From: Amycolatopsis alkalitolerans
GTDB lineage: Bacteria; Actinomycetota; Actinomycetes; Mycobacteriales; Pseudonocardiaceae
Reading direction: 5' to 3'
Assembly (NCBI RefSeq): GCF_006152065.1
Contig: NZ_VDFW01000019.1
Span: 1 to 64,000, forward strand
DNA: 64,000 nt
This document shows positions 1 through 64,000 of the stretch, one piece after another. Positions within the stretch are counted from its first letter, which is position 1. Every line of letters starts with the position of its first letter. The position numbers and the translations under genes were made by a program. A model generated the notes under the pieces. It did not search any database and was not told where the DNA came from. It saw nothing but the letters and a program-made list of their open reading frames with translations.

Positions 1-1544
1 GTGACGGGGGCACGTGCACCGGCCAGTCGGCGGATCGCCAGCTGCAGCGGTGGTCTCGACCACAGCCGCAGCCGGTGCGAAGCCCGCAGCAGCAACCACA
101 CCAGCCGCGCCGCGACGAGACCCGCGGTCAGCACGACGAAGACCGGATAGGTCAGCGCGAGGGGATTGATCTGCGGCAACGGAGTACCGACACGCGAGGT
201 CGCGCCGTAACCGGCGAGCCGCGTCCAGCCGAACAACGCGAGCCCGGCCGTCGCCAGCTCCCACGGGAAGAACGCGAGCAGCCGCGCGCGCACGCCGCGC
301 CGCGGCATGCGGCCCACCTGGAACTCGCGGTGCGCCCGCATCGCGGACACGACGGCCAGCAGCACGAGTGCCACGCCGAGCACCCCGAGCGCGATCCCGC
401 CCGCCGCGAGCTGCCGGCCCCAGGCCACCTCGCCCGGCGGGGCGTACCACGGCACCGACAACCGGGCGAGCACGATCCCCACGATCCCGCCGGCCAGTAC
501 CGGCAGGCCGAGTTCGGCGACGGCCAGCCCTCCGATCGCCGGGGGACCCGCGCCGCGCGCGGCGAGCAGCCGAACCTGGGCGTGGCGGCGCTGATACCAC
601 TGCAGCGCCACGACGGCGATCCCGCCGCAGCCCACCAGCACGCTGATCACGGCCAGCGGCAGGATCGACACGAGCACATTGGACTGTGCCTGCCCGGCCA
701 GCTCGACCGACCGCGCGAACGGTGTCTGCGCCGCCAGGCTTCCGGCCAGGCCCTGGCGGCTCAGATCCGCGTTGACCGCGGCGATCAACTCGCGTGACCG
801 GTCGAGGTAGGCGCTCGCCTGCTCGGGGGTGCGCGGCGGGTCCAGGTAGAACGTGATGGACAGGTTCGCCAGCGCCGGCGGGTGGACGTCGCGCACGACG
901 TCGTCGAAGGTCCGCTGGTCGCTGGCGAACGCGATGGTGTTGAGCGGATCGTTCGCGTAGACGTAGACGGTCGCGTCGTGCTGCTGCGAGCACCACCAGC
1001 GCGGCGGCGGCACGGACAGCGCGTGGTAGATGCCCGCGACCGCCGGCAACCGCCCGCCCGCCACCACGTCCCCGGGCTTGACCGGCGCGAGCCGGGACAG
1101 GTCGTCGCCGATCCACAGGCCCGGCCCGCCGCCGCGCTGCAGCTGCCGCAGATGGTCCAGCGCGCCGTCGCGGTAGGCGATGGTGTACTTGCGCCCCGGG
1201 CCCGCGCCGATGCCCGTGATGAACGCGCCGGTGTACATCGCCGCGACCGGCTGCGGGAACCCGTGCGCCGCCGCCTGGCGCCGGACCGTGTCGATCACCG
1301 CGGGCGCGTCGGCCGCGGGCAGGCTGGTACGGGAGAACACCGGACCGTAGGTGTCCGGGCAGGCCACCGCGGCCTGATAGTCGGTGGCCGCGCCACCGGC
1401 GGCGGACGCGATCAGGACGGCTGAGGTCGCGAGGAAACAGGACAGCAAGGCGGTCACCCCGGCGATGATCGGGGTGAGCTTGCTCGACAACGCCGCGCGC
1501 GGCGCGCGCGACCACGGAAGGGAGACCCCCCTCGCCTCTCGCAT
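1..1544 (-). CDS. FtsX-like ABC transporter permease (C-terminus cut by window edge)
   Basis: The ATG at 1544 opens a frame that runs off the left edge with no stop; about 514 codons are visible. Residues about 24-48 form an N-terminal membrane segment, followed by a large extracytoplasmic domain of about 230 residues. Several hydrophobic segments follow from about residue 285, with an RRHAQVRLLAARGA loop typical of FtsX/MacB-type permeases. The plan (one helix, large outer domain, helix cluster) matches permeases working with a separate ATPase. The partner would lie left of the window. The substrate cannot be read from the sequence. Family call is fairly sure, function is not. Confidence 0.75.
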   Translation of the reverse strand, partial: MREARGVSLPWSRAPRAALSSKLTPIIAGVTALLSCFLATSAVLIASAAGGAATDYQAAVACPDTYGPVFSRTSLPAADAPAVIDTVRRQAAAHGFPQPVAAMYTGAFITGIGAGPGRKYTIAYRDGALDHLRQLQRGGGPGLWIGDDLSRLAPVKPGDVVAGGRLPAVAGIYHALSVPPPRWWCSQQHDATVYVYANDPLNTIAFASDQRTFDDVVRDVHPPALANLSITFYLDPPRTPEQASAYLDRSRELIAAVNADLSRQGLAGSLAAQTPFARSVELAGQAQSNVLVSILPLAVISVLVGCGGIAVVALQWYQRRHAQVRLLAARGAGPPAIGGLAVAELGLPVLAGGIVGIVLARLSVPWYAPPGEVAWGRQLAAGGIALGVLGVALVLLAVVSAMRAHREFQVGRMPRRGVRARLLAFFPWELATAGLALFGWTRLAGYGATSRVGTPLPQINPLALTYPVFVVLTAGLVAARLVWLLLRASHRLRLWSRPPLQLAIRRLAGARAPV

Positions 1545-1659
1545 GCCGGCGAACCTACCCCGAAAGTGTTGCCAAGCGGTGTCTTTTCCGCGGTTTTGCC
1601 CGTCCACGCCGCGGGAACTCCGGGGCGGACGACGCGCGTGACGGGAAGGGACACGGGAC

Positions 1660-2064
1660 ATGTCCGCCGAAGCCATCGAACGCACCGAAAACACCGAGCA
1701 CCTCGTCAACGGCCGGACCGCGCTCTGCCGGTTCTGCGACCGCCCTGGCGCCAAGGGTCTTCATCGCGCGCCCGGTCCGCTCGGACCGATCTGCCCCGAC
1801 TGCCTGGACACCGGCCGCGCGCTGTGCCAGGACGGCCGCGAACGGTCCCTTCGCGGGCCGAAGCTCGCCCGCCTGGTGACCGCGCCCGGTGTTCCGTGCG
1901 AGTTCTGCGGCCGCAGCCGCCGTCACGGCGTGCTGCGGCACCATCGCCCGCTGCCGCGGATGCGGTGCATTCCCGGCGAGGCGGTCATTTGCGCCGACTG
2001 TCTCGCCCGCGGCACGCAACTTCTCGCCCGCGTCACCCGGGTGTGTCGGCCGCGAATTCTGTAA
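1660..2064 (+). CDS. small protein with two ClpX-type C4 zinc fingers
   Basis: This is a 134-residue cytosolic protein. Two CxxC...CxxC sets are visible: C23/C26/C45/C48 and C80/C83/C111/C114. The second pair of each set sits in an ICPDC or ICADC context, as in the N-terminal zinc finger of ClpX. No AAA+ domain follows, so this is a stand-alone doubled finger and not a protease chaperone. The start is chosen for the purine-rich GGGAAGGGAC stretch upstream. A binding or adaptor role is inference. The frame has the codon bias of a real gene, and the opposite-strand frame has no recognisable domain. Confidence 0.7.
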   Translation: MSAEAIERTENTEHLVNGRTALCRFCDRPGAKGLHRAPGPLGPICPDCLDTGRALCQDGRERSLRGPKLARLVTAPGVPCEFCGRSRRHGVLRHHRPLPRMRCIPGEAVICADCLARGTQLLARVTRVCRPRIL

Positions 2065-2092
2065 GGTCAGCACCGTACTTACTGTGCTAATA

Positions 2093-2184
2093 GTTACCAA
2101 GCCCACCGACAGTCACGGCGATCTGCCAAACGTAGACCGGCTGCGGTTGGCCGGCGGGCCTACTTTTCGGTCGGCTTGGTAACG
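2093..2184. repeat. inverted GTTACCAAGCC / GGCTTGGTAAC pair; right arm recurs at 62396
   Basis: The left arm 2093-2110 and right arm 2166-2183 are inverted copies matching at 16 of 18 bases, about 55 bases apart. The right arm with its flank (2159-2184) is nearly repeated at 62396-62420. The pair lies directly upstream of the transporter at 2215. It could be an operator pair, a leader hairpin or the ends of a short mobile relic. No function is assigned. Confidence 0.55.
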
Positions 2185-2214
2185 CCATCACACTTTCGGT
2201 GCACGGAGGGGCGC

Positions 2215-3147
2215 ATGGTGTCGGCGAGCGGCACCTCACTGCTGCTGGCGGTCCCCGCGGCGGTCGCCGGCGCGGCGAGTATGGGGCTGGCCAGCGCCGC
2301 GCAGGCACGCGCGACCAAGGAGGTCGAGGTCGGGCGGATCCTCGACCCGGGGCTGCTGCGCGGTCTCGCGCACCGGCCGCTGTGGCTGATCGGCATGGTC
2401 GCGACCGGCGCCGGGCTCGCGCTGCAGCTGATCGCCCTCGCCTACGCGCCGCTGCTCGTGGTGCAGCCGCTGCTCATCACGTCCCTGATGTTCGCCGGGG
2501 TCTTCTCCGCCCGCCTCGAACGCCGCCAGCTCGACCGGGTGATGGTGGCGGGTGCCCTGATCTGCGTCGCCGGGCTCGCCGGGTTCCTCGTCGTCGCCCG
2601 CCCCACTGGCGACTCCTCCGACTTCGCCGACGCCACCGGGCCGCTGCCGCTCGCGATCGCGCTGGCCACGCTCACGATCGTCGCTCTCGTGGTGGCGCTG
2701 CTGGTCCGCGGTTCCTTGCGCGTGCTCGGCCTCGCGGTGGCGACCGGCGTGCTGTACGGCGTGACCGCCGGCCTGATGAAGGTGGTCGCCGGGCAGGCCC
2801 GCGACGGGCTCGCCGAGCCGTTCCAGAACTGGACGCTGTACCTGGTCTGCCTGATCGGCCCGCTGGGGTTCCTGTTGAGCCAGAACACCTTCCAGCAGGG
2901 CCGGTTCCTCACCCCGGCCCTGGCCGTGATCACCGCGCTCGACCCGCTCGTCGGCGTCGGCATCGGCGTGTGGTGGATGGGGGAGACCGCGAACAGCGCA
3001 CCCTGGGCGCTGGCCGGCGAGGCCATGGCCGGCGCCGTGATACTCGTGGGCATCGTGCTACTGGCCAGCCGTGCGGAACACCTCGCCCGCGCCCAGCCGG
3101 GGGCGGGAACCGACGTTCCGCTCAACGCTCCGGAAGGGACCGCATGA
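2215..3147 (+). CDS. DMT-superfamily (NIPA/EamA-like) membrane transporter
   Basis: This 310-residue integral membrane protein has about nine to ten hydrophobic segments. The N-terminus (SGTSLLLAVPAAVAGAASMG) and internal repeats resemble the drug/metabolite transporter superfamily, particularly NIPA-like proteins annotated as magnesium or solute transporters. The ATG at 2215 is preferred to an upstream TTG because GGAGGGG lies just before it. The stop overlaps the next start as ATGA, so it is translationally coupled to the glycosyltransferase. This suggests a joint role in envelope lipid or glycoconjugate handling (inference). Substrate unknown. Confidence 0.75.
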   Translation: MVSASGTSLLLAVPAAVAGAASMGLASAAQARATKEVEVGRILDPGLLRGLAHRPLWLIGMVATGAGLALQLIALAYAPLLVVQPLLITSLMFAGVFSARLERRQLDRVMVAGALICVAGLAGFLVVARPTGDSSDFADATGPLPLAIALATLTIVALVVALLVRGSLRVLGLAVATGVLYGVTAGLMKVVAGQARDGLAEPFQNWTLYLVCLIGPLGFLLSQNTFQQGRFLTPALAVITALDPLVGVGIGVWWMGETANSAPWALAGEAMAGAVILVGIVLLASRAEHLARAQPGAGTDVPLNAPEGTA

Positions 3148-4283
3148 AGAAGGTTCTGGTCGTCTCGGCGGCCATGGGCGAGGGACACAACGCGACCGGG
3201 CGTGCGCTGGAGGACGCGGTCAAGCGGCTGTGGCCCGAGGCGACCGTCGGCTGGCTCGACGCCCTCGACGTGATGGGTGCCGGGGTCGGGCCGCTGTTCC
3301 GCTGGATCTACGTGTCGAACGTGCAGCGCACGCCGTGGTTGTACGAGTTCTTCTACCGGTCGCTGTGGCGGCACCGTTGGTTCGCCACGGCGTCGAAGCG
3401 GTTCGTCGGGGTGTGGTGCGGCTGGCGGCTCGCGCGCAAGATCCGCACGTTCGAACCGGACCTGGTGCTGTCCACCTACCCGCTCGGCTCGGCCGGGCTG
3501 GACTGGTTGCGCCGCCATCACCGGCTCGACGCGCCCACCGGGGCCTGGGTCTCCGATTTCGCGCCCCATCCGTTCTGGGTCTACGGCGACCTCGACCTGA
3601 ACCTCGTGATGCACGAGCAGGCCGTGCCGCCCGCGCTGAAATGCGTGCCGGAGGCGAAGGTCATCGTCTCGGCGCCGCCCGTGCGGGCCGCGTTCGCGCC
3701 CGGTGACCGGATGACCGCGCGCCAGCGTCTCGGCCTGCCGCCGGACGCGTTCATCGCGCTCGTGTCCTGTGGTTCGCTCGGTTTCGGTGACGTCGAGGAC
3801 GCGGCGAAGGCGCTGCTGAAGGCACATCCCGACGTGGTGCCCGTGGTGGTCACCGGGCGGAACGAGGCGCTCAGGCGGCGGCTGCAACCGCTGGCCGACG
3901 CCGAACCGCGGCTGCACGTGCTGGGCTGGACCGACGAGATGCCCGCCTACACCGTCGCCGCGGACGCCGTCGTCACCAACGCCGGCGGCGCGACCGGCCT
4001 CGAGGCGCTCGCGTGCGGCCGCCCGGTCCTGATGCACCGGCCGATCGCCGCGCACGGCCGCGCGAACGCCGAGTTGATGGCCGAAGCCGGGCTCGCGATC
4101 GTGTGCGAGACGGACCGGGAACTGGGCGACGCGGTGCGCGAGCTCATCGCCAGCCCCGAACGCTGGAAGGCGATGGCCGAGGCCGCGACACGCCATTGCG
4201 ACGGCACGGGCCGCCTCGAGGACGGGCTGCTGGCGCTGTCGAAGCTCACACCCGCAGCTCGCGAGGGGAGTGCGGCGCGCTGA
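3144..4283 (+). CDS. GT28 / MGDG-synthase-like glycosyltransferase
   Basis: The protein has 379 residues and the GT-B fold. The N-terminus VVSAAMGEGHNATGRAL matches the acceptor domain of monogalactosyldiacylglycerol synthase/UgtP proteins. The C-terminal half carries VTNAGGATGLEALACGRPV (about residues 276-294), the nucleotide-sugar binding region of GT28 enzymes. The likely reaction is transfer of a sugar from a nucleotide donor to a diacylglycerol-type lipid at the inner membrane face. Acceptor and sugar are not predictable. It overlaps the upstream transporter by four bases (ATGA), so the pair is probably one operon. Confidence 0.82.
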   Translation: MKKVLVVSAAMGEGHNATGRALEDAVKRLWPEATVGWLDALDVMGAGVGPLFRWIYVSNVQRTPWLYEFFYRSLWRHRWFATASKRFVGVWCGWRLARKIRTFEPDLVLSTYPLGSAGLDWLRRHHRLDAPTGAWVSDFAPHPFWVYGDLDLNLVMHEQAVPPALKCVPEAKVIVSAPPVRAAFAPGDRMTARQRLGLPPDAFIALVSCGSLGFGDVEDAAKALLKAHPDVVPVVVTGRNEALRRRLQPLADAEPRLHVLGWTDEMPAYTVAADAVVTNAGGATGLEALACGRPVLMHRPIAAHGRANAELMAEAGLAIVCETDRELGDAVRELIASPERWKAMAEAATRHCDGTGRLEDGLLALSKLTPAAREGSAAR

Positions 4284-4301
4284 CCCGGGGTACCCCCGGA
4301 C

Positions 4302-4973
4302 ATGGCGGACGTGCGAAAGGTGCTCGCCGAAGCGGGCCGGACCTTTGCGCAGGAAGCGGGCATCAAGCTCGCCGACACTCCCGCCCAGCTGTACCGGCTG
4401 CTGGTGCTGTCCGTGCTGATGTCCGCGCCGATCCAGGCGAAGATCGCGATCGCGGCCACCGGGGAGCTGGTGCGGGCCGGGTTCGGCACCCCGCGGCGGA
4501 TGGCGGACGCGAGCTGGCAGCAGCGCGTCGACGCCCTGGGCCGCGGACACTACGTCCGGTACGACGAGAGCACCGCGACCGCTCTCGGTGAGGGTGCCCG
4601 GCTGCTGCTCGACAAGTACCGCGGCGACCTGCGCAAGCTCCACGCGCAGGCGCCGGACGCCCGCGCGCTGGGCACCATGCTGCGCGAGTTCCCGAGGCTC
4701 GGCCCGGTCGGCGTGGACATCTTCTGCCGCGAGGCCCAGCAGGTATGGCCCGATCTGCGCCCGTACTTCGACGGCAAGGCACGCCAGGGCGCGGAACGGC
4801 TCGGCCTGCCGACCGATCCGGACAAGCTCGCCAAGCTTGCCGACGGTGACGACCTCGCCCGGTTGGCCGCCGCCCTCGTGCGGGTGAGCCGCGACAAGAA
4901 GCTCGCCGATTCCCTACGGCAGCCGCTTCCCCGCTACCGCCCTCAACGGACGCGCTTCGCGCCGCAGGATTAG
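4302..4973 (+). CDS. HhH-GPD / endonuclease III-like protein
   Basis: The protein has 223 residues. It resembles small actinobacterial proteins annotated as endonucleases, with the helical layout of the HhH-GPD superfamily (LREFPRLGPVGVDIFCREA at about 130-148). The canonical endonuclease III iron-sulfur cysteines are absent and the usual Lys/Asp catalytic pair is not clear, so activity is uncertain. The neighbouring polX gene fits a DNA-repair context. Its stop codon TAG (4971-4973) forms the first half of the -10 box of polX. Confidence 0.6.
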   Translation: MADVRKVLAEAGRTFAQEAGIKLADTPAQLYRLLVLSVLMSAPIQAKIAIAATGELVRAGFGTPRRMADASWQQRVDALGRGHYVRYDESTATALGEGARLLLDKYRGDLRKLHAQAPDARALGTMLREFPRLGPVGVDIFCREAQQVWPDLRPYFDGKARQGAERLGLPTDPDKLAKLADGDDLARLAAALVRVSRDKKLADSLRQPLPRYRPQRTRFAPQD

Positions 4974-4976
4974 ATT
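4971..4976 (+). promoter_or_regulatory. -10 box of leaderless polX promoter
   Basis: TAGATT is followed after 7 bases by the ATG of polX, so transcription should begin at or next to the start codon. The 30 bases upstream resemble those upstream of lnt (11690-11716), including CCCTCAACGGA and CGCGCCGC. No good -35 is visible. Confidence 0.6.
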
Positions 4977-4983
4977 CAGACCT

Positions 4984-6717
4984 ATGCCCAGGGCGAACGA
5001 GGAGGTCGAGGCGCTGCTGAACGAGTACGCCGACCTCCTCTCGATCACCGGCGGCGACGGGTTCAAGGTGCGCGCCTACGAGAAGGCGGCGCGCGCGGTC
5101 GCCGGTCACCAGGAGGACGTCTCCACGCTCAGCGCGAAGCAGCTCCGCGCGATCTCGGGAGTGGGCAGTTCGATCGCGGACAAGATCGCCGAGTACTTCG
5201 CGCACGGTCAGGTCGCGGTCATCGAGGAGGCGCGCACCCGCATCCCGGCCGGGGTCCGCGAGTTGACCGAGATCCCGACGCTCGGCCCCAAGAAGGCGAT
5301 GCTGCTGTACGAGCAGCTCGGCATCGCCTCGATCGACCAGCTCGTCGACGCCATCCAGCACGAACGCCTGCACGGCCTCAAGGGCTTCGGCCCCAAGACC
5401 GCCGAGAACATCCTGCACGGCGTGGACCTGCTGCGGTCCTCCGGCGGGCGGGTGCTGATCGACGTCGCTATGGAGCTGGCCGAGGACATCGTCGCCCAGC
5501 TGTCCACTGTGGACGGCGTCGAGCGCTGCGCGTACGCCGGGTCCCTGCGACGGTTCCGGGAGACGATCGGGGACGTCGACATTCTCGCCGCCGCCGAGGA
5601 TTCCGGCCCGGTCATGGCCGCCTTCCGTGCGCTGGACCTGGTCGCCGAAGTCATCGCGAGCGGCGAGAAGAAGACCTCGATCCGCACGGCGAAGGGCCTG
5701 CAGGTCGACCTCCGGGTGGTGCCGCTGGAGTCCTGGGGCGCGGCGCTGCAGTACTTCACCGGCTCCCAGGCGCACAACATCCGCACGCGCGAGATGGCCG
5801 TGCACGCCAAGCTCAAGCTGTCGGAGTACGGCCTGTTCGAGGTCGACTCGGGCGAACTGATCGTGTCCCGCACCGAGGAGGAGGTCTACCAGCGGCTCGG
5901 GCTGCCGTGGATCCCGCCGCCGCTGCGCGAGGACCGCGGCGAGGTCGAGGCGGCGCTGCGTGGCGAACTGCCGGATCTGGTCGAGGTCACGGACCTGCGC
6001 GGCGACCTGCACACGCACACCGACCTCACCGACGGCATCGCCTCGCTCGAGGAGATGCTCGAAGCCGCGGCCACGCGCGGCTACCGCTACTACGCGATCA
6101 CCGACCACGCGCCGAACCTCGTGATGCAGCGCATGACCGACGAGAAGATGCTCGCGCAGCGCGAGCGGGTCCGCGAACTCGACCGCGCCTACCGGGGGAT
6201 GCGGCTGCTGCACGGCACCGAGCTCAACATCGACCCGGACGGCGAGGTGGACTGGCCGCCGGAGTTCCTCGCCGGCTTCGACCTGTGCGTCGCCTCGGTG
6301 CACTCGGCGTTCACCCAGTCCCGCGCGGACACCACCCGCCGGCTCGTGCGCGCCTGCGAGAACCCGCACGTCAACATCCTCGGCCATCTGACCGGCCGCC
6401 AGATCGGGCACCGCGCCCCGATCGACGCCGACTTCGACGAGGTGTTCCGGGCCTGCGCCCGCACCGGCACCGCGCTCGAGGTCAACTCGTTCCCGGACCG
6501 GCTCGACGTGCGCGATGAGCACATCCTGCACGCCAAGCGGTACGGGGTGAAGTTCTCCATCGACAGCGACGCGCATTCGATCCGGGACCTCGCGCAGATC
6601 CGCTACGGCGTCGGCACCGCCCAGCGCGGATGGCTCACCGCCGACGACGTGATCAACACCTGGCCGCTGACCCGGCTCAGGAAGTTCCTGCGGAAACCCA
6701 GTGCGCGGGGCGCGTGA
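4984..6717 (+). CDS. polX: DNA polymerase/3'-5' exonuclease PolX
   Basis: At 577 residues this is full length for bacterial PolX. Helix-hairpin-helix segments lie at about 48-66 and 88-130 (GVGSSIADKI, IPTLGPKKA, LKGFGPKTAENI). The family X catalytic motif GSLRRFRETIGDVDI is at about 184-198, and the C-terminal PHP domain starts with DLHTHTDLTDG at about 340. It further includes ITDHAPN and SIDSDAH. Such enzymes fill short gaps in base-excision repair and have metal-dependent exonuclease activity. The start is supported by the leaderless promoter. Its 3' end overlaps the convergent pentapeptide gene by about 40 bases. Confidence 0.95.
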   Translation: MPRANEEVEALLNEYADLLSITGGDGFKVRAYEKAARAVAGHQEDVSTLSAKQLRAISGVGSSIADKIAEYFAHGQVAVIEEARTRIPAGVRELTEIPTLGPKKAMLLYEQLGIASIDQLVDAIQHERLHGLKGFGPKTAENILHGVDLLRSSGGRVLIDVAMELAEDIVAQLSTVDGVERCAYAGSLRRFRETIGDVDILAAAEDSGPVMAAFRALDLVAEVIASGEKKTSIRTAKGLQVDLRVVPLESWGAALQYFTGSQAHNIRTREMAVHAKLKLSEYGLFEVDSGELIVSRTEEEVYQRLGLPWIPPPLREDRGEVEAALRGELPDLVEVTDLRGDLHTHTDLTDGIASLEEMLEAAATRGYRYYAITDHAPNLVMQRMTDEKMLAQRERVRELDRAYRGMRLLHGTELNIDPDGEVDWPPEFLAGFDLCVASVHSAFTQSRADTTRRLVRACENPHVNILGHLTGRQIGHRAPIDADFDEVFRACARTGTALEVNSFPDRLDVRDEHILHAKRYGVKFSIDSDAHSIRDLAQIRYGVGTAQRGWLTADDVINTWPLTRLRKFLRKPSARGA

Positions 6718-7486
6718 ATCCTTGCGGCAGGCGGGTTCTCGCGTCCCCGTTCGCCGCGGCCAGCTGCGGTCCGGTGAGGAACAGGCATCCGGTCAGGTCG
6801 GCACCGCGCAGGTCCGCGCCCCGGAAGTCGGCGCCGATGACGTCCGCCTTGCGCAGGTCGGCGTCCCGTAAGTCCGCCCCGATCAGGCAGGCGCCCCGCA
6901 GCGAGGCGCCGCGGAGTTTCGCGCCCCGCAGTTTCGCCGCGATCAGCTCCGCGCCGCGGTGGTTCTTCTTCCGACCGGGAATTCGCGCCCGCGCGAGCTC
7001 ACTGGCCCGCAGCAACAGTTCGCTGGCCTCGCGCCTGATCGCCTCGATGTCCAGCGCCGCCAGCTCGTCCGGGCCTTTCTCGGTGCGGCGCTCGATGTCG
7101 TCCAAGGCGCGCTGGAGTTCCACCCAGATCGGCTCGGCCGCGGGCATTGACACCGCCTCAGTGAGGTAGACGAGCAACTCGTGCAGCCCGCGCATGACCG
7201 GGAACGCGGCGAACATCCGCCGCGCGGTCTCCGGATCGCCCCGCCAGTCCTGCCCGCCGAAGGTGACCTGCGAGACCTTCTGGCCCGCGCCGAAACAGTC
7301 GAACACCGTGCACCCGGAGAAGCCCTCGTCGCGCAGCCGCGCGTGGATCCCGCACCGGAAGTCCTGCCGCAGATTGGTGCACGGCGTCCCCGCGGGCTTG
7401 TCCACGGCGAAATCCGCCGAAGCGGCGAAGGGCAGGGCCACACAGCAGAGCCCGAAGCAGGACGAGCAGTCGGCGGACAAGGACAC
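6677..7486 (-). CDS. Cys-rich pentapeptide-repeat protein
   Basis: The protein has 269 residues. The N-terminal third is cysteine rich (CSSCFGLCC near the start, then CTN, FRC, GCTVFDC) and of a kind conserved in actinobacteria, perhaps metal binding. About ten A(D/N)LR-type pentapeptides lie at about 172-235 and should form a right-handed beta helix. Some pentapeptide proteins protect DNA gyrase, but the array here is short and nothing links this one to that role. It converges on polX with an overlap. Function unknown. Confidence 0.75.
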   Translation of the reverse strand: MSLSADCSSCFGLCCVALPFAASADFAVDKPAGTPCTNLRQDFRCGIHARLRDEGFSGCTVFDCFGAGQKVSQVTFGGQDWRGDPETARRMFAAFPVMRGLHELLVYLTEAVSMPAAEPIWVELQRALDDIERRTEKGPDELAALDIEAIRREASELLLRASELARARIPGRKKNHRGAELIAAKLRGAKLRGASLRGACLIGADLRDADLRKADVIGADFRGADLRGADLTGCLFLTGPQLAAANGDARTRLPQGFTRPAHWVSAGTS

Positions 7487-7495
7487 GCCTCATTG

Positions 7496-8560
7496 TCACT
7501 CCGCCGCCGTCAGCTCCACCCGCCGGGACCAGTCCAGCTGGCCCGCCAGTTCCTCCTCGGAGACCGGCGGCGGAACGTCCATCGGCGGCAGGCGCGCGCT
7601 CATCCGCCCGCTCGCCTCGGTGTTGTACTCGACCCGCGGCCGCCGCAGCTGCTCATAGACCTCGAGCGGGTTCGCGGTGTCCCGCATCGCCTTCGCGAGG
7701 ACGACAGCGTCCTCCAGCGCCATCGACGCGCCCTGCCCGGTCGCGGGTGAGGCGGCGTGCGCCGCGTCGCCGATCAGCAGCATCCGGTCGGTGCGCCACC
7801 GCGGGATCTGGGCAAGGTCGCGGGCGTTCGTGCCCAGCACCGGGCCCCGCGTGGCGGCCACGATCGCCGCACAATCCTTGTCCAGCAACGCAAGCAGGCT
7901 CTCCCGCCAGCTCGGCTCCGGCGACTCGACGGTGGACACGCGCGCGAACCAGTACGTTTCACCGCCGGGGGAGACGGCGAACCCGAAGGCCGCCTCGCCG
8001 CGCACCATGACGATCCGTCCCGGCTCGCACGGCGGCCGGCGCGGCCTGCTGTAGCCGTAGAACACCTGCTGCCCGGCGTAGCGCGGCTTCGCGCCGGGGG
8101 AGACCAGCGCCCGCACCCTGGAGTTGAGCCCGTCGGCCCCGATCAGCACGTCACCGCGGGCTATCCCGCTGTCGGTGAACCGGGCCGTGATCCCGTCGGC
8201 GTCCTCGGCCGCCGACGCGAGCCGCTTGCCGTGATGCAACGGGATGCCGCGACGGGCCACCTCCGCCTGCAGCACCCGGCACAGCTCGGCCCGGCGCAGG
8301 CACCGGTGCCCGGCCAGCTCCCGCACGCCGCCGGCGAATTCCAAGGTGTGCAACGGGAATCCCGCCCGGCCGACCGCGATCGCCGCGTCCAGCTCGCGCA
8401 GCGCGGCCATCCCGTTGGCGGCGAGCGTGAGGAACGCGCCGATGTCCTCGCCGCTGTCGGGATGGCCCTCGAACACCACCGGCGCGAACCCGGCCCGGTG
8501 CAGGGCCAGCGCGGTGGCGCAGCCGGCGACACCACCGCCGATGATCAGCACCCGTCTCAT
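7496..8560 (-). CDS. FAD-dependent monooxygenase
   Basis: The protein has about 354 residues. The N-terminal dinucleotide fold is clear (RRVLIIGGGVAGCATALAL), as are the mid-protein DG motif (DVLIGADGLNSRVR) and the second FAD motif (MLLIGDAAHAASPATGQGA). These three define the PHBH-type class A flavoprotein hydroxylases, which use NAD(P)H and O2. Start choice lies between ATG 8560 and GTG 8566; the G-run 8566-8571 is better spaced for the ATG. An inverted repeat GCGCACC...GGTGCGC spans the start. Substrate unknown. Confidence 0.85.
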   Translation of the reverse strand: MRRVLIIGGGVAGCATALALHRAGFAPVVFEGHPDSGEDIGAFLTLAANGMAALRELDAAIAVGRAGFPLHTLEFAGGVRELAGHRCLRRAELCRVLQAEVARRGIPLHHGKRLASAAEDADGITARFTDSGIARGDVLIGADGLNSRVRALVSPGAKPRYAGQQVFYGYSRPRRPPCEPGRIVMVRGEAAFGFAVSPGGETYWFARVSTVESPEPSWRESLLALLDKDCAAIVAATRGPVLGTNARDLAQIPRWRTDRMLLIGDAAHAASPATGQGASMALEDAVVLAKAMRDTANPLEVYEQLRRPRVEYNTEASGRMSARLPPMDVPPPVSEEELAGQLDWSRRVELTAAE

Positions 8561-8597
8561 GCGCACCCCCCGGTGCGCAACGATAGAGCAGGCCCGG

Positions 8598-9965
8598 TCA
8601 GCTCCGCCGGGTTTCCCACCAGATGCGCCCGGCCTCGGGGAGGGTGGCGATCGGGTCGTAGTAGGGGTAGCGGCGCCGCAGCGCTTCCGGATCGTCGTGC
8701 TCGATGCCGGTGCGGTAGTTCTTCGTCCAGTAGGAGATCCCGCGTTCGCGGTCGTACTCGGCCAGCTGGTGCACCCACCGCTTGCCGACGTAGGGCACGT
8801 CGCAGACGATCCGCGGCGTCGCGTACCCCGGCAGGTAACCCATGATCGCGTGCTGCAGCTCCTGCGCCTCCCACACCGCGACCCGCCAGTGCTCGGCGTT
8901 CGGGATCATGTCGCACATGTAGAAGTAGTACGGCAGGATGTTCGCCTCACCCTGCAAGGCGAAGCACAGGTCCAGCAGCGCCGCAGGCGTCGCGTTCACC
9001 CCCCGCATGAGCACGCCCTGGTTCCGCACGTCCCGCACCCCGACGTCGAGCGCGGTCCTGGCCGCCTGCGCGACCAGCGGCGTGACCGACTGGGCGTGGT
9101 TGATGTGCGTGTGGATCGCGAGGTTCACCCCGCGCCGGTGCGCGGTCCGGGCGACCCGCTCGAGCCCCTCGACGACCTTCGGCTGCAGCCAGTGCTGCGG
9201 CAGGCCGGCGAGCGCCTTCGTCGCGAGCCGGACGTCGCGGACCGTTTCGATGTCAAGCAGCCGCATCAGGAACGACTCCAGCTGGTGCCACGGCACGTTC
9301 GCCACGTCACCGCCGGAGACCACCACGTCCCGCACGCCCGGATTGCGGCGCAGGTAGCCGATCATCGCGTCCTGCCGGTCGACCGGTTTGAGCTCCAGCT
9401 TGTGCTTGGCCACCTGCTCGGTCGAGTTCCCGACGAGGTCCATCCGGGTGCAGTGGCCGCAGTACTGGGGGCAGGTGGACAGCAGCTCGGCCAGCACCTT
9501 GGTGGGGTAGCGGTGGGTCAGCCCTTCGACGACCCACATCTCCGCCTCGTGCAGCGAGTCGCGCGCCGAATGCGGATGGCTGGGCCAGGCGGGGTCGCGG
9601 TCGCTGCACACGGGCAGCATGTACCGGCGGACCGGGTCGGCGTAGAACGCCTCCGTCGACCCGGCGTTCATCGTGTTGAGCATCTGCGGCGGTAGCAGCA
9701 TCGACATCGTCGCGAGCTCATGCTGGTCGGCCTCCAGGTCCTGGTAGAACCGCTCGTCCACGAGATCCCCGAGCACCGCCCGCAACTGCTTGACGTTGCG
9801 CAGGCAGTGCACGCGTTGCCACTGCGCGTCGCACCACTGCGCCTCGGTGACGTCCCGCCAGCCGGGGAAACGCCGCCAGTCGGGCTCGATCAGCTCCTTC
9901 CGCGCGTAGGCGTAGGGCTGGCCAAGCGTGTCGGCAGGCGAGACAGGCTCCTGGATCGCAGTCAT
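8598..9965 (-). CDS. kamA: KamA-family radical SAM aminomutase-like protein
   Basis: The protein has 455 residues. The radical SAM cluster motif is C165xxxC169xxC172 (CPQYCGHC). The fold and the HTHINH, NQGVLMRGVN and PYYFYMCD motifs match lysine 2,3-aminomutases. The usual glycine-rich PLP loop before the Schiff-base lysine is replaced by VPYVGKRW, with K395 as the likely lysine. It lacks a visible C-terminal zinc-cysteine set. Lysine or another amino acid could be the substrate. The ATG at 9965 has a GAGGAG ribosome site. It is divergent from the amidohydrolase gene. Confidence 0.82.
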   Translation of the reverse strand: MTAIQEPVSPADTLGQPYAYARKELIEPDWRRFPGWRDVTEAQWCDAQWQRVHCLRNVKQLRAVLGDLVDERFYQDLEADQHELATMSMLLPPQMLNTMNAGSTEAFYADPVRRYMLPVCSDRDPAWPSHPHSARDSLHEAEMWVVEGLTHRYPTKVLAELLSTCPQYCGHCTRMDLVGNSTEQVAKHKLELKPVDRQDAMIGYLRRNPGVRDVVVSGGDVANVPWHQLESFLMRLLDIETVRDVRLATKALAGLPQHWLQPKVVEGLERVARTAHRRGVNLAIHTHINHAQSVTPLVAQAARTALDVGVRDVRNQGVLMRGVNATPAALLDLCFALQGEANILPYYFYMCDMIPNAEHWRVAVWEAQELQHAIMGYLPGYATPRIVCDVPYVGKRWVHQLAEYDRERGISYWTKNYRTGIEHDDPEALRRRYPYYDPIATLPEAGRIWWETRRS

Positions 9966-10063
9966 CTGTGCTCCTCGTCGGCGTTCTGCGTGAAAAATCT
10001 CCGGTACATCTGACCATAGGGCGTAAATATTTCCGGCGCATCCAGTGGGGCAGACTCGACACC

Positions 10064-11665
10064 GTGAACGACACGACGCTTCTGGTCGGCGGGCGGATCC
10101 ACTCGCCGAGTTCGCCCGGCGCGACCGCGATGGCGGTCACCGGGGACACCGTGGTCTGGGTAGGGCAGGACGGCCCCGGCCACGCCCTGCATCCCGGCGC
10201 GGACGTGATCGATCTCGACGGCGCGTTCGTCGCGCCCGGGTTCGTCGACGCCCACGTGCACGCGACCGCCACCGGACTGCACCTGACGGGCCTCGACCTC
10301 ACCGGCACGCGCACCGCCGCGGACCTGCTCGCCGCCGTCCGCGCGGCCATCCGCCCCGGCGAGATCCTCATCGCGCACGGCTGGGACGAATCGGCCTGGA
10401 CCGAGCCCCGCCTGCCGAGCCGGGCCGAACTCGACGAGGCCGCCGGTGGCGCCCCGATCTACCTCAGCCGTGTCGACGTGCACTCCGCCGTGGTCTCCAC
10501 CGCATTGGTCGAACTCGCCCCCGAAGCCCGCGAAGCCGATGGCTGGTCGCCCGACGGCCCGCTCACCCGCGGCGCCCACCACCACGTCCGCACCGCGATC
10601 CGGGCGGGGATCACCGCCGGGCAGCGCCGCCGCGCGCAAGACGCGTTCCTGCGCCGCGCGGCCGAACAGGGCATCGTCAGCGTCCACGAATGCGCGGGTC
10701 CCGACATCTCCGGAGAAACGGATCTCGCCGACTTGCTGCGGCTGGCCGCCGAGCCGGGCCGCCCCGAAGTCGTCGGTTATTGGGGCGAGGCCGGCGCGGT
10801 CGACGTCGCGCGCCGCCACGGCCTGCGCGGACTGGCCGGTGATCTGTTCGTCGACGGTGCGCTCGGCTCGCACACCGCGGCGCTCCACGAGCCCTACGCC
10901 GACCGCCCCGACAGCACCGGTGCCCGCTACCTCGACGCCGACGCGATCGCCGCGCACCTGGCCGACTGCACCGAAGCCGGGCTCCAGGCGGGCTTCCACG
11001 TGATCGGCGACGCCGGGGTCGCCGAGGTCGTCCGGGGATTCCAGCTTGCCGAGAAGGCGGTCGGCCGGCGTCCGCTCGCCGGCGGAAAGCACCGCCTCGA
11101 ACATCTCGAAATGATCGACCCCGACCAGGCCGCCCTGCTCGCCGGCTGGGGTGTCACCGGCTCGATGCAACCGCAGTTCGACGCGCTGTGGGGCGGCGAG
11201 GACGGCATGTACGTCACGCGGCTCGGCTCACGTGCCGCCGCGCTCAACCCGTTCTCCACTCTCGCCGCGAAAGGGGTCCTCCTCGCCTTCGGCTCCGACA
11301 GCCCGGTCACCCCGCTCGACCCGTGGGCGAGTGTCCGCGCGGCCGTGCACCACCGCACACCGGGCTCGGGCCTGTCCGCACGCGCCGCGTTCAACGCCCA
11401 CACCCGGGGCGGTCACCGCGCCGCGGGGGTGAACGACGGGCTGACCGGCAGCCTCGTGCCGGGCGCACCCGCGCACTACGCGATCTGGGACGCCGCCGAC
11501 CTCGTCGTCGCCACCTCGGACCCGCGCGTGCAGCGCTGGTCGACCGATCCGCGCTCGCGCGTGCCCGGACTGCCACCGCTCGATCCGGGGGTTCCGCTGC
11601 CAACCTGCCTGCGAACCGTGCGGGCTGGGCAGGTTCTCTACGACGTGTTCACGCCCTCGGCCTAA
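10064..11665 (+). CDS. YtcJ-like metal-dependent amidohydrolase
   Basis: The protein has 533 residues from GTG 10064. The amidohydrolase-3 metal site is FVDAHVHATATG at about 61-72, with HGWDESAW, SVHECAG and FHVIGDAG further on, and FGSDSPV near the end. Such enzymes hydrolyse C-N bonds in N-substituted compounds; the substrate is not predictable. The start is preferred to upstream in-frame codons because homology begins here and a weak -10 (CAGACT) lies 7 bases before it. Divergent neighbour: kamA. Confidence 0.85.
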   Translation: MNDTTLLVGGRIHSPSSPGATAMAVTGDTVVWVGQDGPGHALHPGADVIDLDGAFVAPGFVDAHVHATATGLHLTGLDLTGTRTAADLLAAVRAAIRPGEILIAHGWDESAWTEPRLPSRAELDEAAGGAPIYLSRVDVHSAVVSTALVELAPEAREADGWSPDGPLTRGAHHHVRTAIRAGITAGQRRRAQDAFLRRAAEQGIVSVHECAGPDISGETDLADLLRLAAEPGRPEVVGYWGEAGAVDVARRHGLRGLAGDLFVDGALGSHTAALHEPYADRPDSTGARYLDADAIAAHLADCTEAGLQAGFHVIGDAGVAEVVRGFQLAEKAVGRRPLAGGKHRLEHLEMIDPDQAALLAGWGVTGSMQPQFDALWGGEDGMYVTRLGSRAAALNPFSTLAAKGVLLAFGSDSPVTPLDPWASVRAAVHHRTPGSGLSARAAFNAHTRGGHRAAGVNDGLTGSLVPGAPAHYAIWDAADLVVATSDPRVQRWSTDPRSRVPGLPPLDPGVPLPTCLRTVRAGQVLYDVFTPSA

Positions 11666-11715
11666 GCGCCAGCCCCTCGCCCACCACCACCCTCAACGGA
11701 GACGCATCGCGCCGC

Positions 11716-11721
11716 TAGATT
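11716..11721 (+). promoter_or_regulatory. -10 box of leaderless lnt promoter
   Basis: TAGATT is followed after 7 bases by GTG 11729. The preceding CCCTCAACGGAGACGC and CGCGCCGC are shared with the polX promoter at 4940-4970. Confidence 0.6.
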
Positions 11722-11728
11722 GGACCCC

Positions 11729-13321
11729 GTGGCCGTAACCGCGCCGGAGACGTCGGCGACCTCAGTAACCGAACGGCGCCGCCGGGCCTGGCGGCCGTGG
11801 CTGCTGCGCCTTACCCTGACGATCGCCTCGGGGTTCGTCTTCTATCTCAGCTTCGCGCCGCGTCCCCTGTGGTGGCTCGCCCCGATCGGGTTCGCCGGCC
11901 TCGCGGTCGCGCTGCGCGGGCGGCGCCTGTGGGGCGGGCTGGGCTACGGGTTCGCCTTCGGTCTCGCGTTCAACCTGCCGCTCCTGCTGTGGCTGCAGGA
12001 CTTCCTCGGCGCGCAGTTCGGCCCGTGGCCGTGGCTCGGGCTGGCGGTGGCGCTCGCCGCGTACCTCGGCGTCGGCGGCGCACTGTGCACACTCGTCGCG
12101 CGCCTGCCGTGGAGCCCGGTGTGGATGAGCATGATCATCATCGCCACCGAGACACCCCGCGCGTGGTTCCCGTTCGGCGGGTTCCCGTGGGGCCGGGTCG
12201 CGTTCAGCCAGCCCGAGGGCGCGTTCCTGCCGCTCGCCTCGATCGGCGGCGCGCCACTGGTCGGGTTCGCGGTGGTGCTGACCGGATTCGCCGTACCGTC
12301 CCTGGTGTCCCGCCTGCGCCACCGCGAGTGGCGGCGGGCGTTCCTGCCCGCGGGCGGGGTGGTGCTGCCGGTCGTCGCGGGGCTCGCGCTGTGGCCGACC
12401 GTGGGCACCGCCGCCGAGACGGGCAGCCTCACCGTCGCGACCGTCCAGGGCGACGCGCCCAACGTCGGGATCGCGCTGATGGACGAGCAGGACACGCTCA
12501 GGGCGAACCACCTCGCGCAGAGCGAACGGCTCACCCAGGAGATCCGCTCGGGCGCGGTCCCGAAGCCGGACCTCGTGGTGTGGCCGGAGAGCGTGACCGA
12601 TCTGCAGGGCCCGGACCCGGTGCTCGACAAGACCGTCGCCGATCTCGGCGCCCCCACCCTGGTCGGCACCGTCTACCGGCACGCCGGTGAGACGCAGAAC
12701 AGCGTGTTCGTATGGGACCCCAGGACCGGCCGGGGGGAGGATTACTCCAAACAGCAGCTGGTGCCCTTCTCCGAGCACGTCCCGGCCCGCGCGCTCGCGC
12801 AGTTGGTCACCCCGTTCGTCAACGGCTTCTACGACATGACCCCCGGCTCCAGGCCCGCCGTCCTCGACGTCGCGGGCACGAAGGTCGCCACGCCCATCTG
12901 TTACGAGATCGCCTACGACTACGTCGTGCGGGACGGCGTCGACCACGGCGGCCAGCTGATCGTGCTGCCGACCAACACCGCCTGGTTCGGCGAGAGCGAG
13001 ATGAGCTACCAGCAGCTCGCGATCGCGCGGCTGCGCGCGGTCGAGCACAGCCGCGCGGTTGTGGTCTCCGCCACCAGCGGGGTCAGCGCGATCGTCGAGC
13101 CCGACGGCACGATCATGCGCTCGACCAGCGAATTCACCGCAGCATCCCTGGTCGGGCGCGTGCCGCTTCGGGACACGACTACGCTGTCGGATCGACTCGG
13201 TGCGTGGACGGAGTACGGCCTGATCAGCGTCGCGGTGGCGGCGGTGCTCGCGGGCCTCGTGCTCCGGTGGCGCACCCGGCGCGCAGGCGCCAAGGAAACG
13301 CGAGCGACCGGGGCGGGGTGA
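11729..13321 (+). CDS. lnt: apolipoprotein N-acyltransferase
   Basis: The protein has 530 residues. The N-terminal 200 residues hold about six membrane helices, and the nitrilase-type domain follows. The catalytic Glu is in VVWPES, the Lys in [12 protein letters not shown] and the Cys in TPICYE. Lnt adds the third acyl chain to lipoproteins at the membrane. In mycobacteria and relatives it is found with Ppm1, as here 26 bases downstream. The GTG start at 11729 is set by the -10 box that ends 7 bases earlier. A disordered basic tail closes the protein. Confidence 0.93.
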
Positions 13322-13346
13322 GGACTCCCGCCGAGGGAGGACACGG

Positions 13347-14111
13347 ATGGCGCAGGCGCCACGGGCAGCACAACCGATCGAACCGGTTCTGGTGGTGATC
13401 CCGACCTACAACGAGCGTGAGAATCTCACGCCGATCCTGCGCAGGCTGCATGAAAGCCTGCCGGCGGTGCACGCGCTCGTGGTCGACGACGGGAGCCCCG
13501 ACGGGACCGGCGAACTCGCCGACAAGCTGGCCGCCGACGACAAGCGGGTCCACGTCCTGCACCGCTCGGAGAAGGCCGGGCTCGGTGCCGCGTACATCGC
13601 CGGTTTCCGCTGGGGGCTCGAACGCGACTACGCGACGATCGTGGAGATGGACGCCGACGGCTCTCACGCGCCGGAGGACCTGCCCCGCATGCTCGACGCG
13701 CTGGAGAACGCCGATCTGGTGCTCGGCTCGCGCTACGTGCCCGGTGGCAGCGTCGTGAACTGGCCCAAGCGCCGGGAGTTCCTCTCCCGCGGCGCCAACC
13801 TGTACTCGCAACTCGCGCTCGGCGGCAAGATCACCGAGTACACCGCCGGGTTCCGCGCCTACCGCCGCGCGGTCCTGGAGAAGCTCCCGCTCGACGAGAT
13901 CGCCTCGGCCGGCTACTGCTTCCAGATCGACCTGGCCTGGCGCACCCTGCGGGCCGGGTTCGAGGTCGTCGAGGTGCCGATCACGTTCACCGAGCGGGAG
14001 ATCGGTGAGTCGAAGATGAGCGGCGCGATCATCCGCGAGGCGATGATCCGCGTCGGCGTCTGGGGGACCCGGCACCGGCTCGGCCAGCTCCGCCGCCTCC
14101 TGCGCCGCTGA
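13347..14111 (+). CDS. ppm1: polyprenol monophosphomannose synthase (Ppm1, GT2)
   Basis: The protein has 254 residues. The GT2 fold is clear from [21 protein letters not shown] and the DxD-type EMDADGSH. It transfers mannose from GDP-mannose to polyprenol phosphate; the product is the donor for membrane mannosyltransferases such as the MptB homologue at 39091. The start ATG lies after GGGAGGAC. The arrangement lnt-ppm1 equals the mycobacterial ppm1 locus, where the two domains may even be fused. A strong terminator hairpin follows. Confidence 0.93.
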
Positions 14112-14149
14112 CGCCGAGATCTACGTTCACGACGGCGAGTTCGACATAA

Positions 14150-14184
14150 ACAGGCCCCCGCGGCGGGAGGACGCGGGGGCCTGT
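14150..14184. terminator. hairpin terminator between ppm1 and rbpA
   Basis: The arms ACAGGCCCCCGCG and CGCGGGGGCCTGT are near-perfect inverted copies around a loop of about ten bases, placed between two convergent genes, so it can serve both directions. Confidence 0.8.
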
Positions 14185-14204
14185 TCGTCTTCGGTGGTGT
14201 TCAG

Positions 14205-14552
14205 CTACGCCGAGCGGCTCGTCCGGCGGCCCTTCAGCTCCGCCAGACGCTCGTTCAGCAGATCCTCAAGCTCCGGGATCGAACGCCGCTCGAGCAGCAT
14301 GTCCCAGTGCGTGCGCGGGGGCTTGACCTTCTTCTGCTCCGGCTGCCCGCCGTTGACGATCTCCGATTCGCTGCCGTGCAGGCGGCACTCCCACACGGAC
14401 GGGATTTCCGCGTCGTCGGAGAACGGCACCTCGAACTCGTGGTTCTTCGGGCAGGCGTACCGCACCGTGCGGCGCGGTGCGAGGTCGTGATTCCGGTCGG
14501 TCTCGTAGCTGACCGCTCCCAGCCGGCTTCCACGGAGTACACGGTCGGCCAT
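14205..14552 (-). CDS. rbpA: RNA polymerase-binding protein RbpA
   Basis: At 115 residues this is typical for RbpA. N-terminal MADRVLRGSRLGAVSYE, the core zinc-type region around YACPKNHEFEVPFSD and WECRLHG, and the sigma-interacting C-terminus THWDMLLERRSIPELEDLL are all recognisable. RbpA binds RNA polymerase with the primary sigma factor and stabilises open complexes; it also affects rifampicin tolerance. AAAGGA precedes the ATG. The sigma-R type promoter upstream matches known control in Streptomyces. Confidence 0.96.
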   Translation of the reverse strand: MADRVLRGSRLGAVSYETDRNHDLAPRRTVRYACPKNHEFEVPFSDDAEIPSVWECRLHGSESEIVNGGQPEQKKVKPPRTHWDMLLERRSIPELEDLLNERLAELKGRRTSRSA

Positions 14553-14609
14553 GATGACGTCCTTTCAGTCGGCTCCGATGGTCAAGAGCCAGGTGATGCT
14601 CACCCTATG

Positions 14610-14637
14610 CAACGGCCCTCACCCACCGCGAATTCCC
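14610..14637 (-). promoter_or_regulatory. sigma-R (SigH)-type promoter of rbpA
   Basis: On the minus strand GGGAAT (14637-14632), exactly 18 bases, then GTTG (14613-14610) match the GGAAT-N18-GTT consensus of the disulfide/heat stress sigma factor. The start codon lies about 58 bases on. Confidence 0.75.
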
Positions 14638-15148
14638 GGTGGGACATGTCGTCGCTCACGATGAGCAGGCTCACCCCTCCACAACAGCTTCCACCAGGGG
14701 GACACCTTTCGCGCCGCTAAGTGACGCGCTTTGGCCGTTCTTTCTGCGATTATCCCCCAGACGGGCTACCGGTTGACGGCAAAAGAGGAAACGGGGCGCG
14801 CCGGCCGGGCCCCAGGCATCTTCGCCGCCCGACCGGTCCGTCAAGATCTCCCGTGCCGGACCGGTCGCGGCACGGTGCCCGGTAACACAAAGTAGTGAAA
14901 TCGGGTTGCGCGCGTGATGATGTTGCAACTTCAACAGCACTCTCGCGCCGGCTCCCTTGATCGGGTGAATCAACGGGAGGTCCATGCCCGGCGAGCCGAT
15001 GACGGGGGAGCGCCGGATGATCGGGCCGTTTCGGTCGCTGACCGGCCGTTCTTCGCGCCGATCGGCGTGTCGCTCCACCGTGTGAAAGGTGATCTATGTG
15101 ATTCTGGTGTGTTTGATGTGAACCTTGTGACTGCTGGGGCGCGAACCT
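14638..15148. other. 500-bp intergenic region upstream of the Rpf-like gene
   Basis: No convincing gene is seen. Frames on both strands lack recognisable domains and natural codon bias. Close to its right end are four TGTGA words (15081, 15097, 15117, 15126), the half-site of Crp-type regulators, but they do not pair into a clean TGTGA-N6-TCACA palindrome. A long regulatory leader is plausible but no known riboswitch was recognised. Confidence 0.4.
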
Positions 15149-15154
15149 TACTGT
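15149..15154 (+). promoter_or_regulatory. -10 box of leaderless Rpf-like gene
   Basis: TACTGT is followed by 7 bases and then ATG 15162. This decides the start against the in-frame GTG at 15153, which lies within the box. Confidence 0.55.
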
Positions 15155-15161
15155 GCTGCGC

Positions 15162-15833
15162 ATGGGGAAGCACAGACTCAGACGTATGGGCGTACGGGCC
15201 CTGCTGATCGCGTTGGTGGCGGGCGCGGTCCAGTTGGTCACGACGACGTCCGCGTTCGCGGATCCCGCGGCCTCGACCTGGCTGAAGCTGCGGATGTGCG
15301 AGTCCAGCAACCGCTACACGGTCAACACCAGAACCGGGTACTACGGCGCCTACCAGTTCGACCTGCCCACCTGGCGCAGCGTCGGCGGCCAGGGCCGGCC
15401 CGATCAGGCGAGCCCCGCGGAGCAGGACTACCGGGCGCTGTACCTGTACCGCATGCGCGGGTGGCAGCCCTGGGAATGCGCCGGGATGCTCAGCCTGCGA
15501 GATGACGGCGACGCACGCAGCAAGCGCGTCCCGACCTACGCCGAAGCCGCCTACATCGGCGGCGGCCCAGCGCCCGCACCCGTGCCGCCCCCGGCGGCGG
15601 TCATGCCACCGTGGCCGGGTCTCGTCTACGCCTACGGCGACTGCGCCCCGGCACTGCGGACCTTCCAGCTGCGGATGAACGCCTTCGGCTACGGCTTCGA
15701 GGGCACCGGCTGCTACTACCAGAAGACCCAGCAGGCCGTGCTCGACCTCCAGCGCGCCAACGGGATCAACGATTCAGGACGGCTCGGGCCGAAGACCTGG
15801 AAGGCCGCGTGGGACGGCAAACCCCCGCGCTAG
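15162..15833 (+). CDS. secreted Rpf-like transglycosylase with peptidoglycan-binding domain
   Basis: The protein has about 223 residues. A basic N-terminus and hydrophobic core end at SAFA-DPAAST, a signal peptide. The Rpf/lysozyme-like domain follows at about 35-110: the catalytic Glu is in MCESSNRY, then YYGAYQFDLPTWRSVGG and WECAG. A Pro-rich linker (about 128-145) leads to a PG_binding_1 domain at about 155-220. It should cleave the glycan strand of peptidoglycan outside the cell and may aid growth resumption. It overlaps the convergent GDPD gene by four bases. Confidence 0.88.
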   Translation: MGKHRLRRMGVRALLIALVAGAVQLVTTTSAFADPAASTWLKLRMCESSNRYTVNTRTGYYGAYQFDLPTWRSVGGQGRPDQASPAEQDYRALYLYRMRGWQPWECAGMLSLRDDGDARSKRVPTYAEAAYIGGGPAPAPVPPPAAVMPPWPGLVYAYGDCAPALRTFQLRMNAFGYGFEGTGCYYQKTQQAVLDLQRANGINDSGRLGPKTWKAAWDGKPPR

Positions 15834-16624
15834 CGCCAATGTCCCCGCTCGCGCAGCACGTCGCGCAGCAGATCCGGGCGGTCGGTCACGATGCCGTGCA
15901 CGCCCAGTTCCAGCAGGCGCCGCATCTCGCCCTTGTCGTTGATCGTCCAGGTGTGCACCTCGACCCCGGCGCGCCCGGCGGTACGGAGGAACGAGCGGTC
16001 GACCACGGTCAGCCCGGACATCCGGACCGGTACCTGGGCCATCGCGCCGCGGTGCAGGAAACCCAGCCGCAGCCACGGAACCCAGCCGTTCGCCCGGAGT
16101 ACGGCGACCGAGCGCGGGCCCATCGAGGTGAGCAGCTTCGGGCCGGCCAGCCGGCGGATCCGGGCGAGCCGGGTCTCGGAGAACGCCGCGGCCGCGACCC
16201 GCTCGTACGCGCCGACACGCTCGATGACCTTGAGGAACGGCACGATCGCACTGTTGGCCTTCACGTCGATGTTGAGGCGGGCTTCGGGCAGTTCCTCCAG
16301 CACGTCCTCCAGGCGCGCCACCTGTTCACGACCGCGGATCTTCGCGTGCTTGACGGCGGACCAGGGCTGTGCGGCGATCGCCCCGTGCCCGTCCGTCGTG
16401 CGGTCCAGTGACGCGTCGTGGTGCACGACGACGACACCGTCGGAGGTCGCGTGCACATCGGTCTCGATGTACTGGAAGCCTTCGGCGACGGCGCGGCGGA
16501 ACGACGACAGGGAGTTCTCCATGTCGTCGAGTTCGTCCAGATGCCACCCACGGTGGGCGAAGGCTCGTGGGAAGGCGCCGGCGAGGTACGGGTGAGGGCT
16601 TGGCACCCGACCAGTGTGCGGCAT
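15830..16624 (-). CDS. glycerophosphodiester phosphodiesterase
   Basis: The protein has 264 residues with no signal peptide. The GDPD motifs are the start HRGWHLDELDDMENSLSSF, the metal site IETDVHATSDGVVVVHHD and the late HTWTINDKGEM. It should hydrolyse glycerophosphodiesters to glycerol-3-phosphate and an alcohol in the cytosol. ATG 16624 is chosen; GTG 16636 is an alternative. It is divergent from the CxxC protein gene, with only about 50 bases between. Confidence 0.9.
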   Translation of the reverse strand: MPHTGRVPSPHPYLAGAFPRAFAHRGWHLDELDDMENSLSSFRRAVAEGFQYIETDVHATSDGVVVVHHDASLDRTTDGHGAIAAQPWSAVKHAKIRGREQVARLEDVLEELPEARLNIDVKANSAIVPFLKVIERVGAYERVAAAAFSETRLARIRRLAGPKLLTSMGPRSVAVLRANGWVPWLRLGFLHRGAMAQVPVRMSGLTVVDRSFLRTAGRAGVEVHTWTINDKGEMRRLLELGVHGIVTDRPDLLRDVLRERGHWR

Positions 16625-16659
16625 CGGCGTGGCCACCGCGTGAGCCGGCGGTGGCCGGT

Positions 16660-16665
16660 TAGGGT
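16660..16665 (+). promoter_or_regulatory. -10 box, leaderless start at 16673
   Basis: TAGGGT followed after 7 bases by GTG; the position supports the short frame beginning at 16673 and not the longer frame that runs through the GDPD gene. Confidence 0.5.
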
Positions 16666-16672
16666 CAGGCAC

Positions 16673-17038
16673 GTGAGCGAAGGGTCGGCTGAGCTGCTGG
16701 CGGGGATTCCGCGCAACGTCGCGCCGGCACACTGCGGCTGGTGCGGGCGGCGGCTGGAAAACGCCGCCGCCAAGGGCAGGCGGCGGCGGTACTGCGGGCA
16801 GTCGTGCCGGCAGCGAGCGTACGAGCGGCGCACGGCGATGCAGCGCACCGGCCTGCCGGAGGACGCGGTCGTGCTGTCGGACGCGGAACTGGCCGCGCTG
16901 CAGGACCGGTTGTTCCAGCTTCGCTGCGCGGCCGAGGACGTCGTCACCGCAGCGGACGACGGCGCAGCGTCCGATGAGCTCCGGCGGATGGCCCTCGAAC
17001 TGGCTCACTCGGCGCGTGAACTGGAACGCCTGCGCTGA
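16673..17038 (+). CDS. small treble-clef-like zinc protein with helical tail
   Basis: The protein has 121 residues. Residues about 21-52 hold CGWCGRRL and YCGQSCRQRAYERR, a four-cysteine cluster followed by a basic helix, like small zinc ribbons found across actinobacteria. Two predicted helices rich in Glu, Ala and Arg form the rest. It resembles uncharacterised conserved actinobacterial proteins; a nucleic-acid binding role is possible but unproven. Confidence 0.65.
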   Translation: MSEGSAELLAGIPRNVAPAHCGWCGRRLENAAAKGRRRRYCGQSCRQRAYERRTAMQRTGLPEDAVVLSDAELAALQDRLFQLRCAAEDVVTAADDGAASDELRRMALELAHSARELERLR

Positions 17039-17046
17039 ACCGCGGG

Positions 17047-17508
17047 CTACGCCGGCGCGAGCCGGCTCAGCACCCCGGTCTGGGCCAGGAGGGCGAACCG
17101 GTCGGGCACGCCCCAATGCTCGACGATCCGGCCTCCGGTCACGCGGGCGACGTCGATCACGGTGACCTCGACCGGCCGTCCGCTGGGCGGCCCGAAGAAC
17201 GGCCCGGTCGCGGTTCCCCGTGCCGTGGCCCGCACCCACGCGGTCTCTCCGTGCTGAGCGGCGTCCTCGACGGTGAACGCGATGTCGGGAACAGCGGCAT
17301 GCAGGTCGCGGATGGCGTCCTTGACATGCTGGATGGCTTCCGCGCCGGCACCGGCCAGTCCGAACTGGTGTTCCACGAGATCGGGTGCGCACAGTTCGTC
17401 GACGACGTCGGTCCGGCCGGTGGCGAAGCCCTCCTCGAGGATGCGGCGCAGCACCGTGACGGCGTCGGCGTGCTGATCCGGAGCGGTTTGCGGGGGAGAA
17501 GTTGTCAT
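17047..17508 (-). CDS. SnoaL-like polyketide-cyclase/NTF2-fold protein
   Basis: The protein has 153 residues. The ester-cyclase pattern is visible: EEGFATGRTDVVDELCAPDLVEH, HVKDAIRDLHAAVPDIAF, then GGRIVEHWGVPD. SnoaL relatives are small NTF2-fold enzymes or binding proteins; many are stress-related and of unknown substrate. GGGAG precedes the ATG. It shares a 73-base promoter region with the divergent TetR gene, its probable regulator. Confidence 0.8.
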   Translation of the reverse strand: MTTSPPQTAPDQHADAVTVLRRILEEGFATGRTDVVDELCAPDLVEHQFGLAGAGAEAIQHVKDAIRDLHAAVPDIAFTVEDAAQHGETAWVRATARGTATGPFFGPPSGRPVEVTVIDVARVTGGRIVEHWGVPDRFALLAQTGVLSRLAPA

Positions 17509-17521
17509 GATGGCTCCCTAA

Positions 17522-17575
17522 TGCAGGATCCCTGCACTCGTTGCAGTGTTACTGCACTGTACGCAGTGATACTGT
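17522..17575. promoter_or_regulatory. stacked palindromic operators between SnoaL gene and tetR
   Basis: Three palindromes are packed here: TGCAGGATCCCTGCA (17522-17536, imperfect), TGCAGTGTTACTGCA (17542-17556, perfect arms) and CACTGTACGCAGTG (17555-17568). They share TGCAGT/ACTGCA half-sites and cover the -10 box TACTGT (17570-17575) of tetR. This is the layout of an autorepressed divergent TetR switch. Confidence 0.75.
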
Positions 17576-17581
17576 GCCCAG

Positions 17582-18199
17582 GTGGCTCGTTCCGTCAAGA
17601 CCCGCTCGGGGTATCGGCAAGAACAGGCGGCGGCGACACGCCGGCGCATCGCGGAAGCCGCCCGCGGGCTTTTCGCCAAGAACGGCTACGGGGCCACCAG
17701 CATGGACGCGATCGCGGCCGAGGCGGGGGTCGCCGTTCGCACGGTGTACTCCGCGTTCGGCGCGAAGCGCGAAATCCTGTCCGTGATCTGCGAGCACTGG
17801 CTCGAACGGGCGCTGGCCAGGGAGCGGGCCGAGGAGGTGCTCGCCGAACCGGACCCGGTCCGCAGACTGCGCGGCGCCGCGGGCTGGCTGCGCGGCCTCT
17901 ACACCGCCGGGTTCGACGTGGTGTTGATCTTCGAGGCCGCCACGGACGAAAGCGCCGAGACGCGTGCGTTGCTGCGCGCGAAACTGGCCGGGCGCAACGA
18001 GGTCATGGACGCGATGATCGCGTCACTCGGGGAACATCTGGCCGTTCCGGTGACCGAGGCGCAAGCCGTCTACCGAGCGCTGGCCGCCCCGGGCGTGTAC
18101 CGCGAACTGGTTGAGGACTCCGGATGGACACCCGACGACTTCGAGCGCTGGGTCGGGGACAACCTGGAGCGGCATCTGCTCGGCAACCGGGGTTTGTGA
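17582..18199 (+). CDS. TetR-family repressor
   Basis: The protein has 205 residues. The N-terminal HTH spans about 15-65 (RRRIAEAARGLFAKNGYG, MDAIAAEAGVAVRTVYSAFG). The C-terminal ligand domain is not assignable to an inducer. GTG 17582 lies 6 bases after TACTGT, so the mRNA is probably leaderless. It likely represses itself and the divergent SnoaL-like gene through the operators at 17522-17568. Confidence 0.88.
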   Translation: MARSVKTRSGYRQEQAAATRRRIAEAARGLFAKNGYGATSMDAIAAEAGVAVRTVYSAFGAKREILSVICEHWLERALARERAEEVLAEPDPVRRLRGAAGWLRGLYTAGFDVVLIFEAATDESAETRALLRAKLAGRNEVMDAMIASLGEHLAVPVTEAQAVYRALAAPGVYRELVEDSGWTPDDFERWVGDNLERHLLGNRGL

Positions 18200-18228
18200 G
18201 CCCCTCTCCCACTGGATCCACCGCGCCG

Positions 18229-18242
18229 ATAATGTACATTAT
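18229..18242. promoter_or_regulatory. orphan perfect palindrome ATAATGTACATTAT
   Basis: A 14-base perfect palindrome, strongly AT rich in a GC-rich setting, lies between two convergent gene ends. The form ATGT...ACAT resembles PadR/TetR-type operators. No promoter or start near it is obvious, so it may be a relic or a site for an unseen small transcript. Confidence 0.5.
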
Positions 18243-18257
18243 GTTAAGTAGAAGCTC

Positions 18258-19010
18258 TCAGGGTCGCTCACCGCGAACGACCGTCGCTCCACTGTCCTCG
18301 CAGGTGGCGACCGACGGGATGAGGCCCGCGCCGGAGAACGCTTTCACCGCCGCCGGGGCCTGGCGCTCACTCGTCTCGACGAAGAGATGCCCGCCTCGCG
18401 CCAGCCACTGCGGCGCCTCATTCGCCACGCGGCGCAGGATCGACAGCCCGTCGGGACCCCCGTCGAGCGCGGCCCGCGGTTCGTGCACGCGCGCCTCCGG
18501 CGGCATGGTGGCGATCGCATCCGTTGGCACATAAGGAACGTTCGCGACGAGAATGGTGACGCGGCCACGAAGTTCAGCCGGCAGCGGCGTGTACAGGTCC
18601 CCCTCGAACACCGGCCCCGGCACGTTCCGGCGCGCGCAGCGAACCGCGACGGGATCGACGTCCGCCGCGTACAGCGAGACATCCGGCACCTCGGCCGCGA
18701 TCGCCGCCCCGATGGCGCCGGAACCGCAGCACACGTCCACGACCACCGGCGCCTGCCCGGCGACCGCGATCGCTTGCTCCACAAGGAATTCCGTTCGCCG
18801 CCGCGGTACGAACACGCCTGGCTCGACCGCTATCCGCAGCCCGCGGAACCCGGCCCAGCCGAGCACGTACTCCAGCGGCTCCCCCGCGACCCGGCGCGCG
18901 ACGAGCGCGGCCAACTGGGCGCCGTCGGACGCGGCCGACCGCAGCAGAGCCGCTTCGTCCTCGGCGAAGACGCAGCCGGCGTTGCGCAGGGTGGTGACGA
19001 CATCGGACAT
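18258..19010 (-). CDS. PrmC-like putative protein-glutamine N5-methyltransferase
   Basis: The protein has 250 residues. Class I SAM motif I is VVDVCCGSGAIGAAIA (about 89-104), and the active-site loop reads ANVPYVP instead of the NPPY of PrmC/HemK. This variant is typical of the actinobacterial PrmC-like subfamily. The partner release factor or other protein substrate is unknown. It is convergent with tetR and lies upstream of nothing it clearly serves. Confidence 0.8.
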   Translation of the reverse strand: MSDVVTTLRNAGCVFAEDEAALLRSAASDGAQLAALVARRVAGEPLEYVLGWAGFRGLRIAVEPGVFVPRRRTEFLVEQAIAVAGQAPVVVDVCCGSGAIGAAIAAEVPDVSLYAADVDPVAVRCARRNVPGPVFEGDLYTPLPAELRGRVTILVANVPYVPTDAIATMPPEARVHEPRAALDGGPDGLSILRRVANEAPQWLARGGHLFVETSERQAPAAVKAFSGAGLIPSVATCEDSGATVVRGERP

Positions 19011-19043
19011 GATCTGCCGGCAACAATAGCCGAACCGGGTAAG

Positions 19044-20132
19044 TCAGCCACGCAGCACGTAGAACCGCCAGAAGTCGTTCTCGATGGGAGCCACCTCGAA
19101 CTCGGCGAATCCGGCTTCCCGCGCCCACCGTTCGAGCGTGGGCGCGCGGAGCATCGTGCCGTTGGCTTCCACCGGACGCTCGGCGAGGGTCGCGGGCAGG
19201 CAGTGCACCACACTCCAGCCGAACTGGAATCGCTCGAGCAGGCCGGCGTTCACCACCAGATCGTCCGCCACCTTCTCGTCACCGACGAGCACGGCGCCGT
19301 CCTCGTTCAGCGAGGCCCGGGCCGTGCGTAGCACGCCGACCGGATCCCCCATGTCGTGCAGCGCCTCGAACACGGTGACCAGGTCATACGATCCGGCGGA
19401 CGCGTCAAGGGCGGCGTCCCCGGCAGCGAACGTGATCCGGTCGTCCAGGCCTTCGGCGGCGGCCTCCGACCGTGCCTCGCCGACCGACGCTTCGTCGAGA
19501 TCGACGCCGCGCACTACCGCGGCCGAGTAGGCTCGCGCGATCGCGATACTCGACTGGCCGCGCCCGCAGCCGACGTCCAGCACCCGCGCGCCTGGCTCGC
19601 GCAACCGCCGGTCGATCCGCGGGACGGCGGCCAGCCAGCCGGCGAGATCGTGGCGGAACATCGGCCGGTTCAAGTCGCCGATCCCCTGCCGCAGCGCCCG
19701 CCCGTACGCCGAGTACGGCACCCCGCCGCCCGTGCGGTAGGCGTCCAGCAGATCGGGGACCACCGGCCCGACACCGGCGACGGCACTCGCGACGGCGCCG
19801 GCGAAGTACGGGCTGTCGTTGTCGAGCAGCACCTCGGCGTGCGCCCGCGACAGTCCGTAGCGTCGCTCGCCGGCGGGCGCGGCGGGATCGGCGCACTCGA
19901 CGTACCCCGAGGTGGCCTGCTGTTCCAGCCATTCGCGCGCGTACCGCGGCGCGACGCCCGCCCGCTCGGCCACTTCCTCGAAGGTCGCCTCACCCAGGCC
20001 GGCCAGCGTCCGGTAAAGCCCGAGCGCCGTGCCCAGGTACACGCTCAGCGTCTCCAGCGCGCGCGTCGCGTCCTCGATCAGCCGCTCCGCCAGTGCCTCT
20101 CGCGCGTCCGTGTTCGTCACGAGCTCAGTCAT
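19044..20132 (-). CDS. class I SAM methyltransferase with N-terminal winged helix
   Basis: The protein has 362 residues. Residues about 15-105 form a winged-helix-type dimerisation region (FEEVAERAGVAPRYAREWLEQQ), followed by motif I ARVLDVGCGRGQSSIAIA at about 188-205 and VTVFEALHDM. The layout resembles small-molecule O/C/N-methyltransferases and some regulatory SAM proteins. Substrate unknown. It stands alone between the PrmC-like gene and an NTF2-like gene. Confidence 0.8.
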   Translation of the reverse strand: MTELVTNTDAREALAERLIEDATRALETLSVYLGTALGLYRTLAGLGEATFEEVAERAGVAPRYAREWLEQQATSGYVECADPAAPAGERRYGLSRAHAEVLLDNDSPYFAGAVASAVAGVGPVVPDLLDAYRTGGGVPYSAYGRALRQGIGDLNRPMFRHDLAGWLAAVPRIDRRLREPGARVLDVGCGRGQSSIAIARAYSAAVVRGVDLDEASVGEARSEAAAEGLDDRITFAAGDAALDASAGSYDLVTVFEALHDMGDPVGVLRTARASLNEDGAVLVGDEKVADDLVVNAGLLERFQFGWSVVHCLPATLAERPVEANGTMLRAPTLERWAREAGFAEFEVAPIENDFWRFYVLRG

Positions 20133-20217
20133 GCCGCACCTCCTGGCGCGCTATCCGCCCGATATCCCCATGTCGGACATCATGCGCCGGCGGCATGCCG
20201 GTGTCGACGGCGGCGAG

Positions 20218-20565
20218 TCAGGCGCCCTTCGTCTCCGGCCGGTCCATGATGCGCAGCCACGTTCCGTCGGGCTGGCGGCGCGCCACCTGGACCCGGCCGC
20301 CGGTGCCGTCGGCCGGCCGGGTGGACGTGAGTGCGAGGTCGCCGTAGCGGAGCGTCGGCAGCGGATCCTCGAACTGGAACCGGGGCGCCTGCTCGAGCAT
20401 CTGCTCGAAGACGGCGAGGATCGCGTCCCGGCCCACGGTGGTGGAGCCCGGCGGGAAGGCCAGGACGGCGTCGGGTGCGTACAACTCGGCGAGGCCTTTC
20501 GCGTCGCCGGCCTTGGCCCGCTCGACGAAGAGGCGGGCCAGGTCTTCGGGTTCGTATGCGGTCAT
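20218..20565 (-). CDS. NTF2-like (nuclear transport factor 2 family) protein
   Basis: The protein has 115 residues from ATG 20565. LARLFVERAKAGDAKGLAELYAPDAV followed by VGRDAILAVFEQML and a beta-rich C-terminus are the SnoaL/NTF2 fold. Such proteins are often enzymes or ligand binders of unknown substrate. It is divergent from the LysR gene 70 bases away, which is likely its regulator. Confidence 0.78.
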   Translation of the reverse strand: MTAYEPEDLARLFVERAKAGDAKGLAELYAPDAVLAFPPGSTTVGRDAILAVFEQMLEQAPRFQFEDPLPTLRYGDLALTSTRPADGTGGRVQVARRQPDGTWLRIMDRPETKGA

Positions 20566-20621
20566 ACGTCCAGGGTGCGGCTGGACACCGCATAAGTCCA
20601 AGAGCTAGTTGTGCTACGTCC

Positions 20622-20627
20622 TAGAAT
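20622..20627 (+). promoter_or_regulatory. -10 box of leaderless lysR
   Basis: TAGAAT followed after 8 bases by ATG 20636. The 70-base divergent region would also hold the LysR binding site, though no single clear T-N11-A site stands out. Confidence 0.55.
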
Positions 20628-20635
20628 CAGCGGTT

Positions 20636-21529
20636 ATGGAACTGCGGCAGCTCGAGTACTTCGTGACCGTGGCCGAAGAAGGCAGCTTCACGCGCGCGGC
20701 CGAAAAGGTGCATGTGGCCCAGCCCGGGGTCAGCGCTCAGATCCGCCGCCTGGAGCGGGAGTTCGGGCAGGAGTTGCTGGACCGTTCGGGGCGTTCGGTG
20801 CGGTTGACCGAGGTCGGCACCGCGGTGCTGCCGTATGCCCGCGCCGCGCTCGCCGCGGTGGCCGGTGCGCGCCTCGCCGTGGACGAGCTGACCGGCCTGG
20901 TGCGTGGCCATGTCGCGGTGGGCATGGTGACTTCGCACGGCGTGGATCTGCCCGGGCTGCTCGCGCGCTTCCATCGCGATCATCCAGCGGTCGAGATCAC
21001 TCTCACCGAGGGCAACTCCGACGTGCTGGCCGCCTCGCTGCGCGATGGGCGGCTGGACGCGGCGATCGTTTCGCTCGGCACCGCTCCCCCGGCCGATCTG
21101 GATCATCTCGTGGTCACCGACGAGGCGATCACCGCCGCGGTCGCGGTGGACCACGAACTGGCGCGCCACCACGAGATCACCCTCGACGACTTGCGCGACC
21201 GATCGTTGATCTGCCTGCCGCCCGGCTCCGGGATCCGGTCACACCTGGACAGCGCCTGCGCGCGAGCGGGGTTCACCGCGAAGGTCGCCTTCGAGGCCGG
21301 CCACCCCCTGGCACTCGCGCAGCTCGCGGCGCGCGGGCTCGGTATCGCGATCCTGCCCGATTCCGTGGCACGCAACCAGGAAGGCCTGCACCCGCTGGCC
21401 ATCGTCAAGCCGCGCTTACGCGGGAAGCTGGTCTTCGCGTGGCGCGCGGATGGTCCGGCGAGCCCGGCCGCGCGGGCGCTGCTGGCGCTCGCACGCCGCA
21501 CTCTGGGGAAGGAAGACGTCATCGATTGA
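20636..21529 (+). CDS. LysR-family transcriptional regulator
   Basis: The protein has 297 residues. The N-terminal winged HTH is canonical (MELRQLEYFVTVAEEGSFTRAAEKVHVAQPGVS), and a periplasmic-binding-like effector domain fills residues 90-290. The inducer is unknown. It probably controls the divergent NTF2-like gene at 20218. About 130 bases without a gene follow. Confidence 0.9.
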   Translation: MELRQLEYFVTVAEEGSFTRAAEKVHVAQPGVSAQIRRLEREFGQELLDRSGRSVRLTEVGTAVLPYARAALAAVAGARLAVDELTGLVRGHVAVGMVTSHGVDLPGLLARFHRDHPAVEITLTEGNSDVLAASLRDGRLDAAIVSLGTAPPADLDHLVVTDEAITAAVAVDHELARHHEITLDDLRDRSLICLPPGSGIRSHLDSACARAGFTAKVAFEAGHPLALAQLAARGLGIAILPDSVARNQEGLHPLAIVKPRLRGKLVFAWRADGPASPAARALLALARRTLGKEDVID

Positions 21530-21663
21530 CGCGGCGTGGGAGCGACGACGCGAGGTGGCCCACTCTCTCCCCGGAGAGCGCGGCCGGGCGCTCATCGCGT
21601 GGTCGCTGATCTGCATCACTTCGGGCTTCGCGTCCGCTGGCGAGATCGCCTGAGCCGCGATGC

Positions 21664-22839
21664 TCAGGTGTGGGCGCCACCTGGCCGGGTGGCGTCCAGA
21701 AGTGTGCGCAGCCGGGGCGGCAGGTCGGCCGGCTGCTCGGCGAGCGCGGTGAGGATGCCTTCCCGTAGCTCGGTCAGCCGGCCGGACACCGAATCCCGGT
21801 CCCGTCCGGCTGAGGCGGCGGTCGCCCGGGCCTCGTTCGCGGTCGCCTGGTCGCGGGCCTGGGCGCTGGTCAGTTCGCTGACCTCGTGACGGACGGCCGT
21901 GAGCGCCGTTTCGTGCTCGTGCCGGAGCGCGGCGATTCGCCGGTCGTGTTCGGTCCGAAGCTGGACCCGGGCGTCCTCATCGCGCGCGCGGAGGTCGGCC
22001 AGCGCCTGTTCGTGCCGGTCACGCAGGTGCGCGACTTCGTTCGTGTGCCGCTCCGAGAGTTCACGCAGATCGCTCTCCAGGCTGCGAGCGCGAGCGTGCG
22101 CGGCCTCGGCTTCGCCGGCGCGGGCGGATACTTGCGCCGTCAGGTCCTCGAGACGTTCGGCCGCGCGTTCAGCCCCCTGGCCGAGGCGGTGCACCTGCTC
22201 CCCCAGTGCCTCGGCCTTGCCGAGCGCGGCGATGCGATCGGTGTGCGCCTGCTGCGCCTGCTGGCGGTCGGCCGCCGCTCGCCGCTCCGCTTCGGTGGCG
22301 CGGGACTCCGCCTCCCCGGCACGCTCCTCAGCGTCCGCGGCCGCACTCTCCGCGGCTTCGGCCCGCGCTTCGGCCGCGGCTGCCTCGGCCACCGCCTTTT
22401 CGCGCGCCTGCTCGGCTGTTTCCGCGCGTTCACGGGCGGCCGCGACCTCCTCGTCGAGCCGGCCGCCGAGCGCGGTGAGGCTGTGCCGGAGCGGGTTGAT
22501 CTCAGCCAGCGCGCGGCTGATGTCACGCCCCAATCCGGCCACGTCGAACCCGGGGAACGCGGATCCGTAGGCGGCGTGCACGACCTGATCGGCCTCGTCG
22601 AGCCGGGCGCAGGTGACCTCGCGGCCCTTCTCGTCGACCGCCCACACGTGATCACAGAAGTCGGCCGTCCGGCCGCGTCCGCCCAAGCCGCGGCGAGGGT
22701 ACCGGCGGCAGTACCCGCACAACCCAGGGTCCATCGGCCGCTCCCGGCGCCCGTCCGCATCGCGCCTCGGCGGCGCCGGGGCCCGCTCCTCCCCCACTTC
22801 GGGGCTCTGACCTGCGGTTTCTTCCTCGCTCTTCAGCAC
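21664..22839 (-). CDS. zinc-motif plus long coiled-coil protein
   Basis: The protein has 391 residues. After a charged N-terminus, residues 41-78 carry CGYCRRYPRRG and FCDHVWAVD, then TCARLDEA, a possible four-cysteine zinc site. Residues about 125-370 are an almost unbroken Ala/Glu/Arg coiled coil with heptad character. No enzyme domain is seen. The GTG start is fixed by a leaderless -10 (TAGACT, 22852-22847 minus strand). It lies beside an AT-rich palindrome-filled region and the remnants near the recombinase, so it may belong to a former integrated element (inference). Confidence 0.65.
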   Translation of the reverse strand: MLKSEEETAGQSPEVGEERAPAPPRRDADGRRERPMDPGLCGYCRRYPRRGLGGRGRTADFCDHVWAVDEKGREVTCARLDEADQVVHAAYGSAFPGFDVAGLGRDISRALAEINPLRHSLTALGGRLDEEVAAARERAETAEQAREKAVAEAAAAEARAEAAESAAADAEERAGEAESRATEAERRAAADRQQAQQAHTDRIAALGKAEALGEQVHRLGQGAERAAERLEDLTAQVSARAGEAEAAHARARSLESDLRELSERHTNEVAHLRDRHEQALADLRARDEDARVQLRTEHDRRIAALRHEHETALTAVRHEVSELTSAQARDQATANEARATAASAGRDRDSVSGRLTELREGILTALAEQPADLPPRLRTLLDATRPGGAHT

Positions 22840-22846
22840 GCCAGCC

Positions 22847-22938
22847 AGTCTACTTCATTTTTATTAGTGATTGTTAATCGCTGTTTATTAATCATTAATT
22901 TGACCGTGCTTGATCCGCGATAATCACGGTTATCGCGG
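22847..22938. promoter_or_regulatory. AT-rich palindromic control region
   Basis: It holds GATTGTTAATC, TTATTAATCATTAA and, at 22916-22937, CGCGATAA-N6-TTATCGCG, besides the -10 box TAGACT for the coiled-coil gene (22852-22847, minus). Base composition is far below the surrounding GC. The palindromes look like operators for a dimeric regulator. Confidence 0.6.
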
Positions 22939-22994
22939 GACAGGGGTGGACCCTTCGCCAGTGGGGAGGGTTTAGCGTTCGGTGAGGTGAGAAC

Positions 22995-23033
22995 ATGCGG
23001 ATCGGTGAGCTTGCCCGCCGCGCCGATGTGCAC
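22995..23033 (+). pseudogene. probable MerR N-terminal fragment
   Basis: The ATG frame starts MRIGELARRADV, a MerR-family opening, but the HTH does not continue. Downstream a different frame (about 23054-23131, ending at a TGA) reads like a protein C-terminus (CPASLAGYLDAIDGPR). It may be a heavily shortened MerR-type gene. Only the first dozen residues support this. Confidence 0.35.
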
Positions 23034-23192
23034 GATGTCCGGCTCACGCGTGAGATCCGGGCGCTCAGCAAGCGCGGACGAGTGTCCCGCCTCGCTGGCC
23101 GGGTACCTGGACGCCATCGACGGGCCACGCTGATCTCTCACCTGCACAAGGCCGGCAACCACACCGCATCAGCCGGTGAGCGAGGAGATCCG

Positions 23193-23566
23193 GTGAACGA
23201 CTACCAGACGCTGCCCGACGACCTGCCGGTGCCCGAGAACGACGGCGCGGCGGACCACCTGCCCGGGACGAACGCACCGCGCCTGGCGTTTCCGGGCACG
23301 GCTGGCACGACGATCCACCTCGGAGCATTGGGCACCGGCCGCACCGTGCTCTACCTGTACCTGCTCACCGGCCGCCCGGGCATCGACCTGCCCTCGGGTT
23401 GGGACTCGATCCCGGGAGCGCGCGGCTGCACCCTGAAGCGTGCGGTTTCCGCGACCACTTCCAGGACCTGCGCGAGGCCGGCGCGGCCGGCGTGTTCGGC
23501 TTGTCCAGCCAGGACACCGGCTACCAGCGTGAGGTCGTCGAGCGGCTGCGACTGCCGTTCCAGTGA
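23193..23566 (+). pseudogene. frameshifted, C-terminally truncated peroxiredoxin
   Basis: GTG 23193 after GAGGAG starts a BCP/AhpC-like sequence: LPDDLPVPENDGAADHLPG, then LTGRPGIDLPSGWDSIPG and GARGCT. At about 23431-23434 one C appears to be missing; in the next frame the expected PEACGFRDHFQDLREAG and GLSSQDTGYQREVVERL follow to a TGA at 23564. The normal C-terminal third is absent, and SDR sequence begins immediately after. The gene is therefore doubly damaged. Confidence 0.8.
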
Positions 23567-24095
23567 CACCACCGTCTCCGCGCTGGTCCATGCCGCCGCG
23601 ATCGAGGGCATTCACAGCTTGGCGAGCACGACCCGGCAGCAGTTCGACGCGCTGGTCGGGGTCAATTTCGGCGGCCCGTTCTTCCTCACCCAGGCGCTGG
23701 CGCCCCGCCTCGGCGAGGGCTCGGGGGTCGTGTTCGTCGGCAGCGTCTCGGCCCGGCACGGGCGGGAACGCCATGCGGCCTACTCGGCCACCAAAGCCGC
23801 GTTGCTTGGCCTGACCACCAGTCTTGCGGCAGAACTCGCGCCGAAGGTTCGCGTCAATTGCGTCTCCCCCGGCGCCACGGACACGCCGATGTTCGCCCAG
23901 GCCGTCACCGAGTATTTCGGCGGGCTCGATGCGGGCAGCCACGAGACCGTGGCGGTCGCGGAGCAGTCGCGGGTCCTGCTCGGCCGGATCGCCGAACCAG
24001 CGGAGCTCGCCGCCGCGATCGTCTATCTCGCCCTCGACGCCAGCTACAGCACCGGTACCGTCCTCGACGTCGACGGCGGCTATTCCGCCCGCTGA
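23567..24095 (+). pseudogene. 5'-truncated short-chain dehydrogenase (SDR) remnant
   Basis: The frame (continuous with the 22995 ATG) contains LVHAAAIEGIHSLASTTRQQF, the catalytic YSATKAALLG, VRVNCVSPGATDTPM and the usual end TGTVLDVDGGY. The N-terminal 70-80 residues with the NAD-binding Gly motif are missing. It is fused to the peroxiredoxin remnant, so a deletion probably joined two genes. A functional protein is unlikely without the cofactor site. Confidence 0.75.
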
Positions 24096-24207
24096 CCAGC
24101 CCGCGTGAGTGGCAGCGTGAGAGTGGACGGACGCCGATGTCCACGGCGCGCTCGACGTGCGGACGAGCGCACATCCGCCCTCGACGCCGCCGAGGGACGA
24201 CGCTCGA

Positions 24208-24213
24208 TAAGGT
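24208..24213 (+). promoter_or_regulatory. -10 box of leaderless recombinase gene
   Basis: TAAGGT, 6 bases, ATG 24220. This supports the upstream start over the in-frame ATG further on. Confidence 0.45.
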
Positions 24214-24219
24214 CGGAAC

Positions 24220-25311
24220 ATGGGGCCAGCGCTCGCACCGTATGAGGCGCCGCCGATGCCGGCCCGGCAGCCGGACGAGCGGGCGTTGCGCGCCCTGCTG
24301 GCCGAACTCGTCGCCGGGCTGCCGGCGCTTCCCCGTGATAGCCAGACGGAGCGGTATGGCGCCCGGTCGGTCACCCGCGCCTGGCTGCAGGGCATGACCA
24401 GCCACCAGACCCGCCGCTCCTACTGGCGCGGCCTCGCGCTGTGGCTGTCCTATTGCGACTGGCAGCGCGTCGACCCGCTGGCCGCGCGGATGACCGACGT
24501 CAAGGACTGGATCGCCGAACTGGCCCCGGTCAGCCCGGTCACCCACAACGCGCGGCTGGCCGCGGTGAGCGCCTGGTACACCGAGCTGATCGACAACCGC
24601 GTCCACGACGACAACCCGGCCCGCCTCGTCGCCCGTCACAAGCGCGCCAAGGAATCCCGCACCCGCGCGCTCGGCTACGACGAGCTTGTCGCTCTCCTCG
24701 GGCACGCGCGCGCCAGGGCCGGGCGCGCCGGCACCGAGTCGGCTCTGCGCAACCGGGCGATCCTGGAGATCATGGCGACCACCGGGGTGCGGTCCGGCGC
24801 GATCCTGCACGCGCGGATCGACGACGACCTCGCGATGGATCACGGCCACTGGATCCTCCGGTACGTCAACAAAGGCGGGCATCGCAAGACGGCCGACATC
24901 CTCGGGTTCGCCGAAGAGGCGCTCGCGCGGTACCTCGCCGCCCGAGCCCAGCGCGAGGAGAAGGCCGTGCACGACCTGTCGGGATGGCTCTTCGCCACGC
25001 GCACCGGCACTCCCCTGACCTCACGCGATCTGGGCAATCTGTTCCACGCCACCGCACGGGCGGCCGGTATCGCCGATCCGCACGATGTCGTGCCGCACTC
25101 GATGCGGCATACGGTCCTGACCCTCGGCTACGAGAACGGCGTCGCCATCGAGGATCTGGCTGACCTGGCCGGTCACGAGAGCACCGCGACCACGCTGCTC
25201 TACGTCCGCCGCAGCCGTCGCCGCCAGACGACCCAGCTGCTGGCGGATCTCGTCGGCGAACGTCCGGTGCCGGCGGAGCGCCCGCATCTGCGGGTTGTGC
25301 GTTCGGGCTAG
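24220..25311 (+). CDS. tyrosine recombinase / integrase (XerC/D-like)
   Basis: The protein has 363 residues. A SAM-like core-binding domain (about 55-145) precedes the catalytic domain. The first Arg is in TTGVRSGAI, a candidate Lys in VNKGGHRK, the HxxR motif in HSMRHT, and the second His and Tyr nucleophile in LAGHESTATTLLYV. The full set suggests activity. Housekeeping XerC/XerD are usually about 300 residues; this is longer and sits beside gene wreckage, so an orphan element integrase is possible. No att core was found. Confidence 0.85.
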   Translation: MGPALAPYEAPPMPARQPDERALRALLAELVAGLPALPRDSQTERYGARSVTRAWLQGMTSHQTRRSYWRGLALWLSYCDWQRVDPLAARMTDVKDWIAELAPVSPVTHNARLAAVSAWYTELIDNRVHDDNPARLVARHKRAKESRTRALGYDELVALLGHARARAGRAGTESALRNRAILEIMATTGVRSGAILHARIDDDLAMDHGHWILRYVNKGGHRKTADILGFAEEALARYLAARAQREEKAVHDLSGWLFATRTGTPLTSRDLGNLFHATARAAGIADPHDVVPHSMRHTVLTLGYENGVAIEDLADLAGHESTATTLLYVRRSRRRQTTQLLADLVGERPVPAERPHLRVVRSG

Positions 25312-25370
25312 CGCGATGAGTTCCGCGCACCGGCTGGGTCTATCCGAGCGACAGACCTGGAGGTGTGAGC

Positions 25371-25976
25371 ATGGGCAAAGTGATCGCGGACATCTCGATG
25401 TCGCTGGACGGATACGTCACCGCACGCGGCGTCGACCTGGAACATGGCCTCGGCATCGGCGGCGAGGCGATCCACGCGTGGGTGCTCGAGCAACCCCGCT
25501 CCCCCGTCGACGACGCCGTGCTGGCGGACAGCTTCACCAGGACAGGCACGGTGGTGATGGGACGCCGACTGTACGACATCGTGGACGGCCCGCACGGCTG
25601 GAGCGACGACATCGGGTACGGATACGACCAGAACCAGTCGGCCGCGCCGCCGTGCTACGTCGTCACCCACCAGCCGCCTGCGCAGGTGCGACTCGCGCAC
25701 AGGTTCCGGTTCGTGACCGAGGGAGTGGCCGAGGCCGTCGCACAGGCCCGTGCGGCCGCGGGCGACAAGGACGTCGTCGTCATGGGCGGCGCGAACGTCG
25801 TCGACCAATGCCTGGCGGCGGCGCTGGTCGACGAGCTCCACCTTCACCTGTCACCGCTGATTCTCGGCGGGGGCACCCGGCTGTTCGAGCTCGCCGGCCC
25901 GACCACACTGGTGCAGCGGAAGGTCACCGAGTCATCGCGGGCGACGCACCTCGTTTACGAGGTCGTCAGGGGTTGA
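25371..25976 (+). CDS. RibD/DHFR-like reductase
   Basis: The protein has 201 residues from ATG 25371, which is well spaced from GGAGG; GTG 25365 is the alternative. The DHFR-like fold of the RibD C-terminal family is visible in GKVIADISMSLDGYV, VVMGRRLYDI, KDVVVMGGANVVDQCLAAALVDELHLHLSPLILGGGTRLF. Such proteins are NADPH-dependent reductases of unknown substrate. It is followed by a perfect hairpin terminator. Confidence 0.87.
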   Translation: MGKVIADISMSLDGYVTARGVDLEHGLGIGGEAIHAWVLEQPRSPVDDAVLADSFTRTGTVVMGRRLYDIVDGPHGWSDDIGYGYDQNQSAAPPCYVVTHQPPAQVRLAHRFRFVTEGVAEAVAQARAAAGDKDVVVMGGANVVDQCLAAALVDELHLHLSPLILGGGTRLFELAGPTTLVQRKVTESSRATHLVYEVVRG

Positions 25977-25984
25977 ACCTCAAG

Positions 25985-26022
25985 CCGGTGCGCCGGCCGG
26001 GAGACCCGAACCGGCGCACCGG
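25985..26022. terminator. bidirectional hairpin terminator
   Basis: CCGGTGCGCCGG (25985-25996) and its exact inverted copy CCGGCGCACCGG (26011-26022) flank a 14-base loop between two convergent genes. Confidence 0.8.
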
Positions 26023-26025
26023 GTT

Positions 26026-26397
26026 TCATGCGGTGTGGTGCTGCATACGGTAGTCCTTCAGGCTGGCGGGAACTGCGGCCAGCGCGGACACCACGACCAC
26101 GGCCCCGACAATCCACGAGGTCCATGCGGCACCGCTCAGGGCCGAGTAGGAGAACAGCCACGGAGCGACGAAGGCGACCACGCCACCAGCGGCAGTCGCC
26201 CACTCGTCGATGAAGGCACCGGGCAGCGCGAGCGCGACAAGCGCCAGCACTCCGATCGCCGCACCGATGATCACCATTGCCCACGTGCCGCCAGTGCCGA
26301 TGTCGACCCAGAGCGGGGACAGCGCCATGAACGCGCCCGCGAGCAGGGTGACCCAGTCCTGGAGGCGAGTCCAAGGCCTCGACAGTGTGCCTGCCAT
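26026..26397 (-). CDS. SPW repeat membrane protein
   Basis: The protein has 123 residues. Two SPW-type repeats are seen: RLQDWVTLLAGAFMALSPLWVD and ATAAGGVVAFVAPWLFSYS, each in a pair of membrane helices, four in all. ATG 26397 is chosen because GAGGTG lies 7 bases upstream. Function of SPW proteins is unknown. Confidence 0.82.
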   Translation of the reverse strand: MAGTLSRPWTRLQDWVTLLAGAFMALSPLWVDIGTGGTWAMVIIGAAIGVLALVALALPGAFIDEWATAAGGVVAFVAPWLFSYSALSGAAWTSWIVGAVVVVSALAAVPASLKDYRMQHHTA

Positions 26398-26523
26398 TTT
26401 TTTCACCTCTTCCGGCATCTCGAACTGTTTCTTGCAATTCCCACTAATCGCCGGTTTCGGTGGCCGCAACAGAGGACTTGGTCTGTACCTGGAAGGACCT
26501 TCTCCGGGCTGGACGTGGCCTGA

Positions 26524-27363
26524 TCAGGCCCAGAACCAGGCGAGGCCCGCCGCTTCTCGCCGGCCCTGCTCGTGGCCGGCCTTCGCCGCCGGACCGCGTA
26601 CCGCGGGGTCGAGGAGGTTCGGGCCCAGCGCGGCCTTCGCGGCCTCATCAGGCCGGATCACCGTCACCCGCGCCCCGGATGCGCGCAGCGTCGACACCTG
26701 ATCGTCGAGTTCGTGAGACTCTGGGACCTCCATGACCTGGAAGACGAGCACGCGCTCGCAGCCGGCCGCGAGGTCGGCGTTCTCCAGCGAGCGGACCCCG
26801 CCGTCGACGTAGCGGCGCGCGCCGATGGTGACCGGGGGCCAGGTCGCCGGGACCGCACAGCTCGCCGCGACCGCGTCCACCAGGTCGACGCCGGAGTCCT
26901 TGTCGAACACCCGCTCCTCGCCGGTGTGCGCGTCGACGGCGACGATCCGCAGGTCGAGCGCCGGCCAGCTGTGCCGGGGCAGCCGCGCGGCGATCACCGC
27001 GCGGCGCTCGGCCTCCGGCACCGTGGGCGCCCGCAGCGCGAGCGCGCCGATCCGGCGCCGCATGTCCAGCGGTCCGGTCGCCTCCACGTACGCCGAACCG
27101 AACAGCTCACTCATGGCCTCGGCGTCCAGCGCGGCGGGTAGTTCGGGCGCCTGCAACGACGGATCCACCTGCCGCTGGTACAGCTCCGGCAGCCCGATCC
27201 CGCTGGTGATCTGGGCGGCGACCGTCGAGCCCGCGGACGTCCCGACGAGCAGATCCGCGTCGAGCACCGACCGGCCCGCTTCGATCAGCCCGGTCAGGTA
27301 TCCCGTCTCCCAGGCGATCCCGGCGACCCCACCGCCACCCAGCACTACCCCGCGTCGAGTCAT
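26524..27363 (-). CDS. patatin-like phospholipase
   Basis: The protein has 279 residues. The patatin catalytic dyad is present: oxyanion loop RRGVVLGGGGVAGIAWETG, nucleophile LVGTSAGST and the DGG motif YVDGGVRS. It is expected to hydrolyse acyl esters of phospholipids; no signal peptide. The start ATG overlaps the TGA of the small zinc-ribbon gene upstream (ATGA), so the two are translated together. Confidence 0.88.
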   Translation of the reverse strand: MTRRGVVLGGGGVAGIAWETGYLTGLIEAGRSVLDADLLVGTSAGSTVAAQITSGIGLPELYQRQVDPSLQAPELPAALDAEAMSELFGSAYVEATGPLDMRRRIGALALRAPTVPEAERRAVIAARLPRHSWPALDLRIVAVDAHTGEERVFDKDSGVDLVDAVAASCAVPATWPPVTIGARRYVDGGVRSLENADLAAGCERVLVFQVMEVPESHELDDQVSTLRASGARVTVIRPDEAAKAALGPNLLDPAVRGPAAKAGHEQGRREAAGLAWFWA

Positions 27364-27530
27364 GATCGTGCCAACCCGGTGGTTCCGACGACTATTCCGC
27401 CGATTTCCACCAGCCAGGCACCGCACGCGCACCGCCGGTAGCCGACCTTGCCCTCGGCGGAAGGGTGGACCGAATCCGGCAGCAGTTCGGCGAGGGGGCA
27501 GCCGCAGTGCGGGCATCGGGGTTCCGGCAT
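27360..27530 (-). CDS. 56-residue zinc-ribbon protein
   Basis: The frame MPEPRCPHCGCPLAELLPD ... RRCACGAWLVE gives a C-x2-C ... C-x-C zinc-ribbon-like pattern. It is translationally coupled to the patatin gene by a four-base overlap. Function unknown; perhaps a metal-binding accessory. Confidence 0.55.
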   Translation of the reverse strand: MPEPRCPHCGCPLAELLPDSVHPSAEGKVGYRRCACGAWLVEIGGIVVGTTGLARS

Positions 27531-27543
27531 GCCGCCAGCATGT

Positions 27544-27549
27544 TGTAAT
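27544..27549 (+). promoter_or_regulatory. -10 box of leaderless CGNR gene
   Basis: TGTAAT, 6 bases, GTG 27556. Confidence 0.45.
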
Positions 27550-27555
27550 GGTTCA

Positions 27556-28080
27556 GTGCACTTCAACCCTTACGGTGGAGCCGCGGCGCACGTGGCGGCC
27601 GCACTGGTGAACCGCGGCCCCGCGTCGGCGGCCGAACTCCTCGAAACGATCCGCGCGACGGGCATGTCGCTCACCGCTCTGTCCGAAAAGGACGCCGCCA
27701 TGGTCCGCGACTGGGCGGCCCGGCTCCAGGAGGTGTTCGCCGAGCGCGACGCCGGCACGAGGGCGGACCTGGTCAACCGGCTGCTCGCGGACGCCGCCTG
27801 CCGGCCCTACATCTCCCGCCACGACGGCAAACCGGCCCACCTGCACTATGCGAGCGAGGACGCGGAGGGCGCGCGGCGCGTGCAGGCGTACACCGCGGGC
27901 GGGCTCGCGCACCTGTTGTGCGAGGACCCGTCGCGAATGGGGATGTGCGCGAGCGAAGGCTGCGCGGTGGTCTTCGTCGACACCTCCCGCAACGGCCGCC
28001 GGCGCTTCTGCTCGACCAGGTGCGCGACCAGGGTGCACGTCGCGGAGCACCGGCAGCGCGCCGCTAGTCTTTCGGCATGA
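27556..28080 (+). CDS. CGNR zinc-finger (ABATE) regulator
   Basis: The protein has 174 residues. An N-terminal ABATE-like helical domain (about 1-120) is followed by the C-terminal zinc finger MCASEGCAVVFVDTSRNG and FCSTRCATRVHVAEHR, hallmark of CGNR proteins, thought to be stress-responsive transcription regulators. The start is the GTG of VHFNPYGG, set by the -10 box. It overlaps the hydrolase gene by four bases. Confidence 0.85.
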   Translation: MHFNPYGGAAAHVAAALVNRGPASAAELLETIRATGMSLTALSEKDAAMVRDWAARLQEVFAERDAGTRADLVNRLLADAACRPYISRHDGKPAHLHYASEDAEGARRVQAYTAGGLAHLLCEDPSRMGMCASEGCAVVFVDTSRNGRRRFCSTRCATRVHVAEHRQRAASLSA

Positions 28081-28838
28081 GCAAGCGCTTAGTGGCACTG
28101 GGCGACTCCTTCACCGAAGGCGTCGGCGACGACGACCCGAGCCGTCCGAACGGCGTGCGCGGCTGGGCCGACCGCGTCGCCGAAGTGCTCGCCGCCCGCG
28201 ACGCCGGTTTCCGGTACGCCAACCTCGCCATCCGCGGCAGGCTCCTGCCGCAGGTGCTCGCCGAGCAACTCGAACCGGCGCTCGCGATGGAGCCGGACCT
28301 GGTCACCCTCTACGCCGGCGGCAACGACATGATGCGCCCCAAGGTCGACATCGACGCGCTCACCGACGACTACGAGAAGGCGGTCGTGCGGCTGCGCGAG
28401 ACCGGCGCGACCGTGGTGCTGTTCAGCGCGGCCGACGGGGTCGAGGACAGGCTGTTCCGCCGGATGCGCGGCCGGGCCGCGATCTACAACGAGCACGTGC
28501 GGGGCATCGCCGCCCGCCACGGGGCCGTCGTGGTGGACATGTGGGCGATGCGGCAACTGCGGGACCGGCGGCTGTGGGCGCCCGACCGGCTGCACCTGAA
28601 CTCCTTGGGGCACAACGAGATCGCTATCGCCGTCCTCGATGCGCTGGGCGTTGAGCACGAACTGTCCCCGAGCGTGCTCGGGCCGCGGCCGGTGGTGGAT
28701 CCCCGCGTGCGGCGCGCGGAGGACCTGCGGTGGGCGCGGGAGTTCCTGGTGCCGTGGCTGGGCAGGCGGCTACGCGGCGAGTCCTCCGGGGACGCGATCA
28801 GCGCGAAGCGCCCGCGCCTGGCGCCGGTCGAGTTCTGA
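28077..28838 (+). CDS. SGNH/GDSL hydrolase
   Basis: The protein has 253 residues. Block I is LVALGDSFTEGVGDD with the nucleophile Ser, block III TLYAGGNDM and block V DRLHLNSLGH. These make a cytosolic SGNH esterase/lipase of unknown substrate. It starts within the stop of the CGNR gene (ATGA) but also has its own -10 box TAGTCT (28065-28070) 6 bases before the ATG. Confidence 0.9.
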   Translation: MSKRLVALGDSFTEGVGDDDPSRPNGVRGWADRVAEVLAARDAGFRYANLAIRGRLLPQVLAEQLEPALAMEPDLVTLYAGGNDMMRPKVDIDALTDDYEKAVVRLRETGATVVLFSAADGVEDRLFRRMRGRAAIYNEHVRGIAARHGAVVVDMWAMRQLRDRRLWAPDRLHLNSLGHNEIAIAVLDALGVEHELSPSVLGPRPVVDPRVRRAEDLRWAREFLVPWLGRRLRGESSGDAISAKRPRLAPVEF

Positions 28839-29373
28839 GCCCGTCGAACACGATCTCCACGGTGCGCCGGCGGAGCGCCGCGTCCTCACCGAGATGTTCG
28901 GCGGCACGCGACGTGCCGACCATGAGCGCGATCACCTCGCGCACGCCGACGTCGTGCCGGACCGCGCCGGCCTCCTGGGCTCGGGTCAGCAGGATGCCGA
29001 GCGAGTGCAGCACCCCTTCGCGCACTTCGCGGTCCACCCGTGGCACCTCGGCGAGCGCGTCGGCATAGGCGTTCTTCACGGCGGCCATCTCGACCCATTG
29101 CGCCAGGAACGCGAAGAAAGCGCTTCCCGGATCCTCGGCCTCGGCGTGCTCTCCGGCGGCTTCGGCGAACCGGCGCATCCGTTCTGCCAGCACGGCTTTC
29201 AGGAGCGATTCCTTGGTGGGAAAATGTCGGAAAAGTGTGCCGATGCCCACTTTGGCCGCCTTCGCGATCTGCTCGGTCGGCGCGCCGGTGCCGCGCTCGG
29301 CGAGCACGATCTCGGCGGCCGCGAGCAGCCGGGCACGGTTGCGTCGCGCGTCCGCTCGTTTCGGTTCGGCCAC
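28798..29373 (-). CDS. TetR-family regulator
   Basis: The protein has about 191 residues. HTH region RRNRARLLAAAEIVLAERG ... TEQIAKAAKVGIGTLFRHFP. GTG 29373 is taken as the start because TACGAT (29386-29381, minus) lies 7 bases before it; ATG 29382 overlaps the box itself. The C-terminus overlaps the convergent hydrolase by 41 bases. It is divergent from the MFS gene, a likely target. Confidence 0.85.
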   Translation of the reverse strand: MAEPKRADARRNRARLLAAAEIVLAERGTGAPTEQIAKAAKVGIGTLFRHFPTKESLLKAVLAERMRRFAEAAGEHAEAEDPGSAFFAFLAQWVEMAAVKNAYADALAEVPRVDREVREGVLHSLGILLTRAQEAGAVRHDVGVREVIALMVGTSRAAEHLGEDAALRRRTVEIVFDGLRTRPAPGAGASR

Positions 29374-29504
29374 GGCGACCATCGTAAGAGCTGGTGAACG
29401 GCGTCCGCTCAGCATTGGAGGAAAGTGATTATCCGGCCGGGCTGGACTTCCCGCGACTCGTCGGCGAACCTGATCTGCAGAGTGATGCCGGTCACTGGAG
29501 GCCC

Positions 29505-30860
29505 ATGATGGTGCTCGGACGCAACGAAGCGAACAAGGTCATCGACAGGCAAGCCACCGAACAGCGAAGCCAGGTCCGCAAGGCGGCGATCGCCAGCGCG
29601 ATCGGCACGACCATCGAGTGGTATGACTTCTTTCTCTACAACACCGCGGCGGCGCTGATCTTCCCGCACCTGTTCTTCCCCGCGTCGAGCAGCTACGCGG
29701 GCGCCATGCAGTCCTTCGCCACCTACGCGGTCGGCTTCGCGGCGCGGCCGATCGGGGCGGCGATCTTCGGCTACTGGGGTGACCGGATCGGCCGCAAGGC
29801 CACTCTGGTGATCACCCTGCTGCTGATGGGGATCGCGTCCGGGATCGTCGGCGTGCTGCCCGGCGCGAGCGCGATCGGCATCGCCGCGCCGCTGATCCTG
29901 GTGGCGCTGCGGCTGATCCAGGGCCTCGCGGTCGGCGGTGAGTGGAGCGGTTCGGTGCTGCTCACGATGGAATGGGGTGATCAGCGCAAACGCGGCCTGC
30001 TCGGCAGTTTCGCGCAGATCGGCGTGCCGGCCGGGCTCGTGCTCGGCACCGGCGGGCTGACGCTGCTGTCCGCGGTCCTGTCCGACGCGGCGTTCAGCGC
30101 CTGGGGCTGGCGGATCCCGTTCCTGCTCAGCTTCGTGCTCGTCGGGATCGGGCTGGTGATCCGGCTGCGCATCCTCGAAACGCCGATGTTCGCCGCGGTC
30201 GTCGCGAAGCAGCAGACCTCGCGCAGCCCGGTCGGCGACGCGATCAGGCATCATTGGCGTGAGATCCTGCTCTCGGCCGGGCTCCGGTTCAGCGAGCAGA
30301 TGCCGTTCTACCTGTTCACCAGCTATGTCCTGGTGTACGTGGTGGCCGAGCATCACTACTCGAAGACGTTCGTGCTCAACGCCGTGCTCGTGGGGGCCGC
30401 GCTCGAACTTTTCACCATCCCGTACTTCTCGCAGCTGTCCGACCGGATCGGGCGCAAGAAGGTCTACCTGTCCGGCGCCGTGCTGACCGGGCTGCTCGCG
30501 TTCCCGTACTTCGCGGTGCTCAAGGCCGGCGGGTATGCCCCGGTCTTCCTCATCGTGATCGCGTCGATGATCGCGCACGCGATGCAGTACGGGCCGCAGG
30601 CAGCGTTCATCGGCGAAAGCTTCCCGACGCATCTGCGGTACGGCGGCGCGGGCCTTGGCTACCAGCTGGCCTCGGTGTTCGCCGGCGGGCCCGCGCCGCT
30701 GCTCGCGACGTGGCTGCTGCACGTGACCGGGACGCCCTACTCGATCTCCGCCTACATCCTGCTCGCGGTCGTGGTCACCGTACTGTGCGCGGTGTACATC
30801 ACCGACCGCTCCCGCACGGACCTCACCGACCACGCCGCCTACGCCCGCCGCCCCGCATAG
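29505..30860 (+). CDS. MFS transporter, metabolite:H+ symporter (MHS) type
   Basis: The protein has 451 residues and about twelve membrane helices. Signature sequences: ASAIGTTIEWYDFFLYNTAA, YWGDRIGRKATL and RLIQGLAVGGEWSGSVL, typical of the MHS family (ProP, ShiA, KgtP). It should import an organic acid or osmolyte with protons. GGAGG suits ATG 29508 (6-base spacing) slightly better than 29505. The divergent TetR may control it. A REP-like hairpin pair follows the stop. Confidence 0.9.
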   Translation: MMVLGRNEANKVIDRQATEQRSQVRKAAIASAIGTTIEWYDFFLYNTAAALIFPHLFFPASSSYAGAMQSFATYAVGFAARPIGAAIFGYWGDRIGRKATLVITLLLMGIASGIVGVLPGASAIGIAAPLILVALRLIQGLAVGGEWSGSVLLTMEWGDQRKRGLLGSFAQIGVPAGLVLGTGGLTLLSAVLSDAAFSAWGWRIPFLLSFVLVGIGLVIRLRILETPMFAAVVAKQQTSRSPVGDAIRHHWREILLSAGLRFSEQMPFYLFTSYVLVYVVAEHHYSKTFVLNAVLVGAALELFTIPYFSQLSDRIGRKKVYLSGAVLTGLLAFPYFAVLKAGGYAPVFLIVIASMIAHAMQYGPQAAFIGESFPTHLRYGGAGLGYQLASVFAGGPAPLLATWLLHVTGTPYSISAYILLAVVVTVLCAVYITDRSRTDLTDHAAYARRPA

Positions 30861-30862
30861 AA

Positions 30863-30925
30863 GAAATGCCGTGAGGGGGTCCCTCACGGCCCTATCGGGC
30901 ATGAGGGGGTCCCTCACGGCATTTC
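30863..30925. repeat. REP-like double hairpin, probable bidirectional terminator
   Basis: The outer arms GAAATGCCGTGAGGG (30863-30877) and CCCTCACGGCATTTC (30911-30925) are perfect inverted copies. Inside, the 19-mer TGAGGGGGTCCCTCACGGC occurs twice in direct orientation (30872, 30902) and each copy is itself palindromic. It lies between convergent genes. Confidence 0.8.
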
Positions 30926-30926
30926 G

Positions 30927-32321
30927 TCACTGGTGCGGCGGCTGCTGCGGGGGCGGCTGCGGCGGCTGGTACGGCGGGTTGCCGTAGTGCTGCCCGGGCT
31001 GGCGCAGCGGCAGGCCCGGCTGCGGGCCGGACTGCGGGCCCGGCGGCGGCACCGGCGGCGCGGGCGGCTGGGCCGGAGCCTGGGCCTGGGGGGGTGCCGG
31101 TGGCGCCGGTGGCGGCGGGGTGTCCACCGGAGCCGGACCGGAGTCCTGCGCCTCGTCCGGCGTCGACGTCCGGCCGCGCAGCAGGTTCGTCGCGGACGAA
31201 CCGCTCCCGGGCCCGAGCGGGCCGGGGACCTCCTGGCGCGCGACCTTCTCCGCCTCGGCCACCGCCTCGGCGATCCGCGGGTCGGTCGAGGTGTCGAACC
31301 AGTGCTCCACGTCGTCGTCATCGAAGGTGGGCGGCTCCAGGCCCTCCTCGGTCGGCTGCTCGTACCGGAACACGCCGTCGTCGCCCTGCTTGGCGAACGC
31401 GCGCGCGAACTGCTGTAGCGCGTTGCCGTAGTCGCTCGGCAGGAGCCACACCTTGTTCGCGTCGCCCTGCGCCATCTGCGGCAGGGTCTGCAGGTACTGG
31501 TACGCGAGCACCTCGGGCGTGGGGCGACCGGCCTTCACCGCGGCGAACACCTTCTCGATCGCCTTCGCCTGCCCCTGCGCCTGCAGGTAGCGCGCGGCCC
31601 GTTCACCCTGCGCCCGCAGGATCCGCGACTGCCGGTCCGCCTCCGCGGCCATGATCGTGGCCTGCTTCTGCCCTTCCGCGGCGAGGATCTGCGACTGCTT
31701 CTGCCCTTCGGCCGTCTTGATCGCGGCCTCACGCTGACCTTCGGCGTTGAGAATCATCGCGCGCTTCTCCCGGTCCGCGCGCATCTGCTTCTCCATGGAG
31801 TCCTGAATGGACGGTGGCGGGTCGATCGCCTTCAGCTCGACCCTGGCCACCCGGATGCCCCACCGGCCGGTCGCGTCGTCCAGTACGCCGCGCAGCTGGC
31901 TGTTGATCTGATCGCGCGAGGTCAGCGCCTGCTCCAGGGTCATCCCGCCGACGACGTTCCGCAGGGTCGTGGTGGTCAGCTGCTCGACACCGACGATGTA
32001 GTTCGAGATCTCGTACACCGCGGCGCGGGAGTCGGTCACCTGGAAGTAGACGACGGTGTCGATGGACACGGTCAGGTTGTCCTCGGTGATCACCGGCTGC
32101 GGCGGGAACGAAACCACCTGCTCGCGCAGGTCGATCCGGGCGCGCACCTTGTCCAGGAACGGCACCAGGAAGTTCAGCCCCGGCGAGGCGACGGTGCGGA
32201 AGCGGCCGAGCCGCTCGATGACGGCGGACTGCGCCTGCGGGACCACCATGATCGCCTTCGCGATCGTGACGATCACGAACAGGGCGATGACCGCGACAAC
32301 TACGATCGCTGCGGTTCCCAA
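30927..32321 (-). CDS. SPFH/band 7 (stomatin/flotillin-like) membrane protein
   Basis: The protein has 464 residues. One N-terminal membrane helix (about 3-25) precedes the SPFH domain (PQAQSAVIERLGRF to about 180). Then comes a helical tract with repeated AEGQ units (about 193-265), and a Pro-rich tail of about 90 residues. Such proteins form oligomeric scaffolds in membrane microdomains. NfeD is just upstream in the same direction, the classical stomatin operon partner. The long Pro/Gln tail is larger than in most bacterial homologues. Confidence 0.9.
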   Translation of the reverse strand: MGTAAIVVVAVIALFVIVTIAKAIMVVPQAQSAVIERLGRFRTVASPGLNFLVPFLDKVRARIDLREQVVSFPPQPVITEDNLTVSIDTVVYFQVTDSRAAVYEISNYIVGVEQLTTTTLRNVVGGMTLEQALTSRDQINSQLRGVLDDATGRWGIRVARVELKAIDPPPSIQDSMEKQMRADREKRAMILNAEGQREAAIKTAEGQKQSQILAAEGQKQATIMAAEADRQSRILRAQGERAARYLQAQGQAKAIEKVFAAVKAGRPTPEVLAYQYLQTLPQMAQGDANKVWLLPSDYGNALQQFARAFAKQGDDGVFRYEQPTEEGLEPPTFDDDDVEHWFDTSTDPRIAEAVAEAEKVARQEVPGPLGPGSGSSATNLLRGRTSTPDEAQDSGPAPVDTPPPPAPPAPPQAQAPAQPPAPPVPPPGPQSGPQPGLPLRQPGQHYGNPPYQPPQPPPQQPPHQ

Positions 32322-32349
32322 GATCTCTCCTGTGTGCGATTTCGTCGAT

Positions 32350-32781
32350 TCATATCTCCGGGGACACCACGGCCGTGGCGCCCGATATCTGTACCACGGT
32401 CACTTTCGTACCGGGCTCGATCCGCTGGCCGTCGGTGAGGCTGCGCGCGGACCACACGTCGGGGCCGAGCTTCACCTGGCCGTGATCGTGGTCCACCGTG
32501 GACACCACCACGCCGTGCGTGCCGACCAGCGCCTCCGCGCCCATCTTGAGCTCGGGTGTGTGCAGGAAACGCCGTTTGAGCGCGGGGCGGGCGAGCCACA
32601 GCAGTGCCGTCGAGGCCACCGCGAACACGATCACGTCGATGATCGGGTTGCCGGTGAACAAGGCCGCGCCCGCGCCGACGAGTGCGCCGCCGCCGAGCAT
32701 CAGCAGCACCAGGTCGCCGGACATGACCTCGGCCGCCATCAGCACAATGCCCACGATCAGCCAGATCAGCGCCGGTGTCAT
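32350..32781 (-). CDS. NfeD-like membrane protein
   Basis: The protein has 143 residues. Two or three membrane helices fill residues 3-75 (ALIWLIVGIVLMAAEVMS, IIDVIVFAVASTALLWLA) and the C-terminal OB-fold runs VGTHGVVVSTVDHDHGQVKLG. It forms the usual NfeD-SPFH pair with the gene 28 bases downstream. ATG 32781 is chosen because the homology begins there. Confidence 0.87.
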   Translation of the reverse strand: MTPALIWLIVGIVLMAAEVMSGDLVLLMLGGGALVGAGAALFTGNPIIDVIVFAVASTALLWLARPALKRRFLHTPELKMGAEALVGTHGVVVSTVDHDHGQVKLGPDVWSARSLTDGQRIEPGTKVTVVQISGATAVVSPEI

Positions 32782-32855
32782 GGCGCATATCGTGGCAGAT
32801 GGGGCGCACCCGCAGCCACCGAACACGCGAAAACACCCGCGGGTGGACCAGCGGT

Positions 32856-33752
32856 TCAGCCTTCCGGCGCGGTCACGAAGTCGATCAGCCGCTCGACGGC
32901 GCCGATCAGCGGCGTCTCCAGTTCGCGGAAACCGGACACCGCGCCGAGCACCCGCTGCCACCCCTCATAGGGTTCGCCCCAGCCGAGCGCCGCGCAGATG
33001 CCCTCCTTCCACGGCATCCCGCGCGGCACGGCCGGCCACTCGGGAATACCCAGTGCCGACGCCTTCACCGCCTGCCAGATGTCGACGTAGGGGTGGCCGG
33101 TCACCAGCACATGCTCGTCGGTGATCGCGCCGACGAGCCGCGACTCCTTGCTTCCGGCGACGAGATGGTCGACGAGCACGCCCAGCCTGCGCCCCGGCCC
33201 CGTCCCGAACTCGTCGATGCGCGCGGCGAGCAGGTCCACCCCGTCGAGTGGTTCCACCACCACGCCCTCGACCCGCAGATCATGCCCCCAGACGCGCTCG
33301 ACGAGTTCGGCGTCGTGCTTGCCCTCGACCCAGATTCGCGAGTCCCGGGCGGTGCGCGCCCGCAGTCCCTCGACCCGGACCGAGCCGGAGGCGGACATCG
33401 TCCGCGCGGGCGTCGCGGGCGCCTTCGGCGGTACGAGGGTCACCGGCTTGCCTTCGAGAAGGAAGCCCGCGGGGCTGAGCGGGAACACCCGGTGACGGCC
33501 GTGACGGTCCTCGAGTACGACGTTCCCGTACTCGAGACGCACCACCGCGCCGCAGAACCCGCTGCCGGGTTCCTCGACCACGAGTCCCGGCTCGGCGGCG
33601 ATTTCCGGGATCTTCCGCTTGCGCGGCCCGGCGAAGACGTCGTCATACGAATGGGAACGCACGATCTCCGACGGTAGCGCCGGATTCACGATCGCGTCGC
33701 GCCGCCACGCCGGGGCGAGAGTACGAAGGGGCCACCACCCCACCGACGACAT
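32856..33752 (-). CDS. DUF3097 family protein
   Basis: The protein has up to 298 residues. The conserved core starts at about residue 40 (RKRKIPEIAAEPGLVVEE, FCGAVVRLEYGNVVLEDR), continues SRIWVEGKHDAELVERVWG and VLVDHLVAGSKES, a possible Toprim-like region, and ends VTGHPYVDIWQAVK. The family is widespread in actinobacteria and uncharacterised. The N-terminus is uncertain; an in-frame GTG at about residue 22 is an alternative. Confidence 0.75.
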   Translation of the reverse strand: MSSVGWWPLRTLAPAWRRDAIVNPALPSEIVRSHSYDDVFAGPRKRKIPEIAAEPGLVVEEPGSGFCGAVVRLEYGNVVLEDRHGRHRVFPLSPAGFLLEGKPVTLVPPKAPATPARTMSASGSVRVEGLRARTARDSRIWVEGKHDAELVERVWGHDLRVEGVVVEPLDGVDLLAARIDEFGTGPGRRLGVLVDHLVAGSKESRLVGAITDEHVLVTGHPYVDIWQAVKASALGIPEWPAVPRGMPWKEGICAALGWGEPYEGWQRVLGAVSGFRELETPLIGAVERLIDFVTAPEG

Positions 33753-33775
33753 GGAAGGCGAGGCGGTAGCCCGAA

Positions 33776-33787
33776 GTAAGCGCTTAC
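33776..33787. promoter_or_regulatory. palindrome GTAAGCGCTTAC
   Basis: A 12-base perfect palindrome with the AAGCGCTT centre typical of LacI-family operators, 24 bases upstream of the DUF3097 start as called. Confidence 0.4.
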
Positions 33788-33813
33788 AGCGAGCCGGTAC
33801 GCGACGCGGCTTC

Positions 33814-34505
33814 CTAGCGAACCGCGGTACCCGGGCGGTTGGCGCGCGACGGCCGGATCGTGAGGAGCACGGCCAGTGCCCGCGACCAGCGGCGCACCCG
33901 GTCGCGGTCCGTCGACGCCAGTGCGGCGACGGCTTCCTTGAAGTCGCGGCCGGAGCGCAGGACCCAGTCGACCGCGTCGAAGGCCGGATCGCCGTGACAT
34001 GGGCGGGGGTCGATCACGACGAGGCCGTCCGGCCCGGTCAGGACGTTGCCCGGGTGCAGGTCCGTGCAGCAACCGGCTCGGACCGCCTTCTGCGAGCGTC
34101 AATGCGGCGGCGCGCGAGGCGGCCATCAGCCCCGGCTCGGCCGAACCCCCAGTCTGGCGTTCGGCCAGGTCGAACATGAAGTTCACGCGGTCGGTCAACG
34201 ACGGGAGGCCGTCCGGCACCGGGACGGCGTGCAGCCGCGGGAGCAGTTCGTCGATCTCCCCGGGAGTCCAGCGGCGTTCGGTGAGCGGGGTGCCGGGCTC
34301 GACGCCTGCCAGCAGGATCGCGCCCACGTCGAGGTCGGTGTCGAGGATGTCCACGACCTGCGGGCAATCCCGCCAGGCGTGCAGCGCGGTGGCCTCGGTC
34401 TCGGCGACCGCGGTCCGGGGTGAGCTTCAGGACGCCGCGACTTCGGGACCGACGCGGATGGTGAGCCGGGCGCGGGCCGCGTCGTCGAGGATCAGAACAG
34501 GGGCC
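33814..34505 (-). pseudogene. aminoglycoside/hydroxyurea phosphotransferase (APH_6_hur type), multiply broken
   Basis: Pieces in three frames make one family member. DDAARARLTIRVGPEVAA (to about 34433) is an N-terminus. An internal deletion follows, then VLKLTPD. A frameshift near 34408-34416 leads to ETEATALHAWRDCPQVVDIL and on to EGGPSRLLHG. A second shift near 34062 (apparently two bases lost) restores DLHPGNVLTGPDGLVV, the Brenner-type catalytic loop, then DPRPCHGDPAFDAVDWVLR and the end at 33814. It overlaps the 3' end of the SCO1664 gene. Confidence 0.8.
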
Positions 34506-35295
34506 ACGGGATCGCGCGCCAGTCGTCTCCCGGTTCGGGGAACACCCCGACCCGCGCCAGTGTCTCGGCGCGGTCGGCGATCGCCTCGATCTCCAGCCCG
34601 GTCAGGTGGGGCGACAACTCGTCGCCCAGCGAGCCGTAGATCTTCTCCGGCAGCGCACGCAGCTTCTCCACCGCCTCCTCGGGCAACTGGTCCCCGATCC
34701 AGCCCCACAGCACGGTCCGCAGCTTCGGCTCGGCGTGCAGGCAGATGCCGTGGTCCACGCCGTAGACGCCGCCATCGGTCCCGGCGAGCACATGCCCGCC
34801 CTTGCGGTCGGTGTTGTTCGCGATGATGTCGAGGATCGCCAGATCCCGCACGCCCGGGTGATCGGCGTGCGCGAGCACCGCCGGGTCGCCGAGCCGGTCG
34901 TGCGCGTGCAGCACGACCCGCCAGCCCGGCGGCACCTCTTCCGGGGCGCGCACGTCGATCAGCTGCTCCTCGGAGGTCTCGACCCACAGCTGCACCATGC
35001 CGACCCCGAACGGCCCGTCCCGCAGCACCGTCGGCGGGATGCGGCCGAGCCCGGACGCGTCGGAGAGCAGGTACGTGGCGACCTCACGGCCGGCGAGCGT
35101 GCCGTCCGGGAAATCCCACAGCGGGCGCTCCCCGTTGACCGGTTTGTACACCGCGTTCGCGGACATCCCGTCCAGTTCGACCGAGCAGAACAAGGTCACG
35201 TTCGAGGCGTCCACGAGCCGGCCTTCGACGTCGAGGCGACCGTGCGCGACCAGATGCCTGGCGGCGGGATCGGCGGGGTTGAGGGATTCGGCCAC
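34492..35295 (-). CDS. SCO1664 family protein
   Basis: The protein has 267 residues. It matches the actinobacterial SCO1664 family, distantly PI3/4-kinase-like: ANAVYKPVNGERPLWDFPDGTL, AREVATYLLSD-like stretch, DIIANNTDRKGGHVL and YGVDHGICLH. The kinase-like fold suggests phosphate transfer or nucleotide binding, but function is unknown. It lies 5 bases downstream of DUF3090, the usual pairing. Confidence 0.87.
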   Translation of the reverse strand: MAESLNPADPAARHLVAHGRLDVEGRLVDASNVTLFCSVELDGMSANAVYKPVNGERPLWDFPDGTLAGREVATYLLSDASGLGRIPPTVLRDGPFGVGMVQLWVETSEEQLIDVRAPEEVPPGWRVVLHAHDRLGDPAVLAHADHPGVRDLAILDIIANNTDRKGGHVLAGTDGGVYGVDHGICLHAEPKLRTVLWGWIGDQLPEEAVEKLRALPEKIYGSLGDELSPHLTGLEIEAIADRAETLARVGVFPEPGDDWRAIPWPLF

Positions 35296-35300
35296 GGACG

Positions 35301-35876
35301 CTATTCCCCGGCGAGGTCGGTCTCGCGGCGATAGCCGTTCTGCCGGGGACAGATGTGACCGGCCGGGTCGAGCGGCTCACCGCACAGCGGGCACGGTTTG
35401 CGCCCGGCGTTGACGACCCGGTCGGCCCGCTCGGCGAACGCCCGCGCGGCGGCCGGGCTGAGGAACACCCGCACGGCGTCCGGCCCCTCTTCGGTGTCGT
35501 CGAGCACGACCGTCTCGTCGACCTCTCCCTCGGTGATGGCGAGCAACTCGACGACGACCGCCTTGCTCTCGGCGTCCCAGCCCAGCCCCATCGTGCCGAC
35601 CCGGAACTCCTCCTCGACGGGCACGGTGAGCGGGTCGACGTCGACCAGATCGTCCGGGACCTGATCGGGCACGTCGGCGCCGAACCGGCTGGCCACCTCC
35701 TCCAGCAGCGAGGCCAGGCGCTCGGCGAGCACGGCGACCTGCTGCTTTTCGATGGTCACGCTGATCGTGCGGACGTTCTCGGACGCCTGCAGGTAAAAGG
35801 TACGGTCGCCAGGTTCCCCGACGGTCCCTGCGACGAACCGGTCGGGCTGGCGGAAGACGTGGATTACACGAGCCAT
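35301..35876 (-). CDS. DUF3090 family protein
   Basis: The protein has 191 residues from ATG 35876, where the conserved start MARVIHVFRQPDRFVAGTVG lies. The C-terminus holds a zinc-ribbon-like CPLCGEPLDPAGHIC. In other actinobacteria DUF3090 and SCO1664 accompany a histidine-phosphatase-family gene and mshC; neither is seen next to them here. Function unknown. Confidence 0.87.
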   Translation of the reverse strand: MARVIHVFRQPDRFVAGTVGEPGDRTFYLQASENVRTISVTIEKQQVAVLAERLASLLEEVASRFGADVPDQVPDDLVDVDPLTVPVEEEFRVGTMGLGWDAESKAVVVELLAITEGEVDETVVLDDTEEGPDAVRVFLSPAAARAFAERADRVVNAGRKPCPLCGEPLDPAGHICPRQNGYRRETDLAGE

Positions 35877-35942
35877 GGCACCTTCGACCCTAAGCCACTC
35901 TCCCATGATCGGCACCCGCCCCCCTGAATGAGGGCCGCCGTT

Positions 35943-35948
35943 TACAGT
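35943..35948 (+). promoter_or_regulatory. -10 box of leaderless S9 peptidase gene
   Basis: TACAGT, 6 bases, GTG 35955; selects this start over the upstream in-frame ATG at 35928. Confidence 0.55.
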
Positions 35949-35954
35949 GCAGCG

Positions 35955-37868
35955 GTGCGCCGAACGTCACCGTATGGAAGCTGGAGCTCACCGATCAGTG
36001 CGGCGGACGCCGCCGCGGCGGGGGGTGGTGCGCAATGGCTCGACGTCGTCGACGGCGAAGTGTGGTGGGCCGAGGCACGCCCCGCCGAGGGCGGGCGGCT
36101 CGCGCTCGTGCGCGCCGACGGGACGGAAATGCTGCCGCCGCCGTGGAACGCACGCAACCGCGTGCACGAGTACGGCGGCCGCCCGTGGCTGGTCGTCGGC
36201 CGTTCGCTCTACTTCACGCACTGGGACGACCAGCGCGTCTACGTCCGCGATCTGGACACCGGCGACGTTTCCCCGGTCACCCCGGAACCGCCGTCCCCGC
36301 AAGGCGTCCGGTTCGCGGATCTCCGCCGCGGCACCGGCGGGGAGGTGTGGGCGGTCCGTGAGACGAGCACCGGGCCCCGCCCGACCGACGTCCGCCGCGA
36401 TCTCGTCGCGTTCGCGTATAGCGAAATCCGGGTTCTCGCCGCGAGCCACCATTTCCTGACCGCGCCCCAGCTCTCCCCGGACGGGCGGCACGCGGCGTGG
36501 CTCGGCTGGGAGCACCCGTCCATGCCGTGGGACGCAACGGAACTGTGCGTGGCCGAGGTGCGGCTCGACGGGACCTTCGGCCCGCACCGCGTCCTCGCCG
36601 GCGGCGACGGGGTCTCGATCTGCCAAGTCACGTGGGAGTCGCCGACGACGCTGCTCATGATGGCCGACCCCGGTGGCTGGTGGAACCTGCACCGCGTCAC
36701 GCTGGAGGGCACCAGCACGAACCTCGCCCCCGTCGCGAAGGAACTCGGCGGCGCGATGTGGAAGCTAGGTCCGCGCTGGTTCACCCCGCTCGGGGAAGGC
36801 AAGCACGCGGTCCTCGACTCGGGGCGGCTCGCCGTCCTCGACGAGGGCACCGGCACGGTCACGGATCTCGCGCCGGAACTGACCGAATGGGCGCCCGCGC
36901 TCGCCGCGTACGACGGCGGCGTCGCGGGTATCGCCTCGGGACCGGACCGCGAGCACACCGTCGTGCGCGTGGATCTGACCTCGGGCGCGGTCACCTCGCT
37001 CGCCGAGGGCCCCGAACTCCCACCGCCGGCCTACCTGCCGACGCCCGAGGAGCGGGTGTTCACCGGCCCCGACGGCGAGCGGATCCCCGCCTACCTCTAC
37101 CCGCCGGCCAACCCCGAGTTCACCGGCCCCGACGGGGAACTCCCGCCGTACCTGGTGCACGTGCACGGCGGCCCCACCGGTCGCAGCTACCCGGTCCTCG
37201 ATCTGGACTTCGCGTACTTCACCAGCCGCGGCATCGGCGTCGTGGCGGTCAACTACGGCGGTTCCACCGGCTACGGCCGCGAATACCGGGAGCGGCTGCG
37301 CGAGCAGTGGGGCGTCGTCGACGTGCGCGACTGCGTCGCCGTGGCGCAGGCGCTCGTCGCCGAAGGCATCGCCGACCCGGCCCGGCTCGCTATTCGCGGC
37401 GGCAGCGCGGGCGGGTTCACCTCCGCCGCGGCGATGACGACGGACCGCACCTTCGCCGCGGGCACGATCAAGTACCCGATCCTCGACCTGGCCGGCTGGA
37501 CCGCGGAAGGCGGCGAGACGCACGACTTCGAGTCCCGCTACCTCGACGGTCTCGTCGGCCCCCTGCCCGAGACCGTGCGGCGCTACCGGGAACGCTCACC
37601 GCTCACCCATGCCGGCGACCTCGCCGGCCCGGTCCTGTTCCTGCAGGGCCTCGACGACCAGATCTGCCCGCCCGGCCAGGCCGACCGGTTCGTGAAGTCG
37701 CTGCGGGGCAAGGGGATCCCGTACGCGTACCTGACCTTCGAGGGCGAGCAGCACGGCTTCCGCAGGGCGGAGACGATCATCGCCGCCCTGGAGGCCGAGC
37801 TTTCCTTCTACGGTCAGGTGTTCGGGTTCGGCACCCCGGGCGTGCCGAAACTGGACCTGAGCCGGTGA
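35955..37868 (+). CDS. prolyl oligopeptidase family serine peptidase (S9)
   Basis: The protein has 637 residues and no signal peptide. A beta-propeller fills about 20-360. The alpha/beta-hydrolase domain follows, with HVHGGPTG, the nucleophile in RGGSAGG (about residue 484), Asp in GLDDQICPP and His in EGEQHGF. It should cleave short peptides in the cytosol, of acylaminoacyl/dipeptidyl peptidase type. Its stop overlaps the start of the LD-carboxypeptidase, suggesting joint peptide or muropeptide recycling. Confidence 0.92.
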   Translation: MRRTSPYGSWSSPISAADAAAAGGGAQWLDVVDGEVWWAEARPAEGGRLALVRADGTEMLPPPWNARNRVHEYGGRPWLVVGRSLYFTHWDDQRVYVRDLDTGDVSPVTPEPPSPQGVRFADLRRGTGGEVWAVRETSTGPRPTDVRRDLVAFAYSEIRVLAASHHFLTAPQLSPDGRHAAWLGWEHPSMPWDATELCVAEVRLDGTFGPHRVLAGGDGVSICQVTWESPTTLLMMADPGGWWNLHRVTLEGTSTNLAPVAKELGGAMWKLGPRWFTPLGEGKHAVLDSGRLAVLDEGTGTVTDLAPELTEWAPALAAYDGGVAGIASGPDREHTVVRVDLTSGAVTSLAEGPELPPPAYLPTPEERVFTGPDGERIPAYLYPPANPEFTGPDGELPPYLVHVHGGPTGRSYPVLDLDFAYFTSRGIGVVAVNYGGSTGYGREYRERLREQWGVVDVRDCVAVAQALVAEGIADPARLAIRGGSAGGFTSAAAMTTDRTFAAGTIKYPILDLAGWTAEGGETHDFESRYLDGLVGPLPETVRRYRERSPLTHAGDLAGPVLFLQGLDDQICPPGQADRFVKSLRGKGIPYAYLTFEGEQHGFRRAETIIAALEAELSFYGQVFGFGTPGVPKLDLSR

Positions 37869-38740
37869 AGGGCCTGCAAGCCGGGGACACGGTCGCCCTG
37901 ATCACGCCCGCCGGGCCGGTCGCGCCGGAGTTGCTCGACCGCGCGGTGTCCGCGCTGGAGGGCTGGGACCTGACCGTCAAGCGGTTCGGGCCGGCCGGGA
38001 ACCGCCACCCGTCGCTACGGTATCTGGCCGACACCGACGAACGCCGCGCCGCCGGCTTCCAGGCCGCGTGGCTCGATCCGGCCGTGTCCGCGGTGATCTC
38101 CGCGCGCGGCGGCTACGGCACCCAGCGGCTGCTCGACCTGATCGACTGGGACGCGCTGCGCGCCGCGGGGCCGAAGATCTTCACCGGGGCCAGCGACGTC
38201 ACCGCGCTGCACCAGGCGATCTCGGCGCATCTCGGCCTGTCCACGCTGTTCTCTCCGATGCCGGGCGGCGAGTTGTGGGACGAGGTCTCGGCCGGGCACC
38301 TGCATCGCGTGCTGTTCGATCCGGCGGCGCCGGTCGTCGTCCACGCGAAGGAGGCACTCGTGCCGGGCGACGCCCGCGGAACGACCGTCGGCGGGAATCT
38401 CAGCCTGCTCGCCGCGAGCGTGGGCACGCCCGAACACCGCGCGCCCGCCGGCGCGATCGCGATCCTCGAAGACGTCACCGAGCACGCCTACCGTCTCGAC
38501 CGCATGCTCACCCAGTTGCTGCGCGCCGGCTGGTTCGCTCGCGTGACCGGAATCGTGCTCGGCTCGTGGACCGGGTGCGGCGACCTCGAAACGGTGCGGA
38601 CTGTGATGCTGGACCGGCTCGCACCGCTCGGGGTCCCGATCCTGTGGGAGGCCGGGTTCGGGCACCTGCCGGGTTCGGTCACGATCCCGCTCGGGGTACC
38701 GGCGGCCATCGAGAGGGTAAGCCTGAGCTGTGGACGCTGA
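37865..38740 (+). CDS. LD-carboxypeptidase (peptidase S66)
   Basis: The protein has 291 residues from GTG 37865, overlapping the previous stop (GTGA). S66 features: ALITPAGPVAPELLDRA, ISARGGYGTQRLLDLIDW, GASDVTALHQAI (nucleophile region), GGNLSLLAASVGT and the late GFGHLPGSVTIPLG. It removes the terminal D-amino acid from muropeptide L,D bonds during peptidoglycan recycling; some relatives act on microcin-like peptides. The operon with an S9 peptidase fits recycling. Confidence 0.9.
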   Translation: MKGLQAGDTVALITPAGPVAPELLDRAVSALEGWDLTVKRFGPAGNRHPSLRYLADTDERRAAGFQAAWLDPAVSAVISARGGYGTQRLLDLIDWDALRAAGPKIFTGASDVTALHQAISAHLGLSTLFSPMPGGELWDEVSAGHLHRVLFDPAAPVVVHAKEALVPGDARGTTVGGNLSLLAASVGTPEHRAPAGAIAILEDVTEHAYRLDRMLTQLLRAGWFARVTGIVLGSWTGCGDLETVRTVMLDRLAPLGVPILWEAGFGHLPGSVTIPLGVPAAIERVSLSCGR

Positions 38741-39122
38741 GACTCGCTTCGCCGCCGCCCGCGTCGCCCGGCTCGCCACCGCCGACGCCGAGGGCGTGCC
38801 GCATCTGGTGCCCGTGACGTTCGCGCTCGACGCCGGGGCGATCGTGTTCGCGATCGACCACAAACCCAAGCGCGGTACGGATCTGCGGCGGCTGCGCAAT
38901 ATCGCCGCCAACCCGGCGGTCAGCTTCCTGGCCGACGGCTACGACGAAGACTGGTCGCGCCTGTGGTGGGTCCGCGCCGACGGGATCGCGCGCATCCTGG
39001 ACTCCGCCTCCAGCGCGCTCGACGCCTTGCAAGCCAAGTATCCCCAGTACCGCGACCACCGGCCGCAGGGCCCGGTGGTGCGCACCGAGGTCACGGCGTG
39101 GCGGAGCTGGTCGGCGTCGTGA
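38730..39122 (+). CDS. PPOX-class F420-dependent oxidoreductase
   Basis: The protein has 130 residues. The split-barrel flavin/F420-binding fold is recognisable from FAAARVARLATADAEGVPHLVPVTFAL and KPKRGTDLRRLRNIAANPAVSFL. The TIGR03668-type family uses F420. GTG 38730 overlaps the end of the LD-carboxypeptidase by 11 bases. The 3' end overlaps the convergent mptB gene by 32 bases. Substrate unknown. Confidence 0.85.
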   Translation: MDAETRFAAARVARLATADAEGVPHLVPVTFALDAGAIVFAIDHKPKRGTDLRRLRNIAANPAVSFLADGYDEDWSRLWWVRADGIARILDSASSALDALQAKYPQYRDHRPQGPVVRTEVTAWRSWSAS

Positions 39123-40689
39123 CCTCGCCGCCTTCGGCCACCGCGGCGGCCTTCTGCCGCCTCCAGGCCCCGATGAGGCCCAGCGGGTCCGGGCGCAGCA
39201 GCGCCGCCGCCGCGTAGACCGCCAGCCCCAGGGTGATCGCGACGAACCACCAGTCGTAGAGCGCCTGCTCGCCCGTCGGGTAGTAGGCCATCACCAGGAA
39301 CACCGCGACCCCGACCACGATCGCGAGATGCCTGCGGCGCCAGCTGAACGCGGCCGCGATCACGAAACCCCAGGTGAGGTACCACGGCAGGGTCGGCGGC
39401 ACGAGGATCGCCGCACCCAGCAACGTGATCGCCATCCGGAACACGGCTTCGTTGCCGCCGAACCGCGACTTCCACCACTGGCGCGCGACGAGCACCGCGA
39501 AGGCCAGGATCGCGATCGCCCTGGCGACGGTGACGAACGGCGACTCCGGCACGTTGATCACCAGGTGCACCAGGGTGTGCACGAGCTGCCCGACGCCGGT
39601 CGGGAAGTTCACCCAGTTCGTCACGAGCGTGGGGGCCTGCAGCCCGCCGATCCAGCCGAGGTTGAACGAGCCGAGCGAGACCCAGGTGCCGACCACGAAC
39701 ACGACCGCGAAGATACCGACCGACGCCGCGCCCGCCTTGACGAAGTTGCGCATGCGCTGCTCACCGGGCAGGTGGTTGGCCCAGACCCAGACCAGGAACG
39801 GCAGCGCGACCGCGGCCGTCGGCTTGATCAGCATGCCGAGCGTGACCAGCGCGATCGCCAGCGCGTGCTTGCGCTCGAGCGCCGCGAGCACGCCCACCGT
39901 GAGGAAGCCGAGCATCAGCAGGTCGTTGTGGGGCCCGCCGACGAGGTGGATGACCGTCATCGGGCTGGCCACCGCGAGCCACAGCGTGATCGGCAGCTTG
40001 CCCCCGAGATGGCGCACCAGCCGGGGCAGCGCCCAGACCATCGCGCCGAGGCCGACGAGCAGCACGAGCCGCATCACGATCACGCCGGCGATCACGTCGT
40101 CGCCGGTCAGGGCCACGATTCCCTTGGCGACCAGCAGGAACAGCGGGCCGTAGGGCGCGGGGGTGGTCTGCCACACCGGGTGCACGTTCTGCACGACGTT
40201 CGGCAGCACGTCGAGCTCGGCCGGGCCGTGCGCATACGGGTCGAGCCCGTGCAGCAGCTGCGCGCCCTGGCCCAGGTAGGAATAGACGTCACGGGTGAAC
40301 AGCGGCGGCGCGGCGAGCAGCGGGGTCATCCAGCACGCGGCCGCGATCACGATGGGTCTGCTGCCGATCCGGCCGGCGAGCATGTATCTGCCCAGCCGTA
40401 CCCACGCCCACACGACGAGCCCGAACCCCGCGTAGAGCACCGCGTTGGCGAGCATCTTCCCGTGCCCGTAGCGCACCCACGACAGCGGGCCCGTGCCGAT
40501 CACCGGGTCGCGGATCAGGATGCCACCCGCGCCGAGCGCGCCGAGCAGGAGCAGCACGCTGCCGATCGTCCCCATCGAAATCGTGCGATAGGGAAAGGGT
40601 GAGGGCACGCGCGCCGCCGGGCGCGCCTCGCCGGGCGCCCCGGCGTCCAGTGCGGGGACGTCCGGTGCGGGATCTGTAGTGGTCGCCAT
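39091..40689 (-). CDS. mptB: polyprenol-phosphomannose alpha-1,6-mannosyltransferase (MptB-like, GT-C)
   Basis: The protein has 532 residues with about twelve to thirteen membrane helices. The GT-C signature is LFTRDVYSYLGQGAQLLHG (about residue 130-148), followed by HPVWQTTPAPYGPLFLLVA and VGGPHNDLLML. It uses lipid-linked mannose made by Ppm1 (13347) to extend a mannan or lipoglycan core. ATG 40689 is chosen; a TGTAAT box lies 13 bases upstream. Confidence 0.9.
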   Translation of the reverse strand: MATTTDPAPDVPALDAGAPGEARPAARVPSPFPYRTISMGTIGSVLLLLGALGAGGILIRDPVIGTGPLSWVRYGHGKMLANAVLYAGFGLVVWAWVRLGRYMLAGRIGSRPIVIAAACWMTPLLAAPPLFTRDVYSYLGQGAQLLHGLDPYAHGPAELDVLPNVVQNVHPVWQTTPAPYGPLFLLVAKGIVALTGDDVIAGVIVMRLVLLVGLGAMVWALPRLVRHLGGKLPITLWLAVASPMTVIHLVGGPHNDLLMLGFLTVGVLAALERKHALAIALVTLGMLIKPTAAVALPFLVWVWANHLPGEQRMRNFVKAGAASVGIFAVVFVVGTWVSLGSFNLGWIGGLQAPTLVTNWVNFPTGVGQLVHTLVHLVINVPESPFVTVARAIAILAFAVLVARQWWKSRFGGNEAVFRMAITLLGAAILVPPTLPWYLTWGFVIAAAFSWRRRHLAIVVGVAVFLVMAYYPTGEQALYDWWFVAITLGLAVYAAAALLRPDPLGLIGAWRRQKAAAVAEGGEVTTPTSSATP

Positions 40690-40703
40690 TTCGTCTTGGG
40701 AGA

Positions 40704-42341
40704 TTACACACCGCGCCGCGACGGATTCGCGGCGGCGGCGGATTGCGCGCCATTCGGCAACGCCGCGAGTAAGCACCTTGTGTAATCGTGTCGCGGAGAG
40801 AGCAGAACCTCCTCGACCGGGCCTGCTTCCACCAGCTCGCCGCGGTACATCACGGCGACCCGGTCGGCGATGTTCCACGCCAGCCCGAGATCGTGCGTGA
40901 TGACCAGGCCGGCCAGGCCCAGTTCCCGCCGTAGCCGCAGCAGCAGCCCGAGGATTTCCCCGCGCACCGACGCGTCGAGCGAGGCGACCGGCTCGTCGGC
41001 GACGAGCACGGCCGGCCGCAGCGCGAGCGCACCGGCGATCACGACACGCTGGCGCTGCCCGCCCGACAGCTCGTGAGGCAGCCGCAAGAAGAACTGCTCG
41101 GCCGGGCGGAGTTCCGCGGCTTCCAGCGCTTCGACAACGAGTTGGCGTTCGTCACCGGGCAAGCCGTGGATCCGCAGGCCCTCCGCGACGGCCTCGTACA
41201 CGGTGTGCCGCGGGTTGAGCGCGCTCGCCGGATCCTGCAGGACGAGCTGCACCCGGCGGCGGTACGACTTGAGCCCGCGCGGCGTCAGCGGGGCGCCCTC
41301 GAACAGGACCTCGCCGGAGGCCGGCTTCTGCAGGCCCAGCAGCGTACGCGCGAGGGTGATCTTGCCCGAGCCCGACTGCCCCACCAGCGCGACGATCTCG
41401 TTGCGCCGGACCTCGAGGTCCACCCCGGCGACGGCCTCGACTTCCCCGAACCGGACGCGCACGTCCCGGGCCGCGAGCCGCACGTCGTGAGCGGGCGGGG
41501 ATTCCGGTTCCGGCGGCAGCGGGGTGCTGGTCGCCGGGGCGAACCGGGACGCCGGATCGCCGACCACCGGGAACGCCGCCGCGAGCGCGCGGGTGTGCGC
41601 GTGCCGCGGTTCGGCCAGCAGCCGCGCGCCCGGCCCTTCCTCGACCACTTCCCCCTGGTACATCACGGCGATGCGCGCGCACGTCGCGGCGAGCACGGAC
41701 AGGTCATGGGTGATCATGATCAGCCCGAGGCGCCGCTCGGCCACCAGTTTCGTCATCAGCTCGAGTACCTGGGCCTGCACGACGACGTCGAGCGCGGTGG
41801 TCGGCTCGTCGGCGATGATCAGCTGCGGGCGGCAGGCCAGCGCCATCGCGATCATCATGCGTTGCTTCTGCCCGCCCGAGAGTTCGTGCGGGTACGCCGC
41901 GGCCCGCGAGGGCGGCAGGTCCACCTGGTCCAGCAACTCCGCGACCCGCGCCTTCACTTCGGCGTCGGACGGCGGTTTCTCCGCGTGCAACCGGATCGGC
42001 TCGGCGATCTGGGCGCCGACGCGGCGGACCGGGTTGAGCGCGTGCATCGCGCCCTGGAACACGATCGACGCCTCGGCCCACCGCACCGCGCGCAGCCGGC
42101 CCCACCGCATCGCGGTCACGTCCTCCCCGCCGAGCAAGATCTCGCCCGACACCCGCGCCGACTTCGGCAGCAGCCGCAGCACGCTCATCGCGACCGTCGA
42201 CTTGCCCGAACCGGACTCCCCCGCCACGCCCAGCGTGTCCCCGGGCTCCAGACGCAGGTTGACACCGCGGACGGCCTCGACGTCGCCGCTGCCGGTGCGG
42301 TAGGTGACGCCGAGGTTCTTCAGCTCCAGCAAGGGACTCAC
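40704..42341 (-). CDS. double ABC ATPase of a peptide/nickel importer (DppD-DppF fusion)
   Basis: The protein has 545 residues from GTG 42341. Two ABC domains are fused. Domain 1: Walker A GESGSGKST (41-49), signature LSGGQKQR, Walker B LIIADEPT. Domain 2: Walker A GQSGSGKIT, with I328 where Ser/Thr is expected, then LSGGQRQR and VLVADEP. It powers the downstream-encoded permeases. The GTG overlaps the previous stop. The odd second Walker A may weaken Mg-ATP binding in that site. Confidence 0.9.
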   Translation of the reverse strand: MSPLLELKNLGVTYRTGSGDVEAVRGVNLRLEPGDTLGVAGESGSGKSTVAMSVLRLLPKSARVSGEILLGGEDVTAMRWGRLRAVRWAEASIVFQGAMHALNPVRRVGAQIAEPIRLHAEKPPSDAEVKARVAELLDQVDLPPSRAAAYPHELSGGQKQRMMIAMALACRPQLIIADEPTTALDVVVQAQVLELMTKLVAERRLGLIMITHDLSVLAATCARIAVMYQGEVVEEGPGARLLAEPRHAHTRALAAAFPVVGDPASRFAPATSTPLPPEPESPPAHDVRLAARDVRVRFGEVEAVAGVDLEVRRNEIVALVGQSGSGKITLARTLLGLQKPASGEVLFEGAPLTPRGLKSYRRRVQLVLQDPASALNPRHTVYEAVAEGLRIHGLPGDERQLVVEALEAAELRPAEQFFLRLPHELSGGQRQRVVIAGALALRPAVLVADEPVASLDASVRGEILGLLLRLRRELGLAGLVITHDLGLAWNIADRVAVMYRGELVEAGPVEEVLLSPRHDYTRCLLAALPNGAQSAAAANPSRRGV

Positions 42342-43228
42342 GCGCGCTCCCCCCTCAGGCGCGGGTTCACGACCGTCTCCAGCGCCCGCCCGACGAGGGT
42401 GAAGCACAGCACGATCACCACGATCGCGAGCCCGGGCGGCAGCAGGTACCACCAGGCGCCGCCGGTCACCGCGCCCGAGGTCAACGCGCGCTGCAGCATC
42501 GAACCCCACGACACCGCGGTGGGATCACCGAGGCCGAGGAACGACAACGTGGACTCGGCGATGATCGAGTTCCCGACCACGAGCGTGGTGTTCGCCAGTA
42601 CCAGGGGAAGCACGCCGGGCAGGACATGCTTGCCGACGACGTGCAGATGCCCGCCGCCGAGTGCCCTGGCGCGCTCGATGTACGGCCTGCTCTCGATCGT
42701 CATCGTCTGCGCGCGCACCAGCCGGGCGGTCGTGGGCCAGGACGTGACTCCGACGGCGAGGATGATCGTCGCGACGCCCTGGGGCAGCACCGTCGACAGT
42801 GCGATGGCGAGCACGAGTGACGGCAGCACGAGGAAGAAATCGGTGAACCGCAACAGGATTCCGGCCACCCACCGGCCGAAGTGCCCCGCGGCGATGCCGA
42901 CGATCGTGCCGATCACCACCGACAGGATCGTCGCGGCGAACCCGACCAGCAGCGAGACGCGCGCCCCCCAAAGCGTGAGCAGCAGGACCGACCGGCCGTC
43001 GACATCGGTGCCCAGCAGGAACTCACCGCTCGGTGGCTGCAGCGGGCGGCCCGGTGCCTTCGTGACGTCGAGGCCCGCCGGGTCGGTGATCACCGGCGCC
43101 AGTACGGCGAGCACCACGATCACCGCGAGGATCCCGAGCCCGGCCAGTCCCCCGCGGTTCGTGGCGAACTCGCGCCACACGCCCGCCGCGGCCGCACGCC
43201 GGCGCCGCCAGACGATCGCCGCGGTCAC
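42338..43228 (-). CDS. ABC peptide-type permease, DppC/OppC
   Basis: The protein has 296 residues from GTG 43228 and about six helices. OppC features: N-terminal cytosolic stretch and first helix GLAGLGILAVIVVLAVLAPV, FLLGTDVDGRSVL, and the ATPase-coupling EAA loop ERARALGGGHLHVVGKHVLPG. The start overlaps the DppB stop by four bases. It forms a heterodimeric channel with DppB. Confidence 0.9.
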   Translation of the reverse strand: MTAAIVWRRRRAAAAGVWREFATNRGGLAGLGILAVIVVLAVLAPVITDPAGLDVTKAPGRPLQPPSGEFLLGTDVDGRSVLLLTLWGARVSLLVGFAATILSVVIGTIVGIAAGHFGRWVAGILLRFTDFFLVLPSLVLAIALSTVLPQGVATIILAVGVTSWPTTARLVRAQTMTIESRPYIERARALGGGHLHVVGKHVLPGVLPLVLANTTLVVGNSIIAESTLSFLGLGDPTAVSWGSMLQRALTSGAVTGGAWWYLLPPGLAIVVIVLCFTLVGRALETVVNPRLRGERA

Positions 43229-44244
43229 CGGGCACGCACCCGCGGGTCGAGCACCCGGTAGAGCAGTTCCGCGATCAGGTTCATCACGATGACCGAACCG
43301 GCCAGCACCAGAAAGACTCCTTGCAGCAGCGGCAGATCCGGCACCTTCAGCGCCTCGTAGGTGAGCAGCCCCAGCCCGGGCCACGAGAACACCGTCTCCA
43401 CCGTGACGGTGCCCGAGACGACCATGCCGAACTGGAGGAACACCAGGGTCACGGTCGGCAACAGCGCGTTCGGCACCGCATGGCGACGGCGCACCAGATC
43501 GTCGCGCAGGCCCTTCGCGCGGGCCGTCGTGAGGTACTCCGCGTCCATCTCGCTCAGCAGCGACGAGCGCATCACCAGCATGTACTGCGCGTAAAGCACC
43601 GCGAGCAGGGTCACGCACGGCAGCACCAGGTGGTAGGCGATCGTGCCGGCCTGCGCGAAGAAGCCCGGCCCGGCGTCCGGGGAGCGCATACCGCCGCTGG
43701 GGAACAGTCCGTGCGTCGCGATGAGCAGCAGCAGGCCGAGCCAGAACTGCGGCACCGACCACAACGTCAGCGCGATCCCGGTGTGGGTGCGGTCGAACCC
43801 GCTGCCCCGCCGCCACGCCGCCCGTACCCCGAGCCACAGGCCGAGCGCGACCGCCAGCAGCGTCGCGGTGCCGACGAGCAGCAGCGTGGGCCCGAACCGT
43901 TCGGCGATCAGGTCCGCCACCGGCCGGTTGTAGCCGAACGAGGTGCCGAGGTCGCCGTGGAGCAGACCACCCGCGTAGTCCAGGAACTGCTGGTACAGCG
44001 GCTTGTCCACGCCAAGGCGCGCCCGCAGTTGCGCGATCTGCTCCGGACTGGTCGGACGGTCCCGCGTCAGCGTCGCGACCGGGTCGCCCGGGACCATCCG
44101 GAACAGCAGGAACCCCAGTGCCACGACGAGCAGCAGGCTGACGACCGCCGCGCCGAGCTTGCGGAGCACGAACCCGGCGGTGCCGCCACCAGCCGGCCGC
44201 GCACCGGGCTCGGTCGGCTCAGCGCTGGTGAGCGCTTCGGTCAC
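43225..44244 (-). CDS. ABC peptide-type permease, DppB/OppB
   Basis: The protein has 339 residues. OppB features: VVALGFLLFRMVPGDPV, GDLGTSFGYNRPV, SVPQFWLGLLLLIATHGLFPSGG, and the EAA loop EYLTTARAKGLRDDLVRRRHAVPNA. It pairs with DppC and lies 2 bases after the binding-protein gene. Confidence 0.92.
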   Translation of the reverse strand: MTEALTSAEPTEPGARPAGGGTAGFVLRKLGAAVVSLLLVVALGFLLFRMVPGDPVATLTRDRPTSPEQIAQLRARLGVDKPLYQQFLDYAGGLLHGDLGTSFGYNRPVADLIAERFGPTLLLVGTATLLAVALGLWLGVRAAWRRGSGFDRTHTGIALTLWSVPQFWLGLLLLIATHGLFPSGGMRSPDAGPGFFAQAGTIAYHLVLPCVTLLAVLYAQYMLVMRSSLLSEMDAEYLTTARAKGLRDDLVRRRHAVPNALLPTVTLVFLQFGMVVSGTVTVETVFSWPGLGLLTYEALKVPDLPLLQGVFLVLAGSVIVMNLIAELLYRVLDPRVRAR

Positions 44245-44246
44245 GG

Positions 44247-46055
44247 CTACTCCTGATCGTCGGCGGATTTCCGCCGCCGCGACGCGGTCACGCCCCCGAC
44301 CGCCACCACGACGACCGCCGCGGCGCCGATCCCGACCCAGGCTCCCGGGGACAATCCGCCGCCGCTCCCGCCACCGCCTTCGGCGGGCGTCGCGCCGTAG
44401 AAGCTCCAGTAGCCGCTCTGTTCCATGATCGTGCCGGTGCCGGCCGGCTGCTTCGGGAACCCGGTGAACCGGTCGGACCGGTAGGCCTCCAGCGGGTTGT
44501 CGTAGTCGATGACGAAGCTGGGCACCTGGTCGTAGTAACGGGCCTGCGCCTGCTTCACGAGGTCCGCGCGTTTGGCCGGGTCGAGTTCGGCCCGCTCCCG
44601 CGCGTAGAGCGCGTCGAACTGCGGGTCGCAGAAGAACGAGGCGCTACTGCTGCTGCCCGCGGTCGCCGGCAGCGCCCCGCAGGTCTGCTTGCCGAGCGTG
44701 TAGTCCGGGTCGGGGCTGGTGCCCCAGCCGGAGAACGCCAGATCGTAGGTCCCGGCGTTGGTCCGGTCGTCCACCTCGTTGTCGGACACCAGTTGCTTGT
44801 CCACCTTGATGCCGATCGCGCCGAGCCAGCTGACCACGTAGTCCGCGGCGCGCAGCGAGAAGTCCTCGCTCGCCTTGCCGAGCAGCCTCAGCTCGAGCGG
44901 TTTGCCGTCGGGGCCGACCCGGGTTCCGTCGGCGCCCCGGCGATAGCCCGCCGCGTCGAGGGCGGCGCCGGCCGCGGCCGGGTCGAACTTGTAGCGCTGC
45001 GCGTCGCTCGGATCCCAGTGGTAGCGCGGGTACGCCAGGGGCAGCAGGCCGCCGCCGAGCTGGCCGTACCCGCCGAGGACCTTGTCGATCAGGGTCTGCG
45101 GGTCGATCGCCTGCGCGATGGCCTTGCGGACCCGGACGTCCTTGAGCGCGGGGTTGCCGTCGCCGATCGGCTGGCGGGCGGCGTTCTGCGCGCCCGGGTT
45201 CATCAGCAGTTCGCGGTAGCGGCGGCCGGTGGCCTTGCTGGTGGTGATGCCCGGCTGGCCCGCGAGGGTGTCGAGCTGGGTCGCGGTGAGCCGGTTGACG
45301 AGGTCGACCTCGTTGTTCCGCAGCGCGTTCACCGCGGCTTCGGCGTTCTTGTAGGTGATGAACTGCAGCTCGTCGTACTTCGCCTTGCCACGCCAGTAGT
45401 CCGGGTTCGCCTTGAGCCGGACGAGCTCGTTCGGGCGGTATCCGGTGATGAGGAACGGGCCGTCGCCCACGCCGACGACCGGCACGGTGTCCGTCTTCGG
45501 GTCGGCCATGTCGCTGATGCCCGCCCAGACGTGCTCGGGCACGATCGGCACGTCCAGCGCCGTCATGCTCGCCTGCGGCACCTTCGTCCTGATGACGAGC
45601 GTCCGGTCATCCGGTGCGGTGACGCTCGCGAAGTTCTCGACGTAGGTGCCGTTCGCTTCCTGTGCCTTCTTGTCGGACATGATCCGGTTGAACGTGAACG
45701 CCGCGTCCTTCGCGGTCACCGGCTGCCCGTCGGACCATTTCACGCCGGCGCGGATCTGGTAGGTCCAGGTGAGCTTGTCCGGTGAGGTCGTCCACGACTG
45801 CGCCAGCCCCGGGCTCGGCGAGTTGTCCTCGGCCGAAGGCAGCGTGAGGAACTCCCAGGCCAGGCGGCCGACCATGGTGCTGGAGGCGAACGAGGCGAGG
45901 AACGGGTTGAGGTGGTCGACGTCCTGCACGAGCGCCACTCGCAGCACCCTGCTGTCCTGCTGGGCCTGCGCCTGAGGCGCGAACGGGTCCGCCATGAGTG
46001 TCGCCGCGAGCGCGACCGCACCCACCCGCCACCGTCTGCCGAAGGACGACCGCAC
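44247..46055 (-). CDS. ABC peptide-type substrate-binding protein (SBP_bac_5)
   Basis: The protein has 602 residues from GTG 46055 after GGAAAGGCGG. A signal peptide ends near QAQA-QQ; there is no lipobox. The SBP_bac_5 domain runs about 35-560 (NPFLASFASSTMVGRLAWEFLT, ITGYRPNELVRLKANPDYW, DVRVRKAIAQAIDPQTLI). The C-terminus holds a membrane helix (GAWVGIGAAAVVVVAVGGVT) and a basic tail, so the protein is membrane anchored at its C-terminus and not as a lipoprotein. First gene of the import operon. Confidence 0.92.
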   Translation of the reverse strand: MRSSFGRRWRVGAVALAATLMADPFAPQAQAQQDSRVLRVALVQDVDHLNPFLASFASSTMVGRLAWEFLTLPSAEDNSPSPGLAQSWTTSPDKLTWTYQIRAGVKWSDGQPVTAKDAAFTFNRIMSDKKAQEANGTYVENFASVTAPDDRTLVIRTKVPQASMTALDVPIVPEHVWAGISDMADPKTDTVPVVGVGDGPFLITGYRPNELVRLKANPDYWRGKAKYDELQFITYKNAEAAVNALRNNEVDLVNRLTATQLDTLAGQPGITTSKATGRRYRELLMNPGAQNAARQPIGDGNPALKDVRVRKAIAQAIDPQTLIDKVLGGYGQLGGGLLPLAYPRYHWDPSDAQRYKFDPAAAGAALDAAGYRRGADGTRVGPDGKPLELRLLGKASEDFSLRAADYVVSWLGAIGIKVDKQLVSDNEVDDRTNAGTYDLAFSGWGTSPDPDYTLGKQTCGALPATAGSSSSASFFCDPQFDALYARERAELDPAKRADLVKQAQARYYDQVPSFVIDYDNPLEAYRSDRFTGFPKQPAGTGTIMEQSGYWSFYGATPAEGGGGSGGGLSPGAWVGIGAAAVVVVAVGGVTASRRRKSADDQE

Positions 46056-46100
46056 TGGTTCCGCCTTTCCATGGATTCCCCAAGGCGGAAAAGTAACCAC

Positions 46101-46130
46101 ATAGTCGTCTATCAGCGCAATATCTGACAA
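46101..46130 (-). promoter_or_regulatory. possible promoter of the ABC importer operon
   Basis: On the minus strand TTGTCA (46130-46125), 18 bases, GACTAT (46106-46101) fits a housekeeping promoter loosely. About 45 bases of leader would precede the GTG. Confidence 0.4.
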
Positions 46131-46137
46131 CCGTTCG

Positions 46138-46845
46138 TTACGTTGAGGTCTGGACCATCAGGTCGTCCAGACCAGGTGAGCGCCGGACCCGGCGGTCCGC
46201 GCCGACCGCGAACACGAGGCAGCCCGGCTGCCCGGCCGCCCAGCCGGCGCCGGCCGCGCCCATCGCGAACGCCGCCGTGGACACCGCGTCGGCCGTGGTC
46301 AGGTCGGCGGCGACGACGGTCAGGCTCGTCAGCTCGCGGACGGGTTCGCCGGTGCGGCCGTCGTAGATGTGCTCACCGCGTTCGTAGCAGCCGGAGGTCG
46401 CGACCGCCTGATCCCGCACGGCGAGCACGGCGCACACCTGGTCTGCCCGCTCGGGATGGCGGATGCCGACCGACCACACCCGCCCCGCCGCGGCGACGTC
46501 ACCGCCCGCGTTGAGGCAGAACGACCGGACGCCCTGGGCCCGCAGCAGATCCGCGGCACGCTGCACGGCCCAGCCCTTCACGATCCCGCTCGGATCGAAC
46601 GGCCTGCCCGGCAGCCGCGCGCGGAACGCACCGCCGCTGCGCAACTCGTATTCGGCGCACAGCCGCTCGATCTCGGCCATCTCGGGACTGCGCAGGCCGA
46701 GCCGGACCTCGCTGTCGGGCCGGAAGGGGCTGAACCGGCGGTCTACCTCGGCGAGCCAGTCGAACACGACCTGGCCGCCGTCGGGCACGTGCTCGCGGAT
46801 GTCGAGCGAGATCGGCATGCCCATCACGTGCTCGACCCGGCGCAT
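46138..46845 (-). CDS. apbE: FAD:protein FMN transferase (ApbE)
   Basis: The protein has 235 residues, shorter than most ApbE (about 300-350). Family motifs: MGMPISLDI, FDPSGIVKGWAVQRAADLL, FCLNAGGDVAAAG, VATSGCYERGEHIYDGRTGEP and the metal-site end TTADAVSTAAFAMG. It attaches FMN to a Thr of a partner protein, here clearly the overlapping FMN-binding protein (ATGA overlap). No lipobox, so a cytosolic or secreted site of action is unclear. Confidence 0.9.
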   Translation of the reverse strand: MRRVEHVMGMPISLDIREHVPDGGQVVFDWLAEVDRRFSPFRPDSEVRLGLRSPEMAEIERLCAEYELRSGGAFRARLPGRPFDPSGIVKGWAVQRAADLLRAQGVRSFCLNAGGDVAAAGRVWSVGIRHPERADQVCAVLAVRDQAVATSGCYERGEHIYDGRTGEPVRELTSLTVVAADLTTADAVSTAAFAMGAAGAGWAAGQPGCLVFAVGADRRVRRSPGLDDLMVQTST

Positions 46846-47318
46846 CAGTGACCCTTGGCGTCGATCGCCGCCTGCAGCGACTGGGCGTAGGACTCGCTCG
46901 TGATGGTCGCGCCGGACACGGTGTCGATACGCGAGCTCTGGGCCTGCAGTGCCTCCTCGCGCAGGGTCGGCGCCGCCTCGCCGGCGATGCGCTGGCTGTG
47001 CCGGTCGCTCGGCTCGGTGATCAGCCGGACGTCGGTGATCCGGTTGCCGGTGAAGGTGACCTGCACCTGGTACGGCCCGTAGTCGCTGTCCACAGTGGAC
47101 CCGTTGACGACCTCGGTCGCGGCTCGGGCCGGGGGCGCCGTGCTGGGTTGCCCGCTGGTGGACGGGCTGGTGGACGGGCTGGTCTGCGTCGGGGGCGCCG
47201 CGGGGAGTGTCGCGACCGGACCGGGCGCCGCCGCCGTGGCGGAGGTTTCGGGGTGATACCGCAGCAACGGCAGCAACCCGGCGATCGCGAACATCAAGAC
47301 GATGAAGAACTTGCGCAC
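46845..47318 (-). CDS. FMN-binding domain protein, predicted ApbE substrate
   Basis: The protein has 157 residues. An N-terminal membrane anchor (FFIVLMFAIAGLLPLL) and a Thr/Pro/Ser-rich stalk (about 25-65) lead to the FMN_bind domain with the flavinylation motif DTVSGATITS; T138 is the likely FMN-linked residue. It probably shuttles electrons outside the membrane with the ferric-reductase-like protein encoded upstream. GTG 47318 follows AGGAGCAGG, which directly abuts the MITE-like element. Confidence 0.9.
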   Translation of the reverse strand: MRKFFIVLMFAIAGLLPLLRYHPETSATAAAPGPVATLPAAPPTQTSPSTSPSTSGQPSTAPPARAATEVVNGSTVDSDYGPYQVQVTFTGNRITDVRLITEPSDRHSQRIAGEAAPTLREEALQAQSSRIDTVSGATITSESYAQSLQAAIDAKGH

Positions 47319-47328
47319 GGCCCTGCTC

Positions 47329-47560
47329 CTAGTGTCGTGTGATCCTGTCCGGTTTACGTTGCCGTGTTTGCCCGTAGGGTCGTTGGGTTTGTCCGCTGCG
47401 GTGTCGAGTTGGCTGGTCCGGTCGCTGACTGTGCCCTAGGCGACAGCGGCCGGCCAACTCGATAACGCCCCGAGCCAACTCAGCGACGCCAAGGGCCAAC
47501 TCAGTACCCTGGCGAACAAACACACCCGCGCGCAAAGACAACAAGATCACGAAACACTAG
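47329..47560. mobile_element. 232-bp MITE-like element with imperfect terminal inverted repeats
   Basis: The ends CTAGTGTCGTGTGATCCTGT (47329) and, inverted, CTAGTGTTTCGTGATCTTGT (from 47560) agree at 16 of 20 bases. No transposase frame lies inside. The interior holds inverted CGAGTTGGC/GCCAACTCG arms and phased direct repeats. The right end provides the TAG stop codon of the oxidoreductase gene and the left end abuts the ribosome site of the FMN_bind gene. A target duplication cannot be separated from the palindromic CTAG ends. Confidence 0.6.
47453..47502. repeat. three GCCAACTC repeats at exact 21-bp spacing
   Basis: GCCAACTC occurs at 47453, 47474 and 47495, and inverted (GAGTTGGC) at 47406. 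The spacing equals two helical turns, so the copies face the same side of DNA. Confidence 0.7.
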
Positions 47561-48858
47561 GCGGCGAAGGCGAAACGTTCGGTGTGGCACTGCGAATCCG
47601 GCAGGCCGAGCTCGGCCAGGGTGCCGCGGACGGCGTCGGTCATCCCCGGCGGGCCGCAGACGTACACGTCACGGCGGCGCAGGTCCGGAACCATCGACTT
47701 GAGGTGCCGCGGGCCCATCATCGGCCCGTAGCGGCCGACGGCGTTCGAGGGACCGGTGACGACGTAGAAGCGGGCGCGGCACCAGCGCGCGATCCGGGTC
47801 ATCTCTTCGGTCAGGACCGGGTCACGGCCGCGGTAGATCACCGCGATGTCGTCCCCGGCGAGCGCGAACTCCTCCAGCAGCGCGCGGATCGGTGTCACGC
47901 CGACGCCTCCGGCGATCAGCAGCACCCGCTCGCGCGTGCGCCGCTCCCCCGTGAACGCGCCGTAAGGACCTTCGGCCAGTACCCGGACGCCGGGCCGGAT
48001 CCCTTGCAGCCAAGCGCTTCCGTCGCCGAGCGCCTTCACGGTGATCCGCAGCGAATACCCGTCGGGCATCGCCGACAGGGAGTAGGGATGCGCCTCCCAC
48101 CACCGGTTCGAAAAGCGCCAGAGGAAGAACTGCCCGGCCCGGGCAGGCAGGCGGTGCAGATCCCGCCCGCCGATTTCGACCGTCACCACATCCGGGCTTT
48201 CCCGGTGCACCGCGACCACCCGCAACCGGTGCCGGAAGTTTCGCAGCAGCGGCAGGGCGACGCGGCTCAGCCCGACCGCGGCGAGCGCGAGCCCGTAGAG
48301 CGCCCACCAGTAGAACCGCCCGATGGGTGAACCGACGAAATCCTGGCCGACCGAGACCTGGTGCAGGAAACCGAGGATCACGGCCAAGTACGCGCCCAGA
48401 TGCAGCAGGTGCCAGCCTTCGTACCGCAGCCGGCGCCGCGCGCGGCGGGCCGAGCTGACCCCGACCACGACCAGCAGGGCCGTCGCGATGGTGGCCTTCA
48501 GCACGTCCTCGGTGTGGAACACGAGCGTGCCCACCTCCGCCAGCACCGGGCTGCCGTCCTGATGCGCGTAGCCGAGGGTGATGAACACGACGTGCGCGAT
48601 GACGAGCCAGAGCACCCAGAACCCGCTCCAGCGATGCCACGCGGTGAGCCGGTCCATGCCCAGCCGCGATTCGAGGAACGGCACCCGCGCGACGAGCACG
48701 AGCTGCACCACGAGGGCCAGCGCGCCGTACAGCCCGGTCAGACGGCCCAGTGCGGTCAGCAGATCGCCGCTGGTCAAGCCGTGCCCGAGCACGAACAGGT
48801 CCGTCGCCCACACCGCGTTCAGTGCCACGAGCGCGAACAGCCATCTCTCCGCTTTCAC
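47557..48858 (-). CDS. ferric-reductase-like transmembrane flavo-oxidoreductase
   Basis: The protein has 433 residues from GTG 48858. Six membrane helices with haem-ligand type His residues (AWHRWSGFWVLWLVIAHVVF, WHLLHLGAYLAVILGFLHQ) precede the FAD/NAD domain: HPYSLSAMPD, LLIAGGVGVTPIRALLEEF and YVCGPPGMTDAV. It should pass electrons from NAD(P)H across the membrane, probably to the FMN-binding protein encoded downstream. The stop codon lies in the MITE-like element, so the native C-terminus may differ by a few residues. Confidence 0.9.
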   Translation of the reverse strand: MKAERWLFALVALNAVWATDLFVLGHGLTSGDLLTALGRLTGLYGALALVVQLVLVARVPFLESRLGMDRLTAWHRWSGFWVLWLVIAHVVFITLGYAHQDGSPVLAEVGTLVFHTEDVLKATIATALLVVVGVSSARRARRRLRYEGWHLLHLGAYLAVILGFLHQVSVGQDFVGSPIGRFYWWALYGLALAAVGLSRVALPLLRNFRHRLRVVAVHRESPDVVTVEIGGRDLHRLPARAGQFFLWRFSNRWWEAHPYSLSAMPDGYSLRITVKALGDGSAWLQGIRPGVRVLAEGPYGAFTGERRTRERVLLIAGGVGVTPIRALLEEFALAGDDIAVIYRGRDPVLTEEMTRIARWCRARFYVVTGPSNAVGRYGPMMGPRHLKSMVPDLRRRDVYVCGPPGMTDAVRGTLAELGLPDSQCHTERFAFAA

Positions 48859-48901
48859 CCGCCCGAGTCTCGGGAGGTTTTCTGGGCGAATCCTTGGAGG
48901 G

Positions 48902-49624
48902 CTACCGGCGGCGGCGTTGTTTCGGGGGCGCCGGCGGCGCGTAACCGAACTCCAACACGGCCTGCGGATGGACCTGGCAGCCGAGGAACCCGCGCAGTTC
49001 GGGCCGGGCCTTCTGCACCGCGTCCGGCCGCAGCAGAACCGCGGCCTGCGCACCGTGCACGCTGCTGGTGAGCAGCACCCGCTGGAGCGCGCGGCCGGCC
49101 TGCAGCTGGCCGCGGGCGGTGTCGGTATGCGAGCTCAGCACCGCGACCAGACCGTCCGAATCAGACAGCTGTTCCTTGAGCGTGCCGACCGCCGCAGCCG
49201 GCTCGAGGAGCGCGAGTTCGGCCTCTTCCCGGGCCGCGGCATGGACCAGCGCGGTGCGGACGCGCTGCGGGACGGGCCCGCCGGCGAACGGCCCGTGGTG
49301 TTCGCGCAGCGCCGGGATCGCGCGTGCCAGCGCCCGTTCGTGGTAGCTCGGGACGCAGGTGGCGCGGATCCAGACGACGGCGACCAGCCCGGGCCGGGTG
49401 TGGTCGGGCAGCAGATCCACGGTCGCGGCGTGGCCGGACGCCCGCAGCGCCAGCTGGATGTTGAGCACGGCGGCCCCGCACGCGGCCAGCGACTCACGGT
49501 CTCCGTCGTCGAGCAGCACATCGATCCGGCCTCGGCTCGCGCGCGTGTCCCCCGGGAACGGCACTCGCGCGGCGGCCGCGATCGCCGAAGTGACGTACTC
49601 GGGTTCCGACAAGGTCTTGGGCAT
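48902..49624 (-). CDS. Acg-like nitroreductase-family protein, short form
   Basis: The protein has 240 residues from ATG 49624. Features of the mycobacterial Acg family: ESLAACGAAVLNIQLALRASGH, HTDTARGQLQAGRALQRVLLTSSVHG and PQAVLEFGY near the end. The usual N-terminal motif (SxHNTQPW) is replaced by a divergent stretch and length is about 80 residues below typical, so FMN binding or catalysis may be lost. Acg relatives are linked to hypoxia. Moderate certainty. Confidence 0.65.
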   Translation of the reverse strand: MPKTLSEPEYVTSAIAAAARVPFPGDTRASRGRIDVLLDDGDRESLAACGAAVLNIQLALRASGHAATVDLLPDHTRPGLVAVVWIRATCVPSYHERALARAIPALREHHGPFAGGPVPQRVRTALVHAAAREEAELALLEPAAAVGTLKEQLSDSDGLVAVLSSHTDTARGQLQAGRALQRVLLTSSVHGAQAAVLLRPDAVQKARPELRGFLGCQVHPQAVLEFGYAPPAPPKQRRRR

Positions 49625-49852
49625 CGGAAGGCTCCCTGAACGAGGGCGTGCGGCTCCAGGATCGGGCTCGTGGGTGGCGGCGGCAAGGGCACGGCGTCCC
49701 CGCCCACGAGGCCTTTTGTACTCCCTCCCCGGCCGCGGCTGAAGACCCGGGCCGAGCTGTTTTCCTGTTCCTAACCTGGGACGGCCCGCATGCGTTGTCC
49801 CGGCCGCTTCCCGGCGGCATGATTCGAGCTGAACAGCGCAGGAGGAGGGGCG

Positions 49853-50458
49853 ATGTCCGTCGTGTCCCGTGGTTTCACCGGCCGCCGCAGCTCCGGCCCG
49901 CCCGGGCGGCTGCCGCCAGGCCAGTACGACGCCGGCGCCGCGTTCCCGGTGCTGTCCGCGGGCCCGGTGCCGCGCCGGCACCTCGACGCCTGGGATTTCA
50001 CCGTGACAGGTGACATCGACGATCCGCTGAGCTGGACCTGGGCGCGGTTCCAGCAGCTGCCGCACCAGGACGTCACGGTCGACATCCATTGCGTCACCAG
50101 CTGGTCGAAGTTCGACACCCGCTGGTCCGGCGTCAGCGTCGACACACTGCTGGGCGAAGTCGAGACGGCCGCCGAGTACGTCGTGGCCTTCTGCGACGGC
50201 GGGTACACCACGAACCTGCCGCTGGAAGACGTTCTCGACGGGAAGGCGTGGATCGTCGACTCCTACGACGGGCAGCCACTGGCGCCCGAACACGGTGGCC
50301 CCGCCCGGCTGCTCGTGCCGCATCTGTACTTCTGGAAGTCGGCGAAGTGGGTGCGCGGCCTGAGGCTCAGCCTCGCCGACGAGCCGGGGTTCTGGGAGAC
50401 CTTCGGCTACCACAACTACGGCGACCCGTGGAGGAACCAGCGCTACGCCGGCGACTGA
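49853..50458 (+). CDS. sulfite oxidase-like molybdopterin oxidoreductase
   Basis: The protein has 201 residues and consists of the Moco domain alone. The Mo-ligand cysteine is C80 in DIHCVTSWSKFDTRWSGVSV. HGGPARLLVPHLYFWKSAKWV is the other family landmark. No Tat signal, so it is likely cytosolic. It is followed 11 bases on by a zinc-ribbon (DUF6510-like) gene, a frequent neighbour. The GGAGGAGGGG ribosome site is strong. Electron partner and substrate unknown; the flavo-oxidoreductase nearby is a candidate (inference). Confidence 0.9.
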   Translation: MSVVSRGFTGRRSSGPPGRLPPGQYDAGAAFPVLSAGPVPRRHLDAWDFTVTGDIDDPLSWTWARFQQLPHQDVTVDIHCVTSWSKFDTRWSGVSVDTLLGEVETAAEYVVAFCDGGYTTNLPLEDVLDGKAWIVDSYDGQPLAPEHGGPARLLVPHLYFWKSAKWVRGLRLSLADEPGFWETFGYHNYGDPWRNQRYAGD

Positions 50459-50469
50459 GCGGAGACACG

Positions 50470-50742
50470 ATGACCACACCCGATGACCGCCGGCTCGACG
50501 GGAACGCGATCTTGGGCCCGCTGAGCGAACTGTTCGCGATCGACCTCGCGACGGCGACGATCACCTGCGCGCACTGCGGGGCCGGCGGTCCGCTGGCCGC
50601 GTATCACCTCTACCCCGACGCCCCGGCGCTCGTGGTGCGCTGCCCGGCCTGCGCCGAGGTCGTGCTGCGGTACGCCTCCGACAGCCGCGGGCTCCGGCTC
50701 GAGATGACCGGAGCCCGCCTGCTCACCGTCGCGGCTACGTGA
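50470..50742 (+). CDS. DUF6510-like zinc-ribbon protein
   Basis: The protein has 90 residues. CAHCGAGG and VVRCPACAEVVLRY make a four-cysteine ribbon. GGAGA precedes the ATG. It is in the same operon as the sulfite-oxidase-like gene. Its 3' end overlaps the convergent sortase gene. Function unknown. Confidence 0.72.
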   Translation: MTTPDDRRLDGNAILGPLSELFAIDLATATITCAHCGAGGPLAAYHLYPDAPALVVRCPACAEVVLRYASDSRGLRLEMTGARLLTVAAT

Positions 50743-51319
50743 CCAGTTTCGCGTAGACGATGATGTTGTCGAGATAGTTGTGGTGGGCCGCGTCGTAGGC
50801 GCCGCCGCAGGTGATCAACCGCAGTTCCGGGTCGGTCGTGTCGCCGTAGACCGCTTCGGTGGGGAAGGTCTTCTTCGCCACCTGGTCGACCTTCGTCACG
50901 GTGAACGTGCGGGTGCGGCCGTCGCCGCCGCCGACGACGACCTGGTCTCCGGCCTTCATGTCGTGCAGCCGCCAGAAGATGCCCTCCTGGTGGTTGCCGT
51001 CGATATGCCCGAGGATCACGGCCGGCCCGGTCTGGCCCGGCACCGGGCTGTACTTGTACCAGCCCGCCTGCAGCGGCTGGCCGACCGGCGGCACCTCGAC
51101 GGTTCGGTCCGGGTTCAGGCCGAGCTGAACCAGGCTCGACCGGGCGCCGATGCTGGGCAGGTTCACCCAGGCAGGCGCTGGTGCCGGCGCGGGTGCGGAG
51201 GACGCCGGCGCGGGGGGTGGGGCCGGAGCCGCCGCGTCCGTTCCGCACCCGGCCAGCACCAGCGCCGAGAACAGGGCGAGCAGCGCCCCGGCCCAGCGCT
51301 GGAAACCGTTGCGCGGCAT
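50735..51319 (-). CDS. class F sortase with lipobox
   Basis: The protein has 194 residues. A lipoprotein signal with lipobox LVLAGC (C25) and a Pro/Ala linker (about 31-50) precede the sortase barrel. Catalytic H105 in VILGHIDG and C171 in RLITCGG are seen, and the end reads YLDNIIVYA. It should ligate a sorted surface protein to the envelope. Its start overlaps the choice-of-anchor P gene (ATGA), its likely substrate. Membrane anchoring by lipid instead of a helix is unusual but occurs in actinobacteria. Confidence 0.88.
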   Translation of the reverse strand: MPRNGFQRWAGALLALFSALVLAGCGTDAAAPAPPPAPASSAPAPAPAPAWVNLPSIGARSSLVQLGLNPDRTVEVPPVGQPLQAGWYKYSPVPGQTGPAVILGHIDGNHQEGIFWRLHDMKAGDQVVVGGGDGRTRTFTVTKVDQVAKKTFPTEAVYGDTTDPELRLITCGGAYDAAHHNYLDNIIVYAKLVT

Positions 51320-52134
51320 CAGTTCTCGATGACAGTCGCGAGGCTGCCGTCACCGGTCTGCGGGGCCCCCGCCGGGATGACGCTCACCTGACCGGCGCCG
51401 CCCGCCGGACCCGGGGTGGCGGGTCCGGCCGGTGGCGTGGTGGTGGTCCCGCCCGCCGGGGCGGTGGCCTTGCCGCAGGTCGCCGAGGCGAGCACGATGT
51501 CGCCGCTGCCGAGCGCGCCGGTGGCCTGTCCGCCGAGCAGCTTGATGTGCAGGGCGTTCACGGTGAGGCTGCCGTCGGAGCCCTTGACCTGCTCGTTGAT
51601 GATCACCTGCACGACGCCGGGCACGCCCAGCTCCGTGTTCGGCGGCGCCGCGACGGGCACCTGGCCGATCCGGCCGAGGTCGAGCCCGGCGATCTCCGCA
51701 CCGCCCGTGACTCCGTCCGCGGTCGAGGTGCACTTGGCGTTGATCACGCTCGCGGTCGGCGTGCTGCCGGCCAGCCCCGCGAGCACGGGCAGCGTCGCCC
51801 CGACGATCTCGGCGTTCGAGCTGACCTGGCCGGTCTGCGTGCTGTGCTCGGCCGAACTGCTGATGGCCTTCGCCGTGACCAGGCCCTCCAGCGGTACGTC
51901 CGCGACCGAGGCGCTCGTCGGGCCGGTGGTTCTCGACGCCGCGAGCTTTCCGGTGTCCACGGTGATGCCCCCGTTGCCGAGCACGCCGGGCAGCAGCGAA
52001 ACCGACGCCGAAGCGCCGTAGGCCGAACCGGTGCCGGGGGCGGTGGCCGCGGCGGCCGGAGTGAGTGCGCCGGCCAGCAGCACGCCCGCCGCGAGGCCGA
52101 GCACACCGGAGGAGCGCAGCACTGTAACCCGCAT
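51319..52134 (-). CDS. choice-of-anchor P secreted protein, probable sortase substrate
   Basis: The protein has 271 residues from ATG 52134 behind GAAGGGACG. Signal peptide ends near AAA-TAPGTG. The body is Ser/Thr/Gly rich and beta-strand like (YGASASVSLLPGVLGNGGI). Near the C-terminus a Pro/Thr/Gly linker leads to APQTG (257-261) followed only by ten residues, without the hydrophobic helix and basic tail of standard sortase signals. Coupled by ATGA to the class F sortase. Confidence 0.82.
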   Translation of the reverse strand: MRVTVLRSSGVLGLAAGVLLAGALTPAAAATAPGTGSAYGASASVSLLPGVLGNGGITVDTGKLAASRTTGPTSASVADVPLEGLVTAKAISSSAEHSTQTGQVSSNAEIVGATLPVLAGLAGSTPTASVINAKCTSTADGVTGGAEIAGLDLGRIGQVPVAAPPNTELGVPGVVQVIINEQVKGSDGSLTVNALHIKLLGGQATGALGSGDIVLASATCGKATAPAGGTTTTPPAGPATPGPAGGAGQVSVIPAGAPQTGDGSLATVIEN

Positions 52135-52450
52135 GAATCGTCCCTTCAAAACGTGGAAAATGCGGCTCGCAACTGAAAACGTCCCCGACACGGCGAGCGC
52201 CGCTGAAGCTACCAACACGGGGGGCGCAGCCCAAGCGGCTTCGTTTTCACGTGCGCCGTAACGAGCGTTCTGAGTAGCAGGCGCTCTCCGACTTCTCACC
52301 CTTTGGTGTGACGACCGGCTGAGCGCGGCGGGCAGTGGTCGTGACTGAGCGTGCCGTTTCCGCCCGTTCACCGGATGTTTGCGTCCGCACTCCACCTGGA
52401 GAGGTGATCATTCGGTCGGCGCGCCGAAAACACCCTCCGCTAGGTGCCGG
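52135..52450. other. 316-bp intergenic region
   Basis: It carries the ribosome site and presumably the promoter for the sorted-protein operon. No gene, tRNA or clear palindrome was seen. Confidence 0.4.
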
Positions 52451-52900
52451 TTACGAGCTCAGCCGGCGCGCCATCCACTCACCGGCGGTGCGCGTGAAAC
52501 CGTTGCGGCGGTAGAGGTCCGCCGCGTGCCGGTTGTGCTCGTACACCCGCAGCACGACGCGATCCGCCGCCTGCGCCGCGGCCCACCGCACCACCGCGTC
52601 GATCAGTGCGTCGCCGACACCGCGGCCGCGGGCCGAGGGCGCGACCCACATCGAGATCAACTCGACCGCCCGCCCTCGGTCGGGGGCCGTGCCGCTGACC
52701 ATGCCCACCGGGACATCGCCGGCCTCGGCGAGCACGTTGAACGGGACGTCAATCAGCCGTCGCCGCCAGCGCGGCTCGTCCTCGTGCTCCCAGCCGGCCA
52801 GGTTCGCCCCGAACGCGCCGGGCGCATCGCGCAGCGCGGCCAGCCTCATTTCCCGCCAGGCCGCCCAATCGTCGGCCGAGAGCACGCGCAGCCCGATCAT
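52451..52900 (-). CDS. GNAT-family N-acetyltransferase
   Basis: The protein has 149 residues. The acetyl-CoA P-loop ISMWVAPSARGRGVGDALI and the late VYEHNRHAADLYRRNGFTRTA are textbook GNAT. Substrate unknown. The ATG overlaps the TetR stop by four bases, so it is co-translated with the regulator. Confidence 0.9.
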   Translation of the reverse strand: MIGLRVLSADDWAAWREMRLAALRDAPGAFGANLAGWEHEDEPRWRRRLIDVPFNVLAEAGDVPVGMVSGTAPDRGRAVELISMWVAPSARGRGVGDALIDAVVRWAAAQAADRVVLRVYEHNRHAADLYRRNGFTRTAGEWMARRLSS

Positions 52901-53907
52901 GACCGGCGCGCGCGTGCCCGCGTGACGGCATGACAGGCACCGGGGCCCGACGCGCGCGCCACGATCCGGCCACCGTCGAGCCGGACCGCGAGTTCGGTCG
53001 TGTCACCGGCGTCCGCTCCGGCGGCCGCCGCGAGCGCCCCGGTTTCGTCGAACAGCACGCGCACCCGCGGCGGCCCGGGGAACGCCTGGCGCAGGCAACC
53101 CTCGACTTCGGCGATCATCCAGCGCGCGAGCGGCATGAGCTCGGCCGGTTCGCTCGCGACGACGACAACGGTGACGTCGGCACCCATGCGCAGCGCTTGT
53201 TCGGCCGCGGACAGCCGGCGCAGGCCGAGCACCGCCACCACCCCGTCGGCCGGGTCCGCGACCGTCCACGGTTCGTCGACGACGTCGAGGTGCTGGATGG
53301 GCGGCGGCGACCAGTGGTCGTTCAGCGCGAGCCCCGCCAGTTGCTCGCAGGCACTCACCATGTCGAACGGCTCGACGAACCCGGGCGCGGCGGCCGTGAG
53401 CCAGCTCGCGCCCTGCAAGGTCGTCAGCACGATCCGCGCCGCGCGCACGAGCCGCGCCGGTGGCGCGCCGGGCGGCGTTTCCGGGGGCGCCAACCGTTCC
53501 CAGGACAACGCGAGCAGTAGCGCGCCGAACTCCATCAACTCGGCGAAGGCGCCCCGGACGGTGTCGTCGGAGAGAGCCTCGGGGATCAGGTCGCGACCGA
53601 GCGATCGCTCGTCGAGCCGCGCGACCCAGGCTCGCCCGAACGCGCCGATCGCCTCCTGCGCGGTACGCCCCACCTGAGGATCCGGCGGGCCCGATGCGCG
53701 CTCGGCGAGATCGGCCAGCACGGCGAAGTACAGGGCGCGCTTGCCGGGGAAGTTCGAATACACCGCGCCGCGCGTGAGTTCGGCGCGTTCCGCGATCAGA
53801 TCGACCTTCGCGTCACGGAAACCGCGCTCGGCGAACTCCTCCCGGGCGGCGGCGAGCACTTTCGCCCGGTTGCGCTCCTGGGTCTCCGCTCTGGTGAGCC
53901 GGACCAT
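52897..53907 (-). CDS. TetR-family regulator with long C-terminal extension
   Basis: The protein has 336 residues. The TetR HTH is clear (RAKVLAAAREEFAERGFRDAKVDLIAERAELTRGAVYSNFPGK split over residues 14-57), and the ligand domain ends near 205. Residues about 205-336 form an additional domain (VVDEPWTVADPADGVVAVL ... VTVVVVASEPAEL ... RVRVLFDETGAL) absent from most TetR proteins. It is divergent from the P450 gene with a palindrome between, and drives the GNAT gene. Confidence 0.85.
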   Translation of the reverse strand: MVRLTRAETQERNRAKVLAAAREEFAERGFRDAKVDLIAERAELTRGAVYSNFPGKRALYFAVLADLAERASGPPDPQVGRTAQEAIGAFGRAWVARLDERSLGRDLIPEALSDDTVRGAFAELMEFGALLLALSWERLAPPETPPGAPPARLVRAARIVLTTLQGASWLTAAAPGFVEPFDMVSACEQLAGLALNDHWSPPPIQHLDVVDEPWTVADPADGVVAVLGLRRLSAAEQALRMGADVTVVVVASEPAELMPLARWMIAEVEGCLRQAFPGPPRVRVLFDETGALAAAAGADAGDTTELAVRLDGGRIVARASGPGACHAVTRARARRS

Positions 53908-53959
53908 CGTCCCTCCCCCGCCGTTGCCTCCTGCCGGGAATCAGGCTACGTTCACCATC

Positions 53960-53985
53960 CAGATGATGACATCATTTGAAATCTG
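53960..53985. promoter_or_regulatory. palindromic operator between tetR and P450 genes
   Basis: ATGATG-A-CATCAT (53963-53975) is a perfect palindrome. CAGAT (53960) and ATCTG (53981) form an outer inverted pair. It is a likely TetR operator just upstream of the P450 ribosome site. Confidence 0.65.
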
Positions 53986-53997
53986 ACTGGAGGTTCC

Positions 53998-55140
53998 ATG
54001 GTTCCCGAGATCGACCTGTCCGACCCGTCCGTGCTGCGGGATCCGTTCACCGCGTACGGCGAGGCACGCGAGCGCGCCGTCGTCGCGCGGTTGCCGGCGC
54101 CGGGTTTCGGCACGATGTGGGCGGTGCTGCGCCATGAGGAGGCCCGCGCGATGCTCGGCGATCCGCGGTTCAGTCCCGGTCCCGGCAGCTACCAGCGGCT
54201 CGATGTGCCGGAGCACTGCCGCCCCTACCTGCGCACGATGCAGGAGGTAGGGGCCGAGGAGCACCTCAGGCTCCGGCGAACCGTCGCCCCCGCCTTCGCC
54301 CCGCGGCGCGCCGAAGAGTTCCGGCCACGCGTCGAGCGGATCGTGGCGAAACTGCTCGGCGAACTCCCTTCGGACACCGTCGATCTGCTGCCCGCCTTCG
54401 CACGCCCGCTGCCGATCGAGGTGATCTGCGAGATGGCCGGGATCGACGAGGCGGACCGGCCGCGCTGGCATTCCTACGGCGCCGCGATCGCCGCCGGGGC
54501 GGTCGACTCGTTCGCGTCCTCGATCCCGAACGTCATCGAGGACGCCAAGGCCGCGCTCGCCGCCCACCGGATCGCCCCGGCCGACGATCTGGTGACCGAC
54601 CTGCTCGGCGCGGAGCTCACCAGCACCGAAACGATCACCCTGATCTGGCATCTCGTGCTGGCCGGGCAGACCCCGGCGAACCTCATCACGAACGCGGTCG
54701 AAACGCTGCTCGCCCATCCCGATCAACTCGCCGCGCTGCGGGCCGACCCGGCGGCGATGCCGGGGGCCGTCGAGGAGCTACTGCGGTGGTGTGGACCACA
54801 GCTGTTCACGATCCCGCGGTTCGCCGGCGAGGACGCCGAGATCGGCGGTGTGCGGATCCCCCGGGGCGAGCCGGTGACGGTCGCGATCGCCGCCGTGAAC
54901 CGGGATCCGCGCGCGTTCGACGATCCCGGCCGGTTCGACCTCACGCGCCGCGCCGGCGCGGGTCACCTCAGTTTCGCGCACGGGCCCCATTTCTGCCTCG
55001 GCGCCGCATTCGCCCGTGTGCAGATGGAGGTCGCGCTTTCGGCTCTGTTCCGCCGTTTTCCCGGCCTCCGCGTGGCTGACCTGGAGCGCGCTCCAGACCC
55101 GGGAACGTGGCGGCTCACGACGCTCCGTCTAGAGTTCTGA
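53998..55140 (+). CDS. cytochrome P450
   Basis: The protein has 380 residues, typical of soluble bacterial P450s. Haem Cys333 is in FAHGPHFCLGAAFAR, the ExxR motif in VEELLR, and the I-helix reads LVLAGQTPAN: Thr225 is present but the preceding acidic residue of the usual AGxE/DT is Gln. ATG 53998 has GGAGG upstream. The TetR and operator suggest inducible expression, together with the LLM gene. Substrate unknown. Confidence 0.93.
   Translation: MVPEIDLSDPSVLRDPFTAYGEARERAVVARLPAPGFGTMWAVLRHEEARAMLGDPRFSPGPGSYQRLDVPEHCRPYLRTMQEVGAEEHLRLRRTVAPAFAPRRAEEFRPRVERIVAKLLGELPSDTVDLLPAFARPLPIEVICEMAGIDEADRPRWHSYGAAIAAGAVDSFASSIPNVIEDAKAALAAHRIAPADDLVTDLLGAELTSTETITLIWHLVLAGQTPANLITNAVETLLAHPDQLAALRADPAAMPGAVEELLRWCGPQLFTIPRFAGEDAEIGGVRIPRGEPVTVAIAAVNRDPRAFDDPGRFDLTRRAGAGHLSFAHGPHFCLGAAFARVQMEVALSALFRRFPGLRVADLERAPDPGTWRLTTLRLEF
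55130..55135 (+). promoter_or_regulatory. -10 box within P450 3' end, leaderless LLM gene
   Basis: TAGAGT, 7 bases, ATG 55143. The box lies in the last codons of the P450 gene, so the downstream gene may be transcribed independently. Confidence 0.5.
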
Positions 55141-55142
55141 GC

Positions 55143-56132
55143 ATGCGCTTCGGACTCTTCGTGCCACAGGGGTGGCGACTGGATCTCACCGGTATCGACC
55201 CGGCGGAACACTGGAGCACGATGCTCGGCATCGCGAAGATCGCGGAGGAGGGGCCGTTCGAATCCATCTGGGTCTACGACCACTTCCACACCGTGCCCGT
55301 GCCGACCGGCGAAGCCACGCATGAGGCGTGGGCTCTCATGGCGGCCTACGCCGCGGCGACGAAGCGGGTGCGGCTCGGCCAGATGTGCACGTGCATGGCC
55401 TACCGGAACCCGGCCTATCTCGCGAAGTTCGCCGCGACCACCGACATCGTCTCGGGCGGCCGGGTCGAAATGGGCATCGGCGCGGGGTGGTACGAGCACG
55501 AGTGGCGGGCCTACGGCTACGGGTTCCCGTCGGCGGGCGAGCGGCTCGGACGGCTCGACGAGGGCGTGCAGATCATGCGCCAGCTGTGGACCGAGGGGAA
55601 GGCCTCGCTGAACGGCCGGTACTACCAGGTCGACGGCGCGATCTCGCGCCCGCTTCCGGTGCAGGACGGCGGGATTCCACTGTGGATCGCCGGTGGCGGG
55701 GAGAAGAAGACCCTGCGCATCGCCGCCCGGTACGCGAACTACACCAACTTCGCCGGTGACGCGGCCGGGTTCGCCCACAAGTCCGAGGTGCTCGCCGGGC
55801 ACTGCAAGGACCTGGGCACCGACTTCGACGCCATCGTGCGTTCGGCGAACTACAACGTCGTCATCGGCGAGACCGAGAAGGACGTGCAGGACCGCCTCGC
55901 GTGGATCCGTTCGCACTACGAGCCGCACGTTCCGGCGGACGTCCTCGAATCCGCGCACCGGACGTTCGCGACCGGGCCGCTCGTCGGCACCCCGGAGCAG
56001 ATCGTGGAACGGCTGACCGAACTGCGCGCGCTCGGCATGACGTATGCGATCACTTACTTCGCGGACGCGGCGTACGACCGCGCGAGCATCGACCTGTTCG
56101 CCAGCAGGGTGATCCCGGAACTGGCGGGCTGA
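55143..56132 (+). CDS. LLM-class F420-dependent oxidoreductase
   Basis: The protein has 329 residues. The luciferase-like TIM barrel is clear: MRFGLFVPQGW, IWVYDHFHTVP, RVRLGQMCTCMAYRNPAYLAKF, GRVEMGIGAGWYEHEW and GTPEQIVERLTEL. It most likely uses coenzyme F420. It directly follows the P450 gene (2 bases), so the two may oxidise and reduce the same compound (inference). Confidence 0.9.
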   Translation: MRFGLFVPQGWRLDLTGIDPAEHWSTMLGIAKIAEEGPFESIWVYDHFHTVPVPTGEATHEAWALMAAYAAATKRVRLGQMCTCMAYRNPAYLAKFAATTDIVSGGRVEMGIGAGWYEHEWRAYGYGFPSAGERLGRLDEGVQIMRQLWTEGKASLNGRYYQVDGAISRPLPVQDGGIPLWIAGGGEKKTLRIAARYANYTNFAGDAAGFAHKSEVLAGHCKDLGTDFDAIVRSANYNVVIGETEKDVQDRLAWIRSHYEPHVPADVLESAHRTFATGPLVGTPEQIVERLTELRALGMTYAITYFADAAYDRASIDLFASRVIPELAG

Positions 56133-56214
56133 GCTGGGCGGAGTGGGCCCTGCCGGACGCGGCGGGGCCCCGTGCCAGGATGGCCTCCCGATACGCGGGA
56201 GAAAGGGCTTTCCG

Positions 56215-56823
56215 GTGCGGAGCAAGGTCTTCTGGTTCGCGGTGCTGGCCGCGGCGGTCACGCTGGCGGTCGCCGGCTGCACGGAGTCGGTCCCGGGGCG
56301 CGCTCGCGGGTCCACGGCCCCCGCGAGTTCGACGACCGGTGGCGCGGCGATCACGGTCGCGACCATGCACGTCACGCTGCCCGAGGGCATGCACTACACG
56401 AAAACCTCGTCCGGCGACTCGCTCGACGGTTGCCTGACCGCGCACTCGGTGACGTGCGCCGCGCGGATGCTCGACCTGCGCGCGGCCTCGGGCGACCCGC
56501 AGTTCGACGCCCCGAGCGCGAGCCGCCCCTACGGCTGGTACACGGGAAGCGGTGCGCCGCGGTGCGTCACCCCGTCCACCCCGCCCGGCGCCGGTCCGGC
56601 CGCAACCGGCAGCACGGTCGTGCAACGGGGATTCGCCCCGATCGGGCCGAAGACCGCAGACTACGCGCGCTGGCACGTCACGTGTACGGACCCCGCCCAG
56701 GACAGCGAGATCCGGATGTGGTGGCTGCCGGTGAGCAAGATCCTCGTGCTGGAATACGCCAGCACACCGGCGCTGGACCAGCAGATCGACCGTATCCTCG
56801 CCGGGGCGACGTTCGACCAGTAG
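56215..56823 (+). CDS. hypothetical lipoprotein
   Basis: The protein has 202 residues from GTG 56215 after GAAAGGGC. The lipobox is VAGC in TLAVAGCTESVPG. The mature domain has six further Cys (LDGCLTAHSVTCAARML, RCVTPSTPP, WHVTCTDP) and beta-strand-rich sequence. No known family was recognised. It should be anchored to the outer face of the membrane. Confidence 0.7.
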   Translation: MRSKVFWFAVLAAAVTLAVAGCTESVPGRARGSTAPASSTTGGAAITVATMHVTLPEGMHYTKTSSGDSLDGCLTAHSVTCAARMLDLRAASGDPQFDAPSASRPYGWYTGSGAPRCVTPSTPPGAGPAATGSTVVQRGFAPIGPKTADYARWHVTCTDPAQDSEIRMWWLPVSKILVLEYASTPALDQQIDRILAGATFDQ

Positions 56824-57162
56824 GTGTCCCGTAGTTGATCTGGCGGTGGGTCTACCGGCAGGTCCACTCAACGCCGCCACAGTGCACTCGGCGGACACCC
56901 ACCCACCAGCCGACTGCCACCAACCTGACGGCCAAACTCAAGCCAGGCACTGGTATTTCACCCGTAACGTCGCATCGGTGCCGAAGTGGCGAAGACTCCG
57001 ATCGCTGCTTGTTTTTCCGTTTTTGACTCCTTCGACGGCCAGCGGTTGCCGAGCGTTCACTCGCCGGAGTGACCGGCGTCAGGATCCGGTGCCTACGGTT
57101 TGCACGTTCAATCGCTCCAGACAGCAGCGGGGCGAGTGGCATCCGGAGCAAGGGAGGACGGG
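56824..57162. other. 339-bp intergenic region
   Basis: No coding frame stands out. A T-rich stretch near 57008-57025 and the GGGAGGAC ribosome site at the right end are the only visible signals; probably the promoter region of the phosphoesterase gene. Confidence 0.4.
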
Positions 57163-59745
57163 ATGCGGTTCATCCGCAAGACCCAGTCAGGACGGCGTCC
57201 ACCGAGAGCGAGGACTACGGCGGCGATCGCCCTCGGCACCGTCGCGGTCGGCACGGCGGTGGCCGTCGCGGCCACCCAGGCGGTACACGCCGGACCAGCG
57301 GGCGACGGCACGGCGGTGACCCCGGTCGGGTTCCGGGTGACGCCACCCGGGCAGCAGACCACGCTCGGTGACCTGCCGTTGAGCAGCGCGGCGTCTCCAG
57401 ACGGAAAGTCGATGCTCGTGGTCAACGCCGGCGACGGCGACCAGTCCCTGCAGATGATCGACACGGCATCCGGCAAAGTCATCCAGACCATTACCTACAA
57501 GGCGCCGCAGGCCATCTTCGCGGGCGTCACCTTCAGCCCGGACGGGCAGCGGGCCTACGTCTCGGGCGGCGGCAACAACGTGATCCGCACGTACTCCGTT
57601 TCGGGCCAGCACCTGACCGAGACCGCGACGATCGCGCTGCCCACGAAGAATCCCAGCGGGGCCAGTGTGAACATGTACCCGGCGGGACTGGCGGTCACGC
57701 CCGACGGCAAGCGCCTGGTGGTCGCCGACCAGCTCGCCGACGCGGCCACCGTCGTCGATCTTGCGACCGGCGCCACCAGCACCACCGGGGTCGGCCACGC
57801 CCCCTACGGCGTCGTGTTGAGCAAGGACGGCGGCACCGCGTACGTCACCAACCAGGGCGCGAACACGGTGAGCGTGCTCGACATCGCCGGCGCGGCCCCG
57901 GTCGTGCGGACCACGATCGGCGTCGGCACGCACCCGAACAACGCCGTGCCGAGCGCCGACGGCAAGCGGCTTTACGTCGCCGACGGCGACAGCGATCAGG
58001 TGAGCGTGCTCGACACCGTGGCAAACCGGGTGTCGCAGACGATTTCCCTTGCCCCGTACCAGAACGCGCCGGTGGGCGCCAACCCCGACGGCCTCGCGCT
58101 GTCGCCCGGCCAGCACACCCTGTACGTGGCCAACTCCGGTGACAACGACATCGCGGTGGTCGACCTCGACCGCGCGGAGGTCCGTGGGCTGATCCCCACG
58201 GCGTGGTACCCCACGAGCGTGCAGGTCGTCGGGAAGCGGCTGCGGATGGTCAACGCGAAGGGACTGGGGGCGGGACCGAACCCCAACGGGCCCAACCCCT
58301 ACACCGACGACCAGCGCCGCAAGACCGACCCAGAAGGCTTCAACGCGCAGTACGTCGGCTCGATGATCAAGGGTTCACTGTCCACTATCGACGTTCCCGA
58401 TGCGGGGACGCTGGCGAACTACACCCGTCAGGTCAACGACAACGACGGCTTCGCGCAGGGTGCCGGCGTGCGCGGCACGGGTGGCCCGGGCACGGCCATC
58501 ATCCCGCGCCACGCCGGTGACCCCACGCCGATCAAGCACGTGATCTACGTGGTCAAGGAGAACCGCACCTACGACCAGGAGTTCGGCAGCCTGGGCAAGG
58601 GCAACGGGGACCCGTCGCTGAACCTGTTCGGTGACGGAACGGCACCGAACCTGCGGGCACTCGAGCGCCAGTACGCCGACCTCGACAACTTCTACGCCAA
58701 CGCCGAGGTCTCGGCGCAGGGCTGGAACTGGGCGGTGGCCTCCAATTCCAACCCCTACACCGAACAGACCTGGGTGGCCAACTACTCCGGCCGCAACCAC
58801 CCCTACCCGTCGGAGAACGGCGACCCGGCTATCGCGCCGAACCGCGACCCCGCTGACGCCTACATCTGGGACCGGCTGGCCGACGCCCATGTGTCCTTCC
58901 GCAACTACGGCTACTACGTCAGCCCGAACAGCACCAACCAGGAGATCGCCAGTGATCCCCGCCTGAACGCGAACACCGACCACGCCTACCGCGGGTTCGA
59001 CCTCAACTGCCCGGACTCGGCCAACAGCTTCAAACCGCTTTCGGCCTCGTGTGGCAGCCCCCGGATCGACGAATGGCAGAAGGAGTTCGGCGGCTACGTC
59101 ACCAACCACAACCTGCCGACGATGGAATTCGTGCGGCTGCCCAACGATCACACGTCCTCGACCGCGCCGGGCAAGCCGACCCCGAAGGCCTACGTCGGTG
59201 ACAACGACTGGGCGACGGGGCAGCTCGTCGACGCGGTCTCGCACTCGCCGTATTGGAAGGACACGGCCATCTTCGTCACCGAGGACGACGCGCAGGCCGG
59301 TCCGGACCACGTCGACGCCCACCGCACGACATCCGAGGTGATCAGCCCCTACACCCGCACCGGCAAGGTCGACTCGACCTTCTACAACACCGCGTCCATG
59401 CTGCGGACGATGGAGCTGATCCTCGGGATCAAGCCGCTCACCCAGTTCGACGCGTTCGCCACGCCCATGGTCGGCGCCTTCACCAACAAGCCCGACTTCA
59501 CCCCCTACACCGCCGTCAAGCCCACCACCGACCTGACGGCCGTCAACACCGCCAATTCCCCGATGGCGGCGCAGTCGGCGCAACAGGACCTGTCGCAGGC
59601 CGACCGCATCAACGAGTACGAGTTCAACCAGGCGACCTGGGAAAGCGTCAAGGGTGCGAACAGCCCGATGCCGCTGCCCCTCAGCAACGGTGTGCCGTTC
59701 GTGCCGCCGGCCAACCCCACCGGGCCCAACGGCAGCGACGGCTGA
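57163..59745 (+). CDS. secreted YncE-like beta-propeller fused to a phosphoesterase domain
   Basis: The protein has 860 residues. An N-terminal basic stretch and hydrophobic core (ARTTAAIALGTVAVGTAVAV) give export. Residues about 60-390 are repeated propeller blades (SPDGKSMLVV, TPDGKRLVVAD, SKDGGTAYVTNQG, SADGKRLYVAD). From about 455 the phosphoesterase (PF04185) domain runs KHVIYVVKENRTYDQEFG to IFVTEDDAQAGPDHVDAHR. Thr stands where the phospholipase C family has Ser (ENRSFD). The reaction may be phosphomonoester or phosphodiester cleavage; substrate unknown. Confidence 0.85.
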   Translation: MRFIRKTQSGRRPPRARTTAAIALGTVAVGTAVAVAATQAVHAGPAGDGTAVTPVGFRVTPPGQQTTLGDLPLSSAASPDGKSMLVVNAGDGDQSLQMIDTASGKVIQTITYKAPQAIFAGVTFSPDGQRAYVSGGGNNVIRTYSVSGQHLTETATIALPTKNPSGASVNMYPAGLAVTPDGKRLVVADQLADAATVVDLATGATSTTGVGHAPYGVVLSKDGGTAYVTNQGANTVSVLDIAGAAPVVRTTIGVGTHPNNAVPSADGKRLYVADGDSDQVSVLDTVANRVSQTISLAPYQNAPVGANPDGLALSPGQHTLYVANSGDNDIAVVDLDRAEVRGLIPTAWYPTSVQVVGKRLRMVNAKGLGAGPNPNGPNPYTDDQRRKTDPEGFNAQYVGSMIKGSLSTIDVPDAGTLANYTRQVNDNDGFAQGAGVRGTGGPGTAIIPRHAGDPTPIKHVIYVVKENRTYDQEFGSLGKGNGDPSLNLFGDGTAPNLRALERQYADLDNFYANAEVSAQGWNWAVASNSNPYTEQTWVANYSGRNHPYPSENGDPAIAPNRDPADAYIWDRLADAHVSFRNYGYYVSPNSTNQEIASDPRLNANTDHAYRGFDLNCPDSANSFKPLSASCGSPRIDEWQKEFGGYVTNHNLPTMEFVRLPNDHTSSTAPGKPTPKAYVGDNDWATGQLVDAVSHSPYWKDTAIFVTEDDAQAGPDHVDAHRTTSEVISPYTRTGKVDSTFYNTASMLRTMELILGIKPLTQFDAFATPMVGAFTNKPDFTPYTAVKPTTDLTAVNTANSPMAAQSAQQDLSQADRINEYEFNQATWESVKGANSPMPLPLSNGVPFVPPANPTGPNGSDG

Positions 59746-59766
59746 CGTCCTGGCCACCCGGTCACC

Positions 59767-59796
59767 GGCCCCTGTCTCCCCGCGGAGGCAGGGGCC
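59767..59796 (+). terminator. hairpin terminator after the phosphoesterase gene
   Basis: GGCCCCTGTCTCC and GGAGGCAGGGGCC pair at 12 of 13 positions around a 4-base loop, 22 bases past the stop. Confidence 0.75.
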
Positions 59797-59974
59797 TCCG
59801 CCTATCTCGGGCAGGACCGGAAACCGGTTCGCAGCAAGGAAAACCAGACTAACCCGCCGAAATCTCCGCACCGGATCGACCTGTAGCGGTGTTGTTCATT
59901 GCGTTTGCCGGCGATCTTCACCCCCCGTCCATCGGTGGTCGCCACGATTCCCTTGACACGGTGAGGAGTTCGGC

Positions 59975-61453
59975 ATGCACGAAGACCAGTTCGAGGGCGT
60001 CACCCGGCGGAGAATGCTCGGCGGTACCGCGGGCGCGGCGGCCCTGTCCCTGCTGCCCGGGTCCATGCGCACGGCGTTCGCGGCACCGGAACAGCGGCTG
60101 CGTTCCCTGGACCAGATCGAGCACGTCATGATCTTGATGCAGGAGAACCGCTCGTTCGACCACTACTTCGGTTCGCTCAAGGGCGTGCGGGGGTTCGACG
60201 ACCCGTCCGCGATCACCCTGCCCACCGGGCGTTCGGTGTTCTACCAGCCCGACCCGGAGAACCCGGACGGCTACCTGCTGCCGTTCCACAACGACACCAC
60301 GACCACCAGCGCCGCGATCGCCTATGGCACGAGCCACTCGTGGCAGTCGCAGCACCTGGCGTGGAACGACGGCCGCATGGACAACTGGGTGCCCACGCAC
60401 CGCGCGGCGGACGGTAGCGTCAAGGGCCCCTTCACGATGGGCTACTACACTCGCGACGACCTGCCCTTCCACTACGCGCTGGCCGACGCCTTCACCATCT
60501 GTGACAACTACTTCTGCTCGGTGTTCGGACCGACGCATCCGAACCGGGTGATGGCGATCAGCGGCACCATCGACCCCGATGGCAAGCTCGGGGGCCCGGT
60601 CGTGGACAACTCGCCCACCGGGTTCCGGTGGACCACCTACCCGGAACGGCTGCAGGCGGCCGGCGTCAGCTGGCGTTACCTCACGGCCAACCCGTACGGC
60701 ACCGATCTGGGCTGGTTCGAGGCCTTCCAGGATGCGAAGCCCGGTGACGCGCTGTATGAGAACGCGATGGTGCCCTACTCGCCGTCGATGGTGGCCGACC
60801 TCATCCGCAAGGACGAACTCCCGTCGGTCACCTGGCTGGACGCGCAGTGGCTCCCGTCGGTCTACGGCCTGCCCGAGGCGGCGGAAGGGCCGGGCAACCT
60901 GTCCGCGGCCGGCGCCGAATACATCTACACCATCCTCGACGCGCTCGGCTCACGCCCCGACGTGTGGGCCAAGACCGTTTTCATCATCAACTACGACGAG
61001 AACGACGGCCGTTTCGACCACGTGCCACCGCCCACCGCGCCCGAGGGAACCCCGGGAGAATGGGTCACCGTCTCGCCGCTGCCCGGCGGGGCATCGGGCA
61101 TCGCCGGTCCGGTCGGCCCCGGCTTCCGGGTGCCCGCGCTGGTGATCTCACCGTGGAGCCGCGGTGGCTGGGTGTGCAGCGACACGTTCGACCACACCTC
61201 CACGCTGCGTTTCCTGGAGCGGCGGTTCGGGGTCCGCGAGCCGAACATCAGCGATTGGCGGCGCCGCGCGGTCGGCGACCTGACCTCGGCGCTGCGCCTG
61301 GACGATCACGACGTGTCATTCCCCCGGCTGCCCGATCCGGTCGCGCTGTACGACCTGCAGAAGGAGGAAGCGGCCACGCTGCCGGCCCCCACCGTCCCGG
61401 CGGACCAGCAGGTCCCGCACCAGGAGCCGGGACGGCGGCCGCACACGCGCTGA
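59975..61453 (+). CDS. Tat-exported phospholipase C-family enzyme
   Basis: The protein has 492 residues. The Tat signal TRRRMLGGTAGAAALSLLPG (residues 10-29) precedes the phosphoesterase domain: VMILMQENRSFDHYFGSL, YYTRDDLPFHYALADAFTICDNYFCSVFGPTHPNR (in two parts), IINYDENDGRFDHVPPP and DHTSTLRFLERRFG. It matches mycobacterial phospholipases C in length, without the C-terminal repeats of Pseudomonas enzymes. It should cleave phospholipids or phosphodiesters outside the cell. Neighbouring 57163 belongs to the same superfamily. Confidence 0.9.
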   Translation: MHEDQFEGVTRRRMLGGTAGAAALSLLPGSMRTAFAAPEQRLRSLDQIEHVMILMQENRSFDHYFGSLKGVRGFDDPSAITLPTGRSVFYQPDPENPDGYLLPFHNDTTTTSAAIAYGTSHSWQSQHLAWNDGRMDNWVPTHRAADGSVKGPFTMGYYTRDDLPFHYALADAFTICDNYFCSVFGPTHPNRVMAISGTIDPDGKLGGPVVDNSPTGFRWTTYPERLQAAGVSWRYLTANPYGTDLGWFEAFQDAKPGDALYENAMVPYSPSMVADLIRKDELPSVTWLDAQWLPSVYGLPEAAEGPGNLSAAGAEYIYTILDALGSRPDVWAKTVFIINYDENDGRFDHVPPPTAPEGTPGEWVTVSPLPGGASGIAGPVGPGFRVPALVISPWSRGGWVCSDTFDHTSTLRFLERRFGVREPNISDWRRRAVGDLTSALRLDDHDVSFPRLPDPVALYDLQKEEAATLPAPTVPADQQVPHQEPGRRPHTR

Positions 61454-61455
61454 CT

Positions 61456-61683
61456 CCGGGTCGAGCCCCGCGATCGCCTGCGGGGACTCCGGCGACGATC
61501 TGGTGCTCGCGCACCACACGGACGTGCACGTCCGGCACCAGGCTCAGCGCGCGGCGGCCCTGGCCGGGCCCGTGGTCCAGCACGATCGTGCCGGTGGTGG
61601 CGATGCCGAGCGCGGCGGTGATGACCACGGCGTCGAGCGGAGCACGGTAGCCGATCACCCGGTCCTCGACCAGGTCGGCGCCT
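61456..61683 (-). pseudogene. lutC: lutC (LUD-domain) remnant
   Basis: The frame reads GADLVEDRVIGYRAPLDAV then ITAALGIATTGTIVLDHG and GQGRRALSLVPDVHVRVVR, the conserved nucleotide-like core of LutC/YkgG. Near 61482 a one-base shift is needed to reach the expected QAIAGLDP. Both termini are missing. LutC acts with LutA and LutB in L-lactate oxidation; neither is present here. Confidence 0.7.
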
Positions 61684-62349
61684 TCACGCCACCTCGTTCG
61701 TGCTGCGCAAACGGGCCTCCGCGGCGGCCCAGTCGCCGCCCGTGGGGACGTACCTTCGCGGGCGGTGTGTGCGCCGGATCAGGGCCCGCATCGCGGCCAG
61801 GTCCGGCAGGCTGGCGCCCAGCGCCCGCGCCTGGACGAGCACGTTGCCGAGCGCGGCTGCCTCGACCGGCCCGGCGAGCACCGGCGCCTCACAGGCGTCG
61901 GCGGTCAGCTGGCACAGCAACTCGTTCCGGGCCCCGCCACCGACCACGTGCACGACGTCCACCGACCGGCCCGCCAGCCGCGCGGCTTGCCGTACGGTAC
62001 GCCGGTAGGCCAGCGTCAGACTGTCCACAATGCACCGCACGATCTCCGCCCGGTTCTCCGGTGGCCGTTGCCCGGTCGCTTCGCAGGCCTGCCTGATCCG
62101 CGCGGGCACGTCGCCGGGGGCGAGGAACACCGGCGCGTCGATGTCGCTCACGGCTGCCAGCGGCGGGGCGTCGGCCGCTTCGGCGAGCACCCGCGGCAGG
62201 TCGTGCTCGTCCCAGGCGCGCAGCGTTTCGGTCAGCACCCACGCGACCACCGCGCCATCGACGCGAAGAACCGCGGTCTCGCCGAGGCACATCTGCGGGC
62301 CGTGCGGGGAAGGTACTGAGCCGTTCGTTGCCAATCCGGCGGCAGCCAT
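61684..62349 (-). pseudogene. rhaB: rhamnulokinase (FGGY) C-terminal remnant
   Basis: The open frame of 221 residues holds only the C-terminal FGGY domain: FLAPGDVPARIRQACEATGQ, IVRCIVDSLTLAYRRTVRQA, VVHVVGGGARNELLCQLTADA and PVEAAALGNVLVQARALG. The first 28 residues look unrelated, and the N-terminal half with the sugar site is missing. The order rhaB-lutC suggests a decayed L-rhamnose to L-lactate operon. Confidence 0.72.
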
Positions 62350-62395
62350 GGCGGAAACGGGTTTCTACGAGCGGGTCGGCTGCGAACCGTGTCCG

Positions 62396-62420
62396 CCTAC
62401 TTTCCGTCGGATTGGTAACG
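62396..62420. repeat. second copy of the GGTAAC-type repeat
   Basis: CCTACTTT, a CGGTCGG-like stretch and TTGGTAACG repeat the motif at 2159-2184 with three differences. On the minus strand it lies upstream of the rhaB remnant; on the plus strand it runs into the end of the next gene. Confidence 0.55.
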
Positions 62421-62999
62421 TCAGCTCTCGCCGTCCTTGCCGTTCCCGGCCGCCTTCGCCACCGGGTTCCGCAGCGTCTCCAGTTCGTCGCCGGGGAACA
62501 GCAGGTGCATGCTGATCACCTCGTACATCCGGTTGCGGGCCTGCCGGTCACCGATCTCGGCGGTCGCCGCCAGCGCACCCTGCAGCGCGCTGAACCGCCG
62601 CACGCTGCCCTCCAGCCCGCGCAGGTTCTCCGCCGCCCGGTCGCGGACGATGTTGGCCTGGCGGAACAGCAGCCGTCCGGCGGCGGCCGGGATGGCACCG
62701 GCCACCGCCGTCACCACGCCGACGTCGAGTCCGGCGAAGTAGGTGAGTGCCCCGCCGACGAGCACCACCGAGAACCCCAGCAGGCCCGACCACAGCGAGG
62801 CCTGCTGGTACGCCGAGTGGTGTTTGAGCGCGATCCGGTGGTGCTCGAGGTAGATCTCGGCTTCCTGGAGCGCGGTTCGCGAGATCGCGGTCATCTCGCC
62901 GTCCGGCGTGAGCGGCGGGTTCGCGTTCGTCCGCGTCCCGCGCCGGGCGGAGAGCCGGATGCCCTCCTCGCCCGGATCATGCCGAACTCGCGCGAACAC
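62421..62999 (-). CDS. TRADD-N-associated-type membrane-domain protein, N-terminus uncertain
   Basis: The frame has 192 residues. Core: AEIYLEHHRIALKHHSAYQQASL, then two membrane helices (SGLLGFSVVLVGGALTYFA, VGVVTAVAGAIPAAAGRLLF) and RQANIVRDRAAENLRGLE. This resembles TRADD-N-TM-type membrane domains of bacterial conflict or signalling proteins. Upstream, in another frame from GTG 63120, TTAAPVIVTCAILAAALGVV would be a natural extra helix that joins to RLQARRLREES after a one-base shift near 63057. A frameshift is therefore suspected; internal ATG 62894 is another possible start. Confidence 0.55.
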   Translation of the reverse strand: MFARVRHDPGEEGIRLSARRGTRTNANPPLTPDGEMTAISRTALQEAEIYLEHHRIALKHHSAYQQASLWSGLLGFSVVLVGGALTYFAGLDVGVVTAVAGAIPAAAGRLLFRQANIVRDRAAENLRGLEGSVRRFSALQGALAATAEIGDRQARNRMYEVISMHLLFPGDELETLRNPVAKAAGNGKDGES

Positions 63000-63123
63000 C
63001 TGCTCTGCGTGCCCGGACTCCTCCCGGAGCCGCCGGGCCTGGAGCCGGGCCGGCCAGCACCACGCCCAGCGCGGCCGCCAGGATCGCGCAGGTAACGATG
63101 ACGGGAGCTGCCGTTGTCACCAC

Positions 63124-63486
63124 CGGAGCCTACCGGTCACCGGCCTCCCGGACGGTCCCGGCCGCCACGGCGCCTAATCCACTTCGCACCACGGCGCAAC
63201 CGCCGAAAGTCGCCTTTTCCGTTTTCGCACCCGGTCCGAAAAATCAGGAAACATGGCCGACAAAGTGCGATAACAAGTGGTTTGGTCCTCTTTGTTCCGT
63301 TCTGCTCCAGCAGTTTTGCGCGATCGGTCACGCAATCCGGTCCATTCGTCCGATCGCTCGGTCACAATTCCGCTTCGAAGGCGGGTCACGTCTGGCCTAA
63401 CTCGCTTTGACAACAGAGGCTGTCCGGGATTCATGGGCCTGTCACCCAGAATTTCCGAGCGGTAAAGGTGAAAGGGGTCAAGGCGG
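63124..63486 (+). other. 363-bp region upstream of the DppC-type permease gene
   Basis: It is less GC rich than the genes. TTGACA at 63407-63412 could be a -35 for a promoter whose -10 near 63429-63435 is weak. GGTGAAAGGGG lies before the ATG. No gene was recognised. Confidence 0.4.
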
Positions 63487-64000
63487 ATGGCAGCTCCGCT
63501 GGACGTGTCGTCCACCGAGGCGCAGCCCGAATCCGTGATTTCCGGAATGGGCAAAGCGATCGAAGGCCGCTCGTTGAGCCAGATCGCCTGGCTTCGCCTG
63601 AAAAAGGACAAATGGGCAATAGTCGGCGGTGTGGTGATCGCGCTGCTGATTCTCGCCGCGCTCGCCTCGCTCATTCTCAATGCCGTCGGGGTATTGCAGC
63701 CCGACACTTATCACCCCGGTCTCATCGACGCCACCTACGGCCGCCCGGTCGGCACGTTCGGCGGGATCAGCTGGGCGCATCCGCTCGGCGTCGACCCCTC
63801 CAACGGGCGTGACCTGCTTTCCCGCATCCTCGTCGGCTCGCAGTTCTCGCTGCTCATCGCCGCCGGCTCGACCTTGCTTTCGGTCGTCATCGGCGTCGTC
63901 ATGGGCCTCGTCGCGGGGTTCGCCGGCGGCTGGGTCGACACGGTGATCAGCTGGCTGATGAACGTGTTCCTCGCGTTTCCCCTGCTGCTGTTCGCGATCG
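63487..64000 (+). CDS. DppC/OppC-type ABC permease (3' end cut by window edge)
   Basis: ATG 63487 opens a frame with 171 visible codons and no stop. A cytosolic N-terminus (LSQIAWLRLKKDKWAIVGG), first helix (VVIALLILAALASLIL), HPLGVDPSNGRDLLSRILVG and the following helices match OppC/DppC permeases. It is a second peptide-type importer, distinct from the one at 40.7-46.1 kb. Partner genes would follow to the right. Confidence 0.88.
   Translation, partial: MAAPLDVSSTEAQPESVISGMGKAIEGRSLSQIAWLRLKKDKWAIVGGVVIALLILAALASLILNAVGVLQPDTYHPGLIDATYGRPVGTFGGISWAHPLGVDPSNGRDLLSRILVGSQFSLLIAAGSTLLSVVIGVVMGLVAGFAGGWVDTVISWLMNVFLAFPLLLFAI

Follow-up and report, generated by a model that had tools for sequence, protein, structure and literature searches.

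The segment at positions 47329–47560 of the window, by which we mean the whole 64-kb stretch of DNA analysed here from a draft genome of 6.78 Mb in 84 contigs, is with high confidence, in element identity and mode of insertion taken together, one copy of a 232-bp non-autonomous MITE of the IS630/Tc1/mariner type. It separates a reductase gene from its FMN-binding and apbE partners, just as the earlier note had described from the sequence: the segment measures 232 bp, its inverted 20-bp ends agree in 16 of 20 bases, and the repeat search gives terminal arms of 21 bp (81%). The MITE family is new, and its gene-end-like cargo is its novel part; no published description of the MITE or of the 21-bp arrays was recognised from titles and abstract starts, which leaves their absence from print unproven. 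Its stop-codon habit and its gene-end-like body raise the element above a routine MITE. The features of the locus are as follows.

47329–47560, no strand: MITE insertion, 232 bp including CTAG at each end; at least 40 places in the own genome, absent here in 8 relatives.
47329–47348, plus strand: left terminal repeat, CTAG followed by TGTCGTGTGATCCTGT; one mismatch in 20 bases to the left end of L112, an IS630 element of 1183 bp.
47541–47560, minus strand: right terminal repeat, CTAG followed by TGTTTCGTGATCTTGT in minus-strand reading (repeat and end comparison).
47329–47332, no strand: target copy 1, CTAG, whose first base is common to the GGAG ribosome-binding site (47326–47329, minus strand) of the FMN-binding gene (sequence; single CTAG in relative G015).
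47557–47560, no strand: target copy 2, CTAG, containing the TAG stop of the reductase gene (47557–47559, minus strand; sequence and empty-site comparison).
47366–47500, no strand: body, two 51-nt inverted arms (47366–47416 and 47450–47500, 73% complementary) of 21-bp GWGTTKGC-N13 units (repeat search).
47557–48846, minus strand: reductase gene, MsrQ-like, with Ferric_reduct and NAD_binding_1 domains and a weak FAD_binding_8 match; start codon uncertain (domain search).
46845–47318, minus strand: FMN-binding-domain gene, GTG start at 47316–47318 (ORF and domain search).
46138–46845, minus strand: apbE (FAD:protein FMN transferase family), overlapping the FMN-binding gene by one base (ORF and domain search).

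The segment folds better than all 200 of its shuffled versions (z = -5.85, plus strand), and matches to the 21-bp unit cover 47364–47523. According to the ORF list it holds no transposase gene, and the 73-aa ORF that spans it is taken as chance, because one other copy (L013) is 2 bp shorter internally. Divergent to the operon, the window carries a molybdopterin-binding oxidoreductase gene (Oxidored_molyb; 49853–50458, plus strand).

Our search of the own genome with the segment yielded 49 rows, which merged into at least 40 distinct places once split and opposite-strand rows were joined; this is a lower bound, since scoring covered 40 of the 61 first-look candidates. Besides the copy at 47329–47560 there are 17 full-length copies with identities of 96–99%, followed by older copies at 80–85% and then by fragments. 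A genome search for the ends, the check suggested by the earlier note, found 48 occurrences of CTAGTGTNNNGTGATC against 25 for the reversed control, and 45 exact occurrences of the extended end CTAGTGTNNNGTGATCNTGT against none. From 46 loci examined we scored 23 complete copies, with a search pattern that started with CTAG and allowed at most two substitutions, so that more decayed copies lie outside this count. Nineteen of them measure 232 bp, the others 231, 230 and (n = 2) 211 bp, and CTAG bounds all 23, in two cases with a single-base change (GTAG in L012, CTAA in L033). The best copy pairs are 99.6% identical, which argues for a recent spread of the MITE, and five copies, whose mean identity to the rest is 80–87%, represent older subfamilies. 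With the segment as query in 60 relatives, long matches (70–84%) were confined to G008, where seven aligned copies are 81–84% identical to the copy at 47329–47560; five other relatives gave short, weak matches to the body.

Copies of the element lie at the start or end of contigs C2, C4, C6, C7, C10, C30, C34 and C42 of the own genome, where it appears to break the assembly. One copy (L038, G000:C10:1-205) shows a tandem amplification of the 21-bp unit GCCAACTCAGCGACGCCAAGG, and its end is without CTAG. Another (L024, G000:C8:149844-150020) is devoid of both ends and abuts a gene near the contig end that we take, from its translation by eye, to encode cytochrome oxidase subunit I; it represents either a rearrangement or a misassembly. 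With respect to plasmid carriage, the segment was without a match in the plasmid collection.

The comparison with close relatives, which the earlier note had also suggested, documents the empty site. Eight of 18 same-genus relatives searched have an alignable reductase–FMN junction, and the insert is absent in all eight. One example is G015, which has a single intact CTAG at the exact place of insertion (CTCCTAGGCGGCG, compared with CTCCTAG-element-CTAGGCGGCG in the own genome). A second operon-internal copy (L011) splits a CTAGGAG that is unbroken in G008, and there the insert is present in none of the eight relatives that are readable at the junction in correctly oriented loci. Its flanks are two co-directional genes, presumably for an FAD-dependent oxidase-like protein and a thiamine-diphosphate enzyme-like protein, as judged by eye from their translations. 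At both sites the CTAGGAG combines a stop codon with a ribosome-binding site that overlaps it. The contrary outcome named in the earlier note, a segment syntenic in all relatives and without other copies, is contradicted by the at least 40 places and by the eight relatives without the segment.

The target also clarifies a further statement of that note, according to which the right end supplies the stop codon of the reductase gene. The TAG does lie in the right-hand CTAG, but it is part of the target and is present in G015 without the insert; since it belongs to the CTAG that is regenerated on insertion, the reductase gene is independent of the element for its stop. The target here was CTAGGAG, in which the TAG stop of the reductase gene and the GGAG ribosome-binding site of the FMN-binding gene overlap; both genes therefore stay intact, with a spacing that has risen from 10 to 238 nt. 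We propose that a transposase of the type found in the 1183-bp elements of G078 (see below) would recognise ends of about 20 bp, and that the MITE was probably inserted by cut-and-paste into the TA of CTAG. In the 23 complete copies TA sits inside the duplicated CTAG, and because nearly every target is CTAG, a duplication of TA looks the same as one of CTAG. An IS630-associated transposon is said, in the title of a 1991 paper by Tenzen and Ohtsubo, to transpose preferentially to TA in CTAG. The IS630-family element ISY100 has TA as its almost exclusive insertion site and duplicates this dinucleotide, according to the covered part of its description (PMC2170065). CTAG is a palindrome, and one CTAG flanks the inserted element on either side, so that any gene terminating at the target retains its TAG. 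The case illustrates how a transposon can enter tight operons and overlapping convergent genes with neither gene broken if its target is a palindrome containing TAG on each strand.

The origin of the ends could be narrowed down by an exact search for the extended end in 390 genomes of the family, in which it was present in eight genomes from six of 46 genera. Two elements of 1183 bp in G078 (L112 and L120), which belongs to another genus of the family, carry it on both sides with one mismatch at one end each. Their transposases match the IS630 family model NF033545 (E 1.5e-73 and 1.9e-75; 247.9 and 254.1 bits, cut-off 100), and DDE_3 of Pfam was also matched. The left and right ends of both elements correspond to the left and right ends of the MITE, including the asymmetry of TTTACG on the left and TGTCTTT on the right. 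These shared ends point to IS630 as the likely parent type. Taken together, the many copies, their CTAG boundaries, the sites found empty in relatives and the existence of an autonomous relative whose ends match strongly support the MITE-like insertion postulated in the earlier note. Short elements with the same CTAG-TGT ends and different bodies occur in other genera (G103, G211, G248 and G205; 61–169 bp in the seven scored), with 45 end matches in G103.

The search for a parent transposase, likewise suggested by the earlier note, led to elements of the likely parent type in G078 and to none in the own assembly. An end search with three mismatches found no end pair at transposon spacing in the own assembly, and the L112 transposase as query gave two weak matches in the own genome and none in G008. 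Seven IS630-family matches are present in the own genome, one of them above the cut-off and with two in-frame stops; at six of the seven loci examined, a lone poor end-like site was found at two and an end pair at none. The single match above the cut-off (G000:C49:15506-16354) shows two in-frame TAG codons and no matching end pair. With no own IS630 gene bearing an end pair, the MITE family may be stranded here, or its parent may lie in a gap of the assembly and so be missing, since the 84-contig draft breaks at several copies. PF13546, which we take to be IS701-type and had suspected as parent for its target, was rejected: its five own-genome matches include one locus with a lone end-like site (3 mismatches) and none with a pair.

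A transposase of another family that targets CTAG might also have moved the MITE, for instance that of TnRErm46, whose ISRe46 is IS481-like. The own assembly is without an intact IS630 element carrying these ends, and TnRErm46 of Rhodococcus equi has a CTAG target that gives TAG stops and an inverted repeat beginning with TGT, as stated in the covered part of its description (PMC6794481). However, the outer 20 bp of L112 and L120 are almost identical to the MITE ends and share their inner left/right asymmetry, whereas the printed repeat of TnRErm46 has only the first bases in common with them, which makes a mover outside the IS630 type very improbable.

Our analysis of the insertion sites showed an association with stop codons in two genomes. 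In the own genome 11 of the 23 complete copies coincide exactly with a predicted gene's TAG stop, compared with 41 of 189 scored CTAG sites in a background of 800 kb (Fisher p = 0.0098); with sites inside genes excluded, the comparison is 11/22 against 41/147 (p = 0.047). A smaller first background had 6 of 38 CTAG sites on stops, one of them the target of the copy at 47329–47560. In G008, six of nine copies are located on stops against 11 of 53 CTAG sites in 400 kb (p = 0.0097), or against 11 of 43 with sites inside genes excluded (p = 0.045). Pooling the two genomes gives 17/32 copies versus 52/242 CTAG sites (p = 0.0003; p = 0.003 with sites inside genes excluded). Elements with these ends in other genomes were kept out of the pool; two of nine are on stops, which is about the background rate and does not support a stop bias there. 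Six of the 23 own copies have an unresolved neighbour and one is called inside a weak gene. The scoring of G008 started from 13 loci with nine elements scored, among which the mis-registered left end of L116 was counted as intergenic.

The tetranucleotide itself is scarce: 195 CTAG sites were seen in 800 kb of the own genome, about 12-fold fewer than the 2261 expected from base composition and 2.5-fold fewer than the Markov estimate of 489. This rarity and the circumstance that about a fifth of the scored sites (41/189) are stops make for a simple and testable rule. Much of the stop pattern is explained by the scarcity of CTAG and by selection against insertions that break genes, and a moderate extra preference for stops is left over in the two genomes, subject to the simple gene caller, a custom codon-position script instead of a standard annotator. 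Its 610 genes in 800 kb are thought to be a low count, and some 'intergenic' CTAG sites may thus be genic. The convergent case is illustrated by L069 and L111 in G008 and L126 in G103, where one CTAG is predicted as the stop of both convergent genes and each gene has its own stop after the insertion (one side of L111 now reads CTAA); such double stops account for none of the 53 CTAG sites of the G008 background.

The body of the element has relatives outside the MITE. Within the 64-kb window the pair of 21-bp units (GWGTTKGC-N13, at most two mismatches) has six matches, all of them inside the element, against 0.30 expected. Without mismatch it is present in 27 of the 110 genomes searched, the own genome included, with counts of 586 in G008, 379 in G009, 275 in G012, 245 in G006, 162 in the own genome (much of it from MITE bodies), 49 in G013, 40 in G001, 31 in G027, 11 in G010 and at most seven in the others. 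The reversed control gave 0–5 per genome and none in the nine richest. Arrays exist without the MITE, since G009, G012, G006, G013 and G001 contain unit pairs and no exact MITE end; the own genome showed just two arrays outside the MITE in the 800 kb examined. The simplest interpretation would have a 21-bp array captured by an IS630-type MITE, or such a MITE built around the array.

The free arrays are mostly located just 3' of stop codons between convergent genes, as for 12 of 16 in G009. In the named genomes 19 of 34 scorable arrays lie between convergent genes, against 33/174 for the neighbour pairs of these loci (p = 2e-5). This background itself contains the array-bearing gaps, so that the enrichment is, if anything, underestimated. 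For 400 kb of G008 the ratio is 3/6 against 21/147 (p = 0.05), with at least three of the six arrays identical to arrays in the named-genome set. That set was drawn from at least 80 loci among the matches listed, from which 45 Pseudonocardiaceae loci were chosen for scoring; 35 loci were left out, including L179, L196 and L234 of Amycolatopsis and the matches in other phyla, and ten edge arrays and two MITE arrays were removed before the 19/34 count. Six other-phylum loci among the matches listed (L182, L192, L206, L211, L217 and L229) have several matches each, so the three-unit 21-bp pattern is not unique to Pseudonocardiaceae.

Free arrays are often inverted blocks, with examples in G009, G008, G012 and G006 and in the named loci L168, L178 and L197, and some Pseudonocardiaceae genomes carry hundreds of unit pairs, others not a single one. 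The seven and six three-unit matches in L192 (a Cytophagaceae MAG) and L229 (a Verrucomicrobiaceae MAG), respectively, could be 21-bp repeats of unrelated origin. The period of seven codons, with its heptad-like reading, suggested a coding origin, which was rejected because intergenic units point either way and one copy has a 2-bp deletion. An early impression of replichore polarity in the G009 arrays was also rejected once both strands were compared.

The insertion lengthened the intercistronic gap between the reductase and FMN-binding genes from 10 to 238 nt. The reductase gene keeps its TAG, and the FMN-binding gene keeps its GGAG seven bases before the GTG start. The transcribed strand is predicted to fold into a long hairpin (-107.7 kcal/mol); in the predicted folds most of the ribosome-binding site is paired whether or not the insert is there, and the adjacent stop codon changes from open to paired. 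An occlusion of the ribosome-binding site by the terminal stem was not upheld, given this similar pairing. A changed read-through of the operon, considered in the earlier note, is plausible. The most likely effect, with chances close to even, would be a loss of translational coupling, with expression of apbE and the FMN-binding gene falling somewhat behind that of the reductase gene, a drop that is presumed because of the distance and the large mRNA hairpin. The insertion may also be neutral, with intact genes and downstream expression as before or from an own promoter; the preserved stop codon and ribosome-binding site and the similar pairing of the latter speak for this alternative, the 238-nt gap with its stable hairpin against it, and we place its probability a little short of an even chance. 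MITEs of other bacteria do carry promoters. The suggestion of the earlier note that the element supplies one for the FMN-binding and apbE genes is nevertheless disfavoured: no sigma-70-like site was detected in 46800–48000, a weak test with a scan ill-suited to actinomycetes, and seven of the 23 copies are located between convergent genes, where a promoter would serve no gene. We regard this explanation as highly unlikely. Rfam structural RNAs had no match in the same interval at E ≤1.

Another conceivable role of the body is that of a portable gene-end module, a bidirectional terminator or insulator, which would cut the operon transcript between the reductase and FMN-binding/apbE genes. Its units are those of the free arrays with their preference for convergent gaps (19/34 against 33/174; 12/16 in G009; 3/6 in G008), and the element contains a long hairpin. 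However, the link of the arrays to gene ends is positional and not functional, scans that suit actinomycetes poorly found no intrinsic (U-tract) terminator in 46800–48000, and the MITE is not confined to convergent gaps, with seven of the 23 copies between convergent and eight between co-directional genes. This role of the body is accordingly unlikely, and the comprehensive scenario of a mobile gene-end module, which settles on TAG stops, carries the hairpin array of convergent gaps and installs a transcription boundary behind the stops, remains rather a speculative one. Under such a scenario new transcription boundaries would be created inside operons such as reductase/FMN-binding/apbE, and if the 21-bp gene-end arrays are functional, the MITE would spread that function to new genes.

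The host operon by itself is ordinary. It resembles the MsrQ-like flavinylation clusters, which are broadly conserved in Actinobacteria according to the covered part of the source (PMC8238504), in combining a PF01794 protein with NAD-binding domain, an FMN-binding-domain gene and apbE; the insertion is the sole unusual feature seen in comparison with these clusters. Among mobile elements, MITEPsy1 of Pseudomonas syringae is a short MITE as well, with a duplicated 4-nt target of CTAG or YTAA, but it measures 100 bp, is listed as 'IS5?' in the table, probably derives from ISPsy2 and has other ends; the covered text parts contain no stop-codon bias (PMC3189936). TnRErm46 shares the CTAG target and provides a precedent for stop-sparing CTAG insertion, yet that element is a resistance transposon, encodes its own transposase (ISRe46), differs in its end sequences and is not a MITE, as far as the covered part of the source goes (PMC6794481). 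The closest likeness is to IS630/Tc1/mariner elements and their MITEs (IS630, ISY100), with which the element has in common the ends of an IS630-transposase element, the TA-in-CTAG target and a short, non-coding, multicopy nature. It differs from them as a new family that is often placed on TAG stops and whose body is an array of 21-bp units instead of a recognisable internal deletion of the parent type.
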